The notes under the pieces were generated by a model that saw only the letters and a list, made by a program, of their open reading frames with translations, made no database searches and was not told the DNA's origin. The translations under genes were made by a program, and so were the position numbers. 46,069 nucleotides of DNA from Deltaproteobacteria bacterium (GTDB lineage: Bacteria; Desulfobacterota; Desulfarculia; Adiutricales; Adiutricaceae). This document shows positions 1-46,069 of this stretch, piece by piece; positions within the stretch are counted from its first letter, which is position 1; every line of letters starts with the position of its first letter. Location: positions 1 through 46,069 of the forward strand of contig JAISMU010000098.1 of the NCBI GenBank assembly GCA_031276635.1, written 5' to 3'.

Positions 1-85
1 GCTTCCTGATCGTTTCATTCTCCTTTTTCGTTTCCGAAGTACGTTTGGAGAAAATCTGCATATTGCTATTTGCTGCTTTATTTTT

Positions 86-159
<74 letters not shown>

Positions 160-210
160 ACTCTAACTAATTCATTTCTTTCTTCATACTGTAAATATAT
201 AATTTATTTA

Positions 211-235
211 AAAAGTCAGTTTAATGACTTTTTTT
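211..235 (+). terminator. Small terminator-like hairpin
   Basis: AAAAGTCA (211-218) pairs with TGACTTTT (225-232) around the loop GTTTAA, followed by more T residues to 235. The stem is A/T-rich and weak. Together with the larger hairpin at 324-375 it would insulate the methyltransferase gene from transcription entering from the left. Confidence 0.4.
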
Positions 236-323
236 ATGGGCAATATTTTCATTTAAATGCTAATATTAAAAAAAATTTATTATTTTTTAAATATCAACTA
301 ATAAATACAAACAATTATAAATG

Positions 324-375
324 GACAAAATCCCGTAGTGACGACCTATATGGTTGTTATTACGGGTTTTTTGTC
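324..375. terminator. Large bidirectional terminator hairpin
   Basis: Positions 332-346 pair with 352-366 over 15 consecutive base pairs (three of them G-T wobbles) around the loop TATAT. Six T residues follow at 367-372. The flanks also pair (GACAAAA at 324-330 with TTTTGTC at 369-375), so each strand has a stem followed by a T-run. This is the form of a bidirectional Rho-independent terminator. The gene that ends here on the left is not visible in the window. Confidence 0.75.
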
Positions 376-497
376 GCTAGAGAGTAGTTATAAACTTATT
401 TATAATTAATATAATAGTATATGAATAAATAATAATCAAATTATATAAAATATTTTTGATATATTAAGACGATACTTTTCAAGAGTGTAAATTTATT

Positions 498-3269
498 GTG
501 AAAAAAAAACTTATCGAGGTCGCCCTACCTCTTGAAGCTATAAATAAAGCCGCTTCAAGAGAAAAATCAATCCGGCATGGTCATCCTTCCACTTTGCATC
601 TATGGTGGGCCCGGCGCCCCTTGGCCGCGGCTCGAGCGTTTCTCTTCGCCTCATTAATTGACGATCCGTCTTCTCATCCTGAATTATTCTCCTCCGAAGC
701 TGACCAAATTGCTGAACGAAATCGTCTGTTTAAGCTAATTGAGGATTTGGTTATCTGGGAAAATTCCAACGATTCTGGGCTGTTGTCAGCAGCTAGGGAG
801 GAGATAAAAAAATCCTGTGGGGAAACTCCGCTTGAATTTTTGGATCCCTTCGCCGGAGGGGGCTCTATTCCCCTGGAGGCGCAGAGACTGGGGCTAAAAG
901 TCCAAGCTAGCGACCTAAATCCGGTGGCCGTCATGATCAATAAGGCCATGTTGGAAATTCCAGCCAGGTTCGCGGGTCGACTTCCAGTTAACCCTGAGAG
1001 CGCGAGGTCAAATGTCCAAGGGGTGAAGTGGATCAGAGCCGCTGGCTTGGCCGAGGATGTGGCTTATTACGCGGGGTTGTTGAAAAAAGAGGCCTTTGCT
1101 AAAGTAGGCCATCTTTACCCAACCATAGAGTTGCCTGGTCAACAAGGTAGCTCTCAAGAGGCTCAAGTGGTGGCTTGGATTTGGGCCAGAACTGTAAAAT
1201 GCCCTAATCCAGCTTGTGGATGTCAGATGCCTTTGGCGCGCTCCTTTACTCTTTCTAGTAAAGCGGGACAAGAGGTTCAAATTAACCCAATAATTAGGAA
1301 TAATCAATTTTTTTATGAAATACAAAATGGAAAATCAGTACTTAATGGAACAGTTAATCGCAGCGGAGCGCAATGCTTAGTCTGTAATAGCCCAGTAAAT
1401 TTCTCTTATATTAGAGAAGAAGGAAAAAATCAACGGTTAGGTAATTCATTATTGGCTATAGTAGCCCAAGCCCAAAATGGAAGAGTATATTTATCTCCAG
1501 ACGAAAGTCATGTTAAGATCGCAAATATTCCAAGACTAAAACTTGATTCAAATTATCAAATACCAAATAATACAAGAGATTTTAGAACTCAAATTTATGG
1601 TATGATTAATTATGATGATTTATTTACATCTCGTCAATTATTATTTTTAACTACATTAGTTGATTTAATTTCTTATATCCAGTCTGAAGTTAAAAATGAT
1701 TCCATTAAGTCCGGATGGAGTAATGATGGAGATGGGTTAGAGGAAGGAGGAACTGGAGCTAAAGCCTATAGCCAGGCTATTATCGTTTATTTAAGTTTTT
1801 TAATAGATAAATTGGTTGATTACCATTCAAATTTATGTACATGGAATAGTTCCGGAGAAAAAATTCGAAATACTTTCGCTAGGCAAGCTCTGCCTATGGT
1901 CTGGGATTACGCTGAAGGTAACCCGTTTTCCGACTCATCTGGTAGTTTCAATAACATGATAGAATGGATTGTTAAAGCTATTAGAGCTTTACCGGCCAGT
2001 AACCCCGCGGTTGTTAATTTGGCGGACGCGCAGACTGATAATTTATCAAAAAATATCATTATTTCAACTGACCCTCCATATTATGATAATATAGGCTATG
2101 CTGATTTATCTGACTATTTTTATATCTGGCTTAGGCAATCACTTAAAAATGTTTATAAATTAATATTTAAAACAATATTAGTTTATAAAAGTGATGAACT
2201 GGTGGCCGCTCCCTATCGATTTGAGGGGAATAAAAGTAAAGCGAAAGATTTTTTTGAGTCTGGCCTCAAAAAGGTTTTTGCTAATTTTTTTCAATCTGTC
2301 TCTGAGGATTATCCTATAACCATCTACTACGCTTTCAAACAAACTGATTCTAAAAGTGATGATAAAATTGATAATATTTCCTCAACCGGTTGGGAAACAA
2401 TTTTGACGGCCCTTATAGACTCAGGGTTTTCCATCACTGGGACTTGGCCGGTAAAAAGCGAAAGGAGTGCTCGCCCTGTTAGTTTAGGGACCAATGCTTT
2501 AGCCTCATGTATTGTTTTGGTTTGTCGAAAAAGACCAAAAAACGCATCACCCAGTTCATCAAGGGATTTTCGCAACTACTTGAGGGATGAGTTAAAGCCA
2601 GCCCTTTTAAACTTACAGGGAGCCAATATCGCCCCAGTCGATCTGGCTCAGGCCGCTATTGGGCCGGGCATGGCCATTTACTCCAGGTATTCTTGTATTC
2701 TGAATGTTGATGGCACAACAATGCCAGTCAGAGTAGCTTTAGGGCTCATCAACGAGGAGCTGGACAAATATTTTACTGACCAAGAGGCTCGTATAGACAC
2801 GGACAGCGCGTTTTGTGTGTCTCTCTTCTCTCAGGTAGGTTTTGGTAAAATTTCATTTGGGGAGGTTGAAGTCCTGGCTAAGGCCAAAAACGCCTCCATT
2901 GATCGATTGAGGAACAAGGAAGTTCTTTTTGCCGAAAAGGGGATTGTCAGTCTTTTTGGTCTTTCGGAAATCCCGACCGAGATTACGCCCCAAGAGGACA
3001 GTGTCTGGCTTTTAACCAACCAGTTGACGAGGGCCTTGGAGAAAGGTGGAATAAAGGCCTGCGCCAAAATCGCCATTGAAGTGGATAACAGTTATCAATT
3101 CGATCTGGCCAGGGAGTTGGCTTACCGCCTGTACAATATTTGTGAGCGAAAAAAGTGGGCCCCTGAGGCCTTCGCCTACAACTCTTTGGTCCAGGCCTGG
3201 CCGGAAATCCAACTCAGTATTTTGGACCTGAAAAGACCCAGCGGGGAGCCGGAGGGTCGATTGTTTTAA
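498..3269 (+). CDS. DUF1156 / COG1743 adenine-specific DNA methyltransferase
   Basis: A 923-aa protein that begins with the DUF1156 signature (IEVALPLEAINKAASREKSI, then GHPSTLHLWWARRPLAAARA, residues 6-46). It has the SAM-binding motif LDPFAGGGSIPLEA at 115-128 and the amino-methylase catalytic motif DPPYYD at 525-530. A zinc-ribbon-like pair of Cys motifs (C235/C240/C242 and C293/C296) sits between them. Length and motif order fit COG1743 proteins, which are thought to methylate the N6 of adenine. The start is GTG with only a weak AAGAG upstream. Known relatives often sit beside a DUF499 ATPase and a helicase in defence loci; neither follows here. The middle of the gene (about 1260-2330) is clearly more AT-rich than both ends, which suggests mosaic origin or recent acquisition. 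No stop or frameshift breaks it. The methyltransferase call is firm; the target and role are unknown. Confidence 0.9.
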   Translation: MKKKLIEVALPLEAINKAASREKSIRHGHPSTLHLWWARRPLAAARAFLFASLIDDPSSHPELFSSEADQIAERNRLFKLIEDLVIWENSNDSGLLSAAREEIKKSCGETPLEFLDPFAGGGSIPLEAQRLGLKVQASDLNPVAVMINKAMLEIPARFAGRLPVNPESARSNVQGVKWIRAAGLAEDVAYYAGLLKKEAFAKVGHLYPTIELPGQQGSSQEAQVVAWIWARTVKCPNPACGCQMPLARSFTLSSKAGQEVQINPIIRNNQFFYEIQNGKSVLNGTVNRSGAQCLVCNSPVNFSYIREEGKNQRLGNSLLAIVAQAQNGRVYLSPDESHVKIANIPRLKLDSNYQIPNNTRDFRTQIYGMINYDDLFTSRQLLFLTTLVDLISYIQSEVKNDSIKSGWSNDGDGLEEGGTGAKAYSQAIIVYLSFLIDKLVDYHSNLCTWNSSGEKIRNTFARQALPMVWDYAEGNPFSDSSGSFNNMIEWIVKAIRALPASNPAVVNLADAQTDNLSKNIIISTDPPYYDNIGYADLSDYFYIWLRQSLKNVYKLIFKTILVYKSDELVAAPYRFEGNKSKAKDFFESGLKKVFANFFQSVSEDYPITIYYAFKQTDSKSDDKIDNISSTGWETILTALIDSGFSITGTWPVKSERSARPVSLGTNALASCIVLVCRKRPKNASPSSSRDFRNYLRDELKPALLNLQGANIAPVDLAQAAIGPGMAIYSRYSCILNVDGTTMPVRVALGLINEELDKYFTDQEARIDTDSAFCVSLFSQVGFGKISFGEVEVLAKAKNASIDRLRNKEVLFAEKGIVSLFGLSEIPTEITPQEDSVWLLTNQLTRALEKGGIKACAKIAIEVDNSYQFDLARELAYRLYNICERKKWAPEAFAYNSLVQAWPEIQLSILDLKRPSGEPEGRLF

Positions 3270-3662
3270 TTTTGTTTTATCGCCACTACTCCCAAGTATA
3301 TCAAAATTATTTTCAACATGGCGGAATTACTCGGTCGAAAAAATGTTTTGAGGTCAATCAGCTTCTTGAGGCTATTACAAGGCTTCAGGGAGTGAAAAGT
3401 TTTCCCTACTTGGACTCCTCCCCGACCCAGCTCAGAACTCATCTCTATTCAGAAGAATCTTTCATTGGAAGATCGCGTCTTTGACCCTGAGGCCAAAAAT
3501 CAAGTTAAATCAAGGGATTTAGAGAGAGTTGGACACTCACGGCTCATGCTCTGCCGCAATTTTAAGCGATGTATTTTATCTTGGTTAATTTTTCGGTGGG
3601 GTAAGGGTAAGCTAGCCCGGCCTCACCAGGTGAGGCCGGGGCAAAAATTACTTCAACCTTGG
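3270..3662. other. Gene-poor gap with possible coding remnant
   Basis: After the methyltransferase stop there is an open stretch at 3272-3484 (+). Its reading seems to continue in another frame from about 3440 to 3580 (ISIQKNLSLEDRVFDPEAKN), which could be a short frameshifted remnant. I recognise no family in it. It has no convincing ribosome-binding site and could equally be chance. The rest of the gap holds the palindrome at 3616-3640. Confidence 0.3.
3616..3640. terminator. GC-rich 12-bp palindrome downstream of hcp
   Basis: CCCGGCCTCACC (3616-3627) and its exact complement GGTGAGGCCGGG (3629-3640) are separated by one base. It lies 22 bases past the hcp stop on the minus strand. There is no T-run on either side, so if it ends hcp transcripts it does so without the usual U-tract. 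Similar short-loop palindromes follow two other genes in this window. Confidence 0.5.
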
Positions 3663-5294
3663 CTAGTGATTGAGCATAGCCTGGAGGTCCGCCTGGGGAC
3701 TGGTGGTGAGGGCTATATCTCTTCCCTCGAACAGATATTCCAGGATATCGTGGTGCATAAAGGCGGGGGATGACGGCCCTAGCCTGATATTTTTGATCCC
3801 CAGACTCAGAAGGCTCAAAAGAATGGCGCAGGCTTTTTGATTGTGCCAGGAGAGAACCAGGCTCAGCGGCAAATTATTGACCGAGGCGTCAAATTCCTCA
3901 GCCAGAGACATGACGATCATGATGGCGGAAAAGACATCATTGCATTGGCCCAGATCGAAAAGTCGAGGGAGACCGTCAATGTCGCCCAGATCCAGATCGA
4001 TAAATCGGAATTTGCCGCAGCCCAACGTCATTATCAAGGTGTCCGGCGGAGACATGGCCACCAATTCTCGGAAGTAGGACCGTTCAGTCCTAGGCCCGTC
4101 ACAGCCGCCAACCAGAATGAAGCGGCGGATTCGGCCTTCCTTGACGAGGTTTTTTATTTTATCGATTTCCCCCAAAAAGGCTGACCAGCCCCAGCCCACA
4201 GTAATTGATTCCCCTGATTTGTCGCGAAGGTACCCGCCTTTGTCCTGGGCCATCGTTAAAGCTGGCCCATAAACCAGATAGCCGTCTGGCCCGGTCTCTA
4301 TTTTTTTCACCCCGGGCCAGCCCACCGGGCTAACGGTGAAAACCCGCTCCTTGTAGGAGTCCGCCGGCCTTTGGATACAGTCTGAGGTAAAGACAATTGG
4401 CCCGGGAAATTTGGCCAGCTCCTTGGTTTGATTGGGCCAGGCGGAGCCATAGTGGCCAGCCAGGCCCGGTTGGAGGGCCGGGTAGCCGTGGGCGGTGAGC
4501 ATTTCCCCATGAGTGTAGATGTTGACGCCCATGGCCTGGGCTTGAGGAATGAGGTGACCAAGATCATTCAAGTCATGGCCACTGATGAGGATGGCCGGGC
4601 CCTTGCGATGGCCCAGAGAGACCTGGGTCGGGCAAGGCGCCCCAAAGGCTTGGGTGTGGGCCGTGTCCAGGAGCTCCAGGGCCAGGAGATTTTTCTCCCC
4701 CACTTGAAAAGTCAGGTTTAACCAATCTTCCGAGTTGAGAGAATCATCCCGACTTTGGTCCAGGATCTGTTCCAGGAAGCTGTAGAGAGAGTCGTCCTCG
4801 TACCCAAGTTTGTGAGCCTGGTAAGCGTAAGCGGCCAGGCCCTCCAATCCATAAAGGGCGGTTTCCCGCAGCGATTGGGCTTGCGGGGACATAAAGCCGC
4901 TCAAGGGCCGTTTTTCCACCAGACCCAGGCGCCGGCTCTGTCTGGCCAAAGTGGGGATAACGGGTCTGGTCGAGGTTTTGGCTACTGCCGTCGGCGGGGT
5001 CAGCTTATCTCGCAACTGGGCGCGGATCTTGGCGGCCTCCTCAATCAAGGCGGACAAGCTTTCAGGATCAAAATTGACGTTGGCAATGGTGGCGTTAAGG
5101 GCTTTAGCCAGAAAGCGATCAGTGGACAGATCCGGTTGACCTAAATTTCGGGCGATTTTGGCCGTCGCCGCCAAGCCCCTCAAGGCTAAAAGCAAAAGAT
5201 CGCTTAAGGCCGCCACTTGAGGCGATTTTCCACAAACCCCAAACAAGTGGCAGCCAGATCCGTTTTGAGCTTGCTCACATTGTCGGCAAAACAT
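3663..5294 (-). CDS. hcp: Hybrid cluster protein (hydroxylamine reductase / NO reductase), class I
   Basis: A 543-aa protein. Hcp binds a [4Fe-4S] cluster and a hybrid Fe-S-O cluster, and reduces hydroxylamine or NO in the cytoplasm. The N-terminal cysteines C3, C6, C15 and C21 give the CX2CX8CX5C spacing of class I proteins from strict anaerobes. Residues matching the hybrid-cluster ligands are present at H240, E264, C306, C398 (GGCDGP), C426 (TLGCGKF), C451 (GQCNDVF) and K487. The exception is the usual SWYEQKA segment, which reads SWHNQKA at 482-488, so the ligand glutamate (Glu494 in Desulfovibrio vulgaris) is Asn485 here. Length is normal and the frame is intact. The gene stands alone, with GGGAGC upstream of its ATG, about 196 bases of leader and an FNR-type promoter. 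The family is certain; full activity is open because of the missing ligand. Confidence 0.95.
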   Translation of the reverse strand: MFCRQCEQAQNGSGCHLFGVCGKSPQVAALSDLLLLALRGLAATAKIARNLGQPDLSTDRFLAKALNATIANVNFDPESLSALIEEAAKIRAQLRDKLTPPTAVAKTSTRPVIPTLARQSRRLGLVEKRPLSGFMSPQAQSLRETALYGLEGLAAYAYQAHKLGYEDDSLYSFLEQILDQSRDDSLNSEDWLNLTFQVGEKNLLALELLDTAHTQAFGAPCPTQVSLGHRKGPAILISGHDLNDLGHLIPQAQAMGVNIYTHGEMLTAHGYPALQPGLAGHYGSAWPNQTKELAKFPGPIVFTSDCIQRPADSYKERVFTVSPVGWPGVKKIETGPDGYLVYGPALTMAQDKGGYLRDKSGESITVGWGWSAFLGEIDKIKNLVKEGRIRRFILVGGCDGPRTERSYFRELVAMSPPDTLIMTLGCGKFRFIDLDLGDIDGLPRLFDLGQCNDVFSAIMIVMSLAEEFDASVNNLPLSLVLSWHNQKACAILLSLLSLGIKNIRLGPSSPAFMHHDILEYLFEGRDIALTTSPQADLQAMLNH

Positions 5295-5497
5295 TTTAAC
5301 GCTCCCAAAATATCTGGGCCTGGGCAGAGCGCGATCAGACCCAGGTTTTCAAGGTTGTTGAGTCTCCAAGTCAGCTAACCTTGAGTTGGTTGGACAATTG
5401 CCATTGTAATTCGGCAAAATAATTTTACAGCCATCAAAATAATCAATTTGAGCTTTTCCTAATGAAAATTATTGCGTAAAATCTAAGTCTATTAATA

Positions 5498-5539
5498 ATT
5501 TTAGAGCTGAAAAACTGGTCAAGCCTTGATCTTAATCAA
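5498..5539 (-). promoter_or_regulatory. FNR-type class II promoter of hcp
   Basis: TTGATCTTAATCAA at 5526-5539 matches the FNR consensus TTGATNNNNATCAA at every defined base. Reading toward hcp, exactly 22 bases separate it from TAAAAT (5503-5498), a good -10 hexamer. This is the spacing of class II FNR-activated promoters, with the site centred at -41.5, and predicts a start near 5490-5491. The known use of Crp/FNR-family regulators (FNR, HcpR) at hcp genes fits the position. Which family member binds is not shown by the sequence. Confidence 0.7.
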
Positions 5540-6013
5540 TGTATCTTGTGTTTTTGCCGGATATAATTTTGATAAGTTGAGGCCTCAGAGGCTTTGAGGA
5601 GCTGGAGAGATCAGGCAAAAATGTTGAGCTGAAAATGTCGGCCTTTAAAGGCCGAGTTGGATAGGTTTGCCCAAATTTCGCTCTCCACCCGCGTTTCCAG
5701 TCAGAATTTCAATTCAACACCATTCATGGAGTAAAAATTTACTGGTTTATTGACCGAGCCTCCGAATTAGTCCAGGCTTAAGGCCTTGGCTGAATTTGAT
5801 TGATTGACCGCGAGGGGCCAAGACTTTTAGGGAGATGAATCGGGCCCTATTTTTGGTGAGCGTCCCGCTTGAGCCAGGGGCCTGGCTTAAGATGGGCTGG
5901 GCAAAATATATTGATTGAGCTTTAAGATTGAGTTGAGCTTTCGCGGGGGAGGGAAGGGGTCTGGCCAGGCCAAAGGCCGCCGGAGAAGAGGACGGCCTTT
6001 GGCGGAGGGCAGA
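5540..6013. other. Intergenic region between hcp promoter and glycosyltransferase
   Basis: No gene is visible. It contains a perfect 16-bp palindrome, CGGCCTTTAAAGGCCG, at 5639-5654. It also contains a short-loop hairpin at 5868-5891 (11-bp arms CTTGAGCCAGG and CCTGGCTTAAG, one G-T pair, 2-base loop), 123 bases past the stop of the minus-strand glycosyltransferase. The latter may end that transcript although no T-run follows. Confidence 0.5.
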
Positions 6014-6961
6014 TCAGCGCAAGTGGCGGTTTTTGTCCATGTCCATCCACAGGCCGAAAAGAAAGGATTGAAGCCCCCCGGTAAAAGAGAAAAGGGTCAG
6101 GATCAGGGAAATCTCCGGCATTTGGCCCTGGGTGGGCCACAGATAGAGGATCCGCAGGAAGAAGAGAAACGCCATTCCCATTAATAACGCCCCAAAGCCC
6201 AGGAAAAGAACCAACGGGTGGGCGTCGCGGATGACATATTTTTTCCAGAGCCGCCACATGAACATGCGGACCAACAGCCGGCTGATGGGCCAGAGAACCT
6301 GACGGGCCTTGAAGCCTGAGGTTTCCCCGATGTTGTATACTGGCCGAATGGGGACATCGCGGACCTTCATGGACTCCACGTTGAGCCGAACCAGAATGTC
6401 GTTGGGCTGGCCATAACGCTTGTACATTTTGTCCCAGTCAATGGCTTTGAGGGCTTTGAGGCTGATGACCGTGTAACCGGTCTGGGAGTCGGCGATGTGC
6501 CAATAGCCAGAGGCGATTTTGGTCAGAAAAGACAAGGTGGCGTTGCCGAAAAACCGGACCTTGGGGATCAGATGGTAAGCTTCCTCATAGACCAGGCGGT
6601 TGCCTTTGGAGTAGTCCACTCCTTCCTCGGCTACCAAATCGCACAGAGCCGGTAGATCCCGGGGGTCCATCTGGCCGTCCCCGGCCATGACCACGGCCAT
6701 GTCGATCTCATGGTCTCGAGCCCACTTGTAGCCCGTGGCGATGGCCCCGCCCACGCCCTGGTTAATCTCATGGCGTAGCAGGACCACGCGCGGGTCCTGG
6801 GTGGCCAAGCGCTCGACTTCCTGAACAGTGTTGTCTCGGCTCTGGTCATCAATGATCGCGATGTGGTCCACAAAATCAGGCATGGTCTCGACCACCAGAT
6901 GGATAAGTTTTTCCTCATTGTAGGCCGGAACCACGGCGCAAAGCGATTTGCCCTTGTACAT
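6014..6961 (-). CDS. Family 2 glycosyltransferase (polyprenol-phosphate type) with two C-terminal membrane helices
   Basis: A 315-aa protein. The N-terminal GT-A domain has the start AVVPAYNEE (residues 9-17), the IIDDQSRDNT motif at 36-45 and the metal-binding DGQMD at 95-99. It resembles dolichol/polyprenol-phosphate mannosyltransferases and polysaccharide GT2 enzymes, which move a sugar from a nucleotide donor to a lipid carrier at the inner membrane. Two hydrophobic segments (about 249-274 and 283-305) follow, giving a membrane anchor. It starts with ATG 30 bases after the stop of the dnaJ-like gene, so the two are probably co-transcribed. Donor and acceptor cannot be told from sequence. 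Confidence 0.85.
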   Translation of the reverse strand: MYKGKSLCAVVPAYNEEKLIHLVVETMPDFVDHIAIIDDQSRDNTVQEVERLATQDPRVVLLRHEINQGVGGAIATGYKWARDHEIDMAVVMAGDGQMDPRDLPALCDLVAEEGVDYSKGNRLVYEEAYHLIPKVRFFGNATLSFLTKIASGYWHIADSQTGYTVISLKALKAIDWDKMYKRYGQPNDILVRLNVESMKVRDVPIRPVYNIGETSGFKARQVLWPISRLLVRMFMWRLWKKYVIRDAHPLVLFLGFGALLMGMAFLFFLRILYLWPTQGQMPEISLILTLFSFTGGLQSFLFGLWMDMDKNRHLR

Positions 6962-6991
6962 GTCTTTAACCCTCGTCAGCCAAAGATGGCG

Positions 6992-7855
6992 TTATTTTTT
7001 CAGGCGCAGTCGGATTAAAAGAGCCCCGTTGGTCGTGGGAACCCCATAACCAGCGGCCCTCAAAGTCAATCCTGGGTGTGAGCCTGGCTTGATGGTCAAC
7101 CTCAGGCCACGGTCGTCCAGGGTCTTGATCATGGGTTGGCAGCCATACTTCAGGTCTTTGGGGGTGACGTCCACTGTGGTCAGGAGATCGTCGCCCCGGC
7201 GGTTAAAATCAGGATCTGGGAGGATGTTTAACGTGAGGGCCAGATCCGTGGGCTTCTGGCCAAGGCCCGCCGGCGGGCCTTGGCCTTTCAAGGTTATTTT
7301 CTGACCCTGGATCGCCCCCTGGGGAATGAGGACCAGGGTCTTGACCGGCCCGACCGGGGTGTTGAGGGCCACAGTCTTTTCAGCCCCGTAAACGGCCTCC
7401 CTTAAACTGATGGCCAAGGTTACGGTCACTGGGGCGGTTCGGATCCTGGGGCCGGGCTTTTGGCCAAAACCGGAGAAAAAATCTTGCCAGACCTGGGGGT
7501 CCCGATTGGGGCCGGTTTTTTTAGCCAGGATTCTTTTAAGTTCCTCCTCGGCGTCAGGGAGACCAAACTCCTTGAATAAGTCGGCCACCTCAAAGCCCTG
7601 GAAAATGTCCCGCTCCCCGTACTCAGAGCTGAACTTGTCCGGGCCAAGTTGATCATAGCTCCTTCTTTTGATCGGGTCGCTTAAAACCGCGTAGGCCTCG
7701 GATATCGCCTTGAAGCGCTCCTCCGCCAGGGGCGAGCCGGGGTTGCGGTCCGGGTGCCAGGCGATGGCTAGCTGGCGATAGGCCTTTTTGAGGTCAACCG
7801 CGGAGGCGGAACTCTCCACGCCCAGAACCCGGTAATAGTCCAACTTGGGTTTCAA
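6992..7855 (-). CDS. DnaJ/CbpA-type J-domain co-chaperone without zinc finger
   Basis: A 287-aa protein. A J-domain fills residues 6-72, with the essential HPD at 34-36, and stimulates the ATPase of a DnaK partner. A short linker with FSGFG is followed directly by the two DnaJ C-terminal substrate-binding domains (about 140-285, including TPVGPVKTLVLIPQGAIQGQ). No CXXCXGXG zinc repeats are present, so it is the CbpA-like type rather than full DnaJ. The start is TTG, preceded by GAGG at a suitable distance; I see no in-frame ATG upstream. It is upstream of the glycosyltransferase and 27 bases downstream of the PH-like membrane protein gene, so it may be part of a three-gene operon. Confidence 0.9.
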   Translation of the reverse strand: MKPKLDYYRVLGVESSASAVDLKKAYRQLAIAWHPDRNPGSPLAEERFKAISEAYAVLSDPIKRRSYDQLGPDKFSSEYGERDIFQGFEVADLFKEFGLPDAEEELKRILAKKTGPNRDPQVWQDFFSGFGQKPGPRIRTAPVTVTLAISLREAVYGAEKTVALNTPVGPVKTLVLIPQGAIQGQKITLKGQGPPAGLGQKPTDLALTLNILPDPDFNRRGDDLLTTVDVTPKDLKYGCQPMIKTLDDRGLRLTIKPGSHPGLTLRAAGYGVPTTNGALLIRLRLKK

Positions 7856-7882
7856 GCCTAAAACCTCAAGATCGAGGGCCCG

Positions 7883-8473
7883 TTAATCCGAGTCGGGCTG
7901 TTCTGGACCGCCCCGGTCGTCTACTCGCTCTGTTCTCTTTTCTGGTTGGCTCTGACCCAGCCCGGCCCGTTCCCGGGCCGCCTGGGCCAGAGCCATCAGA
8001 CGCTCGGCCAGCTCCTCAGGTTTTTTCTGGGACAACAGCGTCAGGCCGCTTTCCTCAGGAGCCTGGCTGCCCAGGTAAAGGTGCCCCTGACCGACTAACC
8101 GGGAGGAAAAGCTGTAACGTGGCTCGACCCGGCAGAGCTCGCTGGTGGTTATGGTCTCTTCCCGGCCCAGGCCCCACCACGAGCTGGCCTGGATTTTCTC
8201 CTGGCTGAGGCTGTATGATACACTCAGTCGATGGACAATCAGGCAGATCATGGCCGCGGATAGAAGAATCCAAGCCCAGGCCCGGCCCGGGGTGTGTCGG
8301 CCCAGAGCCAGGACGACCGGGCCCATCAAAGCCCCCACAAACAGGTACCAGGCCCCGAAAAGTGAGGGGGTCAGGCGTTTGGGGGGAAAGGGGCCCGGGT
8401 TGGGGGCGGCTTTTTCTGTTTTATTATTGGTCTCGCGCAATGTTGGCAGGCCCCTCGCGGGTCGCGCCCCCAA
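7883..8473 (-). CDS. Membrane protein with bacterial PH-like domain (hypothetical)
   Basis: A protein of up to 196 aa. Two hydrophobic segments (about 39-58 and 67-83) are followed by a soluble region starting SVSYSLSQEKIQASSWWGLG. This layout is that of small bacterial PH-domain (DUF304-like) membrane proteins; I infer the family from layout and this segment only. The C-terminus is charged (RTERVDDRGGPEQPDSD). The start is a TTG and is uncertain: another TTG lies 12 codons further in. It is divergent from the exported-protein gene that starts about 30 bases away, and precedes the dnaJ-like gene. Function unknown. Confidence 0.6.
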   Translation of the reverse strand: MGARPARGLPTLRETNNKTEKAAPNPGPFPPKRLTPSLFGAWYLFVGALMGPVVLALGRHTPGRAWAWILLSAAMICLIVHRLSVSYSLSQEKIQASSWWGLGREETITTSELCRVEPRYSFSSRLVGQGHLYLGSQAPEESGLTLLSQKKPEELAERLMALAQAARERAGLGQSQPEKRTERVDDRGGPEQPDSD

Positions 8474-8502
8474 TAGTTCCGGGGGGAAAAGGGAAAATTC
8501 TC

Positions 8503-9366
8503 TTGAGGTCAGCCGTTAGGAATCACTCTGGTCAAAAATCATCGCGGCCCTGGGCTTGGTTGGTGGTCGGGGCCCTAGCCCTCGCTCTACTGTTCTTAGT
8601 CTGGGAGGCGCCTGGCTCCCCGGCCCTGGGGAAAGTTAAACAGAAGACTATGAAGCCAGCCAAGCCCGAGCCCGAACCCAAGGAGCCCTCCGCCCAGGTT
8701 GGCGAGGTCCTCATCAAGCTCGTTGGTCCCCAGGGGCTGACTCAAGTTGACGGCCTTGATCCTCAGGCGGACGAGTTTATCCTCTCCCTGCGCCAGAGTT
8801 TTAAGCTCCGGATTCTGGCTATCTACGCCGAGCCGATCAGCTACACGCATTTCTCTCAGGGTCTGGCCAATCATCAGGGCCGGCTTATTCCCCGGCTGGC
8901 CCTCATTTCGGTCACCACGCGCATGGACAAAAAGAGCTATGACCCCAAACAGGTGAAGAAAGAGAAAAGTCGTTTCCGCGAGTTGTTCAGCCTAGCGGTC
9001 AACACCAGGCCTCTGGCCTGGCTTTTTGGGCGTAGGGCTAATAAAAAGCTTAAAGAGAAGCTCGGCCTGGACTTGGGATTCTCCTACACAACCGGGGATG
9101 AGACGCGTCGCTTTGACGAAAGGGACCGCTCAGTCTCCTTTTCGGTCCCGGCCACCATGGAATTTTTTGGGGTCAGGTCCAACTTCTTTGTTACCTCCTC
9201 GGCCTTGAACGTGGCCGATAAAATAGTTTTCCTGTCCTGGATTGAGCCAAGCCCGTCCCCAGAAGGGATGGAGTTGGTCCGTGCCGCGAGCCTGGAATGG
9301 TTGTTTCAAATGGCCCAGTTAAATGGCGAGAGCCTCCAACCCCTTGAGGAGGAAACAGAATCGTGA
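8503..9366 (+). CDS. Putative exported protein, unknown function
   Basis: A 287-aa protein from the TTG at 8503, which has a strong purine-rich GGGGGGAAAAGGG upstream. The reading frame is open much further 5' (from 8215), but that part overlaps the divergent gene and reads as an antisense shadow, so I reject it. After a basic start, a hydrophobic stretch (about residues 17-34, AWLVVGALALALLFLVWE) makes a signal peptide or anchor. A Lys/Pro/Glu-rich linker (KPAKPEPEPKEPS) and a soluble domain follow. I recognise no family. It converges on aspartate kinase; a small hairpin (AGGCTG/CAGCCT, 9366-9383) lies between the two stops. Confidence 0.65.
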   Translation: MRSAVRNHSGQKSSRPWAWLVVGALALALLFLVWEAPGSPALGKVKQKTMKPAKPEPEPKEPSAQVGEVLIKLVGPQGLTQVDGLDPQADEFILSLRQSFKLRILAIYAEPISYTHFSQGLANHQGRLIPRLALISVTTRMDKKSYDPKQVKKEKSRFRELFSLAVNTRPLAWLFGRRANKKLKEKLGLDLGFSYTTGDETRRFDERDRSVSFSVPATMEFFGVRSNFFVTSSALNVADKIVFLSWIEPSPSPEGMELVRAASLEWLFQMAQLNGESLQPLEEETES

Positions 9367-9381
9367 GGCTGGCGGCTCAGC

Positions 9382-10629
9382 CTAAATCACCTTGTCGCCG
9401 GGTCGCTCCAGCTCAAAGGCGTCATGCAGGGCCCGCACGGCCAGTTCCCCGTACTTTTTGTCGATTACGCAACTGATCTTGATCTCCGAGGTGGAGATCA
9501 TGGAAAGATTGATGTTTTCCTTGGCCAGGGCCTGGAACATCAGGGCGGCCACCCCAGCGTGGTTGCGCATGCCCACTCCCACCAGGGAGACTTTGGCGAT
9601 ATTTTGCTCTCCCACCACGGACTTGGCCCCGATCTCGTGACTGACCGCCTCCATCAGTTCCATGGTCTTGGCGTAATCAGGAAGAGGCACCGTGAAAGAG
9701 AAGTCGGTCATTTTCTCGACCGCGGGCTCGGGGTTGTGGGAGCGGTTTTGGATGATCATGTCCACCACGATGCCAGCCTTGGCCACCACATTAAGGATGC
9801 TGGCGGCTACCCCAGGTTGATCCGGGACCTGTAACAGGGTTACCCTGGCCTCGTTGACAGACAGGGTAACCCCCCGCACCGGTGTTTTTTCCATATCGCT
9901 GTCCTCCTGGCAGATGAGGGTGCCAACAGCCTGGGAATGGGCGTGGCGAACGTGGATCTTGACCCCATAGTTCATGGCCAGCTCCACGCTGCGGATCTCC
10001 ATGACTTTGGCCCCCAAAGAGGCCAGCTCCATCATTTCCTCGTAACTGATCCGGTCCATTTTGCGGGCTTTGTCACAGATATTAGGATCAGTGGTATAAA
10101 TTCCATCAACATCGGTGTAGATTTCGCACAGTTCGGCCTTAAGCCCGATGGACAAGGCCACCGCCGTGGTGTCCGAGCCGCCCCGGCCCAAGGTGGTCAA
10201 ATCCCCGTGCCGGTTGACTCCCTGAAAACCGGCCACGGCCACAATCCGCCCCTTGGCCAGCTCCGTGCGAATCCGGGCCGGGTCCAGGTCAGTGACTCGG
10301 GCTCGGCCATGCTGATCATCGGTCTTGATGCCAGCCTGAAATCCCAGAAAAGATTTGACTTTCTCGCCAAATTCCTGGCAGGCCAGCGCGAAAAGCCCTA
10401 TGGAAACTTGTTCGCCCGTGGCCAGGATATTATCCAGCTCTCGGGGGGAAGGGTCGGGGGTGACGCTGTGAGCCAGCTTGAGCAGACGGTCGGTCTCACC
10501 TTTCATGGCTGACAGAACGACCACCACCTCGTGGCCTTCGTTTTTGGCGGTGATCGCTCTCTTAGCCACCCCTCGGATCAAGTCTATGGTGGCCACTGAG
10601 CTCCCGCCGTACTTCTGAATAATCCTCAT
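9382..10629 (-). CDS. lysC: Aspartate kinase
   Basis: A 415-aa protein from the ATG at 10629. An open frame extends 24 codons further, but the conserved start MRIIQKYGGSSVA begins here, after GGGAAAAAGGAC. It phosphorylates L-aspartate, the first step to lysine, threonine, methionine and diaminopimelate. The kinase domain shows KYGGSS at 6-11, GRGGSDTTA near 173 and TDVDGIYTTDP near 197. Two ACT domains follow (about 265-415), where feedback inhibitors usually bind. Length matches single-function aspartokinases. It stands apart from other amino-acid genes, and no lysine riboswitch was recognised in its leader. Confidence 0.95.
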   Translation of the reverse strand: MRIIQKYGGSSVATIDLIRGVAKRAITAKNEGHEVVVVLSAMKGETDRLLKLAHSVTPDPSPRELDNILATGEQVSIGLFALACQEFGEKVKSFLGFQAGIKTDDQHGRARVTDLDPARIRTELAKGRIVAVAGFQGVNRHGDLTTLGRGGSDTTAVALSIGLKAELCEIYTDVDGIYTTDPNICDKARKMDRISYEEMMELASLGAKVMEIRSVELAMNYGVKIHVRHAHSQAVGTLICQEDSDMEKTPVRGVTLSVNEARVTLLQVPDQPGVAASILNVVAKAGIVVDMIIQNRSHNPEPAVEKMTDFSFTVPLPDYAKTMELMEAVSHEIGAKSVVGEQNIAKVSLVGVGMRNHAGVAALMFQALAKENINLSMISTSEIKISCVIDKKYGELAVRALHDAFELERPGDKVI

Positions 10630-11195
10630 GTCCTTTTTCCCGTGAAAAATATTGTTTAATCGGGCCCGGGCTCTGGGGGCCAAGGCAACTCGCGGGCTCA
10701 TCAGGTTAGCCGAGAGAGCTCAGCGGCCTCCCGCGAGTTAAAGGAGCCAGAGCTCAAAGTCAGGAAAAGGTCAAAAACGTTTCTTTGCCCCTGGGCTTTA
10801 TCCAGGGCTTGGCCAGGGATTGGAGCCCAGTTAAAGGGCAGACCCTAAAAAACCAGTCAAAATCAGCCCAGAATGGGTAATTGAGGTTAATGGCCAGGAT
10901 ATTTTGAAAAAATAAGAATTTGTCTCAAATTAAAATGGCGAGAAAGCCAGGTAAAAAAACAAAAATTCACCATAAAAAAAATCCCAGACCAGCCAAGATA
11001 GCCGGGGGCGAGCGATGACCGAAAATCAAGGCCAGAAGAGGCTTTATAAAGGCGCGAGGTAACTATAGTCCATTTGGCCTAAAAATTAAAGAATTTCCCC
11101 GAGAGCCCCAGGGGCGGGCTGGTCTAGAGCTCGTCTTCTTACTGCCAGAGGCTTGAGGGCGCGAAGGCTTTTCTTGGCTTAATCCACTTATAGCA
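10630..11195. other. Intergenic region, no gene seen
   Basis: The first part is the leader of lysC (minus strand) and the rest is an AT-rich stretch before the broken nuclease gene. I see no tRNA, riboswitch or long hairpin here. Confidence 0.5.
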
Positions 11196-11835
11196 ATGAG
11201 CTTCCAGGTCTTCAGTGAGATACCCAGTTCCAAGGGACGTTTGGATCTCGGAGGGGAGCTACCTGGTCAGATCTATTTGATTCTTGAGCTCAAATATCGG
11301 GGCAAACCCGTTCAAAAATTGGCAGACAAACAAAATAAGATATTGGCGAATGTGGCCAGAAAATCCTTGTCCAGGGTGGCAAGGTATGAAAGTTTAGCCA
11401 AAATAGTTTCAAAGAATCTTGATACTAATAAAATCAAGCTAATATTATCAGAATTAAGTGACGATGAGTCAACTGAGACTAAAGAGAATTACTTGCTGGC
11501 CCAGTTCGCCTTGAAATCATTCCCAGACAAGGACATCAACGACGCTCTGGCCGCAACGGTTCTGGAAAAGCTCCCTCGCGACAGACTTGAGAAAGAGTTA
11601 CTCAATTTAGGCGTTAAGATAGACCTGCCCCAAAAGACCGAGGACCTATCCGACGAGCGTAATTGACCCGGTTTTAACCAAGGTCGCCCAGGAGGCCTTG
11701 AGGGACATAACCCCAAAAGACTATCATGGCTCCTTCAGGCTTAAAGCTAAAGGATTTATTGACCTGGGCCTGGCCATTTATGCTGATGGCTCCACAGTCA
11801 AGGCGTTGTTTGGCTCGGAAATCCCCAAAGGTTAA
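11196..11835 (+). pseudogene. Broken PD-(D/E)XK nuclease domain of the AAA-ATPase-like/PDDEXK_9 family
   Basis: The first frame (11196-11666) opens with KGRLDLGGELPGQIYLILEL (from residue 13), which holds the D..E-x-K active-site pattern at D17, E31 and K33 of PD-(D/E)XK nucleases. The typical C-terminal part (DITPKDYHGSFRLKAKGF, then LGLAIYADG) appears in the next frame up to the stop at 11835, so a frameshift lies near 11658. The large N-terminal ATPase domain normal for this family is missing. I therefore call a truncated, frameshifted remnant. An intact relative of the same broad family is at 32607-34265. Confidence 0.75.
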
Positions 11836-12459
11836 GGGCTCCCAACCCAAAGCGTCAGAAGCCTGTTAAACTCTAATCCCTCGCCATTAAGACGCTCTTG
11901 CCTCACCAGTTTAGGTCGCGGGCTGTCATAGCCGCCTCCGGGCGTGAGGTTTAGTCTCGAAAAAATTATTCCTTAAAGCGTTAGCGGCTTTATAATTTGA
12001 GCCGCTGGAAGGGCCTATGGTTTAGAAGCCCTTGCTAAAAAGTCGGTTTTTTGAAAAATTATTTAGGTAACATATTGAATTAGCTATTTTTATCCGAGGC
12101 CAGATTTTAAAAACCAAGTTTTGGAAAACGTTGGGTTTGCTTTTCAAAGTGATATTGTTGAAAAGGTAAAATTTATATATTATTTATGAAAAACAAAAAA
12201 ATATTATGTACTCATAGCTAAGAGCCAAAATGGAAAATGGCGCGCCCACCTGGAAAATCGGTTTTATTGTCAACCCGGCGACGGTTGTCTTGGTTGTCGT
12301 CTTAGCCCAAATTTAATTTTACCGTGAAACTCATCGTAATTAGCCGAAATCACGGCAAAAAGAAATCTGAGTTTCATGACACGGGGGTGAGGGCGTCCCC
12401 TCATGAGCATTTAGAGTCAATTTACCTGGGGGCGCGAGAATTAGGCCGCTGACCGCCGA
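11836..12459. other. AT-rich intergenic region with MITE copy C and competing hairpins
   Basis: Besides the degenerate MITE copy at 12025-12134, this stretch has an inverted repeat TGAAACTCA (12325-12333) / TGAGTTTCA (12368-12376). An overlapping alternative pair, CCGTGA (12322-12327) / TCACGG (12350-12355), cannot form at the same time. No gene is visible. Confidence 0.45.
12025..12134 (-). mobile_element. MITE-like 110-bp repeat, degenerate copy C (reverse)
   Basis: This stretch aligns along its whole length with the reverse complement of the repeats at 13769-13878 and 34600-34709. Shared segments include GCCCTTGC.AAAAAGTC at the left end and GTAACATAT.GAA in the middle. Its right terminal repeat (GGAAAACGTTG) is strongly mutated. 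It has no coding capacity and would depend on a transposase supplied elsewhere. Confidence 0.65.
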
Positions 12460-13683
12460 CTATTTCAGGCTTCCCGAAGAGTTTTTTTCGGCGGGGCTTT
12501 TCAAGCCTCTGAGCCCGGGATGAAGAACAAGATAATAAACCAGGTAAAAGCCCAGGAAAATCAAGGCGTTGACTGAGTCGCCCCAGAAGACGGCCCGGTA
12601 GTTGTCGGCTAACTCGGCGATGAGGCCAAAGGTTATTGAGCCCACGCCAAAGCCAATGTCCAGGGAGTTAAAAAGCGAGGAGGCCACGGCCGTTCGGAGC
12701 TCCGGTCGGGAGGAGGTGAAGGCCAGGGCCTGGACGCAGGGAAAAAGGGTGCCAGTCGCCAGGCCCCACATGACCGAGGCGACCAGGACTGTGGCCAGGC
12801 TTTGGAATTGGGTGATGACCAGGAGGGCGGCGACACTCAGGCCAATGGCCGGGGCGATGACCACTCGGTGGCCAAAACGGTCCTGCAAGGGCCCGGAGAA
12901 GATTCGGGACAGGATTATTCCAACCGTGGAAAACCCAAAAAACTGGCCACTATAGGGCAGGCCTATCTCCTTACAGTACAGGGCCAGATAGACGGCCACC
13001 GCGCTGACGGTAATCCCCAGCAGAAACATCAGGGTTGAGGGGGCCAAAGCCGCCAGGGAGATGATGACCAGCTTGGGTTTGCGGCCAGCGGGTGGAGCGG
13101 GGAGGCGAACATCCGGTAGAAACACGGTCCAGATGAGCCCTAGGGCGTAGAAACTGCCAACTGTCAGAAACAGAGCCAAAAAACCCATGTTTTCCATGAG
13201 CCAGATGCCGACGGAAGGGCCCACCGCCAAGGTCAGGATGACTCCCAGGCCCAGAAAGCCCAAGCCCTGGGCCATCCGGTTAACCGGGATGATCTGGGCG
13301 GCCACGGAGGTTACCAGAGTTGAGGTCAGCCCGAACCCCAGACCGTGAAAAAAGCGGGCTAGGGAGGCGGAAAAGGCGGTCAGAGCCAGATAATAACCAG
13401 CCACCGCCAAAGCGCAGATGAAAAGGCCGACCCGGATGATGATTAGGGGCCGAAAGTACAGAACCAGGCGCGGGGCAGAGGAGCGGGCCAGGATGGCTGA
13501 GATGATGAAGACGCTGAAGATTTGGCCTATGGTGTCCCGAGAGTGTCCGTGGCTCTCCAGGAACAAGGTCAAAGTCGGCAGCAGGGTGTCAAAACCCAGG
13601 AAAATAAAGATGTTCAGGATCGTCAGAACTTTGAACGGCAAGGTCCAAAGCGTGCCATTCTTAGGGGAAGTTATTGGAGTCAT
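12460..13683 (-). CDS. Major facilitator superfamily transporter
   Basis: A 407-aa inner-membrane protein with about twelve hydrophobic segments in two halves, separated by a basic loop near residues 190-205 (PAPPAGRKPKL). The loop between helices 8 and 9 carries SRIFSGPLQDRFGHR, the second-half copy of the MFS signature. The region looks like the drug/metabolite exporter subgroup, but the substrate cannot be told. It is a single gene between two inverted copies of the 110-bp repeat (12025-12134 and 13769-13878). The start is ATG at 13683. Confidence 0.85.
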   Translation of the reverse strand: MTPITSPKNGTLWTLPFKVLTILNIFIFLGFDTLLPTLTLFLESHGHSRDTIGQIFSVFIISAILARSSAPRLVLYFRPLIIIRVGLFICALAVAGYYLALTAFSASLARFFHGLGFGLTSTLVTSVAAQIIPVNRMAQGLGFLGLGVILTLAVGPSVGIWLMENMGFLALFLTVGSFYALGLIWTVFLPDVRLPAPPAGRKPKLVIISLAALAPSTLMFLLGITVSAVAVYLALYCKEIGLPYSGQFFGFSTVGIILSRIFSGPLQDRFGHRVVIAPAIGLSVAALLVITQFQSLATVLVASVMWGLATGTLFPCVQALAFTSSRPELRTAVASSLFNSLDIGFGVGSITFGLIAELADNYRAVFWGDSVNALIFLGFYLVYYLVLHPGLRGLKSPAEKNSSGSLK

Positions 13684-14303
13684 GATTTTTATAATAGCTG
13701 TGTGATAAAGTCACAGTAAGAAAACATTAATATTGAAAAAAAAAGGAATAAATGGCGCTATAAAAAAAGACGCTTTCGCCAAAACCCTAGTTCAAAAAAT
13801 TATGCCTAAAATGAAATTAGTAATTTCAATATGTTACCAAGCATAATTCATGAAAGAACGCCTTTTTGCGATGGCATCAGAAAAAAATAAAAAGGCGCGG
13901 ACGCGGGATTACGATTTCAGGGGGGAGAAGGAGCCCACACTCTGATAAATCCAAATTGGCCATTTTACACGTATTCCAGCAAAAAGGCGAACTGTCTGAA
14001 AAAGGTAAAAGGTCCAGCGATTTTTGCTCGCCAGAACTCGCCCCCAAGCTCTGGCTATCGGCTGGAACCCGGGGCTATTGGACAAATTATGTTGGGCCAC
14101 AAAAGGGGTAGGACAGAAATAAATATAATTAAATATTCCAATTTAATATGAAAAAGTAAGCTTATTTTTTTTTAAAAAATATATTGGAACATAAAATTAG
14201 TTTAAGAATTTTTGCGAACAAACACAAAATATCAGGGTGTTCATTTTTTTCGGACTGGGGTCTCCAAAATCGGCAGCCTGGTCAACGAAAATCGGAATTG
14301 CCA
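13684..14303. other. Intergenic region with MITE copy A
   Basis: This lies between the MFS gene and the end of the double-ATPase gene, both on the minus strand. Its left half holds the intact-looking MITE copy (13769-13878). The remainder, 13879-14303, is AT-rich at its ends with a GC-richer core and no convincing reading frame. It may contain an eroded gene but I recognise none. Confidence 0.45.
13769..13878 (+). mobile_element. MITE-like 110-bp repeat, copy A
   Basis: It has the same length as, and about 78% identity without gaps (86 of 110 positions by eye) to, the repeat at 34600-34709. The ends are imperfect inverted repeats (GACGCTTTCGCCAAAA and TTTTTGCGATGGCATC). It does not code for protein. 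The element is in the opposite orientation to copy C, and the MFS transporter gene lies between them. Confidence 0.8.
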
Positions 14304-17300
14304 TCATTCTGAATAGAGTTTACACAGGGAGATAATTTCATCATCGGCGGCGGCCCCAGTGTGGGCTGATAACCCTAAGGGAATTATCAGCTTTTGAATT
14401 TCCCCGGTCATGGGTTTGACGAAAAAATGACCTGGTTCCAAGTTGGCGATGACCCCTTTAACTCCAAGATAGGTCTCGGCGGTTTGGATGGAGATTGGGG
14501 ACGATAGTTTCCCAAAAAATTGGGTTGAGCAGTTGCCAGGGACTTGGTTGTGCACGCTTTTGGGCTCTTGAGAGGCCAGGACAAAACCTAAGCCGTACTT
14601 TCTGGCTTGGCTGGCGAAGCGAATCAGAGCCCCTTTGGCTAGGGAAGGATTCACGGTTGGAACGAAGTCTTTGGCCTCATCAATGACTAATAGCCCCTGA
14701 AGATTAGCTTTGGGATGTTTTTTGCCCCAGGCGAAATAAGACTGAGCCAGTTGGCTGACAAAGATTTGTTGGGACTCAACCGAGCCCAGGCCTGAGAGAT
14801 TAAAAACCGAGATGGACCTCTGTTTGTCCCCAGGATCCAGAATAGCTTCAATAGTGGTGATAGGGCCTTCTTTATAAAGAGGATTGGTTATTTTAAGAGC
14901 CTGAAGCGAGTTAACTAATTTTTGGGCTTTGGTCGCGGAATTATTAAAGATATCCGCGGTCCGGGCTGGCAGGTTGCTTAAAAAATTGATCAGGTGCCCT
15001 AAATCGGAGACTCTGTTTTGGACCAGGTCTTCAATGGCTAATCTCAGCAAGGCTTTTTCCACGCCATCTTTTATTTTGATGACCTCAGCCAGAGAATCGG
15101 CGGCAATATCTATATTGGAGGTCAAATCCTCATCAGGAGCGACGCCAGAAAAATCTGGCAGATTAGTCAAGAGAATCGGGCGCCCATTGGTGAGACCAGG
15201 GGTATAAATTTTAAAAGCCGTATTAGCGAAATAATCCTTTTCCTTGGCAAATTCCTCTGGCCCCCAATTGGCCGGATAGATGGGCCATTTTTGGCCAAGA
15301 CGGACCAGATCATTTCCCACGTCCACGATAATGGCCGAAATGCCTTGCAAGGCGGCTTCCTCAACCAAGCGACGTAGGGTCACAGTTTTGCCGGAGCCGG
15401 AGCCACCAAAAATGATAGTGTGCCTGGTGAGATCGTTTAAATCCAGGTAAAATTTTTCAGTGGGCTGAGCTTCAAGCTTACCCATATAGATTTTTTCGGA
15501 GGCGACCTTAGCGACCGGAGTTGGCTCTGAGGTCGGGGTAAGAGGGGTTATCGGGGGGGTTGGGGTAACGGAGGTTGACCTGGAGTTGACCGGCTCAGGG
15601 TCAGGCTCGTTAGAAGGTGAGAGGCCTTCAAGCAAGAACTTCAGCTCAGGGCGAAGAAACTCATTTTTTTGGGTGGGCTTGTTGGCCTTGGCCCAGGGGA
15701 TCCACTTGTGCGGAAACTTTTTGGACACTGCCCAAAGGGCGGCCAGATGCCTGACGCTCGACTCATCAGGTTGGAGCCACTGGCCTTTCTGAACCTCAAA
15801 ATCTTTAATCGTCTTTAAAGTCTTGTCGCCTTTTAAATTTTGCCGATCAAAACGAATTATGGTCAGGCGCTTATGGGGCGATTTGCGGTCCAGGCCAATT
15901 GATTTCATGGCTTGTTCCAGGCGATTAATGAAAGCGCGGTTATTGGTGAGCAAAAGAGCCCGGACGCCTAGATAGAGGTCGGTTTTTTGGCCCTGGGCGT
16001 GCTCAAGATGGAGTTGGAAATGAACCGAAGGAAAGGTTTTCAGAGACTGATTGGGCGGGAATTCCACGGAGATATAAGTGTTCTCCGGCAAGCTGTCCTC
16101 TATCTCGTAGCAAAAATATCTGGCGAAAGTCAGAAGAGCCTCTGGCCAGAGATTTTTTTCCGCCTCTAAGTCCTTCCAGTCGGCGATTATAGTGTCTTTA
16201 TAACAACTGTCATAAAATAAGTTCAGCTCTTCGTCAGTGCCAGAGGGAGGAGGTAGGGTTACAACGTTGGTGACGACCTCGCTTTCAACACTGGCCTCGA
16301 AGACAACGCCTTTACTGACACACTCAGTTTGATGCTTTCGGCAGGCTTGTAAAAATTTTCTCGGGATGGTGTTAAGCTGGGATGAAATATAACCGTCAGG
16401 AAACGGCCAAGTGGGATATGGAGGCATAAAATCGTTTTTTTGAAAAGCCGGCGTCAGCCGACTTTTTACCAGTAGCTCTAAGGCGGTTTTATCAGTTAGA
16501 GGGGAAAGAAGATATCGGTTGGGAAATCTGTCCATAGCCGACTTGTAGGCGTCTGTGTCCAATTTTTCCCAAGTGCGGTTTAAGCAAGACAGGACAGTCA
16601 GGCAACGGCTGTTGAAGACCACCAAGCTGGCCAGGCTATCGCAAAAACCATTGATGGCTATTTCAGGACTAGGGCCATTTTGGACCACATAATTTAAGAT
16701 GTTGTCAATTTGATCGATGGCGAGGACGGTGGCCCTCTGGCCCAAACTCATCAGCCAGGTCAGGCCCCGGATAATCTTGTCCGGGGAGGGGCTTGGGGCG
16801 GTAAGACCATAGGCGGACAAATTAGTTATGGCGTTCTGGCCCAGAAGCCAATTATAACCAATTTCCGATAGACTGAGATCTTGGGAGGTGGAAAGTAAAA
16901 ATGCCCGGACTATGTTGGCGTGTTTAGGGGCATTGGCTGGATCCAAATTTTTGAGGTAAGCGGCGATTTTTTGGGAATTTTTTATTAATTTGTCAGAAGG
17001 CACTTTGGTGAATATTTTTGCCTTATTTTCCTCAGAGCCAGCAAGTTTAAAGATCTGGCCAAGTATTTTGAGCGCCTGGGTCCAGCCATCGCCGAGTGGG
17101 GCTCGAAGGGAATCCAGAAAATGCTCCAGCGCTTGAGGCCAAAACTCATTGGCGTTGGCTAAATTGACATAGATAAAATAGGCCCCACGAGTTTGAGTTT
17201 CTCGCCGTAAGGCAGACAGTAAATGGGTTTTGCCTGAGCCAGCGTCGCCACTAAAGCAAAAACCCATGGGGGAGCCGGGTTTGGGGCTGTTGATCAGACG

Positions 17301-17447
17301 GGTAAGGGCCGCGGTGACATTAAGCCGCTCCTCGCGGTGGATTTCGGGCACATCAATGATCTCGTTTGACCAAATTTGCTCGTAGATCACGACACTGTCA
17401 AAGTCGGCCTGTTTGAAAACCTCAAGCTCATTGATCTGATCGGCCAT
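14304..17447 (-). CDS. Double ATPase: ORC/AAA-like N-half fused to HerA-like C-half
   Basis: A 1047-aa protein. The N-half has Walker A GDAGSGKT (67-74) and Walker B ATVLAIDQID (239-248), like STAND/ORC-Cdc6 type ATPases. A middle region (about 400-610) matches nothing I recognise. A Pro/Thr/Glu-rich linker (611-650) leads to a HerA/FtsK-like half. That half has Walker A GGSGSGKT (681-688), Walker B LLVIDEAKDF (919-928) with D923-E924, and a likely arginine finger in FASQARKYGLG (R949). HerA-type motors form hexamers that pump DNA and often power nucleases in defence systems. It starts 10 bases after the stop of the winged-helix gene, so the two form an operon. No nuclease, Sir2 or methylase partner is adjacent. 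Both ATPase sites look intact. Function unknown; a DNA-acting conflict or maintenance system is an inference. Confidence 0.85.
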   Translation of the reverse strand: MADQINELEVFKQADFDSVVIYEQIWSNEIIDVPEIHREERLNVTAALTRLINSPKPGSPMGFCFSGDAGSGKTHLLSALRRETQTRGAYFIYVNLANANEFWPQALEHFLDSLRAPLGDGWTQALKILGQIFKLAGSEENKAKIFTKVPSDKLIKNSQKIAAYLKNLDPANAPKHANIVRAFLLSTSQDLSLSEIGYNWLLGQNAITNLSAYGLTAPSPSPDKIIRGLTWLMSLGQRATVLAIDQIDNILNYVVQNGPSPEIAINGFCDSLASLVVFNSRCLTVLSCLNRTWEKLDTDAYKSAMDRFPNRYLLSPLTDKTALELLVKSRLTPAFQKNDFMPPYPTWPFPDGYISSQLNTIPRKFLQACRKHQTECVSKGVVFEASVESEVVTNVVTLPPPSGTDEELNLFYDSCYKDTIIADWKDLEAEKNLWPEALLTFARYFCYEIEDSLPENTYISVEFPPNQSLKTFPSVHFQLHLEHAQGQKTDLYLGVRALLLTNNRAFINRLEQAMKSIGLDRKSPHKRLTIIRFDRQNLKGDKTLKTIKDFEVQKGQWLQPDESSVRHLAALWAVSKKFPHKWIPWAKANKPTQKNEFLRPELKFLLEGLSPSNEPDPEPVNSRSTSVTPTPPITPLTPTSEPTPVAKVASEKIYMGKLEAQPTEKFYLDLNDLTRHTIIFGGSGSGKTVTLRRLVEEAALQGISAIIVDVGNDLVRLGQKWPIYPANWGPEEFAKEKDYFANTAFKIYTPGLTNGRPILLTNLPDFSGVAPDEDLTSNIDIAADSLAEVIKIKDGVEKALLRLAIEDLVQNRVSDLGHLINFLSNLPARTADIFNNSATKAQKLVNSLQALKITNPLYKEGPITTIEAILDPGDKQRSISVFNLSGLGSVESQQIFVSQLAQSYFAWGKKHPKANLQGLLVIDEAKDFVPTVNPSLAKGALIRFASQARKYGLGFVLASQEPKSVHNQVPGNCSTQFFGKLSSPISIQTAETYLGVKGVIANLEPGHFFVKPMTGEIQKLIIPLGLSAHTGAAADDEIISLCKLYSE

Positions 17448-17457
17448 TATCTGAACC

Positions 17458-18108
17458 TTACTTCAAATAAATCAGATGAAAAGGGCTTCTGGCCACCCAG
17501 AGAGCCGCCTCTTTATCCGCTTGGGTCACTTGACTTGGGTCATCGCCTAGGCTACTTAAAACCAAAAACCGCTCTTTTTGGAGCCGCAAAAGGGCCGAGT
17601 CCAAGGCCTCGCGGGCTAGGTCAGCCAATATGGGTCGCAGCTCGGCCAGCCGGATAGCCCGCCCTTCTCGATGATGTTCCTGAATAAAAGCCAAAAGGCC
17701 CGCCTTGACTCGGGGGGTGGGATCGACTGGCTCTGGGTTAACAGGGGCCGGGGAGCTTAAAAAGATATCCGCGAGGCTAAGGCTCTTATTTTTTAAGAAT
17801 CGGGCCAAATGGGTTAAAAATTGACCGAATATGTCCGCGCCCGCGTAGGTGCGGGCGTTAACCGGGTCTGTCAGGTTCTCCCCCAGGTATTGCCAGCCTT
17901 TCTCGGTCAACTCAATCCGCAGGGCCGGAGGGTTTTTGGCGGGCCGGTCCTCGCGTTTTTGTTTGTATTGAGAGATCAGGCCCTGGCTGACTAAGATTTT
18001 CCGGTCCGGGGCTCCCAGTTCGGGTTTGAGCTCCTTATACCAGCCAACGCTGTCGTTTAAGGCCAGTCGCCAGAGAAACAAAAGGGCCAGGGGTCTGACT
18101 TTATCCAT
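17458..18108 (-). CDS. Two-domain winged-helix-like protein paired with the double ATPase
   Basis: A 216-aa soluble protein that I do not recognise as a named family. Residues 5-80 (LALLFLWRLALNDSVGW, then LRIELTEKGWQYL) read as a winged-helix domain. Residues 132-190 (VKAGLLAFIQEHHREGR, then LDSALLRLQKERFLVLSSL) read as a second winged helix. A Pro-rich linker (119-131) separates them. The gene ends 10 bases before the double-ATPase start, which implies a functional pair. It could be the DNA-binding or regulatory partner of the motor. It begins 51 bases after the ybaK stop, so read-through from the flavodiiron operon is possible. Confidence 0.65.
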   Translation of the reverse strand: MDKVRPLALLFLWRLALNDSVGWYKELKPELGAPDRKILVSQGLISQYKQKREDRPAKNPPALRIELTEKGWQYLGENLTDPVNARTYAGADIFGQFLTHLARFLKNKSLSLADIFLSSPAPVNPEPVDPTPRVKAGLLAFIQEHHREGRAIRLAELRPILADLAREALDSALLRLQKERFLVLSSLGDDPSQVTQADKEAALWVARSPFHLIYLK

Positions 18109-18159
18109 GATAGGCGCCTTAGAGATAAAAATGAGTTTATCTGACTATACCTGAATTGA

Positions 18160-18657
18160 TTATTTATTTAAAGGCTTTTTGGCGATGGGGGCCAGGATTC
18201 CCTGAGTGGCTCGCAGGAGATCCTGTGGTCTCAGCAGAAACATCAGTCCCCTGGCCCCGGCGTTGATGGCTATTTTGTCCTTGGTCATGATGGCCTCATC
18301 CAGGTAAACCGGAAAGTCTTTCAGGCCACCCAGGGGTGAGCAACCCCCGCGAAGATAGCCGGTCAGGGCCGTTAATTCCTTAACCGTGGTCAGGGCCACG
18401 CTTTTGTCGCCAGTGGCCTTGGCCAAGGCTTTGAGGTCCAGCTCTTCCGCCGCCGGGAGGCAGGCTTCCAGCAAGCCATGTCGGTCCCCGCGCAACAAAA
18501 GGGTCTTGTAGACAATGTCTTGAGGCAGATTTAATGAATCAGCCGCCTCGACAGCTGAGAGTAGGGGGCCCGGCTCATAGGGCACAAGCTCATAAGTCAG
18601 GCCCAGGCTCTCCAGGCGTCGGGCGGCTTGGGTTTTTTTCAGGGTCTTTTGGCCCAT
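18160..18657 (-). CDS. ybaK: YbaK/EbsC-type Cys-tRNA(Pro) deacylase
   Basis: A 165-aa cytoplasmic protein. It hydrolyses Cys mischarged onto tRNA-Pro. The family fold is evident from DIVYKTLLLRGD (47-58), the conserved lysine of which (K51) is catalytic in relatives, and from LTGYLRGGCSPLGG (97-110) and DEAIMTKDKIAINAG near 119. Length is normal. Its start lies 9 bases after the flavodiiron stop, so they are co-transcribed. Confidence 0.93.
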   Translation of the reverse strand: MGQKTLKKTQAARRLESLGLTYELVPYEPGPLLSAVEAADSLNLPQDIVYKTLLLRGDRHGLLEACLPAAEELDLKALAKATGDKSVALTTVKELTALTGYLRGGCSPLGGLKDFPVYLDEAIMTKDKIAINAGARGLMFLLRPQDLLRATQGILAPIAKKPLNK

Positions 18658-18666
18658 AGGCGGGAC

Positions 18667-19863
18667 TTAGACAACCTTTTTAATGGCCTCGGCGATGGCT
18701 TTGCCCAGCTCGCGGACCGGGCCCAGATCCTTTTCCAGGGGCACAAAGCGGTAACGAACCTCAGGATGGGGCAGCTCATAGCCCATGGTCTTGAGCTCCG
18801 CCTGAACCAGTTTGGGGGCTTCCCCACTCCAACCGTAGGAGCCAAAGGCCCCGCCGATCTTATTCTGGAACTTCAGGCCCTTGGCGTAGTGGAGGAAGTC
18901 CGCCACCGAGGGGAACATCTGGTTATTGATGGTCGGGGAGCCGACTATGATGGCCGCGGCCTCATAACACTCGGTGACGACCTGGCTACGGTGAGTGTTT
19001 TTCAGGCTCTGATATCTGGTCTCCACCCCGAGCGTGGAGAGGCTGTCAGTCAGTTCCCGAGCCATGAACTCGGTTGAGTGCCACATGGTGTCAAAAACAA
19101 TGACGGCCTTGTTTTTGGGCTTCTGCTGCACCCACTGACTGTAGAGCTCCAGGATCCGGCCTGGATTTTTGCGCCAGATGAGCCCGTGGTCAGGGCAGAT
19201 GATTTTGGTTTGGGCGACCAGGCCCGAGGAGACGGCTTTCTCCAGGATCTTGCCGATGGGGGCCGCGTAAAGAGTCAGGATGTTGGCGAAGTAGTTCAGG
19301 GCCAGCGGGCCCCAGACATCCTCGCCTAACTGGTCGTCAAACCTCTGGGGCGAGGCCAGATGAAGGCCAAAGCCGTCCTGGGAGAAGAGCACGCCCACGT
19401 TCGGCAGGAAACTGAACATGCTGTCCGGCCAGTGGATCATGCGCGTCTCCACAAATTGGAGCTCCTGTTTGCCGAGGGAGAGCTTATCGGAAACTTCTTT
19501 GAGATTCAGGCCCGCGCCCTGGAATTGAGCGGCCAGGTTCTGAACTCCCAGCTTGGAGGCGTAGACGGGCTTGTCCAGGCCGATGACCTTCATAATCTCT
19601 GGGATGCCCCCGGAGTGGTCCATTTCAGCGTGGTTGGAGACGACCTGGTCGATCTTTTTGGGATCAACGATTTTGGCCACCCGACTTAAAAGCTCTTCCT
19701 CAAAACCATGCTTGACTGAGTCGATGAGGGTTATCTTGTCATCAACAATCAGATAAGCGTTGTAAGTGCTGCCCTTGGGGGTTAAATAGCCATGAAAATC
19801 ACGGATATCGTAATCAACAGCCCCTACCCAATAAATGTTATCAAGAATCTTGATCGGTTCCAT
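18667..19863 (-). CDS. Flavodiiron protein (O2/NO reductase, rubredoxin:oxygen oxidoreductase type)
   Basis: A 398-aa cytoplasmic protein. It reduces O2 to water or NO to N2O, normally with electrons from rubredoxin. The metallo-lactamase domain (1-250) carries all six diiron ligands: H78, E80 and D82 in NHAEMDHSG, then H144, D163 and H226. A flavodoxin domain (about 253-398), with TMWHSTEFMA in the phosphate loop and SYGWSGEAP, binds FMN. Positions agree closely with Desulfovibrio gigas ROO. Rubredoxin and a rubrerythrin-like gene lie just upstream on the same strand but are separated by a terminator. So it likely has its own promoter in 19864-19965. GAGG precedes the ATG. Confidence 0.96.
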   Translation of the reverse strand: MEPIKILDNIYWVGAVDYDIRDFHGYLTPKGSTYNAYLIVDDKITLIDSVKHGFEEELLSRVAKIVDPKKIDQVVSNHAEMDHSGGIPEIMKVIGLDKPVYASKLGVQNLAAQFQGAGLNLKEVSDKLSLGKQELQFVETRMIHWPDSMFSFLPNVGVLFSQDGFGLHLASPQRFDDQLGEDVWGPLALNYFANILTLYAAPIGKILEKAVSSGLVAQTKIICPDHGLIWRKNPGRILELYSQWVQQKPKNKAVIVFDTMWHSTEFMARELTDSLSTLGVETRYQSLKNTHRSQVVTECYEAAAIIVGSPTINNQMFPSVADFLHYAKGLKFQNKIGGAFGSYGWSGEAPKLVQAELKTMGYELPHPEVRYRFVPLEKDLGPVRELGKAIAEAIKKVV

Positions 19864-19965
19864 ATCAAAAAAACCTCAAAACACAAAAAATGTTAAAAAA
19901 ATAGAAGGTAAACACGAGAGAGCGGAAATACGCGGAACAAAACATTAAATATAAAACCACCAGAC

Positions 19966-20005
19966 AAAAAAAAATATCTTGGCGACCTGAGAACAAGTCG
20001 CCAAG
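19966..20005 (-). terminator. Rho-independent terminator after rubredoxin-rubrerythrin unit
   Basis: CTTGGCGAC (19978-19986) and GTCGCCAAG (19997-20005) pair perfectly over 9 bp around a 10-base loop. On the minus strand the stem is followed by ATA and nine T residues (19974-19966). It sits 58 bases past the stop of the rubrerythrin-like gene and before the flavodiiron gene, so the two transcripts are at least partly uncoupled. Confidence 0.85.
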
Positions 20006-20062
20006 GCGGGCCACAATAAAAATTAAGGCCGAAGGGGTGAGCGAACTTGGAAGCGAAAAGGG

Positions 20063-20551
20063 TTAAATCTGTTTGGAGTAGACCCTGGCCAGTTTACGGA
20101 TATGACTGGCTTCCTCAAAGATGAGCTTGTCCACTTCAAGGCGGTCGGCTTGCTCTCCCACAGCGGCCTTCAACTCCACAAAGAAAATCACGGTGTCTTT
20201 CTCGAAGTTGATGGCCAGCTTCAAGGCTTCCCGGGCGGTCTTGACCGTGGCCAAGGCCTCGGCCACCGCTCCCGGCTTTTGGCGGAAGACGTGGAGATCG
20301 GCCATCATTTTCAGATAGGCGTCGGTCTCGTTTTCAGGATCAAAGACCGTGGGGCCTTGATCTTTGACGCTGGCGAGGAAGTCAATGAAGAGGGACTTGT
20401 GGGTCTTTTCCTCCTCGGCCAGAGCCCGAAAAAGATCGGCCACCGGGCCAGACCCAATTATTTCTGCGGCTTTTTGGTAAAACTCCAAGCCGTTTTCCTC
20501 AATTGAGATGGCTATCTTAAAAGCTTCGGCCGCGTTAAAGGGATAGATCAT
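20063..20551 (-). CDS. Rubrerythrin-like ferritin-fold diiron protein
   Basis: A 162-aa four-helix protein. Likely iron ligands appear in EENGLEFY (18-25), EEEKTHKSLF (45-54), INFEKDTVIFFVE and EEASHIRKL near the end, in the ExxH pattern of the rubrerythrin family. It lacks the C-terminal rubredoxin domain of classic rubrerythrin, so the separate rubredoxin encoded immediately upstream may supply electrons. The likely job is peroxide reduction or iron handling in an anaerobe. Start is the ATG at 20551, 66 bases after rubredoxin. Confidence 0.88.
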   Translation of the reverse strand: MIYPFNAAEAFKIAISIEENGLEFYQKAAEIIGSGPVADLFRALAEEEKTHKSLFIDFLASVKDQGPTVFDPENETDAYLKMMADLHVFRQKPGAVAEALATVKTAREALKLAINFEKDTVIFFVELKAAVGEQADRLEVDKLIFEEASHIRKLARVYSKQI

Positions 20552-20617
20552 AGAAACCTCCAGGGACCAAACCCGATTTGGTCGCCTGAGATAACGGAGC
20601 TCAGAGCCGTCTCGGGA

Positions 20618-20779
20618 TCAATCCTTTTCCTGAAACTGGTCCTTACCGGCTCCGCAGACAGGGCAAACCCAATCATCGGGGATCTTGGCGAAAAGAACAC
20701 CGGTGGCCACGCCGTTGTCCGGATCCCCTTGAGCCGGATCGTAGATGTAACCACAGACGATACAAATATGCTTAGTCAT
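20618..20779 (-). CDS. Rubredoxin
   Basis: A 53-aa one-iron electron carrier. The four iron ligands are C6 and C9 (ICIVCGY) and C39 and C42 ([11 protein letters not shown]). The conserved [15 protein letters not shown] sits between them. I place the start at the ATG at 20779, preceded by GGAG at 7 bases; an open frame extends 21 codons further but without family similarity. It heads the unit rubredoxin-rubrerythrin and is probably the electron donor to that protein and the flavodiiron protein. Confidence 0.97.
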
Positions 20780-21889
20780 AGCTAACTCCATAATTTTTGG
20801 TTGAATCGGCCCTGGACGGCCCCGCGGCTCAGGCCAAGCCAATTATTATTGAAAAAACGAAACAACGATCAGAGAAACACCCTGAGGACGGAATTCTTTT
20901 CGCTGGATCTTAACCGCAAACCTGACCTTAACATTTTTCACTGGAAATGGGAAACCCATTTACTGTAATGAATTCAGTCAAAAAAACAATAAAGGAAAAA
21001 AAGAATAAAACAATTTTACTGAGAAATAGAAAAAATAAAATAAAATATTTAAGCCTGGGCTAAAATTTATGAAGGCGTCGCGAAAATCAAGTTTTGATAA
21101 AATTGTTCTTTCTTAACTAAGGCTGAAAATTATTTTCGCGAAAGTCTCAGTATTAAGCTCTAACTAAAAATAGTTTTAATTAAATAAGCCAAATTTCCTG
21201 AACGAGCGAGTTTCAGTTCAATGTAATTTAACCACCAAGTTAATACTTCAAATTTTCCCCTAAAGCTCGGATTCGGCCCAATAGATTGGCTAGGGGCAGC
21301 TGGCTTATTATTGGAACGAATTGGCCAAATATGACTTATAAAAAAATTTAAAAAACTAGACAAAAATAAGTCTAAATTGATTGAAAGCTCTTTTAAATTT
21401 AGAACCCAGGCCCGACCGACTGAATAGGCCTCAACCCTCCTGAGCCAAAAAAAACCTCAAGCCAAGACAAGGGGCGAAATAATCGCCCCAATCCCGTCTC
21501 TCAACCAGCCCTTTAAGCCAACTCAATTAGGCCGGCCTAGCCTGGTGGATATTTGAGAAGTCATGACTAAAGAAGTTTAAGCCAGAACCCTGGATAAAAC
21601 AAGAAAGATTTGTCAAAAGGAAAAAAATTGACGGAAAGTCGGGTCAACCGGTTTTTTCGGGGCGAGAGGCGGCCGTAGGGTCTTTTATTTTATCATTTTT
21701 AATATTTATAAAATTATAAATATTAAAATATAAACATAATTTTAGCCCTATGGCTTTTTAATCTTGACCGGTTGGCGGGTAGAGGTTAAAATGAAGGCTC
21801 GGAAAATCCCAGAAGCGCTGGCAGGCGGCTAAATAATTTCTTAATAATCAGCTGGCTCCTGAGGAAGTCTGGCCGGTTAAGGGGGAGCG
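20780..21889. other. 1.1-kb intergenic region, no gene recognised
   Basis: This is the divergent region between rubredoxin (minus) and pth (plus). It has a palindrome AAATGGG-AAA-CCCATTT at 20945-20961, about 165 bases upstream of rubredoxin, which could be an operator. A separate, perfect AT-rich inverted repeat with 15-bp arms and a 2-base centre lies at 21697-21728. Around 21076-21145 there are inverted CGCGAAAAT/ATTTTCGCG motifs. The rest is AT-rich with no reading frame of note. Confidence 0.5.
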
Positions 21890-22585
21890 GTGGAGGAAAA
21901 AGAGCGAAAATTGGTGGTCGGTTTGGGCAATCCTGGGCCCAAATATCAAAATACCCGCCATAACGCTGGTTTTATGGCCTTGGCTCTCTTCGCCGAAAAA
22001 CAAGGCCTGGAAAATCCCTCGGTCAGTGGCCAGAGTTTGCTCTCTTTTGGAAAAGTGGCGGGTCAGAAAGTAGTTCTGGCCTGGCCTCAGGCCTTTATGA
22101 ACAACTCCGGCCCGCCCACCCGGAAGGTTTTGGATTATTATAAAATCAACCCCTCAAATATGTTGGTGGTACACGACGAGATGGATGTGCCCCTGGGGCG
22201 GCTGAAGTTTTCCCGGGGGGGAGGCAGCGCCGGGCATCGGGGCCTGGAATCGCTTCTGGAAGTGATCCCCGCCGAATTTGACCGGCTGCGTTTTGGCGTC
22301 GGTCGTCCGCCCAAGACGGCCATCCTGGCCAAAACCATGGATTATGTCCTGGCTCCGTTTAACTCCTTGGAAATTGAGCTGTTGGATAAGACTCTCATTT
22401 GGGCCGCCGACCTGATCCGCGTTTGGGTCACCATGGGGTTGGCCAAGGCCCAGATGTTAGGCAATCGAGCTGAGCCAGCCCAGCCTAAAAAACCCAAACC
22501 CAAGCCAGACTCCCAAGCCTCGCCGGCCACCGCTGGCTCTGACCAGACCCTCGCCCCACCCCAGGAGCCGACTCTGGAGCCTTGA
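21890..22585 (+). CDS. pth: Peptidyl-tRNA hydrolase
   Basis: A 231-aa cytoplasmic enzyme that frees tRNA from peptidyl-tRNA dropped by ribosomes. Family motifs are GLGNPGPKYQNTRHNAGF (11-28), with N14 and catalytic H24, then AFMNNSG (68-74), VVHDEMDVPLG (94-104) and GGGSAGHRGLESL. The E. coli motif GHNG is GHRG here. The C-terminal 40 residues are an added Pro/Lys/Ala-rich tail (PKKPKPKPDSQASPATAG). The start is GTG after GGGGGAG. Confidence 0.96.
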   Translation: MEEKERKLVVGLGNPGPKYQNTRHNAGFMALALFAEKQGLENPSVSGQSLLSFGKVAGQKVVLAWPQAFMNNSGPPTRKVLDYYKINPSNMLVVHDEMDVPLGRLKFSRGGGSAGHRGLESLLEVIPAEFDRLRFGVGRPPKTAILAKTMDYVLAPFNSLEIELLDKTLIWAADLIRVWVTMGLAKAQMLGNRAEPAQPKKPKPKPDSQASPATAGSDQTLAPPQEPTLEP

Positions 22586-22668
22586 GCCTACGGTCAATCT
22601 TTAAACCAGGCTCTCCCACCCGGTCAGGCGGGAGCTCAGCTCGCCGTCCATCGCGGATTTCTGGACCA

Positions 22669-23099
22669 TAAATTAGCGATCGGTCAAATTCAGGAGCCAT
22701 TCTTGGGCCAGCTCCAAGCTGATCTGGACGTCCCGCGCCCCACCGATGAGCAAAGCGTTTTTCCAGATTCGGTTTCCCGCGTCCTGGAATTTGAGATGGT
22801 ATTTTTTGTATCAATCTGGTTAAAAGCCTTTCGCGTCTTTTTTCGCGGATTTTCCTTAGCCTCTCGAGGTTTAATTTCGATGACCCACTCATGGCCTTGA
22901 GGTTCCTGCAGGTGAAGATTAATCTGACCGCCACCCCCTGAGAGCTCTGGCTCAAAATATTGGTCGGCCAGGACCATGGCCGAGATGAAAAACGCCTGAT
23001 AGAAATAATCTTTGGCCAGCTGGATTTGGTAGGGAAAGTTGGCGATAAAACTGGCGAAAGCTGCCTGAAAACCCGACTCATCCTTTCCGCGATGACGTT
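22669..23099 (-). pseudogene. 3' remnant of AAA-ATPase-like/PDDEXK_9 nuclease gene
   Basis: Reading the minus strand from 23099 gives ESGFQAAFASFIANFPYQ, then MVLADQYFEPELSGGGGQIN and WVIEIKPREAKENP. After a frameshift near 22800 it gives KFQDAGNRIWKNALLIGGAR. These match in order the last 150 residues of the intact protein at 32607-34265. The nuclease Asp is Asn here (GGQINL instead of GGRLDL), while E-x-K is kept. The whole ATPase domain is missing; the similarity stops where the truncated repeat at 23101-23170 begins. Confidence 0.85.
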
Positions 23100-23100
23100 T

Positions 23101-23170
23101 GTTAATATATTGAAATTATAAATTTTATATAGGGCATGATTTTAAAAAGCAAGTTTTTTGTGAAGTCGTC
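23101..23170 (-). repeat. Truncated MITE-like repeat, copy D (reverse)
   Basis: About 70 bases match the final two-thirds of the reverse complement of the 110-bp repeat. Matching parts include the GTTAATATATTGAAAT core and the end AAGTTTTTTGTGAAGTCGTC. The other terminus is missing. It directly abuts the broken nuclease gene. Confidence 0.55.
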
Positions 23171-23664
23171 AGAGCAGGTTTCGACCGAGGAATCAAGGGT
23201 TTCCGAAGGCTTACGGAAATTTTATTAACAAATAATTTTCCCTTTGAGTTAAATTTATACTTCCCTAAATGATGGTTTGGTTAGAGATTGACTAGGGGAG
23301 AATCGAGCCAAGACAAAGAGATCCCGTCAACTATGAATTCCCTAAGGTTTTTTTATTTTTGTCAACAACAAATACTTGCGAATGAAGAGCCGATAAAAGC
23401 CTCTAACGGCCAGGTTATTCGTTAAATGAACGTCTCGGGAATGTTGAGTGTCAGCCCAGGACTCACCTTGTTTCACGCCTGTTCCGGCTTATCTACTAAT
23501 GAGCTTTCAAGAGGTCAGAACTGGAGAATCCCTCTGACGTTGGTCTGGAGCCATTTTATTCAACGTAGTCTTTGAACCGTTAAGCCCAGAGCCTGACCCT
23601 GGTAATCATGGGGGTTATTTCAAACCCCACCCCTTTATCGTGGGTGAGCGGTTACAACCATTTT
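23171..23664. other. Intergenic region, no gene seen
   Basis: No reading frame or RNA gene is recognisable. A short hairpin (GGGGTT/AACCCC, about 23610-23627) lies past the end of the heptose kinase gene on the minus strand. It has no T-run. Confidence 0.4.
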
Positions 23665-24666
23665 TTAATCCAGGGACAACCGAATTTCCTCGGGCGTGGC
23701 CACCGCGGTCCCGACTTTGCCCACCACCACGCCGGCGGCCAGGGAAGCCAGCTCCGCCCCCGCCAGCAAGTCGGCCCCGGTGGCCAGAGCGGCGGCCAAC
23801 ACGCCCATGACCGTGTCCCCGGCTCCGCTGACATCATAAACCGCCCGCGCCCGGGTGGGCAGGTGATGGGTCTGGCCGGTCTCGGTCAACAGGGTCATAC
23901 CCTCCTCACTGCGAGTAATCAGAAGGTTTCTCAGCCCCTGGCTGGCCATGAGCTCGCGACCGGCCTTAGCTAGGCCTTCGGCGTCGGATTTGGCCAGCGC
24001 CCGGCCAGCCGCCAGCGAAAGCTCCTGGCAGTTGGGGGTCACCACGGTCGCGCCCCGATAGGGACGGTAGTCAGCTCCCTTGGGGTCAACCACGGTGGGC
24101 TTTTGGAGTTTATGGGCCTCGGCCAGGATCCAGGCGGTCATGGCCGGGCTCAACACGCCTTTGCCATAATCGGACATGGCCACCGCCCCGACCTGGGGCA
24201 GAGATTTGGTCACCTCAGCCCGGTACAGCTCCGCCAGCTCGCCAGTCAAATGGTCCGTGGACTCCTCGTCGTAGCGGACTACCTGCTGAATCCCGGCCAC
24301 TAAGCGGGTTTTGACGGTGGTGGGGCGGGTCGGGTCCAGCAACAGAGCCGGCTGGAGGGGTTTTAAGGCTTGAGAGAGGAGGTTGGCCAGATCTCGTCCG
24401 GGCTGGTCGTCGCCGATGAGTCCCACCGCTAAAGCCTGAGCTCCCAGAGCGCCCAGGTTCTTGGCCACATTGCCTAGGCCCCCGGGAGTGAGAACCCGGC
24501 TTTGAACCCGGATGACCGGAACCGGGGCCTCTGGGGAAAGGCGCTCGGCCACCCCGTAGATATACCGGTCCAGCATCAGATCGCCCAGGCACAGAATCCG
24601 GGCCTGGGGAAGTTTGGCCAAGAGCTCCAGGGCCCGACTCGGCCCGACTCTTTTTTTAGCGACCAT
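23665..24666 (-). CDS. rfaE1: D-glycero-beta-D-manno-heptose-7-phosphate kinase (RfaE1/HldE kinase domain)
   Basis: A 333-aa PfkB-family sugar kinase making heptose 1,7-bisphosphate for ADP-heptose and LPS inner core. Motifs: GDLMLDRYIYG (28-38), LSPEAPVPV (43-51), GGLGNVAKNLGALGA (62-76), SDYGKGVLS and the catalytic DVSGAGDTVMG near 279. The nucleotidyltransferase domain of bifunctional HldE is absent, so a separate RfaE2 is expected elsewhere. It is downstream of dnaE by 92 bases on the same strand. It implies a Gram-negative envelope with LPS. Confidence 0.93.
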   Translation of the reverse strand: MVAKKRVGPSRALELLAKLPQARILCLGDLMLDRYIYGVAERLSPEAPVPVIRVQSRVLTPGGLGNVAKNLGALGAQALAVGLIGDDQPGRDLANLLSQALKPLQPALLLDPTRPTTVKTRLVAGIQQVVRYDEESTDHLTGELAELYRAEVTKSLPQVGAVAMSDYGKGVLSPAMTAWILAEAHKLQKPTVVDPKGADYRPYRGATVVTPNCQELSLAAGRALAKSDAEGLAKAGRELMASQGLRNLLITRSEEGMTLLTETGQTHHLPTRARAVYDVSGAGDTVMGVLAAALATGADLLAGAELASLAAGVVVGKVGTAVATPEEIRLSLD

Positions 24667-24758
24667 GATTTTTCCTGGTCATAGGTTGGCGCGATCCTGA
24701 TTTTTCGCCTCAGGCTTTCGAGTGGCCTGATTATTAGCCAATCCGGGCGAGGGTTCCA

Positions 24759-27700
24759 TTATTGAGGGCTAACATAAGGAGTTTCCCGGGTCAGGCATTT
24801 GGCTTCCCCAAAGTAGCCCAGAGTCTCCTGAGCCGAGGTCAGAAAGGTGGTGGTCAGTTCCACCGTGTCGTTCAAATGGTAGAAGGCCTCCCCCAGATTG
24901 TCGATTATCCCGACCCAGACCTTGGGGGCCTCCGGCTTCATGGGGACCAGGTGGGGTTTAAGGAATTCGGCCACCTGGCCCAACTCTTCCAGGGGGGCCC
25001 GGATATAGAGGGATTTGACCCGGCTTTGGAGGGCCTTTTCCAGGGGCAGCATTTCCGTGACCTTGATTTTCGGGCCGTATTTCTCCGAGCTCGGCTCCAG
25101 CTCGCCCTCCAGCCAGACCACCTTATCGACCTCCAGGCATTCCTTGCATTTGGGCATCTGGGAGTTAAAGATGACCAGCTCAATGGAGTTTTCCAGGTCC
25201 TCCAGGGTCCCGAAGGCGTAATCGTTGTCTCTTTTGTCTTTTTTCATCATGACTCGGGAGAGACTGCCGGCCATGACCACCTTTTGCTTGTGTTTGAGGG
25301 TCCGGGCCAGGTTGATGGGAATAGCCGAGAGAGTCCGGAAGGCGGCCTCATAGGGGCCCAGGGGGTGGCCGGAGAGGAATAGGCCCAGAACCTCCTTTTC
25401 CTTGAGCAGAAGGTCCTTGCGACTCATGGGCTCCACCTGGGGCCACTTGCGGGGGGCGGGTTTGTCCTCTTTCTCGGTCAAGCTGTCAAACAGCCCGCCG
25501 CCGGCTTTTTTTTTGGCCTTGGTTTTGGTGGCCTTCATGGCCTCGCCCACCGCCTCCACCATGACCTCTCGGGCGATCCCGGACTGGTCAAAGGAGCCGG
25601 AGAGAATCAGGGCCTCAATGGTCCGGCGATTGACTTTGCGGGAGTCAACCTTTTGGCAGAAGTCAAACAGATCCTGGAAAGGCCCCTCGGTCTCCCGGGT
25701 GGCCACGATGGCCTCCACCGCCCCCTGGCCTACCCCCTTGATGGCCCCCAGGCCGTAAACGATGCGACCATTCAAAACCGTGAAGGGATAATCGGAGGCG
25801 TTGATGTCCGGGGAGAGGACTGTCAGGCCCTCGCGGTTGGAGTCGTTGATGAAACGCTCAAGTTTGGCGCGGTTGGCCATTTCCGAGGTCAGCAGAGCGG
25901 CCATGAACTCGGCCGGAAAATGCTTTTTGAGCCAGGCGGTCCAATAAGTAACCACCGCGTAGGCCAGGGAGTGGGATTTATTGAAGCCATAGTGGGCGAA
26001 TTTGGACATGTCCTCAAAGACCTTGTTGGCCTTTTCCCGGGAGATGCCCTTGGTCGCCGCTCCCTCCAGAAACAAGGGCTTAATCTCGGCCATGGCCGCC
26101 ACGTCTTTTTTGCCCATGGCTTTGCGCAGATTGTCCGCCTGCCCCATGGTGAAGCCAGCCAGGGCTTGGGTTAAGCGCATGACCTGCTCCTGGTAGACGA
26201 TGACCCCATGAGTCTCTTTTAAAATTTCGTCGGCCTGAGGCAGGAAGGAGGGAGGGGCCTTGCGACCGTGGCGAACCTCAATGTACTCGTCCACGTGGCC
26301 ACCCTCCAGGGGACCGGGGCGGTGCAGGGCCAAAAGACAGGAAATGTCCTCAAGCGTTCTTGGCCCTAGGCGCACCAGAACTTTGCGAATATTGTGGCTT
26401 TCCAGCTGGAAGACCCCATTGACCTTGCCAGAGCGCAGGAGCTCAAACGTTGGCTCATCGTCAAATTCCAGCCCCTCCAGGTCCACTTGCTCGCCCTTTT
26501 TGGCCAGCAGAGCCAGGCAGTGCTTGATGAGGGTCAGGGTTTTGAGGCCGAGGAAGTCGAACTTGATCAGACCATTGGCCTCGACGGCGTTGAGCTCATA
26601 TTGAGTGATGGCCTTGGTCCGCTGGCCGTCTTCCTCCGGGGACTTGGTGTCGCAGCACAGCGGCAGATACTCCCACAAGGGCTGATCGGAGATGACTACC
26701 CCTGAGGCGTGGGTGGAGGCGTGGCGGGGCAAGCCCTCCAAAAGGGTGGCGTAGCCTAAAAGTGAGCTGACCCGAGGGTCGTTTTTGGCCAGCTCGGCCA
26801 GTTTCGGCTCCTGGGCCATGGCTGAGGCGATGGTGACGTCCCCCTTGAGGGGCACCATCTTGGCGATGAGGTCCACTTCCCGGTAGTCCATGCCGAGAGC
26901 CCGGCCCACGTCCCGGATGACCGCCTTGGCCTTCATCTGACCCACGGCGACGATCTGGGCCACCCGATCGCGACCGCCATAGGCCTCGGTCACGTGCCGG
27001 ATGACCTCGGCCCGACCCTCAGCGCAGAAGTCCACGTCCACGTCAGGCATGGTCTTGCGCTCCGGGTTTAAAAACCTCTCAAAAAGGAGCCCATAGCGGA
27101 TGGGGTCAACATTGATGATCCCCATGGCCCAGGCCACCAGGCAGCCCGCCGCCGAGCCTCGGCCCGGGCCGACCATGATGCCGTGGTCGCGGGCCCACTT
27201 GATGAAGCCGGCCACAATGAGAAAATAACCCTGAAAGCCCATCTCGTCGATGACCTGGAGCTCATAGTCCAGTCTGGCCTGGTATTCCTCTTTTTTCGCC
27301 TCGTCCAGGCCACGGCCTCGTTTTTCCAGGGCCGCGAATCTTTCTCGCAAGCCCTCGTTGGCTTGGCGTCGCAACATCTCCTCGGTGGTCTGGCCCTCGG
27401 GGAGCTTGAGGGAAGGGTAATGGTAGGTCTTTTTTGGAAACTCCAGATCGCAGGCCTCGGCGATGGCCAGAGTGTTGGCGATGGCCTCGGGGGCGTAGGC
27501 GAAGGAGTCGATCATTTCCTGGGGGGACTTGAAATAGAACTCCTCCGTCTCCATGCGCATTCGGTTCTCGTCGGTGAGCTTTTTGCGGGTCTGGACGCAC
27601 AAGAGGATGTCGTGGGCTTTGTGGTGCTCTTTTAAAAGATAGTGGCAGTCATTGGTGGCCACCAGGGGGAGAGAGGTCTTCTCGGCCAGGTCCATCAAGG

Positions 27701-28256
27701 CCTCGTTGACCTGGGTCTGCTGCGGCAAGCCGTTTTCCTGAATCTCCAGATAAAACCTGTTCGGGAAGATGGTGGCGAAGGATTGGGCGATCTCGGCCAG
27801 GTGATCCAGGCCGGAGCCCCGCAGAATTTCTTGTGGCAGCTCTCCCTGGAGGCAACCCGACAGAGCGATGAGGCCTTCGTTATACTCGGCCAGAAGCTCT
27901 TTGTCGACTCGGGGCTTGTTGTAAAAACCCTCCAGGTTAGCTAGAGAGATCAACCGGCAGAGGTTGCGGTAGCCGGTCATGTTCTGGGCCAGGAGAATCA
28001 GGTGATGGCGGCTCTCGTTGGGGGTTCGGTTGGCTCGACCGTGGTTGGCCACGTAAGTCTCCACCCCCAGAATGGGTTTGACCCCAGCTTTTATGGCCGC
28101 GTTATAAAAGGCCCACAAGCCGAACATCTGGCCGTGATCGGTCAGGGCCACCGCGGGCATGCCCATTGAGGCGGTGGTCTGGACCAGGTCATTGATCCGG
28201 ATGGCCCCATCGAGCAGGCTGTAACAGGAATGAACATGGAGGTGAACAAAAGGCAT
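24759..28256 (-). CDS. dnaE: DNA polymerase III subunit alpha
   Basis: A 1165-aa replicative polymerase. An N-terminal PHP domain begins FVHLHVHSCYSLLDGAI (3-19) and contains LTDHGQMFG. The polymerase active site appears as MPDVDVDFC, and GPGRGSAAG lies just before it. Further on are the (HhH)2 region with YGLGAIKGVG and the OB fold near the end. Size and order match DnaE1. It follows guaB by 72 bases on the same strand, within a ppx-guaB-dnaE-rfaE1 run. Confidence 0.98.
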   Translation of the reverse strand: MPFVHLHVHSCYSLLDGAIRINDLVQTTASMGMPAVALTDHGQMFGLWAFYNAAIKAGVKPILGVETYVANHGRANRTPNESRHHLILLAQNMTGYRNLCRLISLANLEGFYNKPRVDKELLAEYNEGLIALSGCLQGELPQEILRGSGLDHLAEIAQSFATIFPNRFYLEIQENGLPQQTQVNEALMDLAEKTSLPLVATNDCHYLLKEHHKAHDILLCVQTRKKLTDENRMRMETEEFYFKSPQEMIDSFAYAPEAIANTLAIAEACDLEFPKKTYHYPSLKLPEGQTTEEMLRRQANEGLRERFAALEKRGRGLDEAKKEEYQARLDYELQVIDEMGFQGYFLIVAGFIKWARDHGIMVGPGRGSAAGCLVAWAMGIINVDPIRYGLLFERFLNPERKTMPDVDVDFCAEGRAEVIRHVTEAYGGRDRVAQIVAVGQMKAKAVIRDVGRALGMDYREVDLIAKMVPLKGDVTIASAMAQEPKLAELAKNDPRVSSLLGYATLLEGLPRHASTHASGVVISDQPLWEYLPLCCDTKSPEEDGQRTKAITQYELNAVEANGLIKFDFLGLKTLTLIKHCLALLAKKGEQVDLEGLEFDDEPTFELLRSGKVNGVFQLESHNIRKVLVRLGPRTLEDISCLLALHRPGPLEGGHVDEYIEVRHGRKAPPSFLPQADEILKETHGVIVYQEQVMRLTQALAGFTMGQADNLRKAMGKKDVAAMAEIKPLFLEGAATKGISREKANKVFEDMSKFAHYGFNKSHSLAYAVVTYWTAWLKKHFPAEFMAALLTSEMANRAKLERFINDSNREGLTVLSPDINASDYPFTVLNGRIVYGLGAIKGVGQGAVEAIVATRETEGPFQDLFDFCQKVDSRKVNRRTIEALILSGSFDQSGIAREVMVEAVGEAMKATKTKAKKKAGGGLFDSLTEKEDKPAPRKWPQVEPMSRKDLLLKEKEVLGLFLSGHPLGPYEAAFRTLSAIPINLARTLKHKQKVVMAGSLSRVMMKKDKRDNDYAFGTLEDLENSIELVIFNSQMPKCKECLEVDKVVWLEGELEPSSEKYGPKIKVTEMLPLEKALQSRVKSLYIRAPLEELGQVAEFLKPHLVPMKPEAPKVWVGIIDNLGEAFYHLNDTVELTTTFLTSAQETLGYFGEAKCLTRETPYVSPQ

Positions 28257-28328
28257 GGCTCTTCTCCGGGGGTCGTCAGGTCTCGGGCGCGCGGCCGGCC
28301 CGAATTTTCTCCAGGCCCGGCTGGCGGC

Positions 28329-30777
<2,449 letters not shown>

Positions 30778-31450
30778 AAAGTTTTTCCGGAAGGGCTAGG
30801 GCCCAAAAACTGGGTAAGCCTGAGGGTTAGGGTCTGGGCCAAAGACCACTAGGCTCGGGTCAAAGATAGGCCAACATACCAAATATGGCGCTTAAAGACA
30901 AGGGCGGGGGGTGTTTGGATTTAAATCCTTACCGTTAAATTAGGCCCAAAATATAGTTATAAACAGATAATTACATAGCCCAAAAAAAGTTAGCCTGTTT
31001 TTCAAAAACCGGGTTTTAGCGAGGGCGTTAACCATGACTGGTCGACTGGGAGGGGGTCGCAATTTTAACAATAAGCGCGAGCGTAATGGCTATTTCATCG
31101 CTGATCAATATAATACATCATATTTTATAATTTAAACAAGTCTATTTAAGAATAATAATGTTGTTTATGGCTTAAACGCAATTGTTTCAGTCAATGACTC
31201 TGTGGACCTCAAGTTGACGTATGATGGATAGTGTTAGTCGGAACAACATAAGCCACAGCCGACGCTTTAACGTATATGTATAATTTTTAATTAAGATGTG
31301 AAATAAAATAAAATTAAGTGAAATAATTATTTACAGTAATAATTTAAATAAATCACAGTTGAATAAGTTAAATTTAGACAATATTTTTTTAAATAATCAG
31401 CATCGACGCCTGAGAGAGACTGAAATACTGACTGAAATTGAAAAATAGGT
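30778..31450. other. AT-rich intergenic region with possible MITE copy E
   Basis: This is the leader of the ppx operon followed by AT-rich sequence. Positions about 30996-31033 resemble, weakly (24 of 38 positions by eye), the end of the 110-bp repeat in reverse orientation, including GGGTTTTAGCGAGGGCGTT. No gene is visible. Confidence 0.35.
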
Positions 31451-31735
31451 TTAAATTTTAGCCGTACGGTCCAATTTAGTTCCCCGCCGCCGCGGGAAAT
31501 CGCGTTTTGGGCGCTCGAGCCTGGGCTGGAGTCTTGGAGTCAAGCTCGCCCAGGGCTCTGGGCGAAGGGGAACCACCTGGTCGCCAACCGCGGCTCCCTC
31601 AGGCGGGTCTGGGTAAGGGCCGCTCTCTGGGTCAGCCACGAGGAAAAACTCCAGCGACGCCCAAATTAAGTTGGCTAAAACCTGACTATAAGGGTCTTTT
31701 CTAACGGACTTACTGAGTCCCAGTTTTATGGCCAA
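31451..31735 (-). CDS. Short hypothetical open frame, doubtful
   Basis: A 94-aa open frame, GC-rich inside an AT-rich zone, beginning MAIKLGLSKSVRKDPYSQVL. No family is recognised and the C-terminal half is Pro/Arg-rich, as expected of chance frames in GC-rich DNA. It could be the remnant of a decayed gene. Confidence 0.2.
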   Translation of the reverse strand: MAIKLGLSKSVRKDPYSQVLANLIWASLEFFLVADPESGPYPDPPEGAAVGDQVVPLRPEPWASLTPRLQPRLERPKRDFPRRRGTKLDRTAKI

Positions 31736-31779
31736 AGGATCGGTTAGCTGACCTAAAGACTTAATCAGTCCCTAAACTC

Positions 31780-32025
31780 CTAAGCCAAAAAGGCCAAACC
31801 CTTAAAAAGCTCCCTTTGACCTGAAAAAATGGCTTCCAGGGTGGAAACGGTCAGGGATTTGCTAAATCGTCTCGGTCGGGAAAGAAACCAGACCTGAACT
31901 TGGCTGGAAATCAGATCGGCTAGGTAGGTTGTCTTATCCAGGTAAAGTGAATGAGCTTTGACGAATTTCGCGAAGACTTGGGAGCCTACGGGCAATTCGT
32001 CAATCAATAGCGTCATAATTATCAC
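31780..32025 (-). pseudogene. 5' remnant of an AAA-ATPase-like/PDDEXK_9 gene
   Basis: The translated 81 residues match the start of the intact protein at 32607: LPVGSQVFAKF, YLDKTTYLADL and FLSRPRRFSKSLTVSTLEAI, then GQRELFKGL. Similarity stops abruptly after the first 75 or so residues. The P-loop glycine of SRPRRFGKS is Ser here. No nuclease or remaining ATPase part follows. It faces away from the intact copy, with about 580 bases of AT-rich DNA between them. Confidence 0.85.
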
Positions 32026-32606
32026 CCATAGTTTAATCTAACTGTATTTCAGGCTCCCAGTCAAGCGCTCGCCCAGCGATGGGGTTGCCGGTAACTCTAA
32101 TTTCGGTTATTTTGTATAAATAGTAAGAATTTATCTTAGTTTTAATGTATTAATTTTGCTATGTAGTTACAAAAAATATATTATTTATATGAAATAAATA
32201 TATATTTTGTTATTTATTTAATCTTATATATTATATATAGCAAATTAATTTATTATTTAAAAGTATAATTATTTTTTTAAAGATATATAAAAGTATGGTT
32301 AATCATAAATGTCATTTTATTTTGTTCTTGACAACGCGTGGAGAAAGGCCTATTTTTTATTCATAACCTTGGAACAAGGGTCTGGGAGTTTTTGTTAAGG
32401 TAAGTAACTGTTTGTCCATAATAATTTTATTCAGGTTAGATAAAGTGGCGCCATTTCAGTCGTCTCATTTACAATGGAGTTGTTCAGCGGAGGATTTATA
32501 CTTCTTCTGGTTTAAGGTTTACAGGTCGAGACTAAGGTATTAAGTATTCGGGTATTAAGGTTAATGTATTTATTTGTATAACATTATTAATTAAAAGGGA
32601 AAAAAT
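32026..32606. other. AT-rich divergent spacer, no gene
   Basis: This region lies between the broken and the intact ATPase/nuclease genes. It is very AT-rich with many runs of A and T. AAAAGGGAAAAAAT at its end serves the ATG at 32607. Nothing else is recognised. Confidence 0.4.
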
Positions 32607-34265
32607 ATGGAGTTATTGCCTATTGGGGTGGCTGATTTTCAAACAATACGAAAAAAAAACTATATCTACGCTGATAAGACTGAATTCATCTCTAAATTGC
32701 TGGAAATAGACACTCCATATTTTCTCTCCAGGCCTCGCCGATTCGGGAAATCTCTTTTTGTCAGCACTCTTGAGGCCGTTTTAAGGGGCCAGAGAGAGTT
32801 ATTCAAAGGACTGTGGATAGACCAGTCCGATTATGACTGGCAACCTTTTCCGGTCATCCATTTGAGTCTGTCCGCCGTCAGGACTGACAGCGTGGCGACT
32901 GTCAACGAAGCTTTGCTGTCTTATGTCAAAAGTATCGCCAAAGATGAGGGCTTGTTATCAATTCAGGAGCCCACCCCGGAGCTTTTTTTCAAAGCTTTGA
33001 TCAAAGGGCTTCACACAAAATATGGTCAGAAACCAGCGATACTCATTGATGAGTATGACGCCCCCATCCTGAGTAAAATCACTGAGCCCTCGCTGGCCGC
33101 GGGTATTCGAGACTCTCTTAAGCTTTTTTATAGCGTTATGAAAGATATGGAAAAGTATAGAGGTTTCACCTTTATAACTGGTGTGTCTAAATTTGCCCAA
33201 ACGTCCATTTTTTCCGGCCTTAACAACCTTTTTGATTTAACTCTCGATCGGGAATACGCCAATATTTGTGGTTTTACCATTGAGGAATTTGATACCCTTT
33301 TTCAAGACCAATTGGTTGAATCGCTTGAGTTGTTAAAAAAATTTGGCGAGATTGACCAAGCGGACACAGTCGTTGATCTCCGGCGTAAAATCCTGGAATG
33401 GTATGACGGCTACTCCTGGGATGGAATAACCAGGGTCCTTAACCCGTGGTCCCTTCTTTCCTTTTTTAAACGGCGAGCCTTCATTAATTTTTGGTTTGGC
33501 TCGGGGACACCAACTTTTCTGGTTAATCTTGTTAAAGAAAAAAGATTAGAGTTGAATTATTTTAAATCTGATAATTATATTACAGATACAATTAATGAGA
33601 TTCATTTAGTAGATTTGAATCCTACTCCATTAATGTTTCAAAGTGGTTATTTAACTATTAAGACCGATATACCACTAGATGGTTCAATATATAATTTAAT
33701 TTTTCCTAATTTAGAAGTTAAAGCATCTTTATTGCCTCTTCTCCTGTCATTTAATAGCTCTTTTAAAAAGCCTCTCCTTATGCGGCGACAGGCTCTGGCT
33801 GTCCTGGCTTGTTTGTTTCAACGCGACCTCTCTGGTTTTAAAGAGGCTTTTGAGAGCTTTCTTTCTAACATTCCCTCCGAACTCCATAAGCCCGAAGAGG
33901 CTTTTTACCACGCGCTTTTCCTAACGGCCATGGCTATGGCTGATCAATATTTTGAGTCTGAGTTATCGGTGGCTGGCGGTCGGCTTGACCTGCACCTTAA
34001 GGAGCCTGAGGGCGATGATTTTGTTATTGAGGTAAAATATCTCAAAGAGAAGGAGAATCTGGAAGAAAAACTTCGGGAGGCTTTTGACCAGATAGAGAAT
34101 AGAAAATATTTCCTCAAATTCCAAGGAGCGGGTAACCGAATCTGGAAAACCGCCCTGGTGATCGGGAGGAGGAGCGGGGTAACAATTAGTTATGAGGAAG
34201 CCAAAAACTGGAGCCTTAAGTTTAATGGGCTCAATTACATTTTCCCAAATCATCAAGAAGAGTAA
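32607..34265 (+). CDS. AAA-ATPase-like / PD-(D/E)XK nuclease-domain protein, intact
   Basis: A 552-aa protein of the two-domain family AAA-ATPase_like (PF09820-type) plus PDDEXK_9 (PF08011-type), common in large copy number in gut bacteria. The N-domain has DKTEFISKLL (23-32), the P-loop variant FLSRPRRFGKSL (39-50) and Walker B ILIDEYDAP (145-153). The C-domain has the active-site pattern D461 (GGRLDL) and E475-V-K477 (DFVIEVKYL), with a conserved end GAGNRIWKTALVIG. All key residues are present. The cellular role of the family is unknown; DNA cleavage is inferred. Codons 310-370 are more AT-rich than the rest. Three remnants of relatives lie within 23 kb. Confidence 0.9.
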   Translation: MELLPIGVADFQTIRKKNYIYADKTEFISKLLEIDTPYFLSRPRRFGKSLFVSTLEAVLRGQRELFKGLWIDQSDYDWQPFPVIHLSLSAVRTDSVATVNEALLSYVKSIAKDEGLLSIQEPTPELFFKALIKGLHTKYGQKPAILIDEYDAPILSKITEPSLAAGIRDSLKLFYSVMKDMEKYRGFTFITGVSKFAQTSIFSGLNNLFDLTLDREYANICGFTIEEFDTLFQDQLVESLELLKKFGEIDQADTVVDLRRKILEWYDGYSWDGITRVLNPWSLLSFFKRRAFINFWFGSGTPTFLVNLVKEKRLELNYFKSDNYITDTINEIHLVDLNPTPLMFQSGYLTIKTDIPLDGSIYNLIFPNLEVKASLLPLLLSFNSSFKKPLLMRRQALAVLACLFQRDLSGFKEAFESFLSNIPSELHKPEEAFYHALFLTAMAMADQYFESELSVAGGRLDLHLKEPEGDDFVIEVKYLKEKENLEEKLREAFDQIENRKYFLKFQGAGNRIWKTALVIGRRSGVTISYEEAKNWSLKFNGLNYIFPNHQEE

Positions 34266-34599
34266 AAAAACTTGTCTAGTCTTAAAATAGGTAAAAATTT
34301 CAAATGTACAGTTAGAATAATTTTTTTTTAATAGCAAGTGAATTAGTTCTACTATCGGTTAAAATTTTTCTAATTGAATTTCTTATGATGAAATATTATT
34401 ATATTAGATAAAATAGTTAAATATAGTTATTGATTATTTTTAAATATGCTTTTATTTAATTATAATCTAAAGTTTATTTTTAATAGCTGGTCTGATAATT
34501 TTATATAAAAATAATAAAGAAAAAATATTTAATTTTTATATGTTTTAAATTTGTTAATTTAGTATTTAAAAGTATCAAATTTTTTTTGTAGAGAAAATA
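34266..34599. other. Very AT-rich spacer, no gene
   Basis: This stretch is almost entirely A and T between the nuclease gene and the MITE at 34600. No gene or stable hairpin is visible. Confidence 0.4.
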
Positions 34600-34709
34600 G
34601 ATGCCTTCGCAAAAAACCTGATTTTCAAAATAGAGCCTCAAATAAAATTAGTGATTTCGATATGTTACAAAAAGTAATTCCTGAAAGAATGACTTTTTGC
34701 GAGGGCATC
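34600..34709 (+). mobile_element. MITE-like 110-bp repeat, copy B, with target-site duplication
   Basis: Best-preserved copy. Terminal inverted repeats GATGCCTTCGCAAAAA and TTTTTGCGAGGGCATC differ at one position. The element is flanked on both sides by AAAATA (34594-34599 and 34710-34715), a probable 6-bp target duplication, though the AT-rich setting weakens this. It matches copy A without gaps. It has no coding capacity. Confidence 0.85.
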
Positions 34710-34770
34710 AAAATATTTAAGATAAAATAAACGAAAATAAAAACCTTATTGAAGCCATCGGCATTTAAAT

Positions 34771-35234
34771 GCTGATGAAATTAAATCACTTGACGCCTAT
34801 TACCGCGTTGAAATGACTTACACCTCAAACGCCATTAAAGGTAATTCTCTCACTCTGACTGAAACAAAAATATTTTTAGAAATTGGATTGACCGCTAGCG
34901 GCAAACCGATTAAAGACGCTTATGAGGCTGTAGGTCAATCCGAAGCCGATGATTTTATGTTGTAAATAGCTAGAAATGTGCCTTTTATAAACAGAATTGA
35001 CGTTATTAGTTATTTACGCAGATTAATTTATAATAAAATTTACTTACTAAGAGCTGGTGTTTATCGAGACTGCCGAGTGTTCATAACTGGGGCTGAGTTT
35101 ATTTCCCCAAACCTCTAGCTATTCCAAAATTAATGGAGGACTTTGAACCGGAATTCAAGGAGCTCAGGCAGCTTTATCATCCTGTTATGGCCGCGGCATT
35201 TGCCCATCATTTGTTTAGAGTTATTTTTACATAG
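34771..35234 (+). pseudogene. Broken Fic-family gene
   Basis: Translation gives MTYTSNAIKGNSLTLTETKI (an inhibitory-helix region in which the usual Glu is Lys), then LTASGKPIKDAYEAVGQSEA. A TAA follows FML, then LLRAGVYRDCRVFITGAEF and a TAG. After a frame change it reads IPKLMEDFEPEF and LYHPVMAAAFAHHLFRVIFT and stops at 35232. The order matches Fic AMP-transferases, but the active-site HPFxxGNGR is missing. At least two stops and a frameshift show decay. It follows a MITE copy by about 60 bases. Confidence 0.85.
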
Positions 35235-35712
35235 GCCTTTAGGTAAAACATCTAAAAATAATTGTTTGATAACGCCAACATTTTTTTATCCGATTTCTGG
35301 GAATACTTTTATTTAACACTGAGCGGAAGCGTCCTAAACTTGGTGTAATTTCAAATTCACAGTCTCCGGAAAACCTATAGGACAAGGGTTTCCTGAGTTT
35401 GCATAACATGTGTTATGTAAAATTTTACATAATGAGCGAAGGCGTCAATAAAGCGCCTCTCGGGCCAAAGCCCTGGAAAGGCCTTGTCCGGTCGAGACAA
35501 GGCCGAGCCTGGCGCTTAAGGGCTGGGCCAGAATCAGAATCGGCGCCCTGGAGTTTGCCTTTTGGGGCCGAATCAACTAAGCTGGGGCCAATCAACTGAT
35601 TGTTCTGAGTCTGGCCTAGGGGGGGCAGGGGGAATATTTCCCCGCCGAGGCCCGGGGCCCTTAATTCTTTTCAGCTCGTTTTTCGGCCATTATGGCCTGA
35701 TGAGGTATATCT
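35235..35712. other. Intergenic region with overlapping palindromes
   Basis: ATAACA-TG-TGTTAT (35403-35416) overlaps the perfect 16-bp palindrome ATGTAAAATTTTACAT (35415-35430). The rest turns GC-rich toward the DinB gene. No gene is visible. Confidence 0.45.
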
Positions 35713-36189
35713 ATGGCGACCGCCATGACTGACACCCTTTTGAAGATTGTCGACGATTACTTCGGGGTCCAGGAGAAGTTCCTGGCCGCCTGCCCCGAGG
35801 ACCTGTGGGCGGAGACTTTCGCCAACTGGCCCATCTGGCAGTATTTCTGGCACGTCCTGTGGATCAACGACCGCTTCCTGCCTGGTCCCCCGGTGGCCAA
35901 TCCAGCGGGCGGGACCCAGGAGCTGGCCCTCTTCCAGGCCAAGAGCCCTAAGCCCCTGGCCAAGGCCGAGGTGGCCAAGCTCTGGCTTGAGCAGAAACCC
36001 CGGACCGAGGCTTTTGTCAAGTCTTTGACCGACGCGACCCTCTACCAGCGGAACGAGGACGTCTTCAAGCTCATCGCGGTGGATTGGACCAACGTGGTCT
36101 CGGTCATCAAGCTGCACTCCCACGCCTTCTATCATCTGGGGACCTTTGACGCCGCCTTGCGTCAGCGGGGCCTGCCTGGCATTTACTGA
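35713..36189 (+). CDS. DinB-like four-helix metal-binding protein
   Basis: A 158-aa protein. The DinB-superfamily histidine triad is visible as H47 (YFWHVLW) and H137/H141 (LHSHAFYHLGTFDAALRQ). Such proteins bind a metal and act in thiol transfer or stress, but this member has no assigned function. The likely start is the ATG at 35713 or the one four codons later. It is a single gene, GC-rich, followed by a strong hairpin. Confidence 0.8.
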   Translation: MATAMTDTLLKIVDDYFGVQEKFLAACPEDLWAETFANWPIWQYFWHVLWINDRFLPGPPVANPAGGTQELALFQAKSPKPLAKAEVAKLWLEQKPRTEAFVKSLTDATLYQRNEDVFKLIAVDWTNVVSVIKLHSHAFYHLGTFDAALRQRGLPGIY

Positions 36190-36218
36190 GAGCCGGCCCC
36201 TTTCCCCGCCTTCTTTTT

Positions 36219-36246
36219 CTGGCCCCCAACCTCGGTTGGGGGCCAG
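36219..36246. terminator. 13-bp short-loop palindrome after the DinB-like gene
   Basis: CTGGCCCCCAACC (36219-36231) and its exact complement (36234-36246) are separated by TC, 30 bases past the stop. No T-run follows. It resembles in form the palindromes after hcp and after the glycosyltransferase. Confidence 0.5.
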
Positions 36247-36416
36247 GCCATCGCCTCTGGTCAGTTTAAATTATTCAGGTTGTTTCAATTTATTCTTTGT
36301 TTTTTTGCGCTTCACGATTAATATGAAATTGTAATTTATTAAAAATATCTAATTATGTCCATCTAAGAAATTTTTTAGTGATTTTTGAACTAATAAGCTT
36401 GAGGCCCAGGTTGGTC

Positions 36417-36431
36417 TGGCTGGGCCATTGC
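36417..36431 (+). promoter_or_regulatory. Candidate sigma-54 promoter of glnN
   Basis: TGGC, seven bases, then TTGC match the -24/-12 core and spacing of sigma-54 promoters (TGGCACGNNNNTTGC). A start near 36443 would leave a leader of about 210 bases. The biological fit to a glutamine synthetase is good, but TGGC and TGGGCCA are common words in this GC-rich DNA and the ACG part is absent. Confidence 0.35.
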
Positions 36432-36651
36432 CTTCTGGGTGGTGGCGGCCAAAGCCACGGTAAAGGCGAAATCGGGCCTTTAAAAATGACAAAAATGTAG
36501 TAAAATTTTAAGACACTTAAGAGGTTCTTGATAGTTAACTATTGGAAATTAATATATTTTTCAGGAAAAATAGGGGTTTAAAATTTTGCGCATATTTGTT
36601 GCAATAGAAAGAGCGGATAGTTACCACTTTTTTCCAAGGAGTTTTCCAGCG

Positions 36652-38838
36652 ATGTCAAGCGACAGCCCTCGCCGGGCCATCAGAGCCCATATGGCCGCCA
36701 AACCCCCAGTCATCCCCTCGTTCCCCAGCCCACCCCCAGCCGAGCTGTTCGGGCGGGATCTGTTCAACCTCAAGCTCATGCGGGAGCGGCTACCGAAGTC
36801 GGTGTATGAGCGGCTCCTCTCCACGATTGACAACGACGCTCCCATCAGCCCGGTCGACGCCGATGTCATCGCCAGCGCCATGAAAGACTGGGCCATTGAG
36901 CGAGGGGCCAGTCATTACACCCACTGGTTCCAGCCCCTGACCGGGGTGACGGCGGAAAAACACGACGCTTTCCTGACCCCGACTTCGGAGGGGGACATCA
37001 TAAACGAGTTCTCCGGCAAGATGCTGGTCAAAGGCGAGCCAGACGCCTCCTCCTTCCCCTCCGGAGGCATCCGCTCCACCTTTGAGGCCCGCGGCTATAC
37101 GGCCTGGGATCCCACCAGCCCCGCCTTTCTCCTCAAATCCGGGGACCGGTTGACTCTGTATGTGCCCTCAATTTTTGTTTCCCACACCGGGGAGGCCCTG
37201 GACGCCAAGACCCCTCTGCTGCGGTCGCAGGAGGCGGTCTCCAAGCAGGCCATCCGGGTGTTGCGCTTTTTCGGCAACGACAAGGTCACCCGGGTGCGGG
37301 CCAACGTCGGCCCCGAGCAAGAATACTTCCTGATCGACCGGCGGCTTTATAACCTGCGACCGGATCTGATCATGGCCGGGCGGACCGTCTTCGGGGCCCC
37401 GGCTCCCAAGGGCCAGGAGCTTGAGGACCACTATTTTGGGGCCATCTCCCCCAAGATCCTGGCCTTCATGACTGAGGTGGACAATCGTCTGTGGGCTCTG
37501 GGCATCCCGGCCCGGACCCGCCATAACGAGGTGGCCCCGGCCCAGTTCGAGCTGGCCCCCCTTTACGAGAACATCAACCTGGCCGTTGACCACAACATGC
37601 TGGTATTGAAGATCCTGCGGGAGACGGCGGCCGAGTACGGGCTGGCCTGCCTGCTGCACGAAAAACCTTTCGCCGGAGTCAATGGCTCGGGCAAGCACAA
37701 CAACTGGTCCCTGGCCGACTCGGAGGGCCACAACCTGTTTGACCCAGGGCCGACTCCCTGGGCCAATAGCCAGTTCATGGTCTTTTTGGCCGCCGTTCTG
37801 CGGGCCGTGCACAAATACTCTATCCCTCTGCGCATCGGGGTCACCGGGGCCGGCAACGACTTCCGGCTGGGCGCCAACGAGGCCCCGCCAGCCATCCTGT
37901 CAGTCTTTCTGGGCGACCAGCTGACCGATGTCATCAAGGCTTTCATTGACAACAAGGCCGACGCGGAGACTTGGCGCGGTGGGGCCATGGCCCCGGGGGT
38001 TTCGGCCATGGCTCCCCTGGCCCGGGACATCACCGACCGCAACCGCACCAGCCCCTTCGCCTTTACTGGCAATAAGTTTGAGTTCCGGGCCGTGGGCTCC
38101 TCCCAGTCCATCGCCCCACCCAACATCGCCCTGAACGCGGCGGTGGCCTGCGCGCTGGAGGACATCTGTAAGGACCTGGAAAGCAGCGGGCTGGCGGATC
38201 CCCAGAAAGCCGCCCACCAGGTTCTGCCGAAATTCTTTGAGGAGCACCTGCCGGTGGTCTTCAATGGCAACAATTACGCCCCCGAGTGGGAGGAAGAGGC
38301 CAAGAGGCGGAACTTGTGGAACCTCAAGGACAGCGTGGCCGCTCTGGCTCACTACACGGATCCGGAGGTCAAAAGCGTCTTCACCCGGCACGGGGTCTTG
38401 AGCGAGCGCGAGCTCCTGGCTCGCCAGGAAGTTCTGTTGGAGAACTATATTAAAGTGGTCCACGTGGAGACCAAGCTGGTCCAGACCTTGGGTCGCTCGA
38501 CCATTCTCCCAGTGGCCCTGGCCACCTTGAGGAAGGCGGCTGAACTCATGAAGTCGGTGGTGAGCCTGCCCCACCCCGGCGACCTGGGCAAACCCGATGA
38601 GGCCTACTACTACAAAGTCTACGGTCTCACGGCCAACCTGAGCTCCCTTTTGGACGAGCTGGATCAAAGACACTTGGAGTTGGACGCCATGACCGGGGTC
38701 CTCAAGCGGGCCGAGGCGGCTCGTGACATTCTGCTGCCGCTCTTGGCCAAGATCCGGCTCCAGGTCGACGCCCTGGAGCTGGTCGTGGACGACAACATCT
38801 GGCCGCTACCGAAATACGGCGAGCTTTTATGGCAGTAG
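36652..38838 (+). CDS. glnN: Glutamine synthetase type III
   Basis: A 728-aa enzyme making glutamine from glutamate, ammonia and ATP. The type III size and motifs are clear: the early FGRDLFNLKLMRERLP (GSIII N-terminal region), NVGPEQEYFLIDRRLY, the HEKPFAGVNGSGKHNNWSL ATP/glutamate site, and NRTSPFAFTGNKFEFRAVG. The start is placed at the ATG at 36652 after AAGGAG; the frame runs 22 codons further without similarity. A strong terminator follows, then gltB. GSIII occurs in Bacteroidetes, cyanobacteria and scattered anaerobes, so it may be a transferred gene. Confidence 0.96.
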   Translation: MSSDSPRRAIRAHMAAKPPVIPSFPSPPPAELFGRDLFNLKLMRERLPKSVYERLLSTIDNDAPISPVDADVIASAMKDWAIERGASHYTHWFQPLTGVTAEKHDAFLTPTSEGDIINEFSGKMLVKGEPDASSFPSGGIRSTFEARGYTAWDPTSPAFLLKSGDRLTLYVPSIFVSHTGEALDAKTPLLRSQEAVSKQAIRVLRFFGNDKVTRVRANVGPEQEYFLIDRRLYNLRPDLIMAGRTVFGAPAPKGQELEDHYFGAISPKILAFMTEVDNRLWALGIPARTRHNEVAPAQFELAPLYENINLAVDHNMLVLKILRETAAEYGLACLLHEKPFAGVNGSGKHNNWSLADSEGHNLFDPGPTPWANSQFMVFLAAVLRAVHKYSIPLRIGVTGAGNDFRLGANEAPPAILSVFLGDQLTDVIKAFIDNKADAETWRGGAMAPGVSAMAPLARDITDRNRTSPFAFTGNKFEFRAVGSSQSIAPPNIALNAAVACALEDICKDLESSGLADPQKAAHQVLPKFFEEHLPVVFNGNNYAPEWEEEAKRRNLWNLKDSVAALAHYTDPEVKSVFTRHGVLSERELLARQEVLLENYIKVVHVETKLVQTLGRSTILPVALATLRKAAELMKSVVSLPHPGDLGKPDEAYYYKVYGLTANLSSLLDELDQRHLELDAMTGVLKRAEAARDILLPLLAKIRLQVDALELVVDDNIWPLPKYGELLWQ

Positions 38839-38870
38839 TTGTGCTATAATAATCAATCAACAACCATTAA

Positions 38871-38914
38871 CGGGAAAGAAAGGCCCCGCTGGGCCTTCTT
38901 TCCCGCCTTTTTCT
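38871..38914 (+). terminator. Rho-independent terminator after glnN
   Basis: CGGGAAAGAAAGGCCC (38871-38886) pairs with GGGCCTTCTTTCCCG (38891-38905), with one bulged A and the loop CGCT. A run of T residues follows (38908-38912, then TCTTTT). It should end most glnN transcripts before gltB. Confidence 0.85.
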
Positions 38915-38916
38915 CT

Positions 38917-38954
38917 TTTGACCGCGCCGGCTTTTTCTTGTGAGCGCGGTCAAA
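38917..38954. terminator. Second hairpin between glnN and gltB
   Basis: TTTGACCGCGC (38917-38927) and GCGCGGTCAAA (38944-38954) are perfect 11-bp inverted repeats with a 16-base loop. It follows the first terminator directly. It may be a back-up terminator or part of the gltB leader. Confidence 0.55.
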
Positions 38955-39058
38955 TAGTCTTTATTAGCTTGGCAATCCGGCCCTTCCCTTAACCTTGAGA
39001 GAGAGGCCCCCGCCAGCTCCTGACCCGGGATTCGCCCGGGGCGCCTTCTGGTGTCTAT

Positions 39059-42000
39059 ATGCCTTATCCTGGGAAAATCGGACTGTATGACCCCGCTTAT
39101 GAGAGTGACTCCTGCGGGGTGGGCTGCCTGTGCCGCCTGGATGGCCAGGCCAACCACGAGGTGGTGGCTCTGGCCCTGCGTCTGGTGGTCAACATGACCC
39201 ACCGCGGGGCGGCGGGGGCTGACGCCAACTCCGGTGACGGGGCCGGGATCCTCATCTCGCTCCCGGATCGCTTTCTGCGCCACTACTTTGGCTCAGAGTT
39301 GCCGCCTAATGGGGCCTATGGTTTGGGGATGACCTTTCTGCCCAGGGAGCCGGACACCGCCGCCCGAGCCCGGGAACTGGTGGAAAATCAGGCCAAGTCC
39401 CTGGGTTGGCGGCTGTTGGGTTGGCGCCAGGTCCCCACTGACGCCGAGGCTCTGGGTCAGATGGCTCGGGAAACCTGCCCGGCCATCTGGCAGTTTGTGG
39501 TCATTCCCCCGAGTCGGGAAGCCTGGGAAGGCGAGGTTCTGGAGCGCCAGCTGTATATTCTGCGCAAATGCCTGGAGCGGCGGGCTCTGGAAGTGGGTTT
39601 GGGGGCGGACCAGTTCTATATCCCCAGCCTCTCCTGCTGGACCGTGGTTTATAAAGGCATGCTCTTCGGCCAGCAGCTGGAAGCCTTTTACCCAGACTTG
39701 AAGAATCCCTTGCTGGAGTCGCCCCTGGCCGTCATCCACCAGCGCTACAGCACCAACACCTTTCCCTCCTGGCGTTTGGCCCAGCCTTTTCGAGGCCTGG
39801 CCCACAATGGGGAGATCAACACTATCCGGGGTAACCGGGCCTGGCTGGCCGCCCGCGAGCCGAGCCTCGCCTCGCCCTTGTTTGGCGACGACATTAAAAA
39901 AATTCTTCCCATCATTGAGCCTGACAGCTCCGACTCGGCCAGCCTGGATAACACCATGGAGTTTCTGACCCGGGGAGGTCGCTCGCTGGAGCACGCCCTG
40001 ACCATGCTCCTCCCTCAGGCCTGGGGACAGAAATATCCCATGAGCACCAATCTGCGGGGGTTTTTTGAGTATCACGCCGGGTTGATGGAGCCCTGGGACG
40101 GCCCGGCGGCGGTGGTGGTCTCCGATGGACGCCGGGTGGCCGCGGCTCTGGATCGCAATGGTTTGAGGCCAGCTCGCTACAGCCTGACCGAGGAGGGCCT
40201 TTTGATCTTCGCCTCCGAGTCCGGAGCCCTGACCCTGGAGAGCCCCAAGGTCGTGGAAAAAGGCTCCCTGCGGCCTGGGCAGATGATTCTGGCCGAGGCC
40301 GGCTCTGGGCGCCTCCTCAAAAACACGGAGGTCAAAAGTCTCCTGGCTCGCCGGCGGCCTTATCGAAGGTGGGTCTCGGAGAATCGCGTCGACATCCCGG
40401 GCTTTTTCTCCCTGTCGCCGGAGTTTTCCCAGAGCCTTGAGGATCTGGCCTACCGGCAGACCCTCTTCGGCTACACCCGCGATGACACCGAGATAATTCT
40501 GAGCCCCATGGCCCAGAACGCCCATGAGCCCAACGGCTCCATGGGGGCCGACATTCCCCTGGCCGCGCTGGACCACAAGCCCCAGTCCCTTTTTTCTTTT
40601 TTCCGCCAACAGTTCGCCCAGATCACCAATCCCCCCATAGATCCCATCCGGGAAGAGCTGGTCATGTCGCTCATGACCTTCATTGGTTACAACCCCAACA
40701 TTTTAAGCGAAGAGCCCCGGCAGGCCCGGCTCATCAAGCTGACCCACCCCTTCTTGTCCAATGACGATCTGGCCCGGCTGGAGGATCTGCGCTACGACGA
40801 CTTCAACTGCGCCTCCATCTCGGCCACTTTCTCCCCCCCCGCCCCGGGGCGGCGGCCCGGGGAGGCTCTGGCCGCGGCCTTGAGCCGCCTGGAGGAAGAG
40901 GCGGAAAAAGCGGCCCGGGCCGGAACGCACATCATTGTCATTTCCGATAGGGCGGCTGGCCGGCCCCAGAGCGACCGCAACCCCCCGCTGCTGCCCATTC
41001 CCTCGCTCTTGGCCGTGGCCGCCGTCAATCGCAGGCTTTTGCTGACCGGTCAGCGCGTTTCCATCGGGCTGGTTCTGCAGACCGGGGACGCCCTGGAGGT
41101 CAGCCACATGGCCATGCTCCTGAGCCTGGGAGCCTCGGCCATCAACCCCTATCTGGCCTACGAGACCGTGGCCGATCTGGCCAGAAGAAAGGCTTTGCCC
41201 ATGGAGTTGAGCCCGACCACAGCGGTGGAGAATTACGTCACCGCCCTTAAGAAGGGTTTACTCAAAATCATGAGCAAAATGGGCATCTCCACCCTGCGCG
41301 GCTATCGGGGGGCTCAGATCTTTGAGGCGGTGGGGTTGGGCCCGGAGCTCATGGACAAGTACTTTCCCGGCATCCCCTCCCGGGTGGGTGGCCTGACTCT
41401 GGGCCACCTGGAGCGAGGGGCGGTGGACCGGCTGAGCCTAGCCGGGAATTATGTCAAACCCGATCCCCAGGGACCCGAGGAGCCGCTGCCGGTGGGTGGG
41501 GCTTATCGTTATCGCCACGACGGTCAGGCTCACCTGTGGACCCCAGAGAGCCTGATCGCCTTGCGGGAGGCGGTCCGCTCCGGCGATTACAATCGCTATA
41601 AGGAGTACGCGGCCCTTATCAATAACCAGGCCAATCGGGCCTTCACCCTGCGGGGCCAGCTGGACTTCCGGGTTCAGGGGCCCTCCATTCCCCTGGAGGA
41701 GGTGGAGCCGGAGAGCGAGATTATCAAGCGTTTCACCACCGGGGCCATGTCCTTTGGCTCGCTTTCCAAAGAGGCCCACACCACCATGGCCCTGGCCATG
41801 AACGCCCTGGGGGCCCGCTCCAATTCCGGGGAGGGCGGGGAAGACCCAGAGCGTTACAAACCCCGACCCGACGGCCAGTCAACCATTTCGGCGGTTAAAC
41901 AGGTGGCCAGCGGGCGTTTTGGCGTTACGGCCGAGTTCCTGGCCCACGCCAAGGAACTGCAGATTAAGATCGCCCAGGGGGCCAAACCTGGGGAGGGCGG

Positions 42001-43621
42001 GCAGCTGCCTGGCCACAAGGTGGATAGCGAAATCGCCCGGGTCCGGCACTCCACCCCCGGGGTGACCCTTATCTCGCCTCCGCCGCACCATGACATTTAC
42101 TCAATTGAGGACATAGCCCAGCTGATTTATGACCTACACCAGGCCGCCGACGAGGCCACCGTGTCGGTGAAACTGGTCAGCGTCGTCGGGGTTGGGACCA
42201 TCGCCGCCGGAGTGGCCAAGGCCATGGCCGAATCCATCCTCATCTCCGGGTTTGACGGGGGCACTGGGGCGGCTCCGCTGTCGTCCATCCGGTGCGCCGG
42301 CTCCCCCTGGGAGATTGGCCTGGCCGAGACCCAGCAGACCCTGGTTCTCAATAATCTCCGGACCCGGGTCCGGCTGCAGGTCGACGGCCAGATGAAGACC
42401 GGGCGCGATGTGGCCGTGGCCGCTCTCCTGGGAGCGGACGAGTTCGGGTTCGCCACGGCCGTGCTGGTCGCCATGGGCTGCCTCATGATGCGCAAGTGCC
42501 ACACCAACGCCTGCCCGGTGGGGGTGGCCACGCAGGATCCCCGCATGCGGGCCCGTTTCGCCGGCCAGCCTGAGCACGTGATCAACTTCTTTACCTTTGT
42601 GGCCCGAGAATTGCGCGAAATTATGGCCAGCCTGGGTTTTCGGACTATGAAGGAAATGATCGGCCAGGTGGACCGCCTGACCCCGCGCTCGGACACGGCC
42701 TTCTTTGCCGACCGGGGCCTGGACTTTACCAATGTCTTATATAAGCCGGCCCAAAGTGGGCTCTCCTTTGAGACTTACGCCCCCCGCCCCCCGGCCGACT
42801 CCTTGGATGATCGGTTGCTCGACCAGATCCTCCCGGCTATAGAGAGTGGCTCTCCCTTGGTCATTACCAGCCCGGTCGGAAACACCGACCGGGCCGTTGG
42901 GGCCAAAATATCCTCTAGGATAATCAGGAAAAGAGCCGCCGCCGGGTTACCCGATGACACTATTGTCCTCAAACTCAAGGGCGTGGCCGGCCAGTCATTT
43001 GGGGCTTTTGTGGCCAAGGGCCTGACCCTGGACCTGGAGGGGGAGGCCAATGATTATGTGGGTAAGGGCCTTTCCGGCGGCAAGATCATCATCCGCCCGC
43101 CCCAGGACATCCACCCGGAGTTTGAGCCCTCCCAGAACACCATTGTCGGCAATGTCGCCCTCTATGGGGCCACCTCTGGGGAACTCTACCTCTCGGGTCT
43201 GGCCGGGGAGCGATTCGCCGTGCGGAACAGTGGGGCCTTGGCCGTGGTTGAGGGCGTGGGCGACCACGGCTGTGAGTACATGACCGGGGGCCGGGTGGCG
43301 GTGTTGGGCCAGACCGGGGTCAACTTCGCGGCCGGCATGAGCGGGGGCCTGGCTTACGTCTACGATTACAATGGGCTTTTTGACAACCACTGCAATCTGG
43401 AGATGGTGGACCTGGACCTTTTGGACCAGGACGATGAGGAGGAGCTCAAGACCCTCATCAGCCGCCATCTGCGTTACACCAATAGCCTCAAAGCCCGGCG
43501 TGTCCTCAATAACTGGACCAGGGAGAAGGCTAAGTTTATCAAAGTCTTCCCCATGGAGTACCGTCAAGGCATCAACCTTGAGAGTCGGGTCAAATCCCAG
43601 GGGATCGATCCGGCGGCCTGA
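39059..43621 (+). CDS. gltB: Glutamate synthase large (alpha) subunit
   Basis: A 1520-aa protein. It takes ammonia from glutamine and makes glutamate from 2-oxoglutarate. A class II amidotransferase domain begins at Cys19 (SCGVGCLCRL), the nucleophile exposed after removal of an 18-residue propeptide. The central and FMN-binding synthase domains follow. The [3Fe-4S] cysteines are C1141, C1147 and C1152 (CLMMRKCHTNACPVG). The end carries the GXGXG helix domain, including VGKGLSGGKIIIRPP. Full length with all domains. It lies downstream of glnN and before gltD, forming a GS-GOGAT block. Confidence 0.98.
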   Translation: MPYPGKIGLYDPAYESDSCGVGCLCRLDGQANHEVVALALRLVVNMTHRGAAGADANSGDGAGILISLPDRFLRHYFGSELPPNGAYGLGMTFLPREPDTAARARELVENQAKSLGWRLLGWRQVPTDAEALGQMARETCPAIWQFVVIPPSREAWEGEVLERQLYILRKCLERRALEVGLGADQFYIPSLSCWTVVYKGMLFGQQLEAFYPDLKNPLLESPLAVIHQRYSTNTFPSWRLAQPFRGLAHNGEINTIRGNRAWLAAREPSLASPLFGDDIKKILPIIEPDSSDSASLDNTMEFLTRGGRSLEHALTMLLPQAWGQKYPMSTNLRGFFEYHAGLMEPWDGPAAVVVSDGRRVAAALDRNGLRPARYSLTEEGLLIFASESGALTLESPKVVEKGSLRPGQMILAEAGSGRLLKNTEVKSLLARRRPYRRWVSENRVDIPGFFSLSPEFSQSLEDLAYRQTLFGYTRDDTEIILSPMAQNAHEPNGSMGADIPLAALDHKPQSLFSFFRQQFAQITNPPIDPIREELVMSLMTFIGYNPNILSEEPRQARLIKLTHPFLSNDDLARLEDLRYDDFNCASISATFSPPAPGRRPGEALAAALSRLEEEAEKAARAGTHIIVISDRAAGRPQSDRNPPLLPIPSLLAVAAVNRRLLLTGQRVSIGLVLQTGDALEVSHMAMLLSLGASAINPYLAYETVADLARRKALPMELSPTTAVENYVTALKKGLLKIMSKMGISTLRGYRGAQIFEAVGLGPELMDKYFPGIPSRVGGLTLGHLERGAVDRLSLAGNYVKPDPQGPEEPLPVGGAYRYRHDGQAHLWTPESLIALREAVRSGDYNRYKEYAALINNQANRAFTLRGQLDFRVQGPSIPLEEVEPESEIIKRFTTGAMSFGSLSKEAHTTMALAMNALGARSNSGEGGEDPERYKPRPDGQSTISAVKQVASGRFGVTAEFLAHAKELQIKIAQGAKPGEGGQLPGHKVDSEIARVRHSTPGVTLISPPPHHDIYSIEDIAQLIYDLHQAADEATVSVKLVSVVGVGTIAAGVAKAMAESILISGFDGGTGAAPLSSIRCAGSPWEIGLAETQQTLVLNNLRTRVRLQVDGQMKTGRDVAVAALLGADEFGFATAVLVAMGCLMMRKCHTNACPVGVATQDPRMRARFAGQPEHVINFFTFVARELREIMASLGFRTMKEMIGQVDRLTPRSDTAFFADRGLDFTNVLYKPAQSGLSFETYAPRPPADSLDDRLLDQILPAIESGSPLVITSPVGNTDRAVGAKISSRIIRKRAAAGLPDDTIVLKLKGVAGQSFGAFVAKGLTLDLEGEANDYVGKGLSGGKIIIRPPQDIHPEFEPSQNTIVGNVALYGATSGELYLSGLAGERFAVRNSGALAVVEGVGDHGCEYMTGGRVAVLGQTGVNFAAGMSGGLAYVYDYNGLFDNHCNLEMVDLDLLDQDDEEELKTLISRHLRYTNSLKARRVLNNWTREKAKFIKVFPMEYRQGINLESRVKSQGIDPAA

Positions 43622-43730
43622 GAGGGCTTTGGAGGGCCGCAAGCTCTGGGGCCTGGATTTCGCCAGGCTCAAGTCAAGGAAGAGTTTTTAGAGCGATGGG
43701 GCTCTGGTGGTCTGGGCTTTTAGGCTCTGG

Positions 43731-43876
43731 CTTTCTGGTTAGTCAGTCTATCATTGTTGGCCAAAGCTATCGGGTTTGGCCAGGCTTTCTGGTTAGTCAG
43801 ATCAGGCTATCTTTATTGACCAAGCTATCTTGTTTGGTCAGGTTTTCTGGTTAGTCAGGTTTTCTTGTTGGTCAGG
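43731..43876 (+). repeat. Degenerate tandem repeats forming two hairpins before gltD
   Basis: CTTTCTGGTTAGTCAG starts two long units (43731-43784 and 43785-43842). A shortened third (43843-43859) and a fourth variant (43860-43876) follow. Each long unit contains a hairpin: TGGCCAAA/TTTGGCCA in the first and TGACCAA/TTGGTCA in the second, both with loops starting GCTATC. One stem base pair differs as G-C versus A-T, a compensatory change. The array occupies most of the 265-base gap between gltB and gltD. Confidence 0.75.
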
Positions 43877-43886
43877 TTGGATTTTT

Positions 43887-45278
43887 ATGAGCGAATATAG
43901 ACCCATAATCGAGCGTCTGCGCGATTATCGACCAGTGGAGCTGCGCCTGACAGACAGCGCGCTGCAAAAGGAGCTGACCCGTTGCCAGGACTGCGGCATA
44001 CCTTTCTGCCACGCCCTGGGTTGCCCTCTGTATAATCTCATTCCTGAGATTAACCTGGAGGCCAAGAGCGGTCGTTGGGCCAGCTCTCTGGGCCGGCTGC
44101 TGGTCACCAACCCATTTCCTGAGTTTACCGGTCGGGTCTGTCCGGCTCTGTGCGAGGGCTCTTGCGTCCAGGGACTCCACGAGAACCCGGTGCCGGCTCG
44201 TCTGGTGGAACTGGAGGTCATTGAGCGGGGGTTCAGTCTGGGCCTGATAAAAAGCTCCCCTCGAAGCCAGAGCCTGGATCTCGCGGTGGGGGTTATCGGC
44301 GGCGGGCCAGCGGGTCTGGCGGTGGCTCACCGGCTCAACCGGGCCGGGGCCAAGGTGACGGTTTACGAGAAAGACGCCCAGATCGGCGGGTTCTTAAGGT
44401 ATGGCATTCCGGATTTCAAACTGGAAAAGGAAGTCATTGACCGCCGGCTGGAGCTGATGATGGCCGATGGGGTGACCTTCCACCGGGGGGTGGAGGCCGG
44501 CTTGGACATCTCGACCCGACTCCTGAGGAAGCGCCATCAGGTGTTGGTTCTGGCCATCGGGGCCCGGCGGAAGCGGGACCTCGCTATCCCTGGTCGGGAT
44601 CTGTTGGGGGTCCACTTCGCCACCGACTATCTGGCGGCCCAGAATCGGGTCAACAGCGGCGAGGAGGCGGCCACGCCCGCGGATTTGAACGCCTTTGGTC
44701 GCAAGGTGGTGGTCATCGGCGGCGGCGATACCGGCAGCGACTGCGTGGGGACCGCCTGGCGCCAGGGAGCGGTGGAGGTTTCTCAGTACGAGATTCTGCC
44801 CAAACCCCCGGCGACCCGGGCCCCGGACAATCCCTGGCCCCAGTGGCCGCGGACTCTCCGGACCTCCTCTAGTCACGAGGAGGGTTGTTTAAGGCGCTGG
44901 GGCGTAAATACCCTGGAGCTCACTCCGGACCCCTTATCCCCGGGCCACGTGGGCGGGTTGCGGGCCGTGGAGGTGGAGTGGGAGATGGAAGGAGCCCGGC
45001 TAATTAAACCTGTCCCCAAACAGGGTAGCGAGTTTTTGAAGGAGGCTGACCTAGTGCTTTTGGCCATGGGTTTTACCGGGCCCGAGCCAGGCAGTCTGCG
45101 GGAGGCCCAGTCCATCAAGCCCGACCCCTTAGGTCGCCTGGGCCCTGGGCTGTACGCGGCGGGAGACGCGGCTAACGGGCCCTCGCTGGTGGTGCGGGCC
45201 ATCAGCGATGGGCTCAAGGTGGCCGAGACTATCCTGGCTGATTACCAGGCCCAGGCCGCCAGCCTTCAGCCCAGTTGA
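43887..45278 (+). CDS. gltD: Glutamate synthase small (beta) subunit
   Basis: A 463-aa protein that feeds electrons from NADPH via FAD and [4Fe-4S] clusters to GltB. N-terminal cluster cysteines lie in CQDCGIPFCHALGCPL and VCPALCEGSC. FAD binding is VIGGGPAGLAVAHRL, NADPH binding is VVVIGGGDTGSDCVG and the second FAD motif is YAAGDAANGPSLVV. I chose the ATG at 43887 where MSEYRPIIERL starts; the frame continues 19 codons back into the repeat array. It is the partner of gltB. Confidence 0.96.
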   Translation: MSEYRPIIERLRDYRPVELRLTDSALQKELTRCQDCGIPFCHALGCPLYNLIPEINLEAKSGRWASSLGRLLVTNPFPEFTGRVCPALCEGSCVQGLHENPVPARLVELEVIERGFSLGLIKSSPRSQSLDLAVGVIGGGPAGLAVAHRLNRAGAKVTVYEKDAQIGGFLRYGIPDFKLEKEVIDRRLELMMADGVTFHRGVEAGLDISTRLLRKRHQVLVLAIGARRKRDLAIPGRDLLGVHFATDYLAAQNRVNSGEEAATPADLNAFGRKVVVIGGGDTGSDCVGTAWRQGAVEVSQYEILPKPPATRAPDNPWPQWPRTLRTSSSHEEGCLRRWGVNTLELTPDPLSPGHVGGLRAVEVEWEMEGARLIKPVPKQGSEFLKEADLVLLAMGFTGPEPGSLREAQSIKPDPLGRLGPGLYAAGDAANGPSLVVRAISDGLKVAETILADYQAQAASLQPS

Positions 45279-45318
45279 GAGCCGGGCGGCTTTGGGCGAG
45301 AGTCGGGGGAGGGCGACT

Positions 45319-46069
45319 GTGAGCTTGACCGGGAATTCGGGGCCAGACCCGGCCCCGCGGATCGCCCTTTTCGGGTCAGGGCAGCTGGCTTACGCTCTGG
45401 CCGGGATCCTGCCACTTTTTGGGGAAGTTATTACCTTGGGCCGGGCCCAGGCGGACTTGCGGCGACCAGAGACCCTGGGGGCCATTCTGGATAAAGTCCA
45501 GCCTGACATTATATTTAACGCCGCCGCCCATACCAAGATCGATCAAGCCGAGACTGAGCCGGACCTGGCCATGACGGTTAATGGCCTGGCCCCAGCGGCC
45601 CTGGCCAACTGGGCCAGGGCCACCGGAGCCAAGCTCATTCATTTTTCCACGGATTATGTCTTTGACGGAAAGAAAGAGGGCCCCTATCTGGAGACGGACA
45701 CTCCCAACCCCTTGAACGTCTATGGTCGCTCCAAGCTGGCCGGGGACGAGGCCATCATGGGGGCCGGGGGCGAGTGTTACATTTTTCGAACCAGCTGGCT
45801 TTACAGCCTTTATGGCCATAACTTTCCCAAAACCATCCTGCGGCTGGCCCAGACCCGCTCAAGTCTGGAGGTGGTCGCGGACCAGGTTGGGGCCCCGACC
45901 AGCGCGGAGTTTCTGGCTTTGGCCGCCAGTTGGGTCGTTTTTCAGCCCAGGAAAGCCTGGGGGCTCTATAACCTCTCGGCCAGCGGGGCGGTCAGCTGGC
46001 ATGAGCTGGCCCGCTATCTGGTTCAAAAAGCCCTGGAGATGGGTCAGAGCCTGGCCTTGAAACCTGAGA
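45319..46069 (+). CDS. rfbD: dTDP-4-dehydrorhamnose reductase, 3' end cut by window edge
   Basis: The first 250 residues are present. RfbD makes dTDP-L-rhamnose for O-antigen or other surface glycans. It shows the NAD(P)-binding RIALFGSGQLAYAL, DIIFNAAAHTKIDQAE, the STDYVFDG motif and YGRSKLAGDEA, which holds the catalytic Tyr and Lys, then RTSWLYS. The GTG start has GGGGGAGG upstream and is 40 bases after gltD, so they could share a transcript although the pathways are unrelated. The frame is open to the window end. Confidence 0.93.
   Translation, partial: MSLTGNSGPDPAPRIALFGSGQLAYALAGILPLFGEVITLGRAQADLRRPETLGAILDKVQPDIIFNAAAHTKIDQAETEPDLAMTVNGLAPAALANWARATGAKLIHFSTDYVFDGKKEGPYLETDTPNPLNVYGRSKLAGDEAIMGAGGECYIFRTSWLYSLYGHNFPKTILRLAQTRSSLEVVADQVGAPTSAEFLALAASWVVFQPRKAWGLYNLSASGAVSWHELARYLVQKALEMGQSLALKPE

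What the first reader, a model, noticed from the sequence alone, without database searches (positions are those of the whole stretch)
14304..18108. Two-gene unit of a winged-helix protein and a fused ORC-like/HerA-like double ATPase
The pair is tightly spaced (10 bases) and joins two NTPase folds in one 1047-aa chain, with complete Walker A and B motifs in both halves and a Pro/Thr linker between them. HerA-type motors usually work with a nuclease or Sir2 effector; none is adjacent here, and the middle region (about 400-610) matches no family I know. The unit could be an undescribed DNA-conflict or chromosome-maintenance system in which the middle region is the effector or target sensor.
Basis: partly seen in the sequence, partly recalled or inferred. 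Interest (0 to 1): 0.7.

Follow-up and report, generated by a model that had tools for sequence, protein, structure and literature searches.

The report
DNA-pump defence pair without its nuclease
Two adjacent genes encode a DNA-binding protein and a large two-motor DNA pump that stay together across many distant bacteria, usually beside a DNA-cutting enzyme, so this is most likely the core of an anti-invader defence system whose cutting enzyme has been lost or disabled in this genus.

Summary
A 216-aa winged-helix protein (17458-18108 -) and a 1047-aa double ATPase (14304-17447 -) lie 10 bases apart, with complete ATP-binding motifs in both halves. The pair is a real conserved unit: in 79 loci from Actinomycetota, Methylobacteriaceae and MAGs of other phyla, the winged-helix gene lies directly upstream in all 77 with DNA there. 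The unknown middle region is modelled as an inactive restriction-endonuclease fold (pLDDT 92; best PDB matches EcoT38I and PaqCI), so it is probably not the effector. Outside this genus, the slot upstream of the pair holds a DUF559 nuclease (42 of 79 loci), the PADLOC candidate defence genes PDC-M02A/B (9, plus one with B only), or nothing (27, two of them cut off by contig ends). In this genome the slot is 51 bases wide. The only nuclease homologue, on another contig, has lost its catalytic residues, as in all five genomes of the genus that have it. The pair sits at the same chromosomal site in four genus members and evolves far faster than its neighbours. The parts match the 'HerA/FtsK capture' systems predicted by Rakesh et al. 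2024. I read it as a new, nuclease-less variant of that kind; no function is demonstrated.

The parts
17458..18108 (-). 216-aa protein with two winged-helix DNA-binding domains (about 6-77 and 131-215); invariant partner gene
   Evidence: ORF; AlphaFold2 pLDDT 90.5; Foldseek best matches include PadR/MarR-type winged-helix regulators, prob 0.97-0.99; present in 77 of 77 distant loci with upstream DNA
14304..17447 (-). 1047-aa fused AAA+/STAND ATPase - inactive REase - HerA/FtsK ATPase
   Evidence: full-length homologues in several phyla
16293..17447 (-). N-terminal ORC/Cdc6-like AAA+ (STAND-like) ATPase, residues 1-385; Walker B is DQxD
   Evidence: AAA_16 E 4.9e-11, Hda-like E 3.4e-10; DQ[ILVMF]D seen in most homologues
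15558..16226 (-). middle region, residues 408-630: inactive PD-(D/E)XK (restriction-endonuclease) fold
   Evidence: AlphaFold2 pLDDT 92.2 with alpha-beta-beta-beta-alpha-beta core; Foldseek EcoT38I prob 0.99, PaqCI 0.96; no conserved D/E..ExK on strands 2-3 in 42 homologues
14304..15497 (-). C-terminal HerA/FtsK-type translocase ATPase, residues 650-1047
   Evidence: DUF87 E 5.7e-16; PADLOC mad8 E 2.9e-21, HerA E 9.4e-16; PDB HerA chains E 2.4e-9 and weaker
18109..18159 (-). 51-base gap between the winged-helix start and the ybaK stop: the slot that holds the nuclease gene in relatives; no room for a gene here
18160..18657 (-). flank, not part of the system: ybaK/ProX-type aminoacyl-tRNA deacylase; fixed neighbour across the genus
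   Evidence: PF04073 E 1.5e-23; synteny
12460..13683 (-). flank, not part of the system: MFS transporter; fixed neighbour across the genus
   Evidence: synteny in G002, G005, G006

Best explanation
The pair is the conserved core of a counter-invader system of the HerA/FtsK-capture kind. The winged-helix protein and the AAA+/inactive-REase half bind and sense DNA of an invading element, with the AAA+ half acting as a nucleotide-gated assembly switch (its Walker B is DQ rather than DE). The HerA half assembles a hexameric dsDNA pump that intercepts and translocates that DNA. In most relatives the pumped DNA is passed to a nuclease encoded just upstream (DUF559/Vsr-like, or the DUF4365 nuclease of PDC-M02). 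In this genus that nuclease is missing beside the pair and survives elsewhere only as a catalytically dead protein, so here the pair either uses an unidentified nuclease in trans or restricts invaders by translocation or occlusion alone. Shown: conserved pair, domain content, motifs, nuclease slot and its swapping, loss of nuclease residues in the genus, synteny and divergence. Inferred: hexamer, DNA pumping, invader target, defence.
For: Winged-helix gene directly upstream of the fused ATPase in 77 of 77 loci with upstream DNA. Upstream slot: DUF559 nuclease in 42, PDC-M02A (DUF4365; E 2.9e-66, 1.7e-71) plus PDC-M02B (E 4.9e-98, 7.3e-142) in 9, PDC-M02B alone in 1, none in 27. At least 12 changes of slot content on the ATPase tree. 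Nuclease catalytic D..ExDG residues kept outside the genus (and inspection). Middle region = inactive REase fold. HerA half best matches defence HerA models. Patchy distribution: frequent in family f1, one genome elsewhere in the order, no full-length hit in the rest of the phylum sample. Pair 33-56% identical where most flanking genes are 65-86% identical at the same site. Tandem clusters in relatives. Published class with the same parts.
Against: No activity data of any kind. Neighbouring genes are mostly not defence genes. Within the genus and within Mycobacteriaceae the locus sits at fixed chromosomal sites, like a resident gene rather than a mobile one. About a third of loci lack a recognised nuclease. 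No phage, plasmid or mobile-element target is known.
Confidence: 0.62

Rival explanations
1. A chromosome-maintenance or DNA-segregation/repair machine: the AAA+ half loads the HerA pump at chromosomal sites marked by the winged-helix protein.
For: Fixed chromosomal position in four genus members and in several Mycobacteriaceae; nuclease-free loci keep the ATP-binding motifs; HerA-NurA is a repair machine in archaea (established knowledge).
Against: Patchy distribution even among close relatives; divergence far above the flanking housekeeping genes; exchangeable nuclease partner including a candidate defence system; tandem duplicates.
Confidence: 0.2
2. A DNA-transfer (conjugation or uptake) component, like CedB/CedD or a TrwB coupling protein.
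For: Weak matches of the HerA half to CedD (48 bits against a cut-off of 600) and TrwB_AAD_bind.
Against: No secretion, pilus or relaxase genes recur next to the loci; the nuclease partner fits degradation better than transfer.
Confidence: 0.06
3. In this genus the locus is decaying: the nuclease was lost and the pair is a relic.
For: Nuclease absent at the locus; its homologue elsewhere is catalytically dead in 5 of 5 genus genomes that have it; fast divergence.
Against: ORFs are full length in at least four species; both Walker A and B motifs are intact; the HerA half is 48-56% conserved, above the other parts; dead nuclease ORFs remain open, which a relic would not explain.
Confidence: 0.12

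Closest known systems
HerA/FtsK-capture systems, Orc/CDC6 class (Rakesh, Aravind & Krishnan 2024, PMC10853773)
   Same: Orc/CDC6-type AAA+ ATPase, inactive REase, HerA/FtsK, wHTH and (in relatives) an active REase, in one or several polypeptides; predicted counter-invader function
   Different: No wHTH strands modelled after the inactive REase in the same chain; two wHTH come from the partner gene; DUF559 or PDC-M02 in the nuclease slot; no active nuclease found in this genome; vertically inherited here. Whether the authors' supplementary list already holds these proteins could not be checked.
PADLOC candidate system PDC-M02 (A = DUF4365 nuclease, B = about 366 aa)
   Same: Both genes occupy the slot upstream of this pair in 9 actinobacterial loci (a tenth has B only)
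   Different: The window pair matches no PDC-M02 model; as far as its models show, PADLOC defines PDC-M02 without the pair
DUF4297-HerA, Sir2-HerA, HerA-NurA two-gene systems
   Same: HerA-type motor partnered with an effector in neighbouring genes
   Different: Here HerA is fused to an AAA+ and a dead REase, there is little room for a HAS barrel before Walker A, and no effector is adjacent in the window
MADS (methylation-associated defence system), MAD8
   Same: MAD8 is the best-scoring PADLOC model for the HerA half (E 2.9e-21)
   Different: The winged-helix partner and the AAA+ half match no MADS model; no MADS cluster seen around the pair
DndFGH / DndH
   Same: HerA/FtsK domain in a large restriction protein; weak PADLOC hit (E 0.003)
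   Different: No DndF or DndG match in the pair; different domain order

Membership tests
HerA/FtsK-capture, Orc/CDC6 class | Orc/CDC6-family AAA+ ATPase | tested here: inconclusive
   AAA+/STAND P-loop clear (AAA_16 E 4.9e-11); the clade assignment to ORC/Cdc6 was not resolved by profile searches
HerA/FtsK-capture, Orc/CDC6 class | inactive REase domain after the AAA+ core | tested here: met
HerA/FtsK-capture, Orc/CDC6 class | C-terminal wHTH following the inactive REase in the Orc protein | tested here: inconclusive
   Only helices are modelled after the REase core; wHTH domains are in the partner gene
HerA/FtsK-capture, Orc/CDC6 class | HerA/FtsK ATPase | tested here: met
HerA/FtsK-capture, Orc/CDC6 class | wHTH protein | tested here: met
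HerA/FtsK-capture, Orc/CDC6 class | active REase encoded in the neighbourhood ('usually' in the published description) | tested here: inconclusive
   Present in 42 of 79 distant loci as DUF559 and in relatives of the same family; absent at the window locus and dead elsewhere in this genome
HerA/FtsK-capture, Orc/CDC6 class | HerA/FtsK belongs to clades 2, 4 or 5 of the published tree | not tested
   The published alignment was not available
HerA-effector two-gene systems (Sir2-HerA, DUF4297-HerA, HerA-NurA) | effector gene adjacent to HerA | tested here: not met
   Adjacent genes are ybaK and an MFS transporter
HerA-effector two-gene systems (Sir2-HerA, DUF4297-HerA, HerA-NurA) | HAS barrel before the RecA core | tested here: inconclusive
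   About 36 residues between linker and Walker A, which I judge too few; no HAS-barrel model among the 25 of 42 Pfam matches shown
MADS | MAD1-MAD7 partners | tested here: not met
   Partner has no PADLOC match and only MAD8 matches the ATPase; not every ORF of the window was scanned
BREX-related capture (BRC) system | PglZ, DUF6079, DUF4007 components | tested here: not met
   No such match in the pair
PDC-M02 | PDC-M02A and PDC-M02B genes | tested here: not met
   Neither matches the window pair; DUF4365 not found in the genome (its controls also stayed silent, so this is weak)

The most novel reading that the evidence does not exclude
A defence system whose motor core can work without cutting DNA: in this genus a HerA/AAA+ translocase with a built-in dead endonuclease fold, and a separate DUF559 protein whose duplicated nuclease domains have lost their catalytic residues, would recognise and clear or block invader DNA by capture and translocation alone.
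Probability: 0.22. Interest if true: 0.72.

Novelty: new variant of a known kind. Interest (0 to 1): 0.5.

Why it matters
It turns a one-genome oddity into a defined module: an invariant motor pair with an exchangeable nuclease slot, spread over several phyla, one version of which carries a PADLOC candidate defence system. That gives concrete constructs (with DUF559, with PDC-M02, with neither) to test how HerA/AAA+ capture systems find invader DNA, and whether the motor can act without a nuclease.

Tried and rejected
(1) Genome census with the window protein alone: no locus found; a 5-row cross-phylum alignment succeeded. (2) Middle region by sequence profile: no PDB match; only fold comparison worked. 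(3) WH and NUC profiles against PDB: only marginal or chance hits, e.g. histone H2B for NUC, ignored. (4) A roughly 1150-aa gene next to several relatives looked like a further component; it reads as an MFS-acyltransferase-acyl-CoA-synthetase-like fusion at a conserved site, and other large neighbours look like membrane sensor proteins (read from sequence), rejected. (5) Phage records: no homologue. (6) MADS, BREX-related capture and DndFGH membership rejected. (7) Defence-island test: 84 neighbours in the family gave only scattered PADLOC hits. In 111 neighbours elsewhere, the most frequent were PDC-M02A/B, i.e. the slot genes themselves; the rest of that list was cut at 25 of 76 families. 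No control regions were scanned. (8) The regex tally of nuclease residues failed on 14 distant sequences and mis-tagged L074; reading the printed sequences shows the motif in all but L110_8247, a shadow ORF. Some Walker-motif misses come from truncated contigs or strict patterns.
Full report
OBSERVATION. Both genes are as described: a 216-aa ORF at 17458-18108 and a 1047-aa ORF at 14304-17447, minus strand, 10 bases apart. The large protein has two complete P-loop ATPase halves. The first has Walker A GDAGSGKTH and Walker B ending DQID. The second has GGSGSGKTV and LLVIDEA. Across 15 relatives the key glycine, lysine, threonine and aspartate residues are invariant. Pfam gives AAA_16 (E 4.9e-11) for the first half and DUF87/HerA (E 5.7e-16) for the second. 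PADLOC gives MAD8 (E 2.9e-21) and HerA models, and solved HerA chains match. The small protein matches nothing by sequence.

THE PAIR IS A REAL UNIT. In the same genome a second locus on contig C118 carries a winged-helix homologue (37% identity over the N-terminal part) followed by an AAA+/middle protein without HerA, preceded by a 454-aa protein. Among 148 related genomes, homologues are common in the same family (f1). One full-length copy occurs elsewhere in the order (G038). The remaining class and phylum hits cover only the HerA core. The winged-helix gene tracks the ATPase, and relatives carry clusters such as nuclease - AAA/REase/HerA - WH - AAA/REase, or tandem duplicates. Three plasmid-collection records (Methylobacterium aquaticum, Nonomuraea gerenzanensis, Tsukamurella tyrosinosolvens) hold a clean three-gene operon: DUF559 protein, winged-helix protein, AAA/REase/HerA protein. 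A scan of genome contigs gave about 76 more loci, mostly Actinomycetota and Methylobacterium, with single MAGs of Acidobacteriota, Planctomycetota and Hyphomonadaceae. In 77 of 77 loci with upstream DNA the winged-helix gene lies directly upstream; two loci are cut off by the contig end.

THE MIDDLE REGION. An alignment of 42 homologues gave a confident AlphaFold2 model (pLDDT 92.2, pTM 0.86) with the order helix, three strands, helix, strand, helix, strand. Foldseek's best PDB matches are the restriction endonucleases EcoT38I (probability 0.99, 0.97) and PaqCI (0.96); other PD-(D/E)XK proteins (BstEII, Mus81-EME1) follow at low probability. E-values are modest (3e-3 and above) and TM-scores low, so this is a fold-level inference. 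In the 42 sequences no catalytic-type acidic or lysine position is conserved on strands 2 and 3, where the catalytic D and ExK would sit; the only near-invariant charged residue is an arginine after strand 4 (R532). I read the region as an inactive endonuclease domain, more plausibly a DNA-binding or structural element than the effector.

THE PARTNER. The 216-aa protein is modelled as two winged-helix units with a flexible link (pLDDT 90.5, pTM 0.53). Foldseek's best matches are mostly PadR- and MarR-type winged-helix regulators.

THE EFFECTOR SLOT. Upstream of the winged-helix gene, 42 of 79 loci have a DUF559 (Vsr-like PD-(D/E)XK) protein, above Pfam's cut-off in those tested. Nine have instead a DUF4365 protein plus a 366-aa protein, which match PADLOC's candidate defence families PDC-M02A and PDC-M02B with E-values down to 1e-71 and 1e-142 in the two loci scanned directly; a tenth has PDC-M02B only. 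DUF4365 is named as a nuclease domain of short-Argonaute systems (PMC10810196, abstract). Twenty-seven have no recognised nuclease, two of them because the contig ends. On a tree of the ATPases the slot content needs at least 12 changes among 74 loci (quick tree, long branches flagged). This is the pattern of a motor core with an exchangeable effector.

THE WINDOW COPY HAS NO NUCLEASE. Only 51 bases separate the winged-helix start from ybaK. The only nuclease homologue in the genome is the 454-aa C118 protein, whose DUF559 domains have lost the catalytic D and E. All five genus genomes with such a homologue show lost catalytic residues, each with different substitutions. In the other genera of the family that I read, the D..ExDG motif is kept, with one serine for the glycine. 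The dead proteins remain open ORFs of about 450-540 aa.

INHERITANCE AND RATE. In G002, G003 and G006 of the same genus the pair lies at the same place: (dnaE-) rfaE - pth - rubrerythrin - flavoprotein - ybaK - [pair] - MFS - aspartokinase, as far as the contigs reach. Flanking proteins are mostly 65-86% identical (pth 57-66%, dnaE 62-66%). The winged-helix protein is 33-46% identical, the AAA+ half 37-45%, the dead REase 37-43%, the HerA half 48-56%. So the pair is a long-term resident, inherited vertically here, and changes faster than its neighbours, most in the presumed sensing parts and least in the pump.

MECHANISM. My best reading (about 0.6) is a counter-invader capture system: DNA recognition by the winged-helix protein and the AAA+/dead-REase half, nucleotide-controlled assembly, HerA pumping of the captured DNA, and cutting by the slot nuclease where there is one. 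DUF4297-HerA, a HerA hexamer with a nuclease that protects against phage, is the structural precedent (PMC11291478). Oligomerisation, pumping, target and protection are inferred here, not shown. In this genus either an unidentified nuclease acts in trans or capture alone suffices. The main rival is a chromosome-maintenance machine (0.2).

COMPARISON WITH THE LITERATURE. Rakesh, Aravind and Krishnan (PMC10853773, sections 22 and 26) predicted 'HerA/FtsK capture' systems; one class combines an Orc/CDC6 ATPase, an inactive REase, an active REase of one of two families, HerA/FtsK and wHTH, in one or several polypeptides. The window pair and its relatives fit this parts list closely, so the kind is known as a prediction. 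Differences: the fused order AAA+ - dead REase - HerA without a modelled wHTH after the REase, the wHTH domains in a separate invariant partner, DUF559 or PDC-M02 in the slot (neither DUF559 nor DUF4365 is named in the main text), and a genus without an active nuclease. I could not see their supplementary lists, so these proteins may already be among their examples. A follow-up (PMC12839542) repeats the model for a BREX-related version. I found no experimental test of the Orc/CDC6 class in the open-access library searched.

VERDICT. A correct observation, a partly correct interpretation, and a new variant of a known, so far only predicted, kind of system.

Noticed in passing
window 498-3269 (+): Adenine methylase HmaB (PADLOC E 0) at the left contig end; the other Hma genes, if any, would lie beyond the contig edge. 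About 11 kb of mostly housekeeping genes separate it from the pair.
   Followed up: partly
window 32607-34265 (+): AAA-ATPase_like plus PDDEXK_9 protein (PF09820 E 1.6e-58) in a low-GC patch; homologues lie near the pair in several relatives (L066, L075, L090). A fragment of the PDDEXK_9 part may remain at 11196-11666.
   Followed up: partly
L004 10461-11825; L197, L198, L199, L102: DUF559 homologues of the window's genus have two tandem nuclease-like domains without the full set of catalytic residues, each species with different substitutions.
   Followed up: yes
L106, L121, L133, L150, L178, L180: In six actinobacterial loci the operon sits among ribosomal-protein genes (between rplN and rpsQ where annotated, L106), suggesting a recurrent insertion site.
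   Followed up: no
L120, L137, L146, L151, L171: Several Mycobacteriaceae carry the pair without a nuclease next to the same oxidoreductase gene, a second case of long-term nuclease-free retention.
   Followed up: partly
L070 7894-9390 and 9635-11035: A genus member (G005) has two tandem HerA-only ORFs at the syntenic site; the AAA+ half is not seen, one copy being cut by the contig end.
   Followed up: no
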